Below, piece by piece: positions 1 through 64,000 of a stretch of DNA of 64,000 nt (positions within the stretch are counted from its first letter, which is position 1; each line of letters opens with the position of its first letter). The stretch spans positions 1 through 64,000 of the forward strand of contig JAAEAF010006636.1 of assembly GCA_011037195.1 (NCBI GenBank). Reading direction: 5' to 3'. This DNA is from Triatoma infestans. Its lineage: Eukaryota > Arthropoda > Insecta > Hemiptera > Reduviidae. The translations under genes and the position numbers were made by a program. The notes beneath the pieces are model-generated. The model had not been told where the DNA came from and did not search any database. It saw only the letters and a list, made by a program, of their open reading frames with translations.

Positions 1-690
1 ACATCACAACAACCAACCAACCCCCACCACATCGCGTCACACCTCTCATGTCACCAGTCTCATCTCTCTCTTGCTCTCTCTCTCACCCCCTCTCTTTCTG
101 TTATTAGTCAAGTTTTTTATTAATCAATTGTAAAAAAGTATTTAATTATAGTGCAATAAGTTTATTAATTATTTATTTATTTTATTTATTCAATACTCTG
201 TTTTTGCCTTTGAGGCATACAGAGGAAGTTGGCAACCAATACACAGATCTATACAATTATGTAAACAAAACAAAAACTCCCAATAATAATTAAAAAAAAA
301 AAAATAATACAATCTAAATTAGAAAAAGAAATGAGTGCTACTATTTTCTCATTTTTATTTTTTTCGTTTTCCTTTTGTAACTAATACAAGGATACAAACA
401 TAATTACAAACAAAATCAAAAAAAGAAATGACTGATTTGACTGAAAATGAAATGAGTGATAGCTTTTTTTTCAAATTTTAAAACTAATACAAAAATAAGA
501 AAGCAAAAAAAATACAATAGACAGTACATAATTAAAATTGAAAGTTTTGACTGCAATAATAATAAATACAATTAAGAAGAGACATAAGCAGTAAAAGTGC
601 AAAACAATGTCCGTTTACAAATTATAGCATTTTAATAAACCTTAAATACAAATATAAATAAATACAAATATACGTAAACTACTTGTTTAG
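1..690. other. AT-rich stretch, no gene seen
   Basis: A C/T-rich tract at about 40-110 is followed by AT-rich DNA with many short A and T runs. I see no coding frame, RNA gene or bounded repeat. Confidence 0.6.
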
Positions 691-694
691 AGAA

Positions 695-1733
695 TGTTTC
701 AGAATTTTTGTTTTGATATCTATGTTTTTTTGAATCTTCTAAGATAACGAGAGTATGCAAATACAATGGTCCGTAAAAACAGAATTATTAATAATCTTAA
801 AGTCATGTATCAAATTAGCAGTAAGAAAGTTACACCAAACCAAATCTATTACACTACGTCCTTGTTTTGTTAATATATGTAATATTTGCTATAGCATCAC
901 TAATAGAACGTCCATTAATTACAAAGAACCCTAATTTTTCCATCAGTTCAACTAATAAAATACCACTTTTATTTACAATGGAGTCTTGTGAATTTCTTAT
1001 TCCAAAACACGAGAGTTTTCAAACGTTTCATCATCGATAATGTTTAATAAACCAATTCGTGAGTTATAATCTCTCCCAAGTATGATATAATTATTGTTAT
1101 AATTAAGCACCAAATGAGATAAAATAATCATAAAATAGATCAATAATATTTTTATCCATGAAACTCGGCTTCCAGTATACTACGCCAATAACAAAATTAA
1201 CATTTTCTAATGAGATTTTTAAACACAAAAATTATTCCTTAATATTTCCACATTCACATTTGAAAACATATTTTTTTTAAAGAAAACCTTTAATCCCCCC
1301 GAAGCTCTCTACCGTTTTCATATAATTTAGAAGCTCTAGAAAAATAAAACTCGTAATCATAAAGAAAATTAGGTAAAACTATATTGTCTTGGTGAAGCCA
1401 AGTTTCGGAAAAACAAAAAATGTCTAACCTCTTTAAAACAGCAATTTCCTCTTTAGATAAGCTAAACAAACTTGAGAAACCATTTATATTCCAGTATCCA
1501 ATTTCCAGTCGTCCATAATTTTCATTAATAGGGGTGAACACGTTTACCACATCTTCTATTTCAGTTTTCCTGGAGGGATAGTGGTTTTCCTTAAAAAAAG
1601 CATCCATAGATCCCGATGCCCGTGCCGCTCTTGAAGTAGACTTAATTTTCCTTTTTTTGGACGCAGCAGATGCTTGTGATATAACTGAAGTATCTGTTTC
1701 AGGATTAGAATCAACGCCTGATAATTTCGCCAA
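695..1733 (-). pseudogene. non-LTR retrotransposon endonuclease fragment (decayed)
   Basis: Reading leftward from 1733, the first 147 codons are open. They give a basic, low-complexity N-terminal region followed by the start of an exonuclease-endonuclease-phosphatase (EEP) domain: GYWNINGF, then LDIFCFSETWL. Past the stop near 1290 the domain continues in shifting frames: VIGVVYWKP near 1170, ILGRDYNSRIG (the catalytic D-x-N site) near 1060-1090, NGRSISDA then GRSVIDLV near 850-920, and FTDHC (the S/T-D-H catalytic site) near 760. This order is that of endonucleases of RTE- or Jockey-like non-LTR elements, which nick target DNA to prime reverse transcription. No reverse transcriptase follows on the left. 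Several frameshifts and stops make it dead. The clade is not certain. Confidence 0.8.
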
Positions 1734-1739
1734 ACCAAA

Positions 1740-2040
1740 GTTTATTAATTATCACTCCCTTTCAAAATTCCACTAAGTTTGAAGGTAATAAAAAAAACGG
1801 CTCAAGACAAGTAGGTTGCGGTCAAAATCCATATTTGTGTGTTTTGGCCAACTTGCCATCAGGAGCAATACTGAAGACAGTATTCTGCCAAAAATGTCGA
1901 AAATTATCATAATTTACGTTTCTTCCTTCTTGCAACAAACAATAAGTAAAAAATGGTCACTTGGACATTTTTGTCGATCACGATTAGTATCTGTTTTATA
2001 GAAATTAGTTTGTTTTTTGGCCTGATTCACTGTTTTATTG
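1740..2040. other. no gene seen
   Basis: Short spacer between the endonuclease fragment and a family A copy. It contains only small unrecognised open frames. Confidence 0.5.
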
Positions 2041-2810
2041 CCAGATTTCCATAGGTTTTTTTTCACTCATTACTCATTAATGCCAGTTGATGCTGTTATA
2101 GATAAGATTTGTTGCATCAATCTCCTGCCTTACTGTCTTCTACACTTTCTTTTGAACTCTTTGAACAGTTTCATTTCTCCGGAAAAATGCATTTAAGGGC
2201 ACTTTTAGGGGAGGATTAGGATTAGACTGTCCTCTAAATTGATATTTCACTTTATTACCCACTCTTGTCATGTAAATAATGTTAATTAGATTTAAATATG
2301 TTGTTGAAATTCCGAGTTTGAATAAATCTGATGACCGAAAGTACGTTTAGTTTACCACTTTACTAAATGATTTTTTTTCACTTTTTCGCGATTATCTCAA
2401 AAATGGCTCCGACGATTTTCTCTTGAAATTTCTTATATAAACTACACATACAAAGATCTAAAACTTTTATTTAAAACATTTCTCTGGAAAAATTCATTTA
2501 AGGGCACTTTTATTGGAGGGGTGGGGTTATGTGTTCCTCAAAAATGCTATCATAGTTGATTATACAATTCTACCATCTAGACAAAATTAATTAGAAATAA
2601 ATAGATTGCCAAAATTCCGAGTTTCACGAAAATTAATAAACCGGAAGTGCTTTTTATTGTACAGTTTTTTACGATTTTCTCCATAAAAACAGCGTAGAAT
2701 TTTATTAAATTTGGCGACACAAACTATAAAATTTGTCAATCACAATTTTGAAAACTGGAATAAGAGAAAGTTTTGTGAATATATCACACCAGATTTTTTT
2801 TTTAATTTAA
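2040..2810 (+). repeat. dispersed repeat family A, partial copy
   Basis: Matches the 21.5-22.5 kb and 38.3-39.3 kb copies by eye. It has the repeated internal unit with TTTCTCTGGAAAA, ATTCATTTAAGGGCAC, a G-rich run and a GGAAGTGC-type box, recurring at about 2336 and 2643. It ends at the characteristic TCACACCAGATTTTTT near 2800. The 5' end is truncated. Confidence 0.75.
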
Positions 2811-3440
2811 AATTCTATCTAGCATTATAATTGAATCCAAGAAATAATAGAATTAAAAAAGAAACACTATTTTATGGAGAGGGTAGTATTAAGAAAAAAA
2901 ATTCATACGTACATTTTAAATGTAATTAACTAAAGAATTCTAATCTTGTGCAAACTTTGGAACTTTAACTTTTTTTTTAAATTCAACTTTAATACGATGT
3001 TATAAAATTTTTTCTGTTTTTCTTTTTTTAAAATTTAGTTTTTTAATTAGAATTTTTATTAAGAAAAAATGTCATATTAGTTAGTAATAATTTATATATT
3101 TGTTATTGTTTGATTTTAAATGTAAAAAAAAAAATAGAAATTCATGACCTATAACCTATCACAATTGGAAACTGTTTGAGGCCTTAAAATTTTAGCATAA
3201 AATCAATATTATAAATTTTAATACAAGAGAGTTATATAAATAATACTGTCTTGTATTAATATTAAAATAGAATTGTATATAACGTTCTAGATGGATTTTT
3301 ATATGCCCCCTCCTTATTTATTAAATTATTATTTTTTTTTTTAATTAATAATTGTTTCTACTTAATCATCATCTTATAAAAGCCAGCTGCCGTTATAATA
3401 CATATTATGTAATCAATGAGGGGAGAATTTTTACATTCTC
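2811..3440. other. very AT-rich spacer, no gene seen
   Basis: Long A/T runs only. No coding frame, tRNA or clear repeat boundary. Confidence 0.55.
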
Positions 3441-4302
3441 TAACTACTGTAAGTGGTAGTACTTACGGCTTTGACAAATTTTCTAACTAGAACTTTTACC
3501 GGAAATACATGTTTCGTGGACGCCTGAGTACGAAAACGAGTAAAGAGAATAGTCGCTTTGTGTGTATGTGTATGTGTGTGAGTGAACTTGGTATTCCGTT
3601 TTTTTTACCCCCACCACCGTATTTGATACGATAAGTATTGGTTAGGATCGAATAACCGGAAGAGAAACTTTACTGATTTTTGTTTTGCTATTTTTCTCGA
3701 AAAAGGCGGCGACTTCCTGTTTGTAACTCAAACATACGCCTATACATGTCTGGTCGTAAAAAATCAACATACATAATGTATGCACTAAAAGAAAATGGTA
3801 TGTGTTTCGTACGAGATTTTTTTTTTAAAATTAGAATGAACTAAATTTCCCAGAGTGATAGATGTCAATGAATTCAAAATGTTCACGTATCAACATATCT
3901 ATTGCGCGTTTAAGATTCTGTAAAATCGCTTTTTCCCGGTTAATCGATTTTTTTTTCAAATTTGGAATTCTAGCAATAATAGTGTATACTAACATTGTAT
4001 AAGTGGAAGAACCATACATTGTACTGAAGTGGTAACTTCAGAAATAAGCTAAAAGTTGCTAAAATCCCCCCCCCCCACTCACAAAATAAATTTCTCTGGA
4101 AAATTCTTTGAAATAAAACTGATTGAAACAGTCGTACACATTGTTTGAAAGTCGCACGTCTTCGTTAATGGATTTTGACCGCAAAACCTTATAGTTAACA
4201 TGCGTGATGATACGCCTTACCTAAATCTAAACGAAATGTCAAGTTTTGAACTTTCTGTGTTTTTTTTTTTTTTTTTGAGACATTTCGTCCACACTCACAC
4301 CC

Positions 4303-4347
<45 letters not shown>

Positions 4348-4675
4348 ACATGCAAATCATTCGCTAGAAACAGGCTTTTCATATTTCGGAGATCTCAAAA
4401 CATAACAGAAAACTGAAATCAATTTTAAAAATTTAACACGATCCCAGTAGGTACTTTCTCTTACAGCTGTAAGAGAAAGAAAAAAAAAATCATAGGTAGC
4501 TCCCACAGTGTCCTTACATATACGTATGTATAACCCTCCACAGCCTTTTTTTTTTGTTATACGGCTAACCCATCTAAACGTTTCGAAACAATTGTAATTT
4601 TAGAGACAATTTTTGTAATGAAATTTTATTACTTGTATTCGTGTGAGTGTTTCACACCAGACTTTTTTTTCTGAA
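3441..4675 (+). repeat. dispersed repeat family A, near full-length
   Basis: Begins near the TTTTACCGGAAATACATG box (about 3490), which corresponds to the start box in the 21.5, 38.3 and 46.8 kb copies. It ends with GTGAGTGTTTCACACCAG at 4645-4662 followed by a T run. A (CA)n microsatellite and C- and G-runs lie inside. The internal sequence is more diverged than in the 38 kb copy. Confidence 0.65.
4304..4345. repeat. (CA)n microsatellite
   Basis: About 20 uninterrupted CA units inside the family A copy. Confidence 0.95.
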
Positions 4676-5149
4676 ATTTTTATAGAATAATGAAGATAAG
4701 AATGAGTATTTATGACGGTGAAGTTGGGGGGGGGGTGCATAAGAACAAAATGTTGAGATATATCATCTAAACTCTGCAGACCATTTGAGAAGTTGTTTTT
4801 GTAAAGTGGGTACAAGACAGTGTTCATTGTTGGATGTAATTACATTGGGATACTCTCTCTGGAAGAAGTAGAAAATGACTAGATTCTTGAAGAAATGGAG
4901 AATTACCCCTTTTCTCCTTAACAAGATTTCCTTCACCCTTCCACAAAAAGAAAATTGTTCAAAATACTTTATACTTAGGAATGTTGGATGAATGTTTCAA
5001 TGTTTGTCACAGTTCGCGCAGCGCTTACATTGCAGATGAAAAATGGTACTAAATCAGGTTTAGTGAATATACCCATTAAAATTCCAAGAAACTATCAAAA
5101 AAAAAATAGCAGTCAGTGATGATATTTTATGCAATTTAAATAATCTATT
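4676..5149. other. no gene seen
   Basis: AT-rich sequence with a G9 run near 4728. No supported feature. Confidence 0.5.
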
Positions 5150-5380
5150 TTTAAAGAATAATAGATATTGAAAAACATTTCCGGTTCACTAGAAACCGAC
5201 GTTTGACGCCCGTATTGCAATGAGCTTCTTCAGGGTCGTTACACCTTGAAAAAGTAAAACTAATGGAGCAACTAATGAAATAAATCGATGCTCCATTAGG
5301 TTTCAATATTTGGGCGAAACATTGGTATCTAGCACACCACTGACATAGTCTCAACCCGGAAACTCAAGTATTTCTCATGA
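5150..5380 (-). repeat. Penelope-like-type repeat fragment with decayed hammerhead motif
   Basis: On the minus strand at about 5242-5197 there is CCTGAAGAAGCTC, a spacer, GGGC, then AAACGTCGG. This is the arrangement of the minimal hammerhead motifs known from Penelope-like retroelements (CTGAAGA core, short stem II, GAAAC-GTC). Stem II GCTC/GGGC and a short stem I ACC/GGT can form, but the GAA after stem II is disrupted by inserted bases, so the motif is probably inactive. Confidence 0.5.
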
Positions 5381-6959
5381 AAATGGGGCCGCACGGAAAC
5401 CTAAGAGTTCGTAATAAACTTTTTATGTACTATATAAAATAATTTATTGAAAATATTATGTAAGAGAAAAAAAGAATTTCATAAATATAATATGCCAGAA
5501 TTTATAAACATATATTATGGAGGAAAAAGTAAATCAAAAAATGTTCCTTTAACATGACCAATCATCTGATAAATTTCATATCTCTCACTCGCTGCCTGTT
5601 AACGGATGAGAAAATCACTGGCATGTATATATATTTTACAAATTGCAGTGTCAATGTTACTATATGTATATATACATATATCAATGATCTCTAGCTGAAA
5701 TGTTATAAATGTTAGTATGTTAGCTAGCGCAGTTCCATTTTATACATCATCCGACCTTTTTATATATATAAATATATAAATTCTATATTGTGTATTTATT
5801 ATTTTTTTGACTGCTGTGATGGAAATGTCGTATTTTATATTAAACCTACAGACTGCGCTAGTGATATCATTCTATTTAACCAAAGGATAGCGACATTGGT
5901 ACTGTGTGCAGCGAATCTAATACACACTAAGCGACTCCAGCAGTTGAAGTGATAATTCAGTTTAAACAACAAGGGCTCCATACCATTTCCTTAAGGATTT
6001 TTGCATAGATAAGGGTCGATCTGTTAAAACAGTCATCAACAAGACATAATGAACAAATCTCAATAAAACATCTCTTATGATCTTGCCAGAATACAGACCA
6101 AGAAGTTACCTTCGTCCAATATACCCTTCTAGTCGCTCTTTCAGTTTCCTCTCGTACTTATAATGCTCCTTTTAATATGTAAAAAAATATATGTTCGGTC
6201 GCGGTCTCTTTGGTGGGATCAACTCTATTTCCCGCCTTTTTACTTTAACTTAACGCGCTCTTTTCATATAACTGAACGCGCTTGTTTTCCTTTGTTGTTT
6301 TTCCTGCTGGCGCAATTTCACATAATTCCCTCTCTTTTCTTCACCTTTTTATTCATTGCTCTTCTGACTGTTGTGAAGTACACAGCTCTATGTGTTTATT
6401 CTCCGTTCAGTTTCTCATGTGCTTCAAGAGCTCTTTTCGCCTGTTTCACCTTCGCGAGTGTATTTATTCTCCCAGCGTCATCCGCTGTAAGCATATTTCT
6501 CTTATTGAGAATTAACTTGATTTACGCCTTCTTTTCACTCATCTAATTTCATCGCCTTTCTCGCTTCAAGACTTTATTCAGCGTAATCCACTGACATCTT
6601 ACTGCACTCCCGCATCACTCACACATACAACATTCACACCTAATCAACTTTCACACGCCTCATTTACACCAGCCCCTTTACTTCACTTCACCGCAGCCCA
6701 GCGCCAACGCGCTTGCTTCCGCTTGCACAATCTTCGAGGTGAGTTCAGTTTTATATATCTTTCTGTCACGATAATTGTCTCTTCACTTCTCTTATTATTT
6801 ACAAATAAGCATTATTACTTCTGATTTAGTATATTTTTATATCTTATATTTTCATACTTGCGTTGGTCGTTACATTACCGCTTCATGGTATGCTCAAGAG
6901 CATACAATATACTCAGTGAGTAAAAAATAGAAGTAATGCGTCTCTTTCTTCATTCATCC
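5381..6959. other. no gene seen; pyrimidine-rich block at 6.16-6.74 kb
   Basis: 6163-6546 has an open frame of 127 codons on the + strand, made largely of F, L and S from pyrimidine-rich DNA, with no recognisable domain; I do not call it a gene. The 6550-6740 stretch is CA/CT-rich and more GC-rich than its surroundings, and could be a decayed LTR or untranslated region, but no paired copy or boundary was found. Confidence 0.4.
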
Positions 6960-7696
6960 TACACAGCTAAAAGTGGAAGTATTGAAATTATGTCAAATGT
7001 TTCGAAATAGAGATTTTTGAACTACAGATTTAAGGTCCCCCTCAATAGGGAAAAATTTGGTTGTTTATTGTAGGTGTGTATGTGTGAACAAAACATCTGA
7101 AAGGCGAAAATCAGTTAGGAAGTTCAAACTTTGATATCCCGTTTTGACATCACAGGAGAGGATCGAACATATCCATCGATCGAGGATGCGATTTTGTTGA
7201 ATATTTTTAAACGGTCTCAACTTTTTCTGTAACTTTAATGCGTTAATTACTGAGGAAACGCCTGGAAGTTTTATATGAAAAATCCTTAAGAAATTAAGTG
7301 CCATGAAAGACTTGTAGTACTAAATGGCGGCGCTCCAGCCACCATTTAAACCTGGTGGCCTCCACCAAAAAAAATTGCTTACTTTTGTCGATCTTCGGCT
7401 TTTCTTCTCCATTTTCTTATACCAAGCTTCCTGAGGTCGTCCTCCACATCATCCAGCCACCTCGGTCTTTCTCTTAGTCTTGGGTAGTCCCTTCCGGCCT
7501 TCCTGCCTTCATCCTTTTGGCTAGTCGGGCTTCTGGCATTCTCTGCACGTGACCAAGACACCTCAATCTTCTTTACTCAATGGAGGCCACTAAAGTGGGT
7601 TGCCCCGAATAACTCGGAAAGCTCCACATTTAAAGAGACCTTAGATGCTTTGGTAAAAATCCCTAGTTTGAAATAATTTTAAACGATTTCCTTTAA
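6960..7696 (+). repeat. dispersed repeat family A, left part, interrupted
   Basis: Resembles the start of family A (a gtcaaat...tttttgaact...aggtccccc series near 6990-7045, then a GTGTGTATGTGTGAACA box). It is interrupted near 7330-7640 by a retrotransposon fragment and at 7697 by the hammerhead foldback element. The same repeat resumes at 8073. Confidence 0.55.
7379..7561 (-). pseudogene. C-terminal tail of a non-LTR reverse transcriptase
   Basis: The minus strand reads GHVQRMPEARLAKRM and then, after a frame change, RPRWLDDVEDDLRKLG and RKWRRKAEDR. This series (GHV-x-RM, then R-x-RPR-x-RW-x-DDV-x-DL, then W-x-x-KAEDR) is the C-terminal tail of a common animal reverse transcriptase family. 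Only the tail remains, so this is a severely 5'-truncated insertion. A second copy of the RPRLRWLDDVEDDLRKL segment lies at about 7875-7935, in the loop of the foldback element just to the right. Confidence 0.75.
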
Positions 7697-7772
7697 TTGT
7701 TATGGTGGTTGGTTCCGCAGAGCTGGAAAGCATCAGAGACATTTTCCTTGGTGGTCTGCTTCATTTTGTGGT

Positions 7773-7810
7773 CATCGACCGGTTTCTGGCGTTCGCCCAT
7801 CTTCAGGATG
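7773..7810 (-). ncRNA. hammerhead ribozyme motif (left arm)
   Basis: Minus-strand copy of the motif at 7994-8031. Stem I CATC/GATG, the CTGAAGA core and stem III ACC/GGT are kept. The helix-closing pair of stem II is lost (GGGC against GCCA), so activity is doubtful. Confidence 0.6.
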
Positions 7811-7993
7811 CGTTTGTCAGACAGTGTGACAACACAGACTTGCACAGAGCAAACTCAGCTTTCACACTCAGCTTCCTGAGGTCGTCCTCCACATCATCCA
7901 GCCACCTTAGCCTCGGTCTTCCTCTTAGTCTAGGGAGTGTGAAAACTGAGTTTGCTCTGTGCAAGTCTGTGTTGTTACACTGTCTGAAAAACG

Positions 7994-8031
7994 CATCCTG
8001 AAGATGGGCGAACGCCCGAAACCGGTCGATG
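7994..8031 (+). ncRNA. hammerhead ribozyme, minimal type, complete core
   Basis: All elements can be placed: stem I 5' strand CATC (7994-7997); core CTGAAGA (7998-8004); one unpaired T (8005); stem II GGGC (8006-8009), loop GAAC, GCCC (8014-8017); GAA (8018-8020); stem III ACC/GGT with no loop (8021-8026); cleavage-site C (8027); stem I 3' strand GATG (8028-8031). Predicted cleavage is after 8027. A loopless stem III is unstable in a monomer, and such motifs usually act as dimers. The extra T between the core and stem II recurs in the other copies. Confidence 0.75.
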
Positions 8032-8072
8032 ACCACAAAATGAAGCAGGCTACCACGGAAAATGTCTCTGAT

Positions 8073-8300
8073 GATTTCCTTTAAAATTCGAATATTACCT
8101 ACACAAATTCCTAGGAAAATTGATTTTTTTGGAGCGGTTTCTTGGAGAACAATAGCGCTAAGATTTCCTCTATAGTACCATTTCAATATAATTAATGGTA
8201 CTGTCATCTATAAAATATTAATACCCATTAGAAATATTGTTAGTATTACAATATGAGCAAGTCGTTTGAGTATTTTTGCACAGCTTTTACCATAATATAG
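8073..8300 (+). repeat. dispersed repeat family A, resumed right part
   Basis: Continues the copy broken at 7696: GATTTCCTTTAAAATTCG, then a GGAAAATTGATTT box and TCCTCTATAGTACCATTTCA, equivalent to 22730-22800 in another copy. Confidence 0.5.
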
Positions 8301-8492
8301 TATACCCAGTTTATAAATGATCATAATGTATATAGATTCTAGACGAGTAGTGATTCAATTAGACCATTATTAATTCATCAATTGTATCATTGTTCTTCTA
8401 TACAAGCTACAGTTGTTTATTGGACGACAATGCTAACGGTATTTTTTTTTTTTCATTGAAAAATATAAAAGTTTTAATGACAATTATTTAAT

Positions 8493-8525
<33 letters not shown>

Positions 8526-9378
8526 TGTACATGACCTAGTTTTGTTAAAAGTTTCTTGGAAATAAGTATATTTTTCTTGTTTCTTTAGTAACTCTCTTTG
8601 TTGACGACATTACTGCTTTCTATAAAAAAAAACTTTATATATATATACATATATATAAAACTTTATACATATATATGTAAAACTTTATATATATATATGT
8701 ATGTATGTATATGTGTACACTTAATATTTTATAGTTTTCTACATTCTTCTTCATATAAATTATGCATATAGCCGTTTTAACCCTTCATTTAGTGTAGTGT
8801 GTTTGTTAAATTTAGAAACGAACTATATATATATAATTTTATTTTATTATATAATCCATAGTTAGAATATTATTAGATTATTATTCTTTTGTCATAATCT
8901 TACTTTAAAATAGATTTATTTATTTTTTTTTTTTGTTAAAACAGATATTCTTCAATCTAGGCAATGTTGGCAGTTTTTTTAATGTTCCTAATATTTGAAG
9001 TTGTAGAATACTTTTTTCCCGGTTAACATTCCAGGTATACCAGAATCTCCTCCCGTCCCCCCCCAAAACGGTTTTCATGGAAACGTTATTTTAAAATAAA
9101 AATCTGAATTTTTATGTAGTATAGTTTGTCATGGTTTAAAGAAGAAAATTCGTTTGAGTCGTTATCGGAGCAAAATCGCAAAAAAAAAATTTCACTACAG
9201 TCGACAACCTGGTCTTTGACGGAAATCATTAGTGGCTCACGTTGGTCCTAAATGAATGGAATATTCAATTTGAGCTTCTTGCTATTTATCGTTTTTTTTT
9301 TGTGATTTTTTTTTTATATAATATGTACATATAATGTTTTATATATTTACAAAAAAATGTTTAAGTAATGTAAAAATG
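8301..9378. other. AT-rich, (TA)n-rich spacer, no gene seen
   Basis: Short TATATA and TATG tracts at 8635-8710. A possible reversed, diverged family A piece at about 9000-9200 (CTCCTCCCGTCCCCCCCC, then GGTTTTCATGGAAACG). No coding feature. Confidence 0.45.
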
Positions 9379-9510
9379 TTCGGATCCCATTAGATCATAC
9401 ATCATTAAAGATTCATAGGATTCGAAGAGCGAAGAAGCAGACATCAAACGTTAAGTTACTCTCCATCTAGGCCAGACTAGGAAGGGAGAATTCTGTTCAT
9501 ATTTACAGAG

Positions 9511-9941
9511 CTACAGTACCTCAGTTTGGACAGTTTTTACAACAGTACAATCCAATCAGCAACCTACTTACTTTCTAGTTTCTCAGCCAGTCTGTCTCTC
9601 ACTGTATTATTCTCTCGCTACCTAACTTATACTCCAACAGTGTAAAGTCCTTGTAGTTTGTATTTCCTATTTATTATACTGTGTTCAGCATGTCATCTAG
9701 TTTATTTCTACCCTCATACCTAAATTCATTCTCTCCAATTCTCTCTCCTACTCACATCCGTTATATTTTTTTTTTATGCTGAACACTGTGTAATAAATAG
9801 AAACACAAACTGCATGGACTTCATAGTTAAATAGAAGTTAGGTAGCGAGAGAATAACAAATCAGATTGGCTGAGTAATTAGAAAGTAAGTTGATTGGTTG
9901 CTGACTGGATGTACTGTTGTACAAACTGTTCTGCTGTAGGT
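9511..9941. repeat. internal palindrome, arms of about 170-180 bp
   Basis: The left arm 9511-9691 and right arm 9776-9941 are imperfect inverted copies, pairing for example ATTCTCTCGCTACCTAACTT with its complement near 9835-9855, and CTGTGTTCAGCAT with ATGCTGAACAC. The loop is 9692-9775. Some boxes (GTAAAGTCC, CCAATCA) recall the palindrome at 48.6-49.2 kb. Confidence 0.75.
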
Positions 9942-9975
9942 CTGTCTCTCTCTCTCTCTCTCTGTATATATATAT
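9942..9975. repeat. (CT)n/(TA)n short tandem tract
   Basis: A CT dinucleotide run followed by TATATATATAT. Confidence 0.8.
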
Positions 9976-10771
9976 TGTAATATGTACATCTTTGGGCGAA
10001 TTAATAAATATAAATTGCATCATAATATATATCCTTGTAAAGTAGGGAATTTTTCCAAGGTATTATATTTATAAAGTTGGGTTTTTTGAAGGTTGGAAGG
10101 CACAAAAGAAACAGTTAGTTGAGTCAGAGATACCTGGCCTACCCCTATCATTACATTTATTTAGGACAAAGGGAATTTCCCTCTTCTCACTTTCCCGGGG
10201 GTTGGAGGTAGGAAGAGATGGACCCTTTTAGGGAGAGGGAGGTCAGTTCAAAATTTGTACTATAAAAAGGTGAAGTCTGTCATTAGAAAAAGCCATGTTA
10301 CAGTAGTGAGTGGTGGAAGTGGCCCAAGAAATCCAACCTTCTTCAAGTCAGAACATATGTAAAATATGTAAGTTTTATAAAAAGCAGTTTCTCCTAAATG
10401 ACAAGCTACTTACTTTGTTGTATCTCAATATTGTATTTATTAATTTTTGACATATATTTTTTATTTTAATTATATATTTTTTGAATCTATATATTTTATT
10501 GTTTTTTCATCCTCTCCAACTTCTGTATAAACACAGACCTCATGAGATCCCTTTTGAGAAGATCCACATATAAATTATAATAATTAATTAACATAATATA
10601 TCTAAGTTAATTTACCCCCAATATCATATCATGTTACATAATATATATATATGAATAGAATGCTCCCTCCCTAGTCTGGCCTAGGTGGGGAGTAACTAAC
10701 GTTTGATTTATTTAATGTCTGCTTCTTTGCTCTTCGGATCTTATGAATCTTTAATGATTCGGATCCCATTA

Positions 10772-11451
10772 CAAAGGAATTATCAATATTTTATCGAGTT
10801 TTAATCATACTGATATTTTTATTACTTTATTTAAATATTGTTGAAAATTCCATTAATTTTTATAACTAGTGGCAAAAAGAAGTTGTATATGATTGTGTAA
10901 AATTCTCTTTATTAATGGTGCATGTATAATGAAAAATGTATATTATAGCCAAGCTTGAGTGAATGTTTAGTATTTAATCCTGAATACAATGTATATATAC
11001 ACACACTGTAAATATGACATAGAAAAGACTGGAAAATTTCACTAGCAGTCAGTCAATTGTATGTATATGTATATGTTGTATATATATGTGTGTGTGTGTG
11101 AGGTATACAGTTTTCACTCTTCATTATTTTCTTTGTTTTTCATTCCCCCCCTTTTTTAAAATCCTGCATTGTGATAAATTTATTAAGGGCAACATTTTAT
11201 AAAATAAATAAAACGTCTCACCTTGTTTTCTAAATTTTTTTTTTATATTTTTATAAAAATCGGCAACGTCTTAATATACGTACTAGGTTTTTATGTATGT
11301 GAACAGTGTTTATCTTTAAAGTCAGATAATAAATCTTATTTGTTGGTTTTGTTAATATAATTTATATCATTGTTTACTTTGACTAATCCTTTATTCAATT
11401 ATGTAGCCAAATATGGGGCCAAGGCTTGATACAGAGCGGTTTTGTATTGGA

Positions 11452-11509
<58 letters not shown>

Positions 11510-12860
11510 TAAGCATGCCTTGGTTCCCACCGCCGTTTAGTTCGGGCTTTCGCTACCAAGTTTCGCCACTAATGCAACTCGCCCTTTTTTCTTCTTACGA
11601 TGCTGGCTCAACACCCACGTCACTCTTCAAAGCAAACAAACCCCTGAATTTTTGCACCAATGATTATTAAATAAATTACTATAATTCAGAATTTGAAGAC
11701 ATTGATTGAATATTCAAATTTTCCTAAACACATTTCCTCACTACAAGTGTTAGAATTGCCACAGATGAAAGTCGGGTGACTGTTTCACATCAGACTATTA
11801 GCAAATCCTTTGTTTAGTTACAGTTTTTTTTATTTTTATAATTATGTATTATTTTCTTACAAATAGATGATTCTTCTAATTATGTATTTGGTTTATATTC
11901 TTCGGGTGTTGGCAATAAATCTTGGTGATTTGTTAACAAGGACTGCTGTGTGGAAATCTAGTTCTTTGAGCAGCGGTTAGAGAGTGGGGCGCTCACTTGA
12001 TGAATGGGTGCTGTTCCGACTTGACATTTCTGAGAGCAATAGGTTCTATTTCCTAGGCAATTAACACATAAGTTAATCATTAAATTGGCAAAACAATTAT
12101 TTAGTTGTTATTGAATTTATTTATTTAATTTTTATCTTTCATACATTGAATATATTTTTCATAGAAATCATTATTATAAGGAAGTTTTGAGAATAGGTCA
12201 CGGGTTTATAAATTACAAATGTGGTACTTTTATATCTGGTTGATATATTAAGAAAAATATCCTTCATAGTGATATATAATAGTTACTTCAAAATGTAAAA
12301 ATAAAAAACTAAAATATATTTTTAACAATGCACCATCACACGTAAAAGCTTACGTTTCTACTCTGTATAACAAGATTTACGCAACATACCAGATAATTGG
12401 CAATTTCCAGAGATAATTAACATGCTAATTTTCAAGATAAACTTTGAATTACACTAGAATTTCTGGCCTAAATAGTTGAGTAGATCAGTATTGTGTTATG
12501 TTTCTCCTTTTGTACAAGTGTAATAATATAACTTAAACTCCAAAAGCTCAAGTGAATGCTGAAATATAATGAACTTTATTAAAGTTAGACATTTGTTTTG
12601 TTATTTTATTTTCATTGTTTTATTATATTTAATGGATTTATTTTGATATAATTTATTTATTTTTTAATTGATTTATAGAAATCCAATGTTATCGATATTA
12701 TATGGGGAAAAATTGTGACATTAAGTGAATAATCTTTGGTAATAAAAAAAAATGGATTCTTATGTGACCTATGTTTTCATACTTTACCAATTGAAACTTC
12801 ATGCAATTTTATGCAATTTAAAACATTTTGAGCAATAAAATCTATTATCAAGAAGTCTGT
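10772..12860. other. AT-rich spacer, no gene seen
   Basis: Contains the (GT)n array at 11453-11508, which makes a spurious V/C-rich open frame. A slightly GC-richer piece at 11520-11610 and another at 11960-12060 (AGCGGTTAGAGAGTGG, with A-box-like character) could be SINE debris, but no B box follows. Confidence 0.45.
11453..11508. repeat. (GT)n microsatellite
   Basis: About 27 nearly uninterrupted GT units. Confidence 0.95.
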
Positions 12861-13560
12861 TTTTCTATTCATTGCTCGTTGATTAATAATGAAGTATTGT
12901 CTAAACCATCTGTCCAAACTAGTACTATAATCTCTATACGATCTTCAACTGTACAATACACTTGAAACTTTAGAGGGAAGTCTTGTGTCATTTCTCCACT
13001 ACAGTCTTTAAATTTACCTTCACTCCACCTTTGCCTCCAAGGCGTAACCAGAGCTGTGGCAATTAAAGGGAAGTTCCCCATCTTTTCTAGGCATAGTGGA
13101 GGTCAAGGGAGACCGGACATCATTTTGAGCCTGATCTCCGTTGTAATAGTTCCTAAGTATAGCTTTGACAAGCTTCAAAGTTCTCTTACCGGACAGAAGC
13201 GCTTGGAAGCTTAGATCTAACATCAACAATAACAATAACAAGTTTTATCAGAAAGAAGAAAATAGTGTGTCAGTGTGAGGGGCTTTTGTGAATGAGATTT
13301 CGACTCTTTGGGAAGTACTATCCACTAATAGTCGCCTTTTTTGTAACTAACGCCTTGCAAGTATTATCCAGAAATTTCTCTCCAAACTCCTAAGCCTTAT
13401 TTAAACAAACAAGACTCTAATTTATGGAGTGGGGACTCTAATTTATGGGCGCCACAACAGACCCCCAGGGGTCGTGGCCACGAAGGCCTAATAGCCAACC
13501 CCCACAGAATTTATCTAATCTATGTCACCCCTTCCTCCGGACCGCCCTAAAATCAATTTT
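12861..13560. other. unrecognised, slightly GC-richer segment
   Basis: Two overlapping minus-strand frames of about 70 codons (12869-13081, 13020-13241) look less low-complexity than their surroundings, for example SPLTSTMPRKDGELPF. I recognise no family. They could be debris of an unidentified element. 13435-13505 is a GC-rich patch with GACCCCCAGGGGTC, a short perfect palindrome. Confidence 0.35.
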
Positions 13561-14100
13561 TTTGGAAAAAGTTTGAAACAAATTTACCTAAACTAATTTG
13601 ATAGTGGGCATACGAAGTTTAAAGCAAATTGCTGAAGGTATTTTTGAGAGAATCGCAAAAGACTGGACGTATTTTTCATTAGTATCTTCCGGTTGAGAGA
13701 CTTTTTTTTATCTATAACTTCCTGTCTATCTCTGCATACCCAAACGGAAATGCGCTCCCTGGGATTTTTCGATTTTTAGCTCCTTATTTTTTCTTTCATC
13801 TACATTCTCGTACACATACCAAAAAACCTGTTGTTCGGACTCAGAGGATCTCAAAACATCTATTTCCGCTGAACAATCGAAATCGAAAATTGTCTAAGCT
13901 TGCAATAATTTCACTTAGAGCATGAGAGTAAGTTGTAGATGTCCATTTATCGCCATAATATAACTACTCTTAGTGTGCCTTATAATGCTTGGAAACCAAT
14001 CAGAATTACCCCTTTATATACACTAACCCAGCATAAATTCGAACTTTGACGACTGACATCGTACTCATGCTTAAAACTCAAACGTCAAGGACTTACAAAA
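13560..14100 (-). repeat. probable reversed, diverged family A copy
   Basis: CTTCCGGTTGAGAGAC near 13687, preceded by GAATCGCAAAAGACTGG and followed by a run of T, reads as the family A GGAAGT box and its neighbours in reverse. Confidence 0.45.
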
Positions 14101-15290
14101 CGTTACCAGAAATGGTGAATAAAAAAACAAGCTATTCCTATCTCCCCCTTCCTCCCCACTCACTGAGATCGACATAGAATCCATTCCAATACCCTATTGA
14201 TCAGTTATCATATCTTTTTATTTTCTTCAAAAAAATCGTTCCCATCTTCTGAAGCAGTGGACGGACAGCCATTATTTCTTTGGACACCAATTGGGTTTAT
14301 TGAAAAAAAAAAAAAATCAATCGATCATTTTATTACTTGTTGCATATCATTCATATAATATGTTACATTCATAAAAACTATTTAGGGAAAATCGATTTCT
14401 AAAAAAAAAAAAGAAAAAAAAAGTGAATTCAGACACAATTTTGTCAAGTGTGGCCGCGAGGGCGCGCTGCCTATTTGATTAGTTTGGCAAAAGACGCCAG
14501 AGTGCAGTGTGCTTGAGGGATCCATGTTGGATTTTTACTTGTTAGCTAGTAGATGTTATGAGCCATTTTTGTTTATAACGTTTTGTTTATTGTGCCAGTA
14601 GTAATAGTAAAAAGAAGAAATTACAATTTATTGCAACCGACTATACTCATGGTTTTTACAAACCGTCTGAGGAGGTTTTGATTGTGCCCAGTTTATTAAA
14701 ATACTTAACAGAATTAAGTCTTTTTTTTTTTTTATTTAGTCCTGACATCCAGTGATAGACTACAAAAGAAAAATTTAGTGAAGTTCTTATATATAAAACA
14801 TGTTTTTTGACATTCAAAAAGGTAAATCATTCTAATGTATCTGTCCCTTTAATAATAGACTTTTTTTACTTTTTTTTTTAACCTAATACAGGTATTCCCT
14901 TTCAAGAAAAGGGTTCGGCCTTTTCCCAATCCTTTCTAAGATGGTCCAAACGGAATGTTTTTCTCACATTTCTTCTTGGAAAAGCCTTTACTTTCCTTCT
15001 TTCATACAACTTTTCTTTAGAAGTATCTATTATTAAAATTATACTTTTTTTTTTCCTAGATTTTTTTGTTTATTTTGTAATACATAAATTTGAATGAAAC
15101 ATTGGATTGTTTTTACTTGAAGTTTATCTCCATTTATGGGATTTAAGTTTAAACTTAATAAACAACAACTTTGTGAAATTTGCTTGCTTATGGTAGTGAG
15201 GTTAACTTAAAAAGTACAATTTTGATTAACATTAAGTAAAATTGGATAAGTTGTATGATAAACAAAATTCTCATAAACTAAACTATTTTT
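14101..15290. other. no gene seen
   Basis: AT-rich with A and T homopolymers. A GC-richer spot at 14450-14520 has no recognisable content. Confidence 0.5.
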
Positions 15291-15526
15291 GTTGTGGTAG
15301 TTGGTTCCGCAAAGCTGAAAAGCATCAGAGACATTTCCGTGATAACCTGCTTCATTTTGTGGTCATCGACCGCTTTCGGGCGTTCGCCCATCTTCAGGAT
15401 GCGATTGCCAGACAGTGTGATATCATAGACTTCCACAGAGCAAATTCATTTTACACACACACATCACCCGAAACCGGTCGATGACCACAAAATGAAGCAG
15501 GCTATCAAGGAAAATGTCTCTGAACT
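15291..15526. mobile_element. hammerhead foldback element, shorter copy
   Basis: Same family as 7697-8072. It starts GTTGTGGTAGTTGGTTCCGC, and its outer arms (about 15327-15385 and 15468-15526) are inverted copies of about 57 bp. The region between keeps the left hammerhead but only the GAAACC-GGTCGATGACC half of the right one. AACTA occurs at both outer edges and may be a decayed target duplication. Confidence 0.7.
15364..15401 (-). ncRNA. hammerhead ribozyme motif, one stem III change
   Basis: Minus strand: stem I CATC/GATG, core CTGAAGA, stem II GGGC/GCCC perfect, GAA kept. Stem III is AGC/GGT instead of ACC/GGT, so it is weakened. Confidence 0.6.
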
Positions 15527-15689
15527 AATTGTCTTTAACATTGTTACTGATATTATCTAGTTTATTCACGGAACATGAACATATAGAATAAATGCAGATT
15601 ATTTATTTATATTTATAAATTGTGCTATGCTTCTTTTTTTTTTATCTCAGCAATAATAATAATAAATAAATATAAATGTTTGTCTAGGC

Positions 15690-16300
15690 GCCAACAATTT
15701 CGCCCGAATTATCCACCAGGCTCTCTTAGTTCAGGCAAGGCGTATTTGCTATATTACCAATATTACAGGTACTGGCCAAAACTAGTTGATTGAAAACAAA
15801 GGCATTACCAAATTATATTGGGGTCAATCATTAATAACCGATAGGACGGTTTCCAACAACAGGCCTGACATATTTATCCTAAAACGTAAGGCTAGTATTT
15901 TTGACATAATAGACATAGCTGTTTTCTTAGATGAAAGTAAACTATTGCCGAAAAAATGAGAAAGTATCCAGGGACTGGGTGTAGAAATGAAAAATATGTA
16001 TGACTTGGAAACTTTGAGGATTATCGCTTTAGCTAATCTCCGTTAGTTATATAGTGCGTAAATACGTAAGACAATGAAAATGCAGTGAAGCTTGAACTAG
16101 CCTACCGGATTCTGGCTGAAATCCAAAAAGTAGTTCTCTTGAATTGCGATTAAGTTTATGCCATTTTGATTTTCGGAGGCTAAGGATTGGTCTACATGAC
16201 TTTACATAACCACCAATGCAGAAAAAGAAAAGCAATAATAATGATAATAATCTGTTTTTTTTTGCAGGCTGTGAGGCTTTGTTTACCAACCGCCCTTCGC
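15690..16300 (+). pseudogene. C-terminal region of a non-LTR retrotransposon (PD-D nuclease-like motif)
   Basis: The first part reads in one frame with stops: FARIIHQALL, ITKLYWGQSLITDRT, NNRPDIFILKRK, then IIDIAVF. The order HQ-x-L, LYW-x-x-x-x-ITD-x-T, NRPDI-x-x-x-x-K, IDIAV is a conserved C-terminal block of reverse transcriptases found widely in animals and resembling a restriction-like nuclease site. After about 15950 the match decays; QAVRLCLPTA near 16264 may be its end. It is broken by stops and has no upstream reverse transcriptase. A different family from the R2-like element at 28.8 kb. Confidence 0.7.
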
Positions 16301-16410
16301 GCTGAGTAAAAAATAAAATAATAAATAATAAGAACAATTACCAATAGCGAGGTAACTTACCACAGCTATGCTGAGAAAAAATTAATAATAAAAGTATGTT
16401 CTTATCAGTG

Positions 16411-16650
16411 AAGAGGTTAGCTCAGTGGTAGCGCGCTGGATTAGCAACGCGGAGATCCCGAGTTTGAATCGAGCCGAGCTACCCGTAGATTTTCTCTTCC
16501 TAGGAGCGAGCCTCTCTACAGCTACTGTTCGGTGATGGGCGGTGTTGACTGTAACGAGAGAACACTGTCCGGAGTGCCGGCAGTTCACTGAGAAGGCTCC
16601 GGGCGCAAATGGCCATAGTTGTTGACGCGCCTTAAATTAAAAAAAAAAAT
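16411..16650 (+). mobile_element. tRNA-derived SINE, full-length copy
   Basis: The head has a polymerase III A box (TTAGCTCAGTGGTAGC) and B box (GAGTTTGAATCGAG) in tRNA spacing. A body follows with TTTTCTCTTCCTAGGAGC, GGTGATGGGCGGTGTTG, AACGAGAGAACACTGTCC and GCAGTTCACTGAGAAGGC. It ends in GACGCGCCTTAAATT plus an A tail. Other copies: 46553, 53659 and 54628. It is a SINE rather than a tRNA gene because no acceptor stem closes. Confidence 0.9.
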
Positions 16651-17206
16651 ACACTCTAATGATCCTCAGATATCGATGGTCCAAAATAATAATAATAATA
16701 ATCTCCTGGAGGAAGGAGTATAATATTCTAGTTTTATATTTTATTAAAAATATTTCTTCATACCCCATCAAAAATAAAAAATTCTTTAGTTCATAGTAGT
16801 TATTTCTTTCTATCAGATGTTACATAAAATCTTTAAGTATATTTACAAGTTTTTGTCTTAATCCCGAATAAAAGTTTTTATTTCGTTATTTGTAAAATTG
16901 AAATACAAAGAGGATTTACGAGAGTTAAGATTGAATGATTTATTGAAATTTAATCACTTACACTAGTAATAATAAATGCCATATAATATTCCATGCAATA
17001 TAATTAATTATTTAAACACATTCAGTATTTGGTAAATCATTTTAAAGTGATATACTTTTACGGGAGGATTTTAATATCCTGTTAAACCTTTATTAAGGAA
17101 AATACACAAATTTATTTCGAAACTTCCTTGATTGAGTATGATTTATACGCATGCTTTGGTCATTAATATATTACAATATTGGACTTTTTTTTCTAATTGT
17201 TTCTTC
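16651..17206. other. AT-rich spacer, no gene seen
   Basis: An (AAT)n tract near 16687-16702; otherwise nothing supported. Confidence 0.5.
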
Positions 17207-17210
17207 TATA

Positions 17211-17752
17211 TGTAGTGGAAGAAAGAAATGAAAGAAAATAATAGTTTTGAAAAATAGTTTAGAATATTTTATAGTTTGAAAAATAGAATTTTGTTAATAT
17301 TTTAAATGTACCTTAGTGCAGTGAAAAGAGTCAGGTACTGTAATTTAAGGTCATTGCTATTAGGGAGACAAAGGCACAAGAATCTGTTAAATTAATACAA
17401 TGCCAACTGGCCAACTGTTTTGTAAGAGAAGGCATTCTTTCGAACAGTCTACGTTCTGCCTTCTAGCAAATATAGTCTGAGCTGGACATTCAAGCCAGAA
17501 CATTACTTCAGAAATCGCTATCTTAGAATCAGTGGCAATTCCACAATATATTAATAAGTTTATAATATCTTTGCAAATAACTTGTAGTTATTATTTTAAT
17601 AGAATACATTTATTGTTAGCAGTGGTGATTACTTTCTTATTTCTGATACTTCTCTCTTAAACATATATACTCACAAGCCCTTTTACTAAACCGCTCGTGC
17701 TACACCAACTACTACTACAAACATACAACACATCCACACCAATAACATTTCA
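17211..17752. mobile_element. solo LTR (542 bp), TG...CA ends, 4-bp duplication TATA
   Basis: Begins TGTAGTGG and ends AACATTTCA, flanked by TATA on both sides (17207-17210 and 17753-17756). The last 140 bp (CAGTGGTGATTAC, TTCTCTCTTAAACATATATA, CACAAGCCCTTTTACTAAA) match the LTRs at 47723 and, in reverse, 53793. No internal polyprotein or second LTR adjoins, so it is a solo LTR left by recombination. Superfamily unknown; 4-bp duplications fit Gypsy-like elements. Confidence 0.8.
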
Positions 17753-17779
17753 TATATTTAATATTTTCTTGATTGAATT

Positions 17780-18500
17780 TCTTTTAAAATAATTATTTTT
17801 TAAAATCGATTTTTTTTTTTTTAAATTGTTATAGTTCCTGCAGAATTTGGATCGATAAAAATTTGCCAGTGCTGTGATCTTGTCAAAACTTTAAAATTGA
17901 ATTTTCTCTAAGAAATGATTGAGGATGAAAAAAAAATATTATTAGCATATATATATGTGTGTGTGTGTAAACAAAATATCTGAAAAATGAAAACTTGTAG
18001 GAAGCTCAAATTTACCATTCCTTTGAGCGCAAATTTACCAACACTTCCGGCATCACTGATAATAAGGTTTTTGGTCCAAATCTACTAATGTTAAGTGCCT
18101 ATCACTTTTATTTGTAGTATTTCCTCGAAAATTGATTGGAGGGGGGGGAGTGGCAGGGTTCTTTGGAAGGAAAAAATTGCCACTTCAGTACAAAGGCGTT
18201 GTGAGACTATCTACATATACATGTATAATATATTAAAGTACCTTATATACATAGCTAGAAATACTGTTTTCGGTTAACTGAAGATGTGACTTTAAAAAAA
18301 TTTGTTTTTTTTTGGTGGGAAGGCAGGGGGGATTTCTTATTTTAGGGCATTTTGAGGAATATGTGACGTTAGATTCCAAATTTGTTAGGGGTGTTCGTTC
18401 AATGTTATTGGAATTGTGCTAAACAACATGTCTCCCTTCCCGCGCCATTTCGAAAGACAAGTGAATAAAAATTTGAAAATTTATAGAAAGGAATTTGTTA
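17780..18500 (+). repeat. diverged family A copy
   Basis: GTGTGTGTGTGTAAACAAAA, ACTTCCGGCATCACTG, a GGGGGGGGAG run and TTCGAAAGACAAG-type boxes in family A order. Boundaries are uncertain. Confidence 0.45.
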
Positions 18501-20930
18501 ATATTACAATAAGATAAAGTCATGTGAGTTCATCATACACCTCTTTTTGTTGGTTTCTTATCGGCACTTTATTGATGAAATCGGTATAATAACAAATATG
18601 ATGTGGACGATTGATGTGGATCAATCAATTGATTATTTATCTATCCTACATATTCAGATAACGAAGGAAATATTTTTTTAGTATTTTCTGCTCTGAATTT
18701 TAATATTACAATAATTATTTTAAAATTTAAAATAAATTTATCACCTTTAGAATATTTTCTCTTGGTAATATGGGGGGAAAAAAAGAAGAAAATGTTAGTT
18801 TACGTTGTCCGGGTATTAAAAGTTGTCCCAGTTTAGAAAAGTTGGTTGGGTAAGTAAGACACGGTGAAGAAGTACGACAACCGAACTGCCTACCTAGCTA
18901 ATGGTTATGTCTACGTCACTTCCACAAGATTTTTCCAAGGCTCACTAAGTCTTCTGGTGAATCTTGTTCAAACTTTTTCTTACTATCTTTGTCAATCACT
19001 TTTAGATTAGGTTCGTTTAAAACAAAAGAAAAAGAGAGAAAAATAGAAAAAGTTAATTTTTATGTTTAGAATTTATATTCTTTTAGGCATAAGATATGTG
19101 ATTTTGGTCAAATAGAGTAACAATAGAAGAAGGGCAGGCAATTGACTTTTGTTTTTATTTTTTATGTCAGTGATAAATAAATATTATTAATACCATATTG
19201 TTAATAAAATATATTGATATTATGTCAAGAAAAAGAAATAAAAAATTATTGACAATTTTGCTCAGTCTAGAGTATCACTTACTCTGATAGGATTACTAAT
19301 GTATTTGAGGATAAAAATCAACATATGTATTTTGTTTTTATATTTATTGCGTATATTTACAATATATTTATTACAATTATTGTTTTCAATGTATTTAAAA
19401 ATTGAACCACACAGTAACGCATAAATTGCCACAATTACCATTAAACTTATAAAATATGTTTTAAGATTTATTTATATATTTACTTGTAATTTGGCGCTAC
19501 TTTTCTTTGGCTTCCCATCTCTGAGGATATGATGCATTTGCCCCCCCCCCCGTTTCTCAGCGTAGTATCCAGGTCAAATCAAACATATTGTAAAAAAAAA
19601 ATACATAGACTGACCAAGTTCCAGTTAATGACCTTGCTGTAGAGTACTTGCGGCACAAATTACCCAAAACATCAGCCAGCTTTCTCACTTCTAAGAAGAC
19701 AACAACCAATGGAAAAGAACGCATTTCCTATCCGGTCCCCTGCAGTAATGTGCACTTCCATTTATTGACTGACAAAAATCTACATTTCTATTTTAGTTAA
19801 GCATAATAAATCTTCAAGTGCGGCTGAGATCGATTATTCGAAGGTTTAAGATTATATTTGGACTAATATATTAATTCTCTCGAGACGCCTCGTGTCTTAA
19901 GCAGCAGTTCATAGACTTGGCTTCTTCACCAACTGGTATTCACAATTTCAGTTTCATAAATACCGACATTGTCCTATGATTAATCAATTATCCAATTGCC
20001 TGATATGGCCGACAGAACTGTTGAGAGTTTGCAACCATCATAATCCTCTTCAACCGTGTTCAGTTTTAAAAATAACTTTAAAGCTCAGCTTAATAGCTGT
20101 CCAGTCTTTTTTAGTCATTAGCTAATATCCTCCCGGTCTCTAACTGAAACAACCTGATATCAGCCAGCAAATTTGAGGAAATATACTTTGTGTCTCTAAT
20201 TAGATCATGACCAGCTTCTCATAAGGTAGCCCTGTAGAACTTTTCCTGGACAGGATATATTCCCTCAATATGTTGCAAATCTTTAGTGATAGTTGGATAT
20301 TCTTTTAATTATATTAAGACTAATCGGCATCGAAATTGTTTTCAGCTAGTAATAAAATATTAATTATCACACATAATAGACATATTAATTAACAGTGTCA
20401 TTATTAGTTTTAATAAAATAAAAAAAAGATATATACACTGTTAGTACTAGCGTAAATAAGAGTAAGGTCCGATATCCCTTGTGTAATACTATCTGATATA
20501 TGTAACAAAGTTTTTATTTACGCCCCATATACTATGATTACAAAGTTTGCACAGTTACAAATAAGTTACACAAATTCATGTTTATATCATCATGTGCGCG
20601 CGTGTTTACTGGCGGAAGGTTGGAGGGGGATATATGATAATATCTCTCTCTTCACCATGATCCTCTCCATACTGTGTACTCATGTTTTGTTCTCTCTTCT
20701 ATTCTTGTTGAATCTTTTATTATCTATTTATAATCTTCATACTCATCTTTATATTCTTAGTCATATATTTGGATGGTATAGGGCTATATTTACATTTAAA
20801 GTGTTAATTTATTCAATAAATTATCAACCAACAACGCCTGTAAAAAACCTATTAAGATGCTTACGACGATTCTGTAAACTATTGTTATCAAGTGCCACAA
20901 AAAGCTTTACGCGAAAATTCTAAAGCTAAT
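18501..20930. other. AT-rich spacer, no gene recognised
   Basis: A 129-codon + strand frame at 20534-20923 is rich in L, F, Y and I, with two hydrophobic stretches, but AT-rich DNA produces such frames by chance. I see no domain, splice context or homologue. 19550-20300 is slightly less AT-rich and unrecognised. C10 run near 19541. Confidence 0.4.
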
Positions 20931-22530
20931 CTTGAGATGAACATAACCGCATCTGACACGAAGATTTCGGGCAAAATTCTTCAACCGGAAGTGCTACTAT
21001 GCTGCTTTTTTTTCAGTTTTTTAAAAATAATTTTCTCGGAAACGGTTCCAACGATTTTCTTTAAATAACTGAATAGGGTAAAGCTAGGAGAGATGACGGA
21101 GGTAGGAGAGAAGACACAGCTTTACTTCCCTTGTTTGCCACCACGTGGCGTCAGCAAGTTAGTCTAGCAGTAGAGAGATCAAAAGCGAACGTATTGCAAT
21201 ATTCTTCAGTTATTTTGTGTTTGTCTCTGATCTACGAACATTTATACGAACCTTCTATATCTGGTGAATACCTGAATTTTCAAACGCATTAGTAAATATT
21301 TATATACTACATTAATTGCAATCGAAATGAAAGTTTTCCACGTTATAGTTAAGGTTGGACTCGTAGACCTTGCGTTTACCACGTTTCATGATCGATCAGC
21401 CATGTTTCTTTCACAGAGGAGGGGTGCGCCTTCTCTCGTACCTATTGGTGCGTCATCTATCCTACCACAGTAGGAGAGCCAGCCAAATGTATTTTGTTTC
21501 TGAAAAAAATGGGATTTCGAAAAATAACATTTTTACTTTCTCTTACACCTATAGTAAAGAGGAAGTATTGTAATCGTGTCAAATTTTCGATATCGAGTTT
21601 TCACCGGAAATATCCGTTTTGTGGTCCCCTGAGTCCAAAAAAGTGGTTTTTAGCAAATGGTGTGTGTGTATGTATGTATGTATGTATATGAACAGCATAG
21701 CTCAAAAACGAAAAACTGTAGAACGTTGAAACTTAATATTCCTTTAGGTATCACCATCGGATCTAACAGTACGTTATCTGTCAAAATTCCTCAACCGGAA
21801 GTACCACTTTACAAATTTTTTTTTTTTTCACGTTTTTCCAATTTTCTCAAAAATGGCATCGACGATTTTCTTTAAACTTGGTGTATTAACGACATATACA
21901 ACGAGCTACAACTTTTATTTGAAACATTTCTCCGGGAAAATTCATTTAATGGCACTTCCGGGGGAGGGTTAGGGTCATCTAAAGTGCTATTTCAGTTTAT
22001 TAGACAATTCTGCCTTCTTAATAATGTTAATTAGAATTAAATATATTGAAATTCTAAGTTTGAAATAAATCACATGACCGGAAGTGCCTTTACTTTACCA
22101 TTTTACTAAATGGTTTTTTTTTTCACTTTCTCGCAATTTTCTCAAAAATGGCACCGATGATTTTTCTTGAAACTTGTTATATAAACTACGCATACAATGA
22201 TCTACAACTTTTACTTAAAACATTTCTCTAGGAACATTCATTTAAAGGTACTTTTTGGGAAGGGGTGGGGTTATGTTTTACTTTAAAATGCTATCATAGT
22301 TGATTATACAATTCTATCATCCAAACAAAATTAATTAGAAATAAATAGATGGCCAAAATTCCAAGTTTCAAGAAAATTAGTAAACCGGAAGTGCGCTTTT
22401 ACTGAACAGTTTTTTTCAGTTTTCGAGGAATTTCATTAAATTTGGTACACTAACTATAAGATTTGTCAATTATATAATTTTGAGAACTGGAGTAAGAGAA
22501 AGTTGTGTGAGTAGACACTAGATTTTTTTT
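20930..22530 (+). repeat. family A: partial copy then a full copy
   Basis: A partial copy at about 20930-21080 (GGAAGTGCTACTATG box) is followed by unrelated DNA to about 21500. A full copy runs from TTTACTTTCTCTTACACC (about 21535) to GGAGTAAGAGAAAGTTGTG (22489) and the GATTTTTTTT end (about 22530). Inside, a unit of about 285-310 bp recurs, with GGAAGT boxes near 21795, 22079 and 22386, each followed by a T-run, TCTCAAAAATGGC and ACGATTTTC. Confidence 0.8.
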
Positions 22531-22679
22531 TTAGATAATAGTAGTTATGTTTTATAAGAATTACCTCTTTAATATATATCTCCAATATTTTAATATAGGC
22601 CATAACTTTGAAATGTGCGTCATCTCTACTAGATTTACCCCTACATAAAAACCTATCACATTTTTTTGGAAACATTTGC

Positions 22680-24230
22680 GCATAAATATTGATATTTACC
22701 GGGGGGATACTGGGGGCATAGTAGCGTTAAGCTTTCCTCTAAACTACTATTTCAGTACAATATATGGTTCCGCTATCTCTTCAGGATTAATATACATTAG
22801 AAACATTGAAAGAAATCCAAATTTGAAAAAAATTGGTTAAACGGAAGTGCGAAATTACAGAATAGTTTTTTGGATTTTTCTCGAAAAAAGTCGACTATAA
22901 CGATTTCCTTTTTTAAACTTGGGGTGCTAACTGCATAGATATATGCATATCACTTTTATTTGTAACATTTTCCTGCTAAAAATTGTTTGTAGGTAGTACT
23001 GAGGAATCAAAGATGTTAAAATTTAAATGTGTTTATATTCAATATTTTTTGGCCTCTCTTCAATGTAACCAATCTCTAACTGCCTTTGTTGGGTAAATTG
23101 GCTAATAATATTAATATATAGGGGGAGCAAATGCTCCCCTCTATACATTATTTATTATTATTATTTGTCTGTGGGGAGGGACCAAACCCTACGCTATCCA
23201 AAGCTTCACTGAGCCCATATAGCTACCCCAAGAAAAACAACAACAAACCGGGTCTAGAACAAAAAATCCAGACCCGGATCCAATCCATCTAAGATTCACC
23301 GCAGTCCTAATAAATCGGACAATAACCTTGAGCGGAAATAGCCTAAGCTCTTCTACAGACATCGTATTCCGACCAAAAGTCCTGAACCTAATTTCCTCAC
23401 AACCCAGGCAATCAGTCATAAGATAGATGGGTGTTTCCTCCTCTGTCTCACAGACTCTACAAAATAGATCCGGCATGAGCCCCATTATGTAGAGATGTCT
23501 CCTTAAATCACAATGTCCAGTAAGAGATCCAACCAGATGCCTGAGAGCGCTCCGTGAAAAACACAGCAACATCTCACTAATAAGCTTGTCCGGAACCCCC
23601 CCTCCCGATGAGCATTTTGGACTGCCGAAAACCAACTAAGCTCATCCATAAGGAAGCCCGACAGACATTTGGCCAGAAGGCGGGCTCGGGACCAATGAAA
23701 GGAAGAGAGGCGTCCAGTTTGGCAAACCTATCCACCTTCTCATTCCCAAAAATTCCTATATGATCTAGCAGACTAGAAGCACATCCTTCGAAGCGAAGAA
23801 AGCTCTTCCAGTCTTTTAGAACATTCTAACACCAACCTGGAAGTGAAGACACATGAACTCAGCCGCTTTCAGCGCAGCTTGGCTGTCCGAGCAGATACAA
23901 ACACCTTTTAAGTTAGTGTTACGTACCCTCTCATCCAAGACACAACAAAGAATAGCATAAACCTCAGTCTGGAAGACCGTGGTCCATTCACCAAGAGATA
24001 CTGCCAAATGATCTCCGGTCTCAAAATAGACCGCAGCTCCAGACCTACTATCCATTCTGGAACTGTCCGTGTAACCTTCTATACATTAATGTTAGGACAA
24101 AAAAATATCCAAAATTTGAAATTTAAACAAAATTGATCATATTATATATAATTTTATTAAGAGGAGTCAGAGAAAATCATCTTTCACACCAGATTTTTTT
24201 TCGTATTAATTTCCTGTACTGTAAAATTTT
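22680..24230 (+). repeat. family A copy split by a non-LTR insertion
   Basis: The left part runs to about 23150 and the right part from about 24089, ending at TTTCACACCAGATTTTTTTT near 24180-24200. The interruption is the I-like element at 23151-24077 with its 11-bp duplication. Confidence 0.75.
23151..24077 (-). pseudogene. I/R1-like non-LTR retrotransposon, 5'-truncated copy 1 (RNase H end)
   Basis: Flanked by the 11-bp duplication TCTATACATTA (23140-23150 and 24078-24088), with a (TAA)n tail on the minus strand at 23151-23167. The minus strand first gives an RNase H segment: SRSGAAVYF, FQTEVYAILCCVLDE, then CSDSQAALKAAE (the D-S active-site block). After a frame break come SALRHLVGSLTGHCDLRRHL, then FCRVCETEEETPIYLMTDC, a C-x2-C-x8-x-D/H-x-C zinc-binding end. 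In active relatives RNase H removes the RNA template strand. Copies 2 and 3 lie at 41.7 and 58.7 kb. TAA tails plus RNase H suit the I clade, but the clade call is inference. Confidence 0.85.
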
Positions 24231-24590
24231 GGGACTTCTATTATTAGGTTGTAGTAACACTTTTTGAATGTATTTCAAATGTAATTTGAGTGTACAGTGA
24301 GGAAGAGTGGGTTGATTCCAGGGTTTCCAGATAAATTGGCGTAAATTTTTAATCTTTATATGAAAAAAAATTACAATTTTTCTGTTGCGTCTATCCGCAT
24401 AAATCCCCTACACTTGTGCAACATAATTCATACTGGTAAGAGTTAAATACCTTTAATTTTTGTAGATAAAGGGACATCTGTATTCTTACAAAAAATTACA
24501 TATTCATTATTAAATAATAATTATACACCAGCCAATTTTTTTTTTACTTCATTAAATAGAATAATTTTTAACTTTTAATTGCCCGTTATA

Positions 24591-25513
24591 TAAGGGTCAT
24601 TCAATAAGTAACAAGACAAATCGCTATAGCTCAAAAACGATTTATTTTAATCAATACAAAACTTTGGCGGCTACTTTTCAACATAGTCCCCATACATACA
24701 CACTATGCATGTTATACACTTGTCCCATCGTTCTTCTAATTTATGTATGCCTCTGGCATAAAATTCTTTGGGGGTTGAAGCCACTTTTGCACCTGATTTT
24801 TTTACCCGCTTGCTTTTCCACTCAAGCCTTTGATACTTAAACTCAGGCTCAAAATGGTGTATCCATGTTTCATCACAAGTTGCAATTCTATTTGAAAAAT
24901 TCTTTTTCATTTAAACATCGTCCTTTCAACTTGTTGACTCATTTGAAGAAAGGTTTCTTTGAGGGCGTCAGTAAGTTGTCTTAGAGCCCATCTAGCACAA
25001 GTTTTCTTGTACTGCAGCTTATTCTGAATAATGTTATGCACAGTTCCAACACTCGCGTGCACTTCTTCAGCTTTCAGTTCAACAGTAATACGCCAGCTGT
25101 CCTGTATTAACGCGTTAATGCGAGATTTCAACTGTTTGTCCACTTCGTTGCTCGTCACGACACTTACACGGCCACTTTTTAACTGTTCTACCCACTTGTA
25201 AACGTTCGAACGGTTCAAACAATTATTCCCATACACTTTCAACATTCTTTCGTGGATTTCATTACCTTTGATATCCTCTGCAACTAAAAATCTAGTCACT
25301 GAATGTTGTTTCTTCCGAGGTGCTATGCTCGAGCAGACTCGCCATTGTTAACTGAATACATTTGAGGTTATGCTTACCAAATAATACTCTCGAACAGCTG
25401 ATGAAAAACTAAGTACTAGGATGCCAACCAGACGCACTGAAACTGTTGAATTGATTAAACAATCCGTTTCTGAGCTACAGGGATTTATCGCGTTACTTAT
25501 TGAATGGCCCTCG
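24591..25513 (-). mobile_element. mariner-family transposon, internally deleted
   Basis: Bounded by TA dinucleotides (24589-24590 and 25514-25515). The terminal inverted repeats are about 50 bp, sharing CATTCAATAAGTAAC and TAGCTCA. At 923 bp it is shorter than a usual mariner of about 1.3 kb. It holds a broken transposase on the minus strand. Confidence 0.9.
24671..25299 (-). pseudogene. mariner transposase, N-terminal half plus C-terminal end
   Basis: Codons from 25299 to 24907 encode the helix-turn-helix DNA-binding part (VYKWVEQLKSGR, TVHNIIQNKLQYKK, ARWALRQLTDALKE). In the next frame from 24910, TCDETWIHHFEPE carries the first catalytic Asp of the DDD triad. The reading then jumps within a few codons to the C-terminal HKLEERWDKCI and GDYVEK, so the segment with the second and third catalytic Asp is deleted. 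Transposase of this family binds the terminal repeats and moves the element by cut-and-paste into TA sites. This copy cannot; it may still be mobilised in trans. Confidence 0.85.
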
Positions 25514-25515
25514 TA

Positions 25516-27284
25516 AATTTAAAGAATAGTTGCATTCTGAAGAATACTAATTATTACACTTTCTGTTACAGGTAAGCTGTTCAAAATTCAAATTTAATGA
25601 ACAATTGGAACTGTGAACAATTTCTGTGAGTCTTGATTTTAGTTTCTTCATATATCTAATTTTTTTTTTTTTAAATATCGCAATACATAGAGTTTTTATA
25701 TAAAACCTAGTGATTACTGTAAAATATAGTAAAAATATCCACCATAACTTGTATCGATCGTGTTTTCTATTGTATGATCAATTGTCACGGAATAGGTCAA
25801 CAAGAGTAACAGGTTAAATAAAGGATCTACAAACAGTGGGAATCCTGACAAAACTCAAACATATCAAGTTGTGTTTGAAAAAAAACAGTTGTTCGTAAGT
25901 GCATATTGAGATCACTATATATTAAGTACAATTCTGGTTTTTGTGTATGCGTTGAACATTGTTTTCTCATCCAATTTTCATTTAATTTTAACTCGTTCGT
26001 GTATTTTGATAATGAAAAAGATATATAATTTCTTTTGTTTTTTGTACATCTGTCTGTTTGTAACAAAATCACATGGAATGTGCTCAAAATAATTTTACTC
26101 ACTCGTACAGAATTTATTGATAGATATTTTGCAATTGTCTATGAATTTTTCTTCTTGCATTTGTTAATATGGGATACTTACTAGAAGATGAACATAAGTA
26201 GTAGGATCATTCGTCTGGTGAAATATTAAGGCGAAAATTACATTCACAAAAAAAAAAGGACTTACCATGCAGATCATCTGCATGGCCAATTCAAAGTATG
26301 CTTTCTAACAATATTCCGAAATGACATTTTAATCCGACAATTAAAACTTAGGGCTACAAAATGCTAGCAGCCCTATACATAGGCATAGCAGATTTAATAT
26401 GTACGTATACCTTATACGTACATCCTGCCCGGATAGGGGAAATAACCCAGAAAGAAAAGGGAACGGTACTGCACGAATTATGCCAGTCTGGAAATTTTAG
26501 CTGAAACTCTAACTTTACCAAACCAACGACGACAAGCTTTATATGCATTGAGTTGTTTTCTATGATCCTAAGACTGGGTAAAAGGACAGGAGTGTTTACT
26601 AAAAAAAAAAAATGAGGCATAATTGGCCCATTAGAATTGCCGTTGGCTTGGGACACGCTTGCCAGGCTCTCCATGAGCTAAAGAGAGTCAATCGTAGCTT
26701 TTAGTCGCTGCCTTTCTGGTTACTCCAGGGCAATACCAAAATCAACTCCGCACTAGGTAAAAAAAATCAAAGACTAACAATATACGAGGTCTCTATAGGC
26801 AAGATTTGGCTGGGGCCAGGTTAGTGGATATAAGTAGGCAATCCCTATATCTCTTTAGCCTAATTTTTGTACTTCACTAAATAAAAATATCAGCAATGGC
26901 TAACCCAGCCGAGTAGTTCGAAAACGATATTAAGAAAACCTACTTTTTTGAACCACAGTTTATGAACTGAATGAAAGTTATACTTAAATTCCATCTCAAA
27001 AAATCCTCAGCCTGAAGATTCTCTCAAAGCTGTGGTCTTCCAAGAGCAAAATCAATCCGCGATAGGTAAGAAATCAAAGACTAATACATGGGATGTCTTT
27101 ATAGGAAAGATTTGGCTGGGGCCCTGGTTAGTGGATATACATAGACATATCAATTCTAGAAAAAGTCTAGATATGTCGCATTTAAATTGAACTCGGTATG
27201 TCTGGATTCCTGCTAAGATCATCGTAGGCCATTTCGGATGCACATATATTTGAACGAATAAAGAATTGGATTGTTGGTTTCAAA
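25516..27284. other. no gene seen; an internal direct repeat
   Basis: A direct repeat of about 130 bp: 26715-26850 and 27032-27160 share AGACTAA, GTCT-TATAGG-AAGATTTGGCTGGGGCC and TTAGTGGATATA-type blocks. A minus-strand frame of 106 codons (26354-26674) is unrecognised. The repeat may be remains of one non-LTR element. Confidence 0.45.
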
Positions 27285-27665
27285 AAAACAAACGTATTAT
27301 TTGTTATTTCTAGAGATTTTAACGCGTTTAGTACGTTTAGTGGTGACTCTAATAAAATTATTTGTTCAGGGAACTATGATAGTTGTTTAGAATTACAGGT
27401 GAACTGATTAGTTAAATTATAACACTGTTTTTAATTGTGAAATTGAATCTAGTTCATTTATGTAATAGCTCTGTAATAACGGGGGGGATATCTGTCATTT
27501 AATGGCTAACTGTTCAGTTTTAACAGAAATATGCAGTTCCTATATTGATGGATCAGGGTTATCAAAGTTCGAACTAATTGATTGTTTGAATTATTATCGT
27601 AATAATTCCCGGACTGTTATAATTTATGCACGACTTGCTTGGTCCTGTCGTCTGGAACTCATACA
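27285..27665 (+). pseudogene. possible endonuclease fragment of a non-LTR element
   Basis: VISRDFNAFSTFSGDSN at about 27293-27350 resembles the GDFNA-H/S catalytic block of EEP endonucleases, and a further frame (27480-27660) has no match I can name. It may be chance in AT-rich DNA. Confidence 0.25.
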
Positions 27666-28771
27666 ACCATTTTAACTATTGCTGAATGAATAAAATACAT
27701 TATAAAACTGTATTCTTTTTCTTTTGTTTTTAATTAATTATTAAAACATTCACTTGCCCTCCCTTACATATCTAAATTATATTAATTACACTTCTTGCTT
27801 TTTTATTATTATATCATTTTAAGATAATTAAATCTTCATTTATTCCATCAATCCCGGTAGACGGATGTCCATGCCGTAGATTACTTCTAGAAATATTTTT
27901 GTATTTACAATTCTTATTTTAATAAAGATAATTATTATTAAATTATTAATTTTTAAATTAAAATTATTTGATACATCTAATTTAGGAATTTAGTAGCCAT
28001 TTTACAATGAGTACATTCGATAATCGCGTAGTAAAAAAAAAAACAACATTAAATTGCATCTAATTTATGTTTTTATTTTAACCTTGTTTTTTCGTGTATA
28101 AAAAAGTCTGGGCTCTTGTGTTTTTAACCAGCAATTAAGGTAAAATGTAGGAGCCACACATATGGGATAAGCTTTATTTTATTTGTAATTGACATTAAAG
28201 ACATTTTATTGGATAAATATTTGATTAGGTACGGCTTATTTTCATTTCAATTTATCCGAGAGTGACGCATGAAGTTCAGTAATACGTACATCTTATTAAA
28301 GGGGTTCGTTCATAAAAGAGGACTTAATAAAAATCTGTAGAAAGAAGTATGAGTCGTATGTTGTCAGGGAAATCTCTACATTTCTCATTATTAAACAGTA
28401 TTGCCTGCTATAAGTACTATATTTAGATTTTGATCTAATTTTATTGATTCGTTAAGTAATCACATTTAAAATGACAAATTTATTTCGTTTTTAAGACGGG
28501 AAAACAATGTGTATGAAAACTGTGACTTAAGTAAGGTAACTAACTAGAGTTAATTACTTATGGGTGATCTGTTGTTTAGTTTTAATTAGTGATTTTATGG
28601 TTGTTTTTGTTGTTATTTATAGACTATAGTTAATCTATTTATATTATATTTTTATATTCAATACTTCGATATATATATATATATTTTTTTCCATATTTAA
28701 ATTCTGTTTTATTGAATGGTGGAATTAATGACTAGGGTTAGTACATTTTAGTGGATTGATTTTGAAATTGA
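27666..28771. other. AT-rich DNA upstream of the R2-like element
   Basis: No coding feature. It should hold the 5' untranslated part of the retrotransposon, but I could not place its 5' end, a target duplication, or 28S rDNA sequence next to it. Confidence 0.45.
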
Positions 28772-31700
28772 ATGGAAATTAATAAGAAATCTGCTAATGA
28801 GAGGGAAAGGGAACCTCTCATGCTTGGCCAGAGTGTTTGGATATTTAGGAGTGACGGTAAGGTCCAGAAAGCTGAAGTAGCGTCGTCTTTTATGAACTTG
28901 AGAGAGTCACCGGGCAAGGAAATACAAACCTTTGTCTCCGTAGAATGGATAGATAAAGCCACAGGGTTACTGTTGCGGAAAACTTTACCAATTGATCAAG
29001 TGTTTCCCCGAATAGAGAACCTCAGTAAGAGATCTTCAGATGACGTCTTGTCACCCGATCATCCTGTTTGGACTTATAGGCAGAACGATGGTCAAGACCA
29101 ATTGTCGAATGGCGATACACGGCATTCTGAACCAGATGTTATGGACCAAACCAGTCCCACAAAATCTGGGATTGCTTGTTGCACTTGTAAACAGGTGTTT
29201 AAGAATCAGCGGGGCCTGCAGATACATGTAGCAAAGAAACATCCTGTTGAAGCCAATGCGAATAAAATAAATAAATTGTTTGAGACTGAAACAATAACTA
29301 AAGAAAAACTCCCTATTCACGATAATTTGAAAACGGATTTGGAGAAATGGACCGTCAATTTTAAGAAACTTCTACAAAAATGTGATAACTTCCAACTAAA
29401 TGATTTTGAGAAATGTGTGAATGAATTTATGCAATTCCTCCGAGAAGCAAATAATCTTCTTCCTGGTCCTAAACATCCTGCAAAGCGGTATTACAAAATG
29501 AGAAAGAAAGGAGAATTGAGAATAGCAGGAAAGGGTGCTGGACAAGTCTCAAATCCTACAAGGTCAAATAAAGCAGCTAGGGAGCGTAGAAAAGAACAGT
29601 ACCAGTACGAAGTGGCCCAATACAATTATTACAACCGACGTAAGAAAGTTGTACGCGGTATTATGAACGCCGATGCCCCGAAGCAATGTCCAGTTGGTAT
29701 AGATTCTATAGAGGACCATTTTAAGAAGGCCTTTACTAGGGAAAACAGCGCGCAGAGAGACAGGTATGAAACAAGTAGTGTTAACCCAAACGTTGTTACG
29801 GTTAGTCTCCAAGCTGTGCACAGGGCTATAAAGTCAACGTCATTGGACACAGCATCCGGTCCGGATGGTGTTCTGATCAGAACAATAAAATCTCTCGACA
29901 TAGCCCACATAATCAAAATTATAATTGAAATTATGTTAAGGTCATCTTACGTACCTGAAATTTTTAGATTGGGAAGAACCGTTCTAATATATAAAGGAAA
30001 AGGAATAGCCACAGACATCTCATCCTGGAGACCTATAACGGTCTATCCCATTCATTATAAGACGGATTGTAGAAAAAGTACTGGATGCCGAACTGAGAAA
30101 GCAGACAGCTTTTCATAGATGCCAAAGGGGTTTTGTCAAAGGAATGTCAGGATGTCACGTAAACGCTAGACTGGTAGATGGTATTCTGCGGGATTCCAAG
30201 GAAAATAAAAAAGATGTTGTTGTAGCATTCCTCGACGTCACAGGCGCCTTTGATAACGTGGGCCATCAGCACATTGTCCAATGCCTTGAGGAGAGAGGAT
30301 TATCTAGTGACCTTAAAGACCTTATAGCGGCTCTTGTTACAAAAAATAGTATAGCAATTTCAGCTGGGATAAATAAGACCCAATCGATACGTGTGTTAAG
30401 AGGCGTCCCGCAAGGAGGTCCTCTCTCACCTTCTCTTTTTAATCTGGCTGTTGATCACTTGTACGAAGAGATCTGCGATAGCCAGATGGCAGATCAATAT
30501 GGGTATAAGTTAAATAATGGTCAAGATGGAATTATTCTAACCGGATTTGCGGATGATGTGGCTGTTACAGCGAATAGTATTAAGGGTGCCGAGAGAGTGA
30601 TAGACTTGGTCCAAAGACTATTCAGGGAGATAGGGTTAAATATTAATCCCAGTAAGAGCACTGCCATTGTTGTTGAAAACGGCAATATGGTTAAGCAGAA
30701 CCTTTCCCTAGAAAATGGAGGCTGCATCAAATCTTGTGAACAATCCGAGACAATAAAGTACCTTGGCTGCTCGTATTCTGGTGAACTGGTTTTTGATCAA
30801 GATGCGGTTAAAAAACTCAATGAAAATATGAATAAACTGACCACATCCAATTTATTGAAACCAGACCAGAAATTGAATATTATAAATCAATACATATTCC
30901 CGACGATGGTATATCCTCTCCAAACTGCCCCTCTAACAAAACTTAAACCAGCGTTACTTGAAGGAACGGATGTGCTGATCAGAAGAAGTGTTAAGGCTAT
31001 GCTCGGCCTACCGGCAAGCACTGCTTCGGCAATGTTTTATGCCTCTCGTCGCTATCGCGGCTTAGGCTTGCTTAGATGCGAGTGGGAGGCTCCTCTGCAG
31101 CACTGGTCACTTGCCCAAAAGCTCGCAAAAGTTCGGGATGCCCATTTTCAACAAATATTTGATTACGAGGTTGAAGCGAAGATATGTGCATCCAGGTTGA
31201 ACATATGTACCGACAAAGATTTTCCTAGCATCAGAAAGCTTAGACAGCAATTAAGAGAAAAATCTTTTGAAGAATGGACAAACTGTAAATGGCAAGGGGT
31301 TGGGGTATGCCACTTTAAGGACAGCCCAAAATTAAATCAGTTTGTATACGACAAGAAAATCTTATCATGTTCAGAATGGAGTAATGCTGTTAAGCTGAAC
31401 ATAAACTATGCCCCACTTCGTGCTGTTCCTGGGGTTGGCGGACAGTCGGCAGGAGCTGTTGGACCCCTCTGTCGCAAATGCGGCAGAGAGCCTGAAACAC
31501 CAGCGCATGTGCTTGGTAATTGTCCTGACAACATGCTTCTTGTAACTAGACGCCACCATAGGGTAAAGCACGCCTTGATGGAGATTATGGAAAAAAAAGG
31601 TTATGTGACTCTCGAAGAGGTATACGCTGTAGATACAGATGGATCTACAAGATACGCTGATATTATAGCGTTTGACAATGCCAGCAATGTAGCATATATT

Positions 31701-31997
31701 TTGGATCCGACCATCCGTTTCGAGAGTAAGGATCCGAAACAGGGCGAGAAAATAGATGAGGAGAAAAGGGCAATTTACGAAAAATGTATTCCCTTTTATA
31801 AGGAGAAGTTTGAGGATCAGTTCGGGGTAAGGGAGTACAAGGTGCATGGCTTGTGGTTTGGTGCCAGAGGTGTGGTGCCTAAGACAACCTTGGACTTTTT
31901 CGACAAGGTAAATATTAGCCTTAAAGACATAGCTCCTTTAGTGGAGAATATTTTAGTTCACTCCCTGGGAATTATTTCCCAGCATATTTACAGATAA
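28772..31997 (+). pseudogene. R2-like non-LTR retrotransposon polyprotein with a kinesin-13-like N-terminal domain (one frameshift)
   Basis: One frame of about 1074 codons with one +1 frameshift near 30052. The start is fixed by an in-frame TGA directly before ATG. Residues 18-81 (GQSVWIFRSDGKVQKAEVA, FVSVEWIDK, DQVF) resemble the N-terminal domain of kinesin-13 motors. Residues 136-157 are a C2H2 finger (C-x2-C-x12-H-x4-H), used by R2-type elements for target DNA binding. The reverse transcriptase has SGPDGV (about 361), SSWRPITV (about 420), RGVPQGGPLSPSLFN (about 543), the catalytic FADDVAV (about 592) and a YLGC thumb block. The C terminus has C-x2-C-x8-H-x4-C (about 900) and RYADIIAFD...LDPTIRFE (about 960-985), the restriction-like endonuclease region. 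Length and domain order fit R2/R4-type elements with one finger. No 28S target flanks it. The light damage suggests recent activity. Confidence 0.9.
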
Positions 31998-32275
31998 ATT
32001 TAATGTATATACGTATTTAGACTTAGGTGCACTTTATGTCATCTATACATATTATGTCTTTTATTTGAGACTGGACATTAGGACATCTTTAAATTTTTCA
32101 ACTTTTTATGAATAGGTATCATCGCTTTTTGGTATGTCTACGGATTGATGAGTACGCTGTGTGTTGGAGCACCTCAATTTAATTGAGCAGCCTCACTTGA
32201 TTTTGATTGAGTGTTCTCTTGTCCAATTGGTGCATTTTAATAATCAGAGACATTTTCCGTGGTAGCCTGCTTCAT
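31998..32275. other. 3' flank of the R2-like element
   Basis: Probably includes the 3' untranslated region, but no poly-A tail or duplication is clear. 32146-32197 is a conserved box shared with 56092-56143. 32240-32275 is a fragment of the hammerhead foldback family (CAGAGACATTTTCCGTGG, GCCTGCTTCATTT). Confidence 0.5.
32146..32197 (+). repeat. conserved 52-bp box with a small hairpin, copy 1
   Basis: TGATGAGTACGCTGTGTGT, then AGCA-CTCAA, five bases, TTGAGCAGCCTCACT. The CTCAA/TTGAG hairpin loop differs between the two copies while the stem is kept. Not assigned to a known element. Confidence 0.6.
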
Positions 32276-33041
32276 TTAGACAGAGAGCGGGGTTAACTTA
32301 GACCGAGTCACCCAACGGTTAATCACAAGATTGAGAGGGAAAATTAAGCCCCGTCCATGATCTACAAACCAATTATGTGCATGAAGAGGGAAAAAGTTGG
32401 TTCCCCCGCCTTTTTTTACAATTTCCCACCTTGTTTCTTACGGGTGTTGATTTAGCATTTAAGTTCTGAAGAAGCCTGTTGCAATATGAGGGAAACGCCG
32501 GTTTGTAACAAACTATAGACGCAATCTCAACCCTAGGATTAAACGTCTATGTGTATATTTAGTATGCGAAGTTTCAAGAAAATCATTCAAAACTGTGTTA
32601 ACACAAAGTCAATCTATCTAAGAAAACATGAAAAAGGATGTTAGATAATAAAGAGCGGTAATCGATAGAATTCTGTTCATACACAAAAAAGTATAATAAG
32701 TCACATCTCTTCTTCCAGCTAGCGAACTCAACGTTGGATTTAACAAAGAAACTTTGTACTAACCAACAAAGAAATGTAAAGAAGTGTACTTGGTATTTGA
32801 TCTTAAGATCGTATAAGAAATGAGAATATAAAGGCAAAGACAGGAAAGGAAAAAAATTGAATGAAATTAGGCGTATGCTTATTCCAGATATAAAGAACCG
32901 GAAGAATTAGCGCCTATAAATGCGTTTTTGAGATACATTTTACATACGCACACATACAGAGCATTCAAGAAATAATTCTTTTCTAATTTAGGAGATCTCA
33001 GTTTCCGGTTAATTTTGAAAATTGAACTTTGATTGTAATAC
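32276..33041 (+). repeat. left arm of a large inverted repeat (about 766 bp)
   Basis: Pairs with 36107-36890 over its whole length, for example GACAGAGAGCGGGG, GTCACCCAACGG, AGAACCGGAAGAATTAGCGC and GGAGATCTCAGTTTCCGG. Includes a hammerhead-like CTGAAGAAGCC...GGGAAACGCCGG at 32466-32502, changed at the cleavage-site triplet (GCC for GTC). Its inner end resembles the family A start. Confidence 0.85.
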
Positions 33042-33224
33042 ACAGAGTGTATAAACTGAATTTGCTCTGTGGCAAGTTTGTGTTATCACACTGTCTGGCA
33101 AACGTATCCTGAAGATGGGCGAACGCACGAAACCGGTCGATGACCACAAAATGAAGCAGGCTACCACGGAAAATATCTGATGCTTTCCAGCTCTGCGGAA
33201 CCAACCACCACAACAACCATTTTC
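33042..33224 (-). mobile_element. hammerhead foldback family, single-arm copy
   Basis: Equivalent to the left arm of 7697-8072, read on the minus strand: GGTTGTTGTGGTGGTTGGTT, CCGCAGAGCTGGAAAGCATC, the ATTTTCCGTGGTAGCCTGC block, then the hammerhead and AGTGTGATAACACAAACTTG. It ends at the inner edge of the large inverted repeat. Confidence 0.75.
33105..33142 (+). ncRNA. hammerhead ribozyme motif, one stem II change
   Basis: Stem I TATC/GATG (one T-G pair), CTGAAGA (33109-33115), stem II GGGC/GCAC with one mismatch, GAA, stem III ACC/GGT, cleavage C at 33138. Probably weakened. Confidence 0.6.
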
Positions 33225-33329
33225 TTCTTAGTGGAATTTCACAATTCTTCTAAAACTGTTATTGATGTTAATTTCAATTTCTATAACCGTTGACTGCAAA
33301 CAATGAAACAATCAGTCCGAATGATGAAG

Positions 33330-33516
33330 ATAATAGGGATCGGCCGACTAGAATCTACCTTGATAAAACTATCTTTTTTGAGGAAAACTTAACCCCACCC
33401 CTTTCCCTCGCTCCTTAAACGCGTCTAAAATAATTTTCTCGGAAAAGTTATAAAAAAAAAAAATAAAATCGCAATTCCGGTCAACTGATTTTTCTTCAAG
33501 TTCCGAATTTTGGTAA
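33330..33516 (-). repeat. reversed family A copy, split by mariner
   Basis: TTAACCCCACCCC, TTTTCTCGGAAAAG and CAATTCCGGTCAACTGAT are family A boxes in reverse. The copy appears to continue after the mariner to about 34920 (ATAGCACTTTAGAGG). Confidence 0.6.
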
Positions 33517-33518
33517 TA

Positions 33519-34811
33519 CGAGGGTGGTTTGAAAAGTTCTCGGAATCACCGCTAGATGTCAGTGCTAGAGCAACGAGGTTCCCGCGCAATAATCACTGAT
33601 TCTTTGTGGGTAAACACGTGGCGCGTCAGTTCTCTTGCTGCAGGAGAGTGGTAGTGACGACTCTTTGTTGTTGTTCCCGCGTAGTGATTTTTGACAATGG
33701 ATAAAACTGAGATTCGAGCAGTGATTAAGTACTTTGTAAAGAAAGGTATGAAAGCAAAGGAAATTCATGCGGACTTTCAGAACACACTGGGGGACTCTGC
33801 TCCTTCATATTCAACTGTTGCCTAGTGGACCAGCGAGTTTAAATTTGGTCGGGAGAGCTTAGATGATGATCCGCGTATTGGACGGGCAAAAAGTGCTACG
33901 ACCCCAGAATTTATCGCAAAAGTGCATAAAATGGTCATGGAGGATCGTCGTCTGAAAGTGCGAGAGATTGCTGAAGCTATAGGGATGTCATCTGAACGGG
34001 TATATCACATTTTAACCGAAGAATTAGGAATGAAAAAATTATCGGCAAGATGGGTGCCGCGGCTCTTGACATTGGACCATAAACGCACCAGATTGGAAAT
34101 GTCCGAACAAAGTCTGGCCCGTTTTCAGCGCAACCAACAAGATTTTTTGCGCCGGTTTGTGACTACAGATGAAACTTGGGTCCACTACTATACCCCAGAG
34201 ACAAAACAGCAGTCAAAGCAGTGGAAACATGCTGAGTCACCACCACCAAAGAAAGCAAAGGCAGTACGTTCGGCCGGAAAGGTCATGGCCTCAGTTTTCT
34301 GGGATGCAAAAGGCATTCTGCTGATAGATTATCTTCCTACTGGCCAAACAATTACGGGGCAATACTATGCAAACCTCCTAGACCAACTACAGGAAAAGAT
34401 ACGCGAAAAAAGGCCTGGTTTGGCAAGGAAGAAAGTCATCTTTCATCAGGACAACGCCCGCCCGCACACAAGTGTTATGCCATGGCAAAACTTCATGAAC
34501 TGAGGTACGAATTGTTGCCACATCCACCTTATTCACCTGATTTGGCACCATCAGACTTTCATCTCTTCCCCAAGCTGAAAATTTTCCTCGGTGGACGGAG
34601 ATTTCCTACAACGGAAGAACTGACAGCCGAATTGGAGAGGTACTTTGTAGGCCTGGAGAAATCTCATTTTCGAGATGGGATAAAGGCATTGGAACATTGC
34701 TGGACCAAATGCATTAGTCTACAGGGAGACTATGTTGAAAAATAAAAGCAGTTCCACCGAGGTAAGACACTTCTTTCTAGTACATTCCGAGAACTTTTCA
34801 AACCACCCTCG
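33519..34811 (+). mobile_element. mariner-family transposon, full length (1293 bp)
   Basis: Terminal inverted repeats of about 28 bp begin CGAGGGTGGTTTGAAAAG and differ at only one base over the outer 26. TA flanks both sides (33517-33518 and 34812-34813). Encodes an almost intact transposase. It inserted into a reversed family A copy. Confidence 0.95.
33697..34745 (+). pseudogene. mariner transposase, one stop and one frameshift
   Basis: Starts at ATG 33697 with MDKTEIRAVIKYFVKKG. The DNA-binding half has two helix-turn-helix regions (SYSTVA-WTSEFKFGR, then VREIAEAIGMSSERVYHIL) and the linker WVPRLLT. The catalytic DD34D triad is visible: TTDETWVHYYTP, VIFHQDNARPHTS, and YSPDLAPSDFHLFP. It ends in GDYVEK. 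Lesions are an in-frame TAG at about 33823, one base away from the Lys codon expected before WTSEF, and a one-base loss near 34480 just after the second catalytic Asp. Total length of about 348 codons is normal for the family. It is therefore a young copy, inactive itself; a source copy probably exists elsewhere in the genome. Confidence 0.93.
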
Positions 34812-34813
34812 TA

Positions 34814-36106
34814 TATTTATTTCTAATTAATATTATTTAGGTGATAGAATCATATAATAAAATAAGATAGCACTTTAGAGGTAAACATAATCACGCAACT
34901 ATACCAAAAACCACCTTAAATGACTTTATCAGAGGAAAGGTTTATTTTAGAATGTTGATTCCTGAGGGAGTGCCCACTATTTCGGCGCTCTAGTTCATTA
35001 AATTTTCAATTGAAGCTAATCCTACTTTGATCAATATGGAAAGGATTGAAAAACCTTAAATTTCAGCTTAGAAAATCACAAAATTTGCCATTAGATAGAT
35101 TTTAGGCTTCTTATTCTCCCTCCAATATCCTACTTCTCTGATTTATCACCTATGCTGCTTAATATTCCGATTCGTTCTTGACGGAAGATTCAAAATGTAG
35201 AGGAATTTGAAAAATTCATTAAAGACATTTATCAAATGTTTAATTTTTTCTTGTTTTTTTTTTTTTCATAAATTATAAATATGGAATAAACATTTTTTTT
35301 TTAAATATGAAGAAATGTAGAGTAAATAATAATGATCAAACATAAACAGTCAAACAAAGATATACTGCATAGTATTGGATTCGATTTCTGGTTTTGGCTT
35401 TAGATTTTATTTGTTGCAATAATATGTGAGTACTGTTTAGTAAAGAATGTTAGCTTTCCGCCTCCGTCCACGACACCTGATCGGTAGTGGGATGTGAGTC
35501 ACGCCTGGTCATTACATTACTAATGGATCAAACTAAAACACGCAAACCAAACTAATAGTCACATTTAAAAAAAGGTCAAGAAATAACTATCAATAAATTG
35601 ATTAAAATAATTTTTATTTTTTATGGTTTATCTAAATCTATTAGACAGATATAGCTAAATGGATAGGCAAGAGAGTATATCCTGTGGGGTAGACCGATTA
35701 GTGAGCGGACCTGCCCCTCCTGTAATCAATAGGTAGAGCAGTGGTGTTTATGAGAGCAGGATTCTGTGGGGTCTCTCCCGGAGACCATGTACTCATCAAC
35801 TTTACCTGGGCATCCTAGTCCATTAAATATACATCGGCAAGTGGGCCCAATGGGAGAAGTTAGCTCATCTGGCTCTCATGTGTTCTGTTGCCAAACGTCC
35901 TCCTCTTCCTCCTGTCCACTTGCACCTCCATTGGCTCTATTCCACCATTGCGTCTCCCTTCATCTACTATACAAACACAAAACATTCATAGTTTTTAAAC
36001 ACAAATATTACTTGACCTAAAAACATACAAACCAATGCAAAAAAAGTATATTAATTTCAAGGAATAAGTTGATTATTATTTACTTTTTCGTATTATTATA
36101 AGAGAA
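34814..36106. other. interior of the large inverted repeat, no gene seen
   Basis: Family A debris to about 34920. 35450-35520 (CGTCCACGACACCT, GGTAGTGGGATGTGAGTCAC) matches the 3' part of the SINE at 43585. 35640-35960 is GC-richer with a spurious 84-codon frame and may be SINE debris. Confidence 0.45.
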
Positions 36107-36890
36107 TGTATTACAATCGTATTCAGTTTTCAAAATTTGACCGGAAACTGAGATCTCCTAAATTAGAAAAGAATTATTTCTTGAATGCTCTGTATGTGTG
36201 CATATGTAAAATGTATCTCACAAAGGGCATTTTTAGGCGCTAATTCTTCCGGTTCTTTATATCTGGAATAAGATACGCCTAATTTCATTCAATTTTTTTC
36301 TTCGAGATTTCCTTTCCTATCTTTTCATTTCTTATATGATCTTGAGATCAAATACCAAGTACACTTCTTTGCATTTCTTTGTTGGTTAGTACAATGTTTC
36401 TTTGTTAAATCCAACGTTGAGTTCGGTAGCTGGAAGAAGAGACGTGACTTATTATACTTTTTTATGTATGAACAGAATTCTATCAATTACCGCTCTTTAT
36501 TATCTAACTATTCTTTTTTATGTTTTCTTAGATAGATTGACATTGTGTTAACACAGTTTTGAATGATTTTCTTGAAACTTCGTATACTAAATATACATAT
36601 AGACATTTAATTGTCGGATTGAGATTGCGTCTATAGTTTGTTATAAACCGGCGTTTCCCTCATATTTTGCAACAGGCTTCTTCAGAACTTGATTGCTAAA
36701 TCAACACCGGTAAGAAACAAGGAGGGAAATTGTAAAAAAGGCGCACGGAACCAACTTTTTCCTTCTTCTTGCACGTATTTGGCTGTGTAGATAGTAGGCG
36801 GAGCTTAATTTTCCCTCTCAGTCTTGTGATTGGCCGTTGGGTGACGAGGTTTAAGTTAGCCCTGCTCTCTGTCTTGTAGCTAAAGTTGCA
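36107..36890 (-). repeat. right arm of the large inverted repeat (about 784 bp)
   Basis: Reverse copy of 32276-33041. The hammerhead-like motif lies at about 36650-36690 on the minus strand. Length differences come from small indels. The two arms share insert-free ends, so they may be terminal repeats of one element or two inverted copies of one repeat. Confidence 0.85.
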
Positions 36891-37779
36891 GCTTTGTTTT
36901 GCTCTAGAAAATCTTCTTCTTTTTCTCTCTGAGCAGGGGCAGCCATGTTCTGCTCAGACGGAATCATTATCTCTATACAGTTTTCCTCATTCTAAATATT
37001 TAACGTTTCTTACGCACCTTCGTGATAATTGTCAAAATTTATAGCAAGATTCTGAAAAGTTGTAGATTCTGAAATTATAGACTTTTACATTTTGTTTTGT
37101 TACAGTAGAATTGAATAAAATTTATTTTTATAATCGGGGCTGGGCAGAGTGAGTGTTTGTACATAGAACATAATAGATTTACGAATCAAATAATCTATCT
37201 AATATCATATAAATTTGGGAATAATACAGCCAATAATAATTCTCTAGGTGTCTAATATAAGTAGGCATATACTTGTTGAAAGAATTAGTGTTTTATCAGA
37301 TAATTGATACTACGACTTGAATTGAATACTATTGTTTAGTGTTTTAAACATTTATCTTCAGTTTTTTTTGCTTCGATGTTCACACCTATTCATTGAGCTT
37401 GACTGCCTATATCTCATTCAAGAATGGTTTTATTCAAATAACAAAGCATCGATTGATTTTTCATGAACTATACAAAAATAATATATATATCCCTCGCCAT
37501 AGACGACAACTTTATTGAGTGACAAGTTACCAAATTAGCAAAGAATGTATTTGTATGGAAGCCCGCTGAACAAAAGAAAGATCTGATTGGAAACATGCAG
37601 TACTGTGTTTAATAAAATTATGATTGTCAAATTTCTTCGAATTATAATTATAAGAAGGAAGTAACCGTATTTTGTACTTCCTTTCCGTATTCTTTTGAGC
37701 TCCATGAATGTGACTATATTATAGTCCGTCCATCGGGTACCGCAATGTCTAAAACAGCAAAACTTCAATTCAGAGAGAA
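36891..37779. other. no gene seen
   Basis: AT-rich. A minus-strand 77-codon frame at 37535-37768 has no recognisable features. Confidence 0.45.
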
Positions 37780-39880
37780 ATTTTCTTCTTCGAAAAAACT
37801 TTCAATTAAAAGTAATTGAGCTTCATGTGCGTTGATAGTATGGAAATTCGTTGGTGATACTTCGGGGAGAAAATAGCGAAAAACTGAAGAAAAAAAATAA
37901 AATATCACTTTAATGCAATGTAAGTTCTTCTACTTGTATAACATTAATATATATATAAGAAACTTTGTGAGAATTCCAAATTTGAAGGAAACTGTATAAC
38001 CGGAAGTGCGATATTTTACCGATTAGTTTGTCGTGATTTCAGAATTTCCTCTCGCAAACGATTATAACGATTTCCATCAAAATTTAGTGGACTAACTGCA
38101 CAGACATAAAACCTACCACTTTTATTTCTAACATTTCTCTGAGAAAAATAGTTCTAAGGAATCTGAAACGTTAAAATTCAAAAAGTGTTTGTTCAATATT
38201 ATTGACGCTCTTTATAATGTAATCCATACTTCTACCACCTACCTGTTTGGTTAGGTTGATCCTTGTGCTCCCACCTTTCTGTTAAGAGGATTAAGAGGAA
38301 ATTGTGTGAGATTTCCACAGTAGGTTATTTTTTACTTTCTCTTACTCCTTGAAAACAGGAAGTATTGTAATCGTGTCAAATTTTCTATATCGAGTTTTCA
38401 CCGGGGAACTATCCGTTTTGAGGTCCCCTGAGTCCAAAAAGTGGTTTATAGCAAATGGTCTGTGTGTGTGTGTGAACAGCTTAGCTCAAAAACGAATAAC
38501 CGCAGAAAGTTGAAACTTGATATTCCGTTTAAGTATCACTATGGGACCTGATTATACGTTATCTGTCAAAATTCCTCAACCGGAAGTAGCACTTTACTAG
38601 TTTTTTTTTTTTTTACTTTTATACGTTTTTCTCAAAAACGGCTCCGACGATTTTCTTTAAACTAGGTATATCAACTGCACATACAACGAGCTACAACTTT
38701 TATTTGAAACATTTCTCTGGGAAAATTCATTTAAGGGCAGTTATACGGGAATGGGGTGGGGTTAGGTTTCCATCTAAAGTGGTATTTCAATTTATTAGAC
38801 AATTCTGTCATCTAAATAATGTTAATAGAATTGAATATGTGTTGATGAAATTCCGAGTTTGAAAAAATCGGATAACCGGAAGTGCGTTTACTTTACACTT
38901 TACTAAAATTTTTTTTTTTTTTTCACTTTTTCGCATTTTCTCCACAAAATGGTCCGACGATTTCTTGGAAACTTGATATATACAAACTAAACAAACAAAG
39001 ATCTACAACTTTTATATAAAACATTTCTCTGGGAAAATTCATTTAAGAGCACTTTTATGGGTGGGGTGGGGGTTACGTCTTTCTCTTAAATGCTATATAA
39101 TTGATTATACAATTCTATTATCCAAAGAAAATTAATTAGAAATAAATAGATGGCCAAAATTCCGAGTTTCAAGAAAATTAGTAAACTGGAAGTGCGCTTT
39201 TACTGGACAGTTTTTTTTTTTTCAGTTTTCCACGAATTTCATTAAATTTGGTTCAACACAAACTATAAAATTTGTCAATTATAATTTTGAGAACTGGAGT
39301 AAGAAGAAAGTTGTGTTGTGAGTGTTTCACACCAGATTTTTTTTATTTTTGGTTTAGAAATTATCCTTGTATCCGGTCAAATACTTGAAATGATTCTTTT
39401 ACTGAATTTTTTTTCCATTCAGTTCTTGGCAGTTTTCTCGAACTCACACACACACACACACAAATATAAGCGCTTATCACTTTTATTAGAAATATTTCTC
39501 AGGGAAAATTTTTTTTTGTGAAGATTTGGGGGGGGGGGGGACTGCTACGTTTAAGTGCTACTTAATTGCATTGTATAATACGTATACTATATCCATTAAA
39601 AAGTTCCATTGAATAACTTTCTAGCCTTCAAAAATATGGGTCACTTGAAAGTTTTTAAAATTTTCTAGAACAGGGCTTCTAAACATAAATAAATTAATTT
39701 TTTTTCTTTTTTTTTGAAGATTGATTTTTAGGAGGAGGGATGTTTTGGAGGGGGTAGCTATAAGTTAGGCTTTACTTTAAACTGCCATTTGTAAATTTAC
39801 CCAGGACGTACGTACGTACTTATGTACATACCAAAAAACACACACACAGAGCCTCTCTGAAAACTCGTCTCATATTCTAA
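37780..39880 (+). repeat. family A: diverged piece, full copy, diverged piece
   Basis: A diverged copy at about 37800-38300 is followed by the best full copy: TTTTACTTTCTCTTACTCC (38330) to GGAGTAAGAAGAAAGTTG (39296) and CACACCAGATTTTTTTT (about 39340). GGAAGT boxes recur at 38581, 38877 and 39187, about 300 bp apart. Another diverged piece runs to about 39880 with a G12 run near 39530. Confidence 0.8.
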
Positions 39881-39889
39881 CTTTAATTT

Positions 39890-40850
39890 TAACCCGGGGA
39901 TTCCTAGAAATTGCTCGCAGCACTACGAGGATTTCCCAATGGACCAAGGCGTTATATCCAATTTTAAGGCTTATTACTTGCGGCGAACATTTAAGCAGAT
40001 GTTTGAAAAAACAGACGGGGAAGAGAAGCAATCAATAAGAGAATTTTGGAAAAACTACAATATCATGAATGCTGTAGCAAATATAAACCTTTCTTGGAAT
40101 GAGATAACAGAAAGATCTTTGAAAGGAGTATGGAAGAACATTTGGCCAGATTTAAGTAAGAGCGAAGACATTGGACACTCTGTCGATATGGATGAAATAG
40201 TGGAATTAGCGAAACAAACCGGTTTAGGAGGTAAATGTGGAAGACGTCGAAGAAATAGTTCAAGAAAAAGCAGCTAGTCTTTCTAATGATGAGCTCAAGG
40301 AATTAACTGAGCAAGAAGAAAACAAAAATATTGAGAGTAGTGATTTCGAAGAAGAGCAAAAAGAACTTTCGATGGCGTTTGTAAAAAGGAGTTTGACCAC
40401 TATAACTGAAATTATGGACCAATTTGTTGAAAATGATCCAAATTTTGACAGGAGTTCAAAAGCAAGACGGTGTGTTATAGATGCTTTATCCACTTATCAA
40501 CAACTTCTAACAGAACGCAAAAGGAAAACGCAAACTACATTAGATGCCTTCTTGACAAAAAGGCAGAAAATTGGAAACACAGAATAGACTGAATGATCTG
40601 ACTGACTTACAATTTTATTGTTTTTATAAGTATATTCGTTTATATTGTTTTTAATTTTTGTAAGAAATAAATGTTTGGTTTTATTTTTATTAAAAAAAAA
40701 CATAATTATTAAATTTTATACCTAACCAATTTTCTATCCATCTTCCCCTAACCCCATTATTTACATGTTAAGATAGCCTCGTTTAGCGCTGTTTCGCAGT
40801 ACGCTCTACTTTGATGGAACGAATCCTACGCGTTAAGCGGGGTCTTACTG
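39890..40850 (+). mobile_element. pogo/Tigger transposon, 5'-truncated remnant
   Basis: The right terminal sequence is well kept: the minus strand from 40850 reads CAGTAAGACCCCGCTTAACG, with TA just outside at 40851-40852, as for pogo/Tigger elements that start CAGT and insert in TA. The left end and most of the transposase are missing. Confidence 0.85.
39939..40587 (+). pseudogene. Tigger (pogo-like) transposase, C-terminal part
   Basis: Begins at MDQGVISNFKAYYLR, the conserved block at the end of the DDE integrase core in Tigger transposases, then FWKNYNIMNAVANI, SWNEIT, LKGVWKNIWP and, after a frame change near 40235, EDVEEIVQEK, LSNDELKELTEQ, FDRSSKARR, YQQLLTERKRKTQTTLDAFL. The order and spacing match the C-terminal third of TIGD1-type proteins. 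The CENP-B-like DNA-binding half and the first catalytic residues are absent, and traces of the preceding residues (near 39915) are frameshifted. It is dead. Confidence 0.9.
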
Positions 40851-40852
40851 TA

Positions 40853-41668
40853 CCTTGAAAATTCAATTTACAAAAATATGGCATCATCGTAAATATTTCC
40901 CAGTAATACAGAGCTATCGTACAGTAAAGTGATGGTAGATGTTAAAGAAAAAAATGGCCGGATAAAATCTATGGATATATAAAGTTTCCAAATTTAATTT
41001 TTTTACAATTTTTATCATATAAAAAATGTAATAAAACCGGTTTATGAATAATTAAAAATATTCCAATTAAGATAAAAATTTCACTTTTTTTATATATTTT
41101 TATTAATGATGTAAAAAAAAATAAAAAAATGAATATATTAAATTTTATAAAAATAATATAATAAAATGGCCATAATATTATAATGAGTAGATGTTTTTTC
41201 TTTAAAAGTGGGTGACACCTGATGCCACAAACATATTAAAAGTCATTATTCTTTTATCTCCACCATCTCAAACATTATTCGTACGTATATCATGAACCTA
41301 CTTCTGCATTGCGTATTTATACAGCATTACATAATATTGCGGATATAGAATTTTTTTTTTTTTTTTGTATTATATAGTCGGATTAGATAAAATAAAACGT
41401 TTTCTTTATTTTCTCGGTAGTTTTTTTAAATTTTATAGTAATTTCATTATGATTATTTCTTTGCCATAATAAATTACATCCCTGCTTTATTAAATATTCC
41501 TCTGCTGCTTATAAAAGAAATGATTGGATGAAATCTGTTTTTTTTTTTTTTTTGTACTCAATGTCATTGTTTAAAAAGTTGTTTTCCTCGAAGAAAAACA
41601 CTGGTTGAAACACTCTACTACTTTCTCTTATTGACAAATTCTTTCAAACTTATAATAATTATTACAAC
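40853..41668. other. very AT-rich spacer, no gene seen
   Basis: Long T runs near 41350 and 41540. Nothing supported. Confidence 0.55.
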
Positions 41669-41679
41669 ATGTTGAGTTG

Positions 41680-42853
41680 ATCCAACGCTTGGCTTGTCTG
41701 GCGGTGACTGGTGCGTTTCGTACTACACCGACCACATCCATGGAGACTTTGTTAGGAATTCCACCTCTCTTTGTGAAGGTGAAAAAACCAGGCAATGAGA
41801 GAGCCTGTCATAGAATTAAACAGGCAGATTTTTGGCAGGGTAAGCGGATATGGTCATTCTACCATTTATCACGAGATGCTTTTAAGGATTCCCATTACAG
41901 GTTTTCCTTCTGATAGGATGTTGAAGACTTTTGTCTTTGGTCATTCCTACAGGGTTAGGGAAGATTGGTTAACCCTGGGTCCGTCTGGGGTGATTCGTGA
42001 GAATTATCTCCGATGCTACACGGACTGTTCCAGGAAGGGATGGTAGGTTTGGGGATGTCGTCTAATTTGAGACGGGAGACTATTTGGTGGTGCCTCTTGG
42101 CGAGTGGGCCACCGTTTTCCAGGCTGACGTTTATGCAATTCTTTGCTGTATTTTGGATGAGAGAGTGCATATCTTCATTGAAGGATATGCTTCTGGTCTG
42201 GGTTTCAGGTCATATGGGAATCTTTGGGAATGAGGAGGTGGGATAGGTTTGCCAAATTAGGCGCCTCTCTCCCTTTCATTGGACCCAAGCCTGCTGTTGG
42301 TGTGTCTTCTGGCACATGTTTGTCAGGCTTCCAGACGTGGATGACCTCGCAGCACTCATCCTAATGGATAAGTGCAGTGGGTTTTCGGCAGTCTAAGATG
42401 TTCATTGGGGGTCCGGATGGAGCTTTGAGTAGCGGGATCCGATGTCTTTCACGGACTTCTCTGAGGCATCTGGTTGGCTTCCTCACTGGGCACTGTGGCT
42501 TAAGGAGACATATCTATTCAATGGGACTCATGCCTGACCCCTTTTGTAGAGTTTGTGAGACGGAGGAGGAAACACCCATGCATCTAATGACGGATTGATT
42601 GGGCTGTGAGGAGATTAGGTTTTAGACCTTCGGCCGGAATAGGATATCGGTAGAGGATCTTAAGCTATATATCCTTTTGTGGTTTTTGGTCCGATTTATT
42701 CGGTCTTGGTGAAACTTAGATGGGTAAAACCTGGGCCTAGACTTTTGTTCCAGACTCAGTAGTTGTTATTCTTTAGGGGTAGCTATATGGGCCCCAGGCT
42801 TTGTATAGCGTAGGGTTTCGCCCTCCCCTTCCTTGAATAATAATAATAATAAT
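41680..42853 (+). pseudogene. I/R1-like non-LTR retrotransposon, 5'-truncated copy 2
   Basis: The flanks ATGTTGAGTTG (41669-41679) and ATGTTCAGTTG (42854-42864) are an 11-bp duplication with one change, and an (AAT)n tail precedes the right flank (about 42836-42853). The + strand starts in the reverse transcriptase C-terminal region (QRLACLAVTGAFRTTP, METLLGIPPL), passes RNase H remains (VWVSGHMGIFGNEEV near 42200, an active-site block) and ends with LRHLVGFLTGHCGLRRH and FCRVCETEEETPMHLM. Many frame breaks. It extends further 5' than copies 1 and 3. Confidence 0.85.
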
Positions 42854-43019
42854 ATGTTCAGTTGTCTTCAATGTTTAATATGAATCTAAACTTAATGGAA
42901 CGACCTTTTTTTTTTTGGATGAAAGCACAATCTCATCCGTCCTCAACACGAATTCATCCTTAAATGAATTTTCTTGAAAAAAAAATTCCAAACAAAAATG
43001 ATACGTCTCTATATCAATA

Positions 43020-43905
43020 TTTAATGAAACACCGTCGTCGGTATTTTTAAGATTCCTCAGAAACCCTTTCAAAATTTGTTTCAAAGTACAAACACAAAAA
43101 AAAAAAAAATTGTTTCTGATTATAAAAAAAAAAGAAATGTAACAGAGAATATAATAAAATATTACTTTTAAAAAACTTCTATATTATTTAGAGTTTAAAT
43201 ATTTTGTACATTCCTCGCAATCCTAATCGATCGATTATTGTTAGTTTATGAAGTACCTTTTTTTTTACCAAATATATACAAGTCAATGATGTATGTGGGA
43301 AATTCGCTCCCATTAGACGTACGTTTGCTACATTAAAAAATATTTTATGTACGTATATATTTTTTTTACTTATCAAGATAAGTATTAATATTAAAGAAAA
43401 AAAAAAAAGAGATAAGATGGTAGCTTTGTGAAATTCCTTCAGACTTAATGTCTACTTCATAGAGAAAATCGCACAGAAAACTGGAAAAACTGTTTAGTAA
43501 ATTTGCACATGCCGGTCAATCGATTTTCTACCAACTTGGAATTGTGGCAAAATATTTGATTCTGATTAATATCATATAGATGATGTTGTGGCGGGTTGGT
43601 GTAGTGGTTATGAGCTTGGACTTATAACTGTGAGGTTACCAGTTCGATTCCCACGTATAAACTGGTAAATTTTTATATTACTTTAAAAATTGTTCATGGT
43701 AAATAGAATGCTTTCGCACCCGTCCACGATACCTAGAATTTGCTGGTTGGACTTTAAAATAAAGAACAGATGATAAAATCATAATAATCAATTAAAATAG
43801 CACATTGAAGGAAAGCGAAATTCCACATCTCCCCTGAAAATCTCTCTTAATTAAATTTTCTAGGAGCAATGTTTCAAATAAAAATTTGTAGCTCTTTCTA
43901 ATACT
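43020..43905 (-). repeat. reversed family A-type segment, paralogous to 48.27-49.75 kb
   Basis: Shares TTGTACATTCCTCGCAATCC, TAATCGATCGATTATTG and TATCAAGATAA blocks with 48265-49400, then reversed family A boxes. Interrupted by the SINE at 43585 and the Harbinger element at 43908, resuming at 45007. Confidence 0.7.
43585..43767 (+). mobile_element. tRNA-derived SINE (second family) with 7-bp duplication
   Basis: AGATGAT flanks it (43578-43584 and 43768-43774). The A box is TTGGTGTAGTGGTTA and the B box AGTTCGATTCCC in tRNA spacing, but no acceptor stem closes. The tail half (GCACCCGTCCACGATACCT) recurs near 35460. The paralogous segment at 49560 lacks the insert, confirming the boundaries. 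Confidence 0.85.
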
Positions 43906-44209
43906 TAAGTAGGCCACTCACTTGTCGATATCGAAGAGGCCGTTGTCGTACGCGCCATGGACTGAAGGCTTATAATCGTCACACACATGTGTGTTGATTA
44001 AACTAACCTACAATAGATATTTATCGAGACAGCTTGTTGTCTGACATGCGTCCTATCTGGCACATAAATTCACCATATACACTCAGTTTTAAAGCAAATT
44101 TCAACCTGAAGTTAAACTTGTCGAAGTAAAAACTGCATGTGTGTACACTGTTTAGTCAGTTAAAAAACGATTCTCAAAACTTTTATCTATTCAGATTTTT
44201 GCCGTTGCG

Positions 44210-44311
44210 ATGTCAGTTAAAAAATATAATCCAGAATTTTTAAGAAAATTTATCGACATATTTTGTAAAAGTTTTTTTATTTTGTATTCAAAACTTTCAA
44301 AATACATTTAA
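44210..44311 (+). pseudogene. MADF-like protein start of the Harbinger element
   Basis: ATG at 44210 opens 33 codons beginning MSVKKYNPEFLRKFIDIF, which resembles the start of a MADF domain (x-N/Y-x-EFL-x-x-FI-x-IY). In Harbinger elements this second protein helps import the transposase and recruit it to the transposon ends. The frame then runs into sequence without match and stops, so it is cut by the internal deletion. Short, so moderate confidence; the position inside a Harbinger element supports it. Confidence 0.6.
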
Positions 44312-44803
44312 ACATATATTTTCCTTACCTTCATGTATTCGTTTTTTAAGACCTTGAAGATAGCTTTGCAGGTTTCTGGAATGATGACTCCTAAAGCTTG
44401 AGGTGAAATAACTGTAGTAAACTTCATGTCTTCTAAGCTTCGTCCAGTTGCTAAAAACCTTAAAGTTGTAATTAATCTCTCTTCGGCACTAATAGCAGTT
44501 CTCATTCTTGTAGCTTGTTTTTTTAATTAATGGATCCACTAACTTTAGTAAAATTTGAAAAGATTCTTCGCTCATGCGCAAATAATTTTTTAAATCTTCA
44601 TTACTCGAAGTTCTAAGTTCCTTTAAAAGTACCATATGTGACAGAGTATTCCTTTTTTGTAACCATTCTTTAACCCAAAAAGCCCTTCTTTTTTTCTGCC
44701 CTGTTTTTATAATTATTAATAATGCGCAAATCTTTTTTCTTGAGAAACGCATAGCTACCTCTGTATACACACACACACACACACACACACACGCAGTTTT
44801 CAA
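44308..44803 (-). pseudogene. Harbinger transposase (HARBI1-like), N-terminal part
   Basis: Reads leftward from about 44760: RRAFWVKEWLQKR, VLLKELRTSSNEDLKNYLRM, SFQILLKLVDPLIKK; then in the next frame RTAISAEERLITTLRFLATG, LEDMKF, then VISPQALGVIIPETCKAIFKVL. The frame change lies in a run of A (44520-44526) and one lost A explains it. This is the N-terminal region of HARBI1-type proteins. The DDE nuclease domain is absent. A GTAAGG directly after NEYMK (44320) resembles a splice donor, so an intron could start here, but no acceptor with downstream coding remains. The (AC)n at 44765-44792 lies upstream and gives a spurious CVCV extension. Confidence 0.85.
44765..44792. repeat. (AC)n microsatellite
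   Basis: About 13 AC units within the Harbinger element. Confidence 0.9.
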
Positions 44804-45006
44804 ATCGAACTGAAAACGTCTAGAAAGAGACCTGCATTTTAATCCTTTTGTGTATGATGGCGGCTTCGATAGTCTATCGACTATTAACTGAGAGAACTCA
44901 GCCCTCAGTTATAAACTGATGTAATGTATGGTAGTTTCATATCATTACCTTCAGTCCTGGCCTGACGACTATGGCCTATCCAAAACCCTCAAGTGAGTGG
45001 CCTGCT

Positions 45007-45360
45007 TTAATTTAAGGAAAATCATTCGAGCAGTTTTAGAGAAAATCTCAAAATAAAAAAAATAAATAAAAAAATCCATTCAGTGAAGTGGTTTTTGGTT
45101 GACCAAAACCTTATTGTCGGATCAACTGGTAGAACGAAATATCAAGTATGAATTTATTCTGAGGGTTTTTCCCTTTTTTGAGTTACGCTGACTGACACAC
45201 AGACAGACCAATTTCTAAATACCACTTTTCTTATCATTTTTTTTGGACTCAGGGGACCTGAAAACGTGTATACATGTTTTGGTGAAAACTTGATATAAAA
45301 AATGTCCACGATTGCAATATTACGAGCAAGCAATTAGAGAAAGTAAAAAAAGAAATCATT
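45007..45360 (-). repeat. reversed family A segment, resumed
   Basis: Continues the copy broken at 43905 (AAGGAAAATCATTCGAGCAG) and ends with the reversed family A start: GGACTCAGGGGACCTGAAAA, GGTGAAAACTTGATAT and TTAGAGAAAGTAAAA. Confidence 0.75.
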
Positions 45361-46552
45361 AGAGTTAAAACTTAATATATGAATATGTACTTTTTTTTAC
45401 CCATATATTTTAGCTTAATAGTTTTAAGAGGGTCGACACACTCCCCTTCCTGCTCTTCCTCTCCAAAAAAAAAAAACTTTTGTCAAATTTTCGTGAATAA
45501 TAGGGTAAGATTTACGAAATTATTTATTAAAGCTTCTGTACCCAGTTAATTATATATTTAGAAACTTCGCAATTAATAATATTTCTAAAGAGAATAAGAT
45601 CGTTATCCTCATTAAAGAAGAGAAAATCCTATTAAAAATGAGCCACATTAATCATCCTATTAGGGTGGAGATCATTTAAAGTTAATTATATAAATTAGCG
45701 GACATTTTTTATTTAAAATTAGTTTTTTTTTTTATTGTTTATATTATAATAATTTATTTAAAAAAAATGCTTTGTAATTATTTTAATTATAATTATTATT
45801 ATTGTAATTGTTTACAAAACTTGTGTTTAAATGGAGTTTTGTTTAATTGTAAATTGTATACTACACTATATAAGAGAAACTTGGAAGTGAGTAAGTTTTA
45901 ACAAGCTTGTTTACCCTGGTGAGGACTTGTGTTTGAACGCGCCTTATGTTTGTGTCGTCATCTAAAGAGAACTAGCAGCTCCCCTCAAGCTCTGCTTAGT
46001 ACGTAGTTTGTGAAGAGATTGTTGTGGACTTGCAGCCATCATTATATAACATCCGACCATCCTAGCCTACGCTACTGCCACTACTTTCTTCACCAGCTAT
46101 ATATAACTTTACACATACAACCTTTCACTCCTTTAGTCATTATATATGTTGTATTTATGGTCGGGTCCTAAAATATGTTATATATATATATCCTAGGTCA
46201 CAGACAATTGTTCATACTAACAATATCTATTTGAGCAACTTACAATTAATTATACTTTCCTTTCAACTTGCTTTTCCCGCACTACTAATTAAGAGGTCGT
46301 CAAAATTTCCAAAACAATTTTTACAAGGAATACATAATTTGGCATAGATCTAGATAAAAAAAAAAAATGGATTTGACAAATTCGACGGCGCATGAGTGCG
46401 TGCGTGCTTGTGTGCTTGTATTTGTGTTTTTACATATTTATTTTAATAGCATTAACATTAGGTATGTGACACCTTCTCATATTGCAATTGTGTTTACAAA
46501 TTCTATATTGAAGATTTTTTCCACTTTCAAACTTGGAATTTTTACTTAACAT
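45361..46552. other. no gene seen
   Basis: 45830-46150 is less AT-rich with CTATATAAGAGAAAC near 45867 and several CCACTAC-type blocks; it could be part of an LTR, but I found no partner or duplication. TTTA and TA tracts elsewhere. Confidence 0.4.
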
Positions 46553-46750
46553 CTCGGACGTCAGTAATAGCGACTTGGACTTAGAACACGGTGGTCCCAG
46601 GTTCAAGTGTCCAACAACGCTGCCCTTAGTTTTCTTGTCCTAGAAGCCATTTGTCCGGTGATGGATAATGTTGTTTCGAATCGAGACCCCCCCCCCCCGG
46701 CAGTGCACTGAGAAGATGCCTGGGTACTTGTAAGGTATCATTACTATAAA
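46553..46750 (+). mobile_element. tRNA-derived SINE, diverged copy
   Basis: A B box-like GGTTCAAGTGTCC, then TTCTTGTCCTAGAAGCC, GGTGATGGATAATGTTG and GGCAGTGCACTGAGAAG follow the body of the 16411 SINE. A C10 run replaces part of the body. Confidence 0.75.
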
Positions 46751-46784
46751 TTTAAATGGAATCAGAATAATAATTGTTAGTTTG

Positions 46785-47690
46785 ATACTTTTTTTCCTAC
46801 AGTCTCTTAACTCCTACTAAGAGGAAGTAGGAAGTATCAAATTTTCGATCGTGTCAAAAATGTTTTTACCGGAAATACATGATTCGAGATTCCGTCAGTA
46901 CGACAAAATTGTTTTTAGCAAAATATCTCAAAAAAGAAAAATCGCCAGAAATCAAACTTGATATTTCGTTTAGTTACTACACCGTATCTAACACGTAGGT
47001 CTCGGGCATAATCCATCAACCGGAAGTGCGACCATTGCCGATGATTTTCTATAAACTTCGTATACTATCTACGTATATAAATACTTATCGCTTTTTATTT
47101 GAAACATTTTCCTGGAAAAATTAATTGTTTAAAGGTTTTGAAGAGACACAGAGTAGCGTTATACTTTTCACTAAAATGTCACTTCAGTATAATGTATGGT
47201 TTTTGACACTTGTATCATATTATTACACATTACAAGCATTGATAGAATTGTAAATTTGAAGGAAAATCAGTAAACCAGAACTACGACTTTAAGCAATAGT
47301 TTTTATTTATTTATTTATTTATTTATTTATTTTTTGGAATTATCTCGAGAACAGCTAAAACGATTTTTTTGTAATCTTGAATTACTTTCATTGTATTCTA
47401 ATGTATCACTTCTATTTGAAACATTTTTCTAAAAAAAAAAAAAAATTAGTGGTGTTTTAGAGGTGTTTAAACTTAGATACGTTTAAATTTAAACTGTCGC
47501 TATGTAGTCTTATGACAGAGGGCGCCTACTCGTCCACTCAGGTATACAAGTATAATCTACACTATTTTCTTTATAGCCAGCCCATCTAAACATTGCAATT
47601 AGAGAGAATTTTTTTTGTTTATAATAAAATCATATTAATTGGAGTGGGAGAAAGTCTGTGAATGTTTCACACCAGATTTTTAGGAATAAG
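46785..47690 (+). repeat. family A copy, diverged
   Basis: Starts near CAGTCTCTTAACTCCTACT and ends at GGAGTGGGAGAAAGTCTGTG (47641) and TTTCACACCAGATTTTT. Contains a (TTTA)n tract at 47303-47334. Confidence 0.75.
47303..47334. repeat. (TTTA)n microsatellite
   Basis: About eight tandem TTTA units. Confidence 0.9.
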
Positions 47691-47722
47691 TTTTATCTGA
47701 ATGTGGCTGCATTGTAAGACAG

Positions 47723-48213
47723 TGTGATGGATGCAAAACATTAAAATATATTAATTTATAAATAAATCGAAATTATCAAAATATGTGACATACCCTTGCA
47801 AAAGGGCAAGCCAGGTAGAAGAAGTCCAGTTACTGGCATTGTTTTCCCCTTCTCCTCACAGAGGAGGAATTGAAGGAACAAAGAGAAGAGATTGTTTTAA
47901 GGACAGACTTGTGCTAGAAATCAAGGTGGAAACAACGGAACATTACTTCAGGAATCGCTCTCTAAATATCTGTGCCAGTTTCACAATATATTAAATAAGT
48001 TTATAATATCAATTAACTTGTAGTTATTATTTGAAAGATTATATTTAATTGTTAACAGTGGTGATTTCTTAATTATTCTTATTACTTCTATCTTCTATCT
48101 CCAACATACTTACAAGCCCTTTTCACTAAAACGCTCACGCCACAAGCCAGCAATACTTTTCACGCCATTACATTACAACAGTGCCTTCGGCCGGTCCTCA
48201 CCAAAACATTACA
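47723..48213. mobile_element. solo LTR (491 bp), 4-bp duplication ACAG
   Basis: Begins TGTGATGG and ends AACATTACA, with ACAG on both sides (47719-47722 and 48214-48217). Its distal part (GGAACATTACTTCAGGAATC, CAGTGGTGATTTC, ACAAGCCCTTTTCACTAAA, GCTCACGCCACAA) matches the LTR at 17211-17752. A spurious 69-codon frame lies inside (47785-47994). Confidence 0.8.
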
Positions 48214-48264
48214 ACAGCTTGGAAAAAAAAAAAAATTAAGCTCTAATCACAGATTCCCCTTCAC

Positions 48265-49990
48265 AGCTCAGAAACCCCTTAAAATTTTGTTTTCCTAACT
48301 GGAAAAATCATCTTTCGGTGTTTTGGTATTCAAAGTAAACAAAAAAAAAAAAAAAATTGTTTCTGAATATAAAAAGAAGAAGTAATAAAATCTATTAGAG
48401 AATAATAAAAAATATATTACTTTTAAAATAAAACTCTATAATATTTAGAGTATTCTGCATTAAATATTGTACATTCCTCGCAATCCTAATCGATCGATTA
48501 TTGTTAGTTTATAAAGTACCTTTTTTTTTTTTTACCAAAATTTACAAGTCAATGATAATTTTTAATTCGTGAAATTCGCTGCCATTAAGACGCATGGTTG
48601 CTTCATAAAAAATAATTTATGTATGTACGAGTATATAATATATATAATGGATGTGTTAGGTGGAGAGAATTTGTCTGGTTAATGAAATGAGGATTGACTT
48701 TGTTAACACTGGTTAACTAATATATTAATTAAGAGACACAGACTGCCTGGACTTTGCAATAGAGAAATGTTTTAGGTAGAGTGGTAAATGGGTAATGTCA
48801 CGTAGCGATTGGATGTATTGAACTGTCCTGAACTGTATATCTCTGGACTGTCCGTCGCTGTATTTATACAGTTTCTCCCACTCCACTACGATAGAATGCT
48901 TGGGTTTGTTTCTCTTCTCGTTACTGATGTAACAGCAACTAAAGGCAGTAAAGAGAAGAGAAACAAACCCAAGCACTCTCTCGGACTGTAGTGAGAGAAA
49001 CTGTATAAATACAGCGACGTCCAGAGATATACAGTTGAGGACAGTTCAATACAACCAATCACTACGTTATTACCCATTTACCACTCTACCTGAACCATTC
49101 TCTATTGTAAAGTCCAGGCAGTCTGTGTGTCTCTATATATTAGTTAACCAGTGTTAACAAAGTCAATCTCACTTTATCAACCAGACAGATTCTCTCCACC
49201 TAACACATCCATTATATTATTTATACAGTTTCTCCCATTCCAGTCCGAGAGAGTGCTTGGGTTTGTTTCTCTTCTCTTTATTGTCTTTGCTTGCTGATCT
49301 CTCTTTGGTTGCTGTTACATATATTTGTGTCTTATTGAAATTTATTCACCTAATTATCAAGATAATTATTAATATTTAAAAAAAAAAAAAGGACATAAGA
49401 TGCGAGCTTTGAAAACTTTCATCAGACTTATTACCTTCATGGAGAAAAAGCGCGCAGAAAACTGGAAAAACTGTTCAATAAAAGTCCGCACATCCGGTCA
49501 CTCGATTTTCTTCAAACTTGGAATTCTGGCAAAATATTTAATTCTGATTAATATTATTATATAGAAGATAGAATCCTAAAATTAAGTAAAATAGCACATT
49601 AAAGGGGAAGCGTAGGTCCCCATCTCCCCCAAAAAAACTCTCTTAAATAGATTTTCCTGAAGAAATATTTAAAAAAAAGAAAAAAAGTTGTAGCTCTTTC
49701 TACGCGTAAATAAAATGCCTAGTTTCAAGAAAATCGTTTTTCGAGTAGTTTACGATAAAATCTCAAAATACTGAAAAATCTATTTAGTAGAGTGATACTT
49801 CCGGTTGACCGACTTTGAACGAACTTAAACGAAATATCTAGTTTTAGCTTAACACATATACAGACAAACAAACCAATTTTTCAGATTTAGGAACTCCCAA
49901 AACGTATACTCCCGGTGAAAACTCAATTTCGATAATTTGACACCATTGCAATACTTTCCCTTACAGCAATAAGTGGGAGAATAAATTATT
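48265..49990 (-). repeat. segment paralogous to 43.0-43.9 kb with a palindrome inserted
   Basis: Matches 43020-43905 on both sides of about 48640-49345; the reversed family A portion continues to about 49990 (GGTGAAAACTCAATTTCGAT, TGCAATACTTTCCCTTAC). The missing counterpart in the other paralogue defines 48640-49345 as an insertion. Confidence 0.7.
48643..49216. repeat. 574-bp near-perfect palindrome (foldback)
   Basis: Arms 48643-48926 and 48945-49216 with a loop of about 18 bp. Pairs include TATAATGGATGTGTTAGGTG with its complement at the right end, GTTAACACTGGTTAACTAAT, and GGGTTTGTTTCTCTTCTC with GAGAAGAGAAACAAACCC. A third, direct partial copy follows at about 49219-49300. Very few mismatches by eye. 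Confidence 0.9.
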
Positions 49991-50639
49991 TCTCCAATCA
50001 TTTTTAGTTTTTCACTTTTCACGCATACAAAGACTTAAAAAGTTTACATAAAAAAATTATTTATTTGATTGTTTTTATGATTGATAAGTTCAACCGTAAA
50101 ATCTATCCCAGCCATACAGTTATTCAATTTTTTTTTGATTGGCTATTAAAAATTTATTTAAATCAATATTTTCATTTCTTTATTGTTGATTGAATAAATC
50201 GGAAGATATAAAAATAGATTCAAAAAATATAGATTCTTTTTAAACTTTGTTTTAGAATCAATAGACGTTTATTTACATTTGTATTTAAAAAAAAACTTTT
50301 CTATTAGGCACTCGATTAATATATTCCTATTTCTAAATAAACTGACAATAACTTTTACTTCATTAACAAATTGCAATTTGAACACTTTATTAGTGATCGT
50401 AAATTGTTTACGAGTGTACATTTTATAGGCGCAGTCATTCAGATTTAATAGCCCAGTTGAGTAAATTTTACCTAAAGTGAACATTGCAGTTTAACTGTTA
50501 ACATTAAAATTCAAAAAAATTTTTTTTTTATTATTCTGTATATTTTTCAAAGAAAAAGTTCACAACACTTTTTTACTTTTTCTAAAGGAGAGACGTATCT
50601 AGAAAAACGTACTTTTTAGGATCATCAGAACGAGTAGAA
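49991..50639. other. AT-rich spacer, no gene seen
   Basis: A minus-strand 71-codon frame at 50269-50484 is unrecognised. Confidence 0.45.
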
Positions 50640-51020
50640 TGATCCTTATTTGACAGAAAGTTAGTGCTTGATTCTGTCTAGATCTAACATTTGATCATAG
50701 GTGGGTGAAGAAGGCTTTCTAGGCCAACGCTCTGACAAGGAAAGGCGTTATACCTTCCTTTATGAGTTCGGAGATCTATTTTGGAATAAACATCCTGTCT
50801 CTCTAAGAAGAAGTGAGAAATAAGGAAGAAAGCAAGAGAGAAAGAGAAGGAGTAACCTCTAGAGAAATCTCCCAGAACTTCTATGAGATCTAAAAGTTTT
50901 CTTAACGGAACAATGTAGACTCAAGAATTGCCAGGATAAGCTGGACCATGAATTCCATATCATTTGCAGATTCTGCGGCGAGATGGAGGAGATTCCAATA
51001 CACTATCCCGTTTTTTGTTT
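50640..51020 (+). pseudogene. C-terminal fragment of an RNase-H-type non-LTR element (tentative)
   Basis: Purine-rich, less AT-rich DNA. The last part reads LDHEFHIICRFCGEMEEIP then IHYPVFC: the C-x2-C-x-E-x-E-x-x-x-H zinc-binding end that follows RNase H in I/R1-type elements. The preceding frame is broken and unrecognised. Confidence 0.45.
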
Positions 51021-51953
51021 CTTTTTTTTTTTAAGTAGAATTAATTGTTTATAGAAACTCGTTTAAGCACTTGTAAAGCACGAAAATTCTTGTGAGTTAG
51101 AAGATAAAGGTAATTAAATAGTAGAACAGTATGTCCTAAATAGTTTCAGTTTTACTTTGAACTATTTTTTTCCCCACACTTCTCAATGAAGCAACATCGA
51201 ACATACGGTTCTGGCAGCCTAAAACAAGGTTGAAATAGAAAATTTATCTACTTTTACTTCTTGTAAAACAGGCAATACTTTTCACAATAGTGATTCTGCT
51301 AAGTCTATAAAGTTGAAATAAATGACGCTTCAAAGTTTCAGTATTACTTTGAACTAAAGTTTAAAACTTAATAATTGAACTCATCTGGTTAATTTTAATA
51401 GGTTAACTTTTCATATTATAGAAAATTTACCTAAATTAATATCATGTCATTTCTGTATTAAATAAAGTATGTATTATTTTATATAAGTCCATTTGTGTTT
51501 TTTTTTTTTCCTGGTAAGAGTATCCCTAACATCAGGGAGTTTATTTCTACATGCTCCATACAAAATAAGTACGTATATTACATGTATTTTATTTACAGAC
51601 ATATTTTAATATATTATCACAGTATCTGAACTTATAAAGCAAATTTTACTTGTGGCTGATAAAAAGAGTGCAAAGAAATATAATATTATTTAAATGTGCA
51701 GCCGTCAATTTCAAATAATCAAATAAACAGAAAAAGTGAATTATACAAACAAACAAAATAAAATGAAATAAAAAATTAATAAAGTATGAATATCTAATAA
51801 TCAAGTTGATCTAATATATAAAAAATGCTTCTAAACATTTCAAACTTAAACAACAAATTTAAATTATTTTAACACGAATAAGTAACGGAAAAATTAAACG
51901 GCACTAAATAACGATAAATTAAAATAATTAAAATTGAAGTTAATAACTTAAAA
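51021..51953. other. AT-rich spacer, no gene seen
   Basis: The right part (51720-51950) is probably the 3' untranslated region of the minus-strand element that follows. Confidence 0.45.
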
Positions 51954-52646
51954 TTAGAGATTATCAAAATCAATTTTGTTGACAAATTTGGTAAACTTTG
52001 GTAGATACTTTTTATCAATTAACTGTTGGTTGTCCTGGACAGGCCAAACATCTCCATGAAGGATGATCTCTCTGATAAGGTCTGTTCGAAGATGATCTAA
52101 TTTGGTGCAGTTATTTATGAGATGTTGAGTGGTTTGAAGCTCTGCTATTGCGCAATCACACATTGGGCTACTTAATATTTTGAATCTATGGAGATAAGAT
52201 TTAAAATGTCTGTTGTACTCCAGATATTTTCCCATTTTGAAAGAGTGTTTGTTTTGATTAATGATTTGTGTTTAGAAATTGGTTCTTTACTGTATGAAAT
52301 GGGTAGAGATATATCTTTTGAGGCAGCTTTCGCAAATTTATCTGGAACTTCATTTCCAGTTGTGCCACAGTGGCTTTTAACCCATTCGAAGTATACAATG
52401 TAACCTAGATTTTTCAATAGCAGCACCTTATTCCGGATTTGTTCAATAAGCGGTAAATGACAACTTGTATTTGGAAGAGATTCTACTGTCTGTTTTAATA
52501 CATATTTTACTGTTGGGAAATGGTAAGAAACTATTGTAGAATGTCTCGAGAGCTTTTAGTATTGCAAAAGCTTTTGCTTGATTGTTTGAAGATAGTCTTA
52601 GCTTAGATGAGTGCACCATCCGACCTTTAGCAAAGAGCCCATCCAT
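51954..52646 (-). pseudogene. RNase H domain and zinc-binding end of a non-LTR retrotransposon
   Basis: From 52646 leftward: SNNQAKAFAILKALETF and CIKTDSRISSKY (RNase H first strands and active-site D-S), then in a new frame VYFEWVKSHCGTTGNEVPDKFAKAA, the W-V-K/P-x-H-x-G-x-x-GNE-x-x-D-x-x-AK block, and then FKSYLHRFKILSSPMCDC, TTQHLINNCTKL, a C-x-C...H-x4-C zinc-binding end. It belongs to the RNase-H-bearing non-LTR elements but is a different family from the copies at 23, 41 and 58 kb. At least two frame breaks. It ends abruptly at 52646, where a family A copy begins. Confidence 0.8.
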
Positions 52647-52649
52647 TTG

Positions 52650-53440
52650 TGTGTGTGTGTATCTGTCTGTTGTCTATGTGAATGTGTGGGGTCACCATAA
52701 CTCAAAAACAAATTCAAACTTGATATTTCGTTTATGTTCTTTAAGTGGACAACTAGTGTTCAGTATGTAGAGGCATATAACTTTTGTCTAAAACTGTTTT
52801 CCAAGAAAATTCGGTTAAAGAGGTTTTGGGGAAGAAATGAGGTAAGTATTGAAAAAATTTTCAATAATAAACATTTTTAATTTGCAGTAAGACTAAGCCG
52901 TGTGAGTGTTTCACATCAGATTTTATTTTCTGTTTCTTTATAAGAGGAAATAATTACATAAACGAAAATTCACAGCAATATCAAACTTGGTGTTTCGTTA
53001 AGCCTATTGCCACACCGTACCTGACACGAAGGTTTTGGGCAACATCTACCAACCGGAAACGCGTCTTTTGCCGTATGTTTTCTTTTTCTTCTTTAGTATT
53101 TCGCGAATTTCCCCCCCCCCCAAAAAATAAACGGCTGCAAATATTTTCTTTAAACTTATCATAATTCTATCTACATACATAAATGCCTATCACTTTTAGT
53201 TGAAACATTTCCCGGAAAAATTGACTTTTTAGAGTTCTCTGGGATTAGTAAAAAAGTTAAGCTTTCCCTTAAAGTGCGATTTCAATTCAATATAGAATTT
53301 CAAATTTGAACAAAATTGCTTAACCGGAAGTGCAACTTTAAGAAATTAGGTTTTTAAGTTTGATGGAATTTCCTCAATTTATTGACCAACAATTTCTATT
53401 AAACTTGGAATGCTAACTGTACAGGTTTAAACCTATCAAA
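52650..53440 (+). repeat. family A copies, two diverged pieces
   Basis: First piece: GTGTGTGTGTGTATCTG to GTGTGAGTGTTTCACATCAG (52899-52918). Second piece: from about 52930 with CCAACCGGAAACGCG and TTAACCGGAAGTGCAAC (about 53320). C10 run near 53111. Confidence 0.65.
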
Positions 53441-53600
53441 TATGTGGTTGGGTCCGCAATGTTAGATAACATTTATGATTATTTTATCCGTCATAGTATG
53501 CTTCATTTTGTTGTTCTGACCGGTTCTGGATTGGTTTTCAATCAATTCCTAGAGAGGACTTAAAATGTACGTTTATATCACAACAAACACTGGTAGTTTG
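53441..53600 (-). repeat. diverged fragment of the hammerhead foldback family
   Basis: GTGGTTGGGTCCGC, GCTTCATTTTGTTGTTCTGA and CCGGTT correspond to the left arm of 7697-8072, but the hammerhead core is not preserved. A similar inverted piece lies at about 54300-54400 (CCAACAAAATGAAGCATGCT). Confidence 0.5.
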
Positions 53601-53658
53601 TGTGCGGAGCTTATAAGGTTATAGAAGTATGTATATAGCATCTGCGATACATACTTAA

Positions 53659-54232
53659 GGGAATAGCTAAGTGGTTAGCGTACTGGGCTCTCACGCGGAA
53701 GACTCGGGTTCTAGTCCAGCTGTGCTACTCTTAGATTTTTTCTTCCTAGGAGCCTCTATAGCTCACTGTCCGGTGATGGACAGTGTGGTCTGTGAAATGT
53801 TTTTGGTGTTGTTGTATTGTAGTAGTTGGTTGTGGCGTGAGCGATTTAGTAAAAGGACTTGTAAGTATATATGTTTAAGAGAGAAGTATTAGTAATAATC
53901 AAATGAGCACCACTGTTTTTAAAATAAATATATTATTCTCTAAGCAAATTTAAGTACTTTACAATATCACAACTGTATCTTAATAAAATGATGTTTATTT
54001 AGAATAAAGGCAAATCTCTAAGATACAGTGCATTATGATACTAAGATACATTTAAAATGTTAACAAAATTAGATTTTGGATACTATAAAATATTCTGTAA
54101 AAAAATATTCTTTTTGATTCTATTTACATCTGTAACGAGAGAACACTGTACGGTTGCCGGCAGTGCACTGAGAAGGTTCCGGGCGCCAATGACCATAGAT
54201 GTTGACGCGCCTTAAATTAAAAAAAAAAGAAA
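53659..54232 (+). mobile_element. tRNA-derived SINE interrupted by a solo LTR
   Basis: The head (TAGCTAAGTGGTTAGC A box; CGGGTTCTAGTCC B box) and body run to 53792; the body resumes at 54129 with TCTGTAACGAGAGAACACTG and ends GACGCGCCTTAAATT plus an A tail. Removing 53793-54128 and one TCTG restores the SINE order seen at 16411. Confidence 0.9.
53793..54128. mobile_element. solo LTR (336 bp) nested in a SINE, 4-bp duplication TCTG
   Basis: TG...CA ends with TCTG on each side (53789-53792 and 54129-54132). In reverse it matches the LTRs at 17211 and 47723: AGAATATTTTATAGT, TAATTTTGTTAACATTTTAA, ATACTTCTCTCTTAAACATA, ACAAGTCCTTTTACTAAA. Confidence 0.88.
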
Positions 54233-54627
54233 AAAAGTATAACCTTATAACCTTCCCGCATATAAACAATTAATGTCGTTTGTGTTATAAACATATAGTC
54301 AACTCTCAACACGAATTGATTGCAAACCAATCCGAAACAGGCCCACACCAACAAAATGAAGCATGCTATCTATGATGGATAAAAATCATAGATAATTCTA
54401 TCACTTTTAGTTGAAGTATTAAAAAAAAAAAAAATAAATAAATAAATAACTATTGCTTTTTGATAATTTTGTGAAATTTATGGGTTAAAATTCAAAATTG
54501 GTTGGGGGGGGGGGGGTTCTATGTTATTGGAACGCATTTCCACTTTCTTACGTGCTGGGTTTTGGATAGGTTTTTGATTGTTCCCGACATCACATTTATT
54601 ATGTTTTTTTTTTGTTTTTTTTTTATA

Positions 54628-54850
54628 ATTTAAGGCGCATCACATCTATAGTCATTGGTGCCCTAAGCCTTCTCAGTGCGTTGCCAGCCTCTGGACAGTG
54701 TTCTCTCGTTACAGACAACGCTGTCCATCACCGAACAGTGAGATGTAGAAGCTCCAGGTAGAAAAAAATCTAAGGGTAGCACAGCTAGACTCGAACCCAG
54801 GTCCTCCGCGTGGGAATCCAGTACGCTAACCACTTAGAGCTATTCCATTC
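54628..54850 (-). mobile_element. tRNA-derived SINE, reversed full-length copy
   Basis: On the minus strand: TAGCTCTAAGTGGTTAGCG head, B box GGGTTCGAGTCTAG, GGTGATGGACAGCGTTG, AACGAGAGAACACTGTCC, CACTGAGAAGGC, and GCGCCTTAAATT followed by an A-rich tail. Confidence 0.9.
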
Positions 54851-57074
54851 CCTATTTATTATGTTTATCTTAGGACATATGAGCGAAATTTGAAGTGTAA
54901 AGGAAAATTGGTCACTTCATGTATATCTAGTTTTATTAACCGGATTAAAAGAAAGTCGTGTGATTGTTTCACATTTGATTTTTTTTTTTAAATTGTGAAA
55001 TTTTTGTTTTTTTATTTTCAAATTTTTATTTCTTATACTTTATATTATATTCTAAAATACACATATACACATTTTTTTTTTAAAAAAAAAGTTAGTTAAT
55101 TACTATTTTTCTAAAAATTCCTTAGCCAGTTTCGATTAGTTTATTATGGAAACTGCAAAATTATAATCTCGCAAATTACTAAATCTATTTCTAAAACAGA
55201 ATATACCTGCTAAAACTTTTTTTTTAAATAATTATAATATTATAAATAATGTTTGTTTGTATGTGTATATACATATATATATGAAACACTCTTGACTTTA
55301 CTGTACAACGTTTCTTTACCGGTGCTGATAGAGAGGCTGTGCAAACACACATTCTCAAACACTGAAAGCATCCCAACATCCCAAGATCAATACAGTTTGT
55401 TCAGCCTCATCATGGGGCTTTTTTTTTTCTTCTTTCACTTTTCATTCTTTCATTCTTTAAATCTTTCTTCCTTGTTGCCACCACCATTTTTATCTTTATT
55501 TTTTCTTTAGAAACGTTTAGATTTTGTTCTATATTTAAATGTTAATATTCTTTATTGTAGTAGTACTATATCATTTGGTCCTAGCTATTAAAGAGTTATT
55601 AGTAGTTAATATTATATTAAAGGAAAGTTATTTTTCTGTTAATAGAAGTGAATAGTCCTTGTGAGTTTTTTTTTAATAAAACTTTCGAACGAATAGTTTG
55701 AATAATGAATAGTTATTGCCTTGATTGTATTAAAAATTCAAAACTCAGTATTCGTGACGACATAAATAAAAATTGTACTTATATATGATAAAAATAACCT
55801 AACTTCATAATATACATTGTTTTCTGCAAGAAACAATGGAATACAAGGGATCAAGGGTAGGAGATTATTGTATAATAAATAATAATAATCGTATATCTGT
55901 ATAGAGATTTAGACATGCTATTGCCCCTTAACAATTAGGGCACAAAGTACACATTTTGCATGCATCACAACTTAGTGTTTTATCTATATATTAAAGCATT
56001 CTATACAATGTACATTATGGACTATATAATATTATATCTATGTGAATATATTCCTCGATCGTTAAATCTTTGTTTTTAATGTCCTCATGACTGATGAGTA
56101 CGCTGTGTGTCCCAGCAACTCAACTCAGTTGAGCAGCCTCACTGACCCAAGGTCGTGCATCTCTCTAATATTTGTTAATTTCTTTTTTAAAATATTTGTA
56201 TTCAACTTTATGTTTTTTTTTGGGGGGGGGGGATTTATTGAAAAGTTTGTATGAAACAATGGTTTAACTGTTCATATTGTTGGTCAGTCGAGTAAAGGGA
56301 AACCGGAAACACAATGCTTTGGAAACTATAAAGTTTCGCTTGTTGTTGGCAGAAGTTCCGTTTGGCATAAATCATGAAGCTGTAGACAAAGAGACTGTCC
56401 ATTATCTGCAGGTGTTGAAAAGCTGGAGGGTGTATCTCGTTCTTTGTGAAACTTCCGTGTCAACGTAGTTATCACTTTACGATCTTCCTTGCCTCATATC
56501 GTATGACGTTTAGAGAACAACGTATGGTAAACAGTTGTAGGTTTATTTATTTATTCTAGGTTTATTTATTTCTAGGTTTATTTATTTATTTAGCTGGTCT
56601 TTTTCATTAATTTTTTAATAAGAAAAATATTCAAAAAATCCTTCCAGATGCGTTAAAAAATTTAGCTTATTATCCAAAGACTTGCCCGGAAATTTGATTT
56701 TCGTATCTACAGATCACGATGTACATTCAAATGTAAAAAAAATAAAATAAAATAAAAAATGCAACACTCAATACTTTTATATCAAGTAAAAATTGCGCTT
56801 TAGGGATATATATAAATATATTATATAATTTACTGTCATTTGTTAACAATATAGTCCAATAATTGTATTCTGGTATACAGAATGGAAGAAATTAGTTGGG
56901 AAATGTAATGGTAGTACGCTAGTGAACTGCACTAACGAAGATTTTTAAAGATGGTCCGGTACGGTGCTATGGGCAGTTGAGGTTGCCCAAAAGAAGGAAT
57001 TAATGCATAAAGTTGCCACCTCAAAGTTTCATGGTTTATACAAACATTTAAATTTCGAATTGGGGCCATAAAAG
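54851..57074. other. no gene recognised
   Basis: A family A end (GATTGTTTCACATTTGATTTTT) near 54960. A 63-codon frame at 56277-56468 and an 85-codon frame at 55253-55510 have no recognisable content. 56092-56143 is the second copy of the conserved hairpin box. TTTA-type tandem tract near 56540-56590. Confidence 0.45.
56092..56143 (+). repeat. conserved 52-bp box with a small hairpin, copy 2
   Basis: TGATGAGTACGCTGTGTGT, AGCAACTCAA, then TTGAGCAGCCTCACT, as at 32146-32197. Flanking sequences differ. Confidence 0.6.
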
Positions 57075-57735
57075 TTTTTATTTATTTATTTATTTTGTGA
57101 AATTTACAACTATAACAATAGTTACAACAAGTAAATATGGTGATAGCTAATACAGTAACAGGAAGTTTAGATTGGAGAAGCCACCCAGTGGTGACACTCC
57201 GGTATCATGGAGCATTATTTCACTGTGTCATGATAATAGTAGATCGCGAGGCCTCTTCAATCTCCTTAGGGGATTACCTGGTATTGTAGGACAAGAGAGC
57301 TGTTCTATAAGAGAATTGGAATGAGCTGCTGCTGTAGAGGAATGAAATTTGAGGAAACGAGATTTCGCTAAATCGTTGACAAAAGGAACGTTCAGGTCAT
57401 TGTGGATTGTGAGGTTCGATATAAAAAATGGAGCAATAATGATTATCCGAAGAATTATTGACAGCAAGGATTGGTTGCGTTGGGAGTTGGAACGTTTAGT
57501 CGATCCCCATACTTCAAAACCGTATGACCAAATTGGTCTTAGTAACAGCAAATATGAAAGTCTTTTGTTATTTAAGTTTAGTTTTGATCGTCTGTCGATG
57601 ATCCTTGCGAGGAGTTTATAGCGTCGGTTAGTTTCTTGTCTTTTCAGTCTGGTATGTGGATTCCATGTTAATCGTCTGTCCAGGTATAGTCCAAGGTAAC
57701 GTACATTGTTAGCTGATGGAATAGGGATTTGGTTA
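57075..57735 (-). pseudogene. Jockey-like retrotransposon, reverse transcriptase C-terminal end
   Basis: One continuous minus-strand frame from about 57730 to the stop at 57228: NNVRYLGLYLDRRLTW, RRYKLLARII, LLLLRPIWSYGFEVWGS, KRSN, then ISNLTIHNDLNVPFV and RRLKRPRDLLLS. These are the thumb and C-terminal blocks of Jockey-clade reverse transcriptases, including the terminal R-LKR-x-DLL. The 3' side (57075-57227) looks like untranslated sequence ending in an A-rich (TAAA)n tail. The frame is intact over 165 codons, so this is a fairly recent fragment, truncated or rearranged at about 57735. Confidence 0.88.
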
Positions 57736-57769
57736 ATGAATACAGGTGGTAGGATTCATCAAATACATT

Positions 57770-58232
57770 CATCTCCTCTACAACAACGAAGAGTAATTTC
57801 GGCTCCTAATACTAGCAACTTCAGCTACGCTGAAATATCTTCTTCAGCTATGGCAGACATCACAGCAATCCTCACCTCTTTTATCTACGATTTAAAAAAT
57901 CTCTTAACGCCTCTAATTTTTCTCCTTACAACAGTAGTCAACAGACTACTTCCTTAAATTCCTTCTATGGCTCACACACGACATTCCTTAACTATCCTGC
58001 TAGGTACGCCAGCGGACTAACTCGCGACGACATGAATTGGACATTCTTCTCAATGAGAGAACAATCGACATTGCATTGATTACAGAGACATACTTCACAA
58101 GCAGATCATACTTCTATATAAACGACTATGTAACTAATTGAACCGACCATCCAGATAATACTGCTCACCGTGGGACAGCCATACTAATTAGACGAACCAT
58201 ACAACATAACCACACTCCTAGTAATTCAACTA
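57770..58232 (+). pseudogene. Jockey-like retrotransposon, end of ORF1 and start of ORF2
   Basis: The + strand frame 57778-57957 (SNFSYAEISSSAMADITAIL, TSFIYDLKNLLTPLIFLL, TVVNRLL then stop) resembles the C-terminal end of Jockey ORF1 (nucleic-acid-binding, gag-like). After it, in broken frames, comes the start of an EEP endonuclease: IDIALITETYFTSRSYF, INDYVTN, HRGTAILIRRTIQHN. It lies back-to-back with the opposite-strand fragment at 57075-57735 and is cut on the right by the assembly gap. Confidence 0.8.
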
Positions 58233-58736
58233 NNNNNNNNNNNNNNNNNNNNNNNNNNNNNNNNNNNNNNNNNNNNNNNNNNNNNNNNNNNNNNNNNNNN
58301 NNNNNNNNNNNNNNNNNNNNNNNNNNNNNNNNNNNNNNNNNNNNNNNNNNNNNNNNNNNNNNNNNNNNNNNNNNNNNNNNNNNNNNNNNNNNNNNNNNNN
58401 NNNNNNNNNNNNNNNNNNNNNNNNNNNNNNNNNNNNNNNNNNNNNNNNNNNNNNNNNNNNNNNNNNNNNNNNNNNNNNNNNNNNNNNNNNNNNNNNNNNN
58501 NNNNNNNNNNNNNNNNNNNNNNNNNNNNNNNNNNNNNNNNNNNNNNNNNNNNNNNNNNNNNNNNNNNNNNNNNNNNNNNNNNNNNNNNNNNNNNNNNNNN
58601 NNNNNNNNNNNNNNNNNNNNNNNNNNNNNNNNNNNNNNNNNNNNNNNNNNNNNNNNNNNNNNNNNNNNNNNNNNNNNNNNNNNNNNNNNNNNNNNNNNNN
58701 NNNNNNNNNNNNNNNNNNNNNNNNNNNNNNNNNNNN
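58233..58736. other. assembly gap (504 N)
   Basis: Unknown bases; the true length may differ. The frames spanning it are artefacts. Confidence 1.
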
Positions 58737-59575
58737 ATCGGACAATAACCTTAAGGGGAAATAGCCTAGGCTCTTCCACAGACATCCTGCTCCGACCAAA
58801 GGTCCTAAACTTAATCTCCTCACAGCCCAAACAATCTGTCATAAGATGGATGGGTGTTTCCTCCTCTGTCTCACAGACTCTACAAAATAGATCGGCATGA
58901 ATCGAATCCCATTACATAGAGATGCCCAGTAAGGGATCCAAGCAGATGCTTGAGGGAGCTCCATGAAAGACACAGCAACATCTCACTAATAGCTCCGTCC
59001 GGAGCCCCGATGAGCATTTTGGAGTGCCGACAACCAACTGAGCTCATCCATAAGGATGATGCTGTGAAGCTGTCCATGATTGGAAGCCTGACAGACATGT
59101 GCCAGAAGACACGCCGAGCAGGCTCAGGACCAATGAAAGGGAGGGAGGTGCCTAATTTGGCAAACCTATCCACCTCCTCATTCCCAAAAATTCCCATGTG
59201 ACCTGGCACCCAGACTAAAAGCGCATCCTTCAGAGAAGAAAGCTCTTCTGCCAAATGATCTCCAGGCTCAAAATAGACCGCAGCTCCAGACCTACCATCC
59301 ATTCTTGGAACGGTCCATGTAACACCGGAGGTAATTATCAGGTATCACACCAGACGGACCGAATCTTGACCAATCTTCTCTAGAAGGTAACCTAACTCTG
59401 TAAGAATGCTCGAAAACAAAAGTCTTCATTATTCTGTCAGAAGGAAAACCTGTATTAGGAACCTTCAAAAGCATCTCGCGATGAATAGTAGAATGAACAT
59501 ATCGCTTACCCTACCAAAAACCGGCCTGTTTAATTCTATAACAGGCGCCGGAAGCATATACTTTACTGTTAAATT
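58737..59575 (-). pseudogene. I/R1-like non-LTR retrotransposon, copy 3, cut by the gap
   Basis: From the right: LLKVPNTGFPSDRIMKTFVF and VIPDNYLRCYMD (between reverse transcriptase and RNase H), then DGRSGAAVYFEPGDHLA, then LLVWVPGHMGIFGNEEVDRFAKLG (RNase H end), MSVRLPIMDSF, SLKHLLGSLTGH and CLGCEEIKFRTFGR near the gap. An internal deletion removed the middle of RNase H (GDHLA runs straight into EELSSLKD). Same family as copies 1 and 2. Confidence 0.85.
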
Positions 59576-60389
59576 TTTTTAAATAAATATACATTTAGCA
59601 GTTATTCGTGTACGCGTTGGAAATGGATACCTCCCAGTTTTCTTTGAATTTGAAATTTAAGCCATAAATTCCACAAAACCCTCCCCCAAATAATTTTTAC
59701 CAAAAATAGTTTCAGGTGAAATTGATATGTTTATACATCTGCAGTTCAATACATCGTCTAAACAGTCTAAAAAAATATTCAAAATTATTTATAAATTGTT
59801 TAAAATCTTTAAAACAATTCTTCAAAAAACTTAACTACTAGAAGGATTCGGCCATGTTGAAACTTCCAAGTCTTATATCAATTTCTGTCAAGGAGCTACA
59901 ATCAAAATGAAGCGTCAAATCAGATATAATGGTGGTTAGATTTTTTTATTGCCCCACATCGACATTTCGGCGAATCAATCAGAATTTAAATCAGTAAATA
60001 TATATAATTAAATGGGCTATGACCTTATGACCTGTCAAAAACAGAATCAAATTTATAATGAATTTTTAAATGAGTTATACTTAAACTGTCAATAAATGTT
60101 GGAAAATATTGAAATTACATCTCTGATGTTCTCGTTCTATTATTTATTCTATAGAATTTCGTTTCTTATTATTATACTCTTAATGTATGTTATATAAGAT
60201 ATTTAGAAACATTCTTGAATAAGCCAACATTTTAAGCTATTTTATTCAGTTTTTTTTCCTGCTACTTTATTTCCCTTTATTTCGTACTTTGACTTGTGTT
60301 ATCTCAATAAATTGGATGCAATTCGAAGTTTCCCAAATAATTTTTAAATTGATTAAATTTTCTTATTGATCGCGTGTGTCACGAATGTT
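59576..60389. other. AT-rich spacer, no gene seen
   Basis: Nothing supported. Confidence 0.5.
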
Positions 60390-61095
60390 TATTGTGGGAG
60401 CTCAAAGGTCTCCTACACTGTATCTACTCCCATATTCTGAATTCCTTTTCCTGAAATCCACCTCCTCTATCTATCCAATCCTAGCTGGAGTGCCCCAGGA
60501 CAGCTTGTATACCATTATGCTGCTGACATCACGGTAAACCTCAACACTACCAAACTCATCTACGCAGACTATACAGCAATCCTTTCACATCATATTGATC
60601 AGGAGTTCCTTGCAAATCCCGATCTCCACTCACTTGAATTCTGCTTAATGAAATAAAGAATAAATACCAACCCTAATAAATCACAATACATAGTTTTCAC
60701 GCTAAACAAAAATGTATCCCTTCTTTTTGTAGTACTCCTATACCTCCCGCAATCCGCGTTCTTTACCTTGAACAAGCGACTCGCATAGAATCCCCTTACA
60801 TGACTTAAACCAATCACCTTCAACCAATGCTTCCAACTTCTGGACAAACCAATGAACTAATACTTCTGAACAAAAGATAACTTTATATATCTCACTGCAC
60901 GCTCAAATTTAGACAAAACAGTCATAGAGTTGTTGCGGCTAGAACTGCTAAACGTTCAAATTTAGAATTAAAATACTTCATTAAAAAAAAAATAAAAATC
61001 ACCCGTTGTATCGTCAACGGCTCTTTAGACGTCTTCAACCACACACTATTCACACCGACTTGAATATCCTTCCGTTTGCCAACAACCTTGTTTTC
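60390..61095 (+). pseudogene. Jockey-like reverse transcriptase, heavily decayed
   Basis: In changing + strand frames: ILAGVPQDSL (the AGVPQGS block), TTKLIYADYTAILS (active-site Y-A-D-D with the second Asp changed to Tyr), NTNPNKSQYIVFT, IRVLYLEQATR-ES-YMT, AKRSNLELK and finally PHTIHTDLNILPFANN, matching NLTIHNDLNVPFVND in the 57 kb copy. Block order equals that of Jockey reverse transcriptases. The changed active site and many stops show an old, dead copy. Confidence 0.8.
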
Positions 61096-64000
61096 GTTTT
61101 ATATAAACAAAAATATTCTGACGGCGCAAGCACACACACACAAAATTTTCATTTATTGAAGAAAAGTGGAAAAATTAATTTACATATATTTTTAATTGAT
61201 AACACAATTTTCTTTTAAAAATTTGGAATATTTACTTCATGTTTATTTACCCCAATATTTACCCAAAAAGTAAAATAAAACTGCCCTATTATTAAATAGG
61301 TAATAGTGGAATCGAATCATAAATTATAAGTAAAAAAAAAAGTAAAAAGATTTAAAAGGAAGCCCTAACATCCCAGCTCCTTCAGATTTCTTCCTAATAT
61401 CCGATCGTCTTTTTCGGAAAAACTAAAAAAGGAAGAACTAGAAATAAGAGTATAGGTTTACATATGTATGAAATTTGTTGATGGAAGATCGTTAGAGCAC
61501 TGTAATATATTTCACAGAATGTAATGTAATCGTCGTTAATAACTGCTGCAGTTGAAGTGACTCTAAATAAAAAAATAAATTATAGCAAAATAGTTAAGTT
61601 GAAGAGCGATTTTTATTTTACTTGGGAACAGTTTCTTTTGACTATAGAATTTTCTGAACAGTCCCTTGGGATTGTATGACAGCAAAATTGATGAACAGAT
61701 TTTGTATTACACTGAAAAGAATATAAACCTCATCCCTGGAGGAAATATTCAAAAGATTGAAGGACTTTTACTTTCTGATAAACAAGAATAATGTGTTGGC
61801 AGTTATGCTAGACCAGCAAAACATGGCTGTTATGATGGTCAAACATATCTTGGTCAGAAAAATTTATCAGTCTGGTCTGACCAATTCCTAAATGAATGGT
61901 GTTCTTCTTCTGCTGATAGTAATACTTTCTTATAACTAATAATAGTAAAGCGATAGAATAAGATGTCTGTTTACAAGCTAAATATAGAAATAATATTTTA
62001 GCCGAATGAAAACTAAAATTTAATTAATGACAGTTTGATAAGAAGCAAGATCTAATGGAATAACTTGGAAAATCATTAATTAACTGCTTTAGTCTAATTA
62101 GAAATAATTTTAAAATGATAATTGGAAAAATTAGTAGGAAAATATATTGTAGTTAGAGCCGCATTTAGTCAATTTTAAATATCTTAATTAAGACTGTTCT
62201 TAAGATAGAAAATGATTTAACCGTATTAGAAGCCAAAAAGCAAATTTTATTCAGTACTTATTGGTGCTGATAGAAATTTAGAAAAAAAAAATCTAAGGAA
62301 TAAATTTTCGGGTTTGGAGAACCATTTGGTCTATATTTTGTACCAACTTTGTTCCATAGCAATATCTGTTAATTACGGCCTATATGTGGCCACACAACTT
62401 ATTACTCGTAATATATAAACTAACGATTCCTTCCATCCATTTATGTATTCTATTTTTTGTTATGTTGAATAAGGATTCTAGATAAATTTGCCAGGAATAA
62501 GAGCAGCGGACTATCCAGTTTTGAAAAAAAAATTGACAATGAGAAATTCCCAATCTCAAAAGTTAGAAATTTATAGCAAAAAGTGTGACCAAAACATGAG
62601 TCTAAATCCGGACACCGGTCTATTTGGCTCAAATATTCCATATCATTAATAATTATTCCATATCCAGTGATCTAACTGAGTTTCAGAAGTCGTCATCCAT
62701 CATTAGATAATCCAATGTTTTTTACATCTCCAAAAATTTAGAACAATCGATTGCCCAGTCAAAGAATAAACTCTTTCTCAAAACTATTGGTGATTTCTGA
62801 GTCTTAACCAGTTGTGTTACCAAATCGACAAATCTAGCCACGAATGTTTCAATGTAATGACTGAATGTAGGAATACTACAAGAAAGAATCTGTTGGCCTC
62901 TTACTTTCACCAGATTTGTACATTCACTCTTCACCATCCACATTATTTTTGCAATAGTAAGTTCAAATAAGTAAAAGGCTTAACAACATATGACAATAAA
63001 ACGACGTACAAAATAATGAAGAATTGAATTATACCCAAAAAAATTCTGACATGCAATTCTCAATCCTGCTGCTGTCTACTTCAACAACAATACTTTTCCT
63101 GTTTGCATTCTTGGCGCTGTTACTTTGGGTTCTTCATTGACTACAAGTCAGTGGGGGCCTATATACAAGACTTAATGGCAAGCAATGTCAGATTTTGTTT
63201 TAAAATTCGTAATGATCTGAATTACTGAATGATCCTTGCTTCATAACTTCTTGCTCCACACTTAACAACCCGGACTAATGGTTTGTCTATTCTAACCATT
63301 TAGTTAGACTAAGTTTTTTGAGTTATTCTTAAACTACTTTGACAAGTAATTCATGGCTGTTTCCAAATTTCTCTCTACGAAACGAGTTGAAAATCTTGTT
63401 TACAAACGTTTTTCGCAAATCCAGTCGGCAAGACAAAATATTATACTATCACATACTGCTGTGCATTTTGCCGTCCGAATCGCCCATGGCCATGAAATTT
63501 CCATAAATTATCCCATAAAGTATCTAATGGCCAGCACATTCCTCTTTATTGCAAGAAAACCAGGATTAGATTCCCGTGAGGATTCAAATAGTATTGACTT
63601 ATAGGATAGTGGGGGGAGTTGACTAAAAATTAACAAAAAAAAATGAGGACTTACTATTAGTAGCAAAACTGTTATTGAAAGACGATACTAAATGGCAAAG
63701 GGAAAGCATGCCTCTCGTTTGGACCTTCATGGGCTGTTGTATCAAGCGTTTAGTTTTTTATATACATCTTTTTTCTTTTTTTCTTTTCTTTTTTTTCAAC
63801 AAAAGCTTATGCCTAAAAAAAAGCTGACCTATAAAATATATAAAAGGTAGAAGTTACTGTTGTTACTCATTATTACTGTAGTCGGCTAAAATTCTGTAAA
63901 ACCCTGCCAGACAATAAATTCATGGAAACTTAATTAATGAATAGCAGTTTTATTTAATGAAAAAATATCATTCAAATAAAGCTTTAAAAAAGTAAATTAA
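61096..64000. other. AT-rich region, no gene recognised
   Basis: Several 60-80 codon frames (62450-62641 and 62722-62943 on the minus strand, 63353-63604 on the plus strand) show no domain I can name. The minus strand opposite 63240-63270 reads KPLVRVVKCGARSYEARII, and opposite 63355-63600 reads SWPWAIRTAKCTAVCDS-like text, so an old unidentified coding element is possible across 62.4-63.6 kb. I cannot support a call. Confidence 0.35.

Follow-up and report, generated by a model that had tools for sequence, protein, structure and literature searches.

The retroelement copy in the analyzed stretch of Triatoma infestans DNA (64,000 nucleotides, hereafter the window) appears to encode a protein whose first module derives from kinesin-13. 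The explanation we favor, to which we assign a probability of about 0.6, is a single ancient capture of the kinesin-13 domain, followed by its retention and use as a tether. An ancestor of a BLAG-type, non-site-specific R2-like lineage would have captured the N-terminal small barrel of kinesin-13 (KIF2/Klp10A) once, long ago, and the barrel would have become the first module of a single protein, upstream of a C2H2 zinc finger, the BLAG motif, the reverse transcriptase (RT), and the endonuclease. It would then have been retained as the elements diversified. In the element, the domain may act as a protein or chromatin tether that brings the RNA-protein particle of the element to chromosomes, possibly in dividing nuclei.

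The copy occupies positions 28548-32219 of the window on the forward strand, as delimited by the block that it shares with 20 loci in blastn comparisons. It is truncated within its own 5′ UTR, of which a remnant is left (28548-28771), and lacks about 510 bp of 5′ sequence that other copies share upstream; full copies are about 4.17 kb long (e.g., L039:2266-6435). The first open frame (28772-30118, forward, 448 amino acids) contains the KIF2A-like domain, a linker, the C2H2 finger, the BLAG motif, and the start of the RT. Its ATG at 28772 stands directly behind an in-frame TGA codon (28769-28771), in agreement with the preliminary description of this DNA, which had also pointed to a kinesin-13-like pattern at residues 18-81; the residues quoted there, GQSVWIFRSDGKVQKAEV ... 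VSVEW ... DQVF, are found at 28823-29014. We place the domain (KIF2A-like_1st, kinesin-13 N-terminal) at residues 15-81 (28814-29014, forward) based on the Pfam family PF22923, a kinesin-13 HMM, hhalign, and the strands in the model of the counterpart in L051, a related copy elsewhere in this genome. The single N-terminal C2H2 finger, at about residues 135-157 (29174-29242, forward), scores weakly (zf-C2H2_4, E 0.02; zf-C2H2, E 0.051; both below cut-off) and shares 53-57% of its residues with the corresponding fingers of L051 and of proteins from Rhynocoris, an assassin bug. The BLAG motif region lies between the finger and the RT (29405-29665, forward).

The first frame ends just inside the RT, and the remainder of the RT and the endonuclease region are in a different frame; the window copy is therefore broken within the RT. 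The second open frame (30144-31997, forward, 617 amino acids) covers the remaining RT (RVT_1, E 3e-27) and then a zinc-knuckle and restriction-like endonuclease region at approximately 31350-31984 (forward). This region is the counterpart of L051 residues 860-1074, which align with the C-terminal part of an R2 protein in the PDB. The 3′ UTR (31998-32219, forward) has a short CT run at its end, and the flank beyond it is unrelated among copies. An earlier claim that the domain is in frame with the finger and the RT holds in this copy for the finger and the start of the RT, the rest of the RT being frameshifted. In L051, the whole protein of 1074 residues is in one open frame, including the KIF2A-like domain (residues 16-76), the finger (about 134-156), and RVT_1 (410-665). 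The window copy (29940-30200), L040, and L041, which have unrelated flanks, carry one and the same small insertion that shifts the RT frame, so an already defective source was apparently copied, perhaps with enzyme supplied in trans.

Elsewhere in the window there is a repeat of about 177 bp (33039-33216), which also occurs beside or inside element copies L044, L046, L047, L052, and L057 and is probably a common short mobile repeat. A forward-strand open reading frame for 193 amino acids (33922-34503) looks to us like a mariner-type transposase.

Judged by its sequence, the element is a BLAG-type, non-site-specific R2-like retrotransposon and not the R2 of ribosomal DNA. For the RT-to-endonuclease part of L051, the five best PDB sequences are R2 proteins (E 4e-68 to 5.9e-41), with LINE-1 next (4.9e-21). 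PDB entry 8gh6 is presumably Bombyx R2. The architecture from RT to endonuclease is common to the element and R2 proper (PDB 9nl3 and 9dou, the latter R2Tg), from which the element differs in having an N-terminal KIF2A-like domain and in not being at one site. By eye, the flanks differ from copy to copy (15 5′ ends and 13 3′ ends compared), and on this comparison of the flanks with each other the R2 of 28S rDNA is rejected. In most copies, the 3′ end is a short CT run.

Both parts of the BLAG motif align between the finger and the RT in all nine proteins tested; against the motifs as published (PMC7650587), the window copy has identities of 19/30 and 26/57, and L051 of 19/30 and 29/55. In the sections of that paper used here, the motif is a mark of non-site-specific R2-like elements that were described in the German cockroach and have relatives in one bug and one tardigrade; for R2 proper, the paper reports no significant match to it. 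The BLAG proteins, known to us from their description in those sections of PMC7650587, have one or two CCHH fingers as their only N-terminal modules and ORFs of 974-1073 amino acids. Common to those elements, as described there, and to the element analyzed here are a single N-terminal C2H2 finger, a BLAG motif between it and an R2-type RT, a CCHC knuckle, an endonuclease, unrelated flanks, and a single ORF of about 1000-1070 amino acids; the difference is the KIF2A-like domain, which those sections do not report. Pfam listed no Myb family in L051 at E ≤ 1, a search for which the Myb motifs of R2 may be too weak. No regular target-site duplication was found in seven copies. Tandem repeats above 2.5% occur at only one of 20 insertion loci, so there is no enrichment in satellites, which may be missing from the assembly; as far as the assembly can show, targeting of centromeric satellites is rejected.

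The 5′ stretch of full copies (L039:2269-2492, forward; L051:5746-5965, reverse; and seven others) reads as an HDV-like double pseudoknot with a P1 of 7 bp, P2 of 6 bp, P3 of 3 bp, P4 of 8 bp, and a long J1/2 that forms a hairpin itself. Each of the pairs is kept in seven to nine of the nine copies, with G-U/G-C changes in P1. The layout was read by hand, and neither in three loci nor at the 5′ end of L051 did Rfam list a ribozyme family; with that qualification it is a likeness to R2 proper. A self-cleaving ribozyme at this position, if true, would account for the 5′ ends of a BLAG-type element.

The element domain is very probably a homolog of its kinesin-13 counterpart. PF22923 matches the first 133 residues of the window protein at residues 15-81 (E 2e-5, 24.5 bits) and the whole 448 amino acid frame at 20.9 bits (E 2.8e-4), both under the curated Pfam cut-off of 27 bits. 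The L051 N-terminus scores 27.5 bits alone and 21.7 bits within the whole protein, the L044 N-terminus 16.8 bits, and the whole Rhynocoris proteins P0001, P0002, and P0003 score 24.8, 21.2, and 25.1 bits. Such single-sequence scores near or below the cut-off, along with a common fold that has no significant match in the PDB, would also be compatible with a convergent or very distant small barrel of Tudor/SH3 type, for which the PF22923 match is a look-alike. We consider this very improbable, given that PF22923 is listed at E ≤ 10 in all seven aligned element members and that no Tudor, SH3, chromo, or other small-barrel family is listed at this threshold in these members or the window N-terminus. 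For the first 133 residues of the window protein, no other Pfam family is listed at E ≤ 10, a range in which HMMER filters drop most matches above about 0.1. Other element families of the same genome reach 40.5 bits with PF22923, and an hhalign comparison of the element profile with the kinesin-13 profile gave a probability of 96.65%, with 31% identity over 58 columns. The proposals made earlier, that profile similarity to kinesin-13 exists and that no other small-barrel family matches better, are thus borne out by sequence, the fold itself being generic.

The kinesin-13 set was collected with fly Klp10A as the query and consists of the best 120 of 232 proteins with E ≤ 10, nearly all of them kinesin-13; eight of the 120 have PF22923 alone in the precomputed Pfam list. 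When ten element pieces were scored with a profile of kinesin-13 N-termini, nine gave E-values between 2.7e-7 and 1.3e-3 (calculated for this set of ten), and the tenth, L055p, which is broken at its start, gave 0.16. None of 3,871 scored shuffles of four element N-termini equaled the real score (4,000 made, 1000 for each N-terminus, of which 995, 995, 989, and 892 were scored). The kinesin-13 profile was also compared to 3,600 stretches translated in six frames, taken from the window and 58 loci. Element N-termini fill all of the top 39 rows, some copies being counted twice because loci overlap. The E-values of these rows range from 0.0045 to 2.1 (0.14 for the window), so single scores are modest, and an element N-terminus that is broken, and accounts for three rows (L016, L032, and L045), ranks under two chance rows. 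The shuffles and six-frame decoys rule out a chance match.

Eight residues (G19, R26, G29, A34, E58, W59, G65, and K70 in window numbering) are invariant in six element and seven kinesin sequences, suggesting that an old fold or surface was retained. The element thus has in common with the N-terminal domain of KIF2A, KIF2C, and Klp10A the PF22923 profile, these residues, and the predicted order of strands. It differs in its overall sequence (31% identical in the profile alignment) and in a b2-b3 loop that is about 8-9 residues longer, and, unlike a kinesin-13 protein, lacks a motor domain (no PF00225 listed in L051 or the window ORFs). A PDB sequence search with the 133 residue window N-terminus gave no match at E ≤ 10. 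By sequence, the kinesin domain is represented in the PDB by one KIF2C sequence only (9n9h, 9n9i, and 9yxq), in which the matched barrel segment is residues 9-64. By eye, the KIF2A-like segment occurs twice in the N-terminal part of a kinesin of 761 amino acids (P0061) from the nematode Meloidogyne javanica.

From an alignment of element-only sequences with L051 first, AlphaFold2 predicted a small barrel with strands at residues 21-25, 31-43, 50-59, and 66-72 and a helix at 73-76. Confidence is modest (mean pLDDT 61, and 64-82 per ten-residue block over residues 21-70). Bee kinesin-13, modeled from a kinesin-only alignment, has predicted strands at 15-19, 25-34, 39-46, and 49-56 and a helix at 57-63. 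Four strands and a helix are present in both models, which were made from disjoint alignments, and their order and rough lengths agree; the second hairpin is longer in the element model. A PDB fold search with the element model returned 567 matches at E ≤ 10 and none at E ≤ 0.001. The matches are generic SH3/Tudor-like barrels, among which DNA-, RNA-, and histone-binding ones occur without preference.

That lack of preference would suit a homologous domain whose job has changed, so that beside the zinc finger it serves as a part of the ribonucleoprotein, in dimerization, binding of template RNA, or contact with target DNA. Nucleic acid binding is frequent among small SH3-like barrels. In R2 proteins, the modules at the N-terminus bind DNA and RNA, according to the portions of PMC13188248 used here. 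The eight residues invariant between elements and kinesins suggest a kept fold or surface, which argues against such a change, and we regard it as possible but not likely.

It is virtually certain that the domain is part of the element across several families. The window N-terminus has at least 150 matches in its own genome of 941 Mb (150 scored of 214 candidates), many of them 35-50% identical and some in frames of 900-1078 amino acids. PF22923 has 118 matches in this genome, of which 66 are over the cut-off (32 directly and 34 with neighbors in frame). At 48 of these 66 places, an element pre-RT region in the same orientation begins no more than 1.5 kb downstream; the remaining 18 comprise two host candidates, C4206 (where the pre-RT match is further off), and 15 without a match among the listed pre-RT places. 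In the opposite direction, the domain lies 480-751 bp upstream at 104 of 150 listed pre-RT places (150 scored of 1,114 candidates; 152 matches were reported, and C10906 is there twice for one copy). The 104 comprise 98 from the window N-terminus or PF22923 places and six added by an assassin-bug domain query (C1527, C13682, C49, C1859, C3910, and C9971), with a spacing of 582-633 bp determined by hand. The remaining 46 places have no domain match and may be cut off, too divergent, or truly without the domain; many are partial and others are in long frames (e.g., C13403, 903 amino acids, and C4942, 868 amino acids). Further copies do carry the domain, as expected, at the 104 places, and copies without it may be among these 46.

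The best PF22923 matches of the genome, C2507:130818-130973 (69.8 bits, in a frame of 695 amino acids) and C11370:17879-17983 (55.8 bits), are probably host kinesin-13 exons; C2507 is read in this way because of its score alone. With a probable host domain in the genome, the domain in the window might not belong to the element and might be an exon of a host kinesin or have been fused by chance to the front of a single copy. This is ruled out for practical purposes by the similar spacing at the 104 places, by recurrence in Rhynocoris, and by the fact that copies whose flanks are unrelated have the domain within the unit that was transposed. The same observations uphold the original proposal that the domain belongs to the element.

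Three of eight database relatives carry the domain. They are the Rhynocoris fuscipes proteins P0001-P0003, which are 46-47% identical to the first frame across 92-94% of its length; PF22923 is precomputed for two of them, so that the architecture was already visible in the Pfam lines of these two proteins. P0004 and P0005 start at the last residues of the domain and have no Pfam match to it; they lie on contigs of 2008 and 1412 bp, and their gene models may be cut. P0006 (510 amino acids) has the BLAG motif and two fingers, and P0008 (431 amino acids, PF27108 precomputed) has the BLAG motif and a Cys-rich N-terminus with finger-like motifs; the domain is absent from both. We take the Cys-rich region of P0008 to be PHD-like. 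P0007 is a partial RT. Exchange of N-terminal modules may be common in this BLAG-motif clade. A search with P0001 residues 1-125 returned only P0001 itself and P0002 among 183 candidates, and was therefore insensitive since it missed P0003.

A tree of five element domains and 19 kinesin rows has one split, with 100/99 support, that separates element from kinesin; it is based on 62 columns, has long branches and an arbitrary root, and includes no bug kinesin. The comparison with host KIF2 proteins that had been suggested is thereby answered in part, in that the element domains stand apart from the kinesins in rows without a bug kinesin. Between the window copy and L051, amino acid identity is 61% in the domain, 38% in the linker, 53% in the finger, and 62% in the pre-RT stretch (residues 161-345), and identity at codon positions 1, 2, and 3 is 71, 85, and 53%. 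Elements of this genome are 37-48% identical to those of Rhynocoris in the domain and 7-21% in the linker. The tree and the identities, which are a comparison of identity and not a formal test of selection, fit one old capture and lasting constraint.

We consider one old capture from the host probable. The domain could instead have been gained more than once, or have spread among element families by recombination. BLAG elements recombine at their 5′ ends and swap N-terminal zinc-finger regions, as described in section 3.4 of PMC7650587, and the BLAG-motif proteins P0006 (two fingers) and P0008 (Cys-rich) have other N-termini. This alternative seems unlikely to us because the five tested element domains group together and all have the b2-b3 loop that is about 8-9 residues longer than in kinesins.

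Within the single-capture explanation, the role of the domain is the more tentative part. The N-terminal part of kinesin-13, including this sub-domain, serves targeting, and by analogy the element domain may tether the particle to chromosomes or chromatin, which we take to be its likeliest role and would put at somewhat less than even odds. A tether would suit the element because its copies have no common target sequence, and would be comparable in idea to the chromodomain tethers of LTR elements, with a host-domain tether here on a LINE. It is doubtful that the captured targeting domain lets the elements ride mitotic chromosomes, kinetochores, or the spindle; if true, this would give nuclear entry or retention at division and dispersed insertion. 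Since 19 of the 20 loci have no satellite DNA around them, a strictly centromeric tether is disfavored, as far as the assembly can show.

We found no description of a KIF2A-like domain on R2-like elements in the open-licence literature, including the available portions of PMC7650587, PMC13188248, and PMC5035012. By term search of those portions, a 2026 survey of R2 N-termini (PMC13188248) has no mention of kinesin, Tudor, BLAG, or Hemiptera, and PMC5035012 none of kinesin or Hemiptera. Within the open-licence literature, a kinesin-13-type domain on a BLAG-type element is apparently undescribed.

R2-type proteins find DNA by fingers, Myb motifs, and the endonuclease. A host cell-division domain that heads an entire radiation of elements would be an uncommon route to chromatin. 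Nuclear entry and site choice of a LINE particle become testable with one small domain. The element domain also points to a binding partner of the kinesin-13 N-terminal domain, and binding this partner may be the only function that the element has kept.
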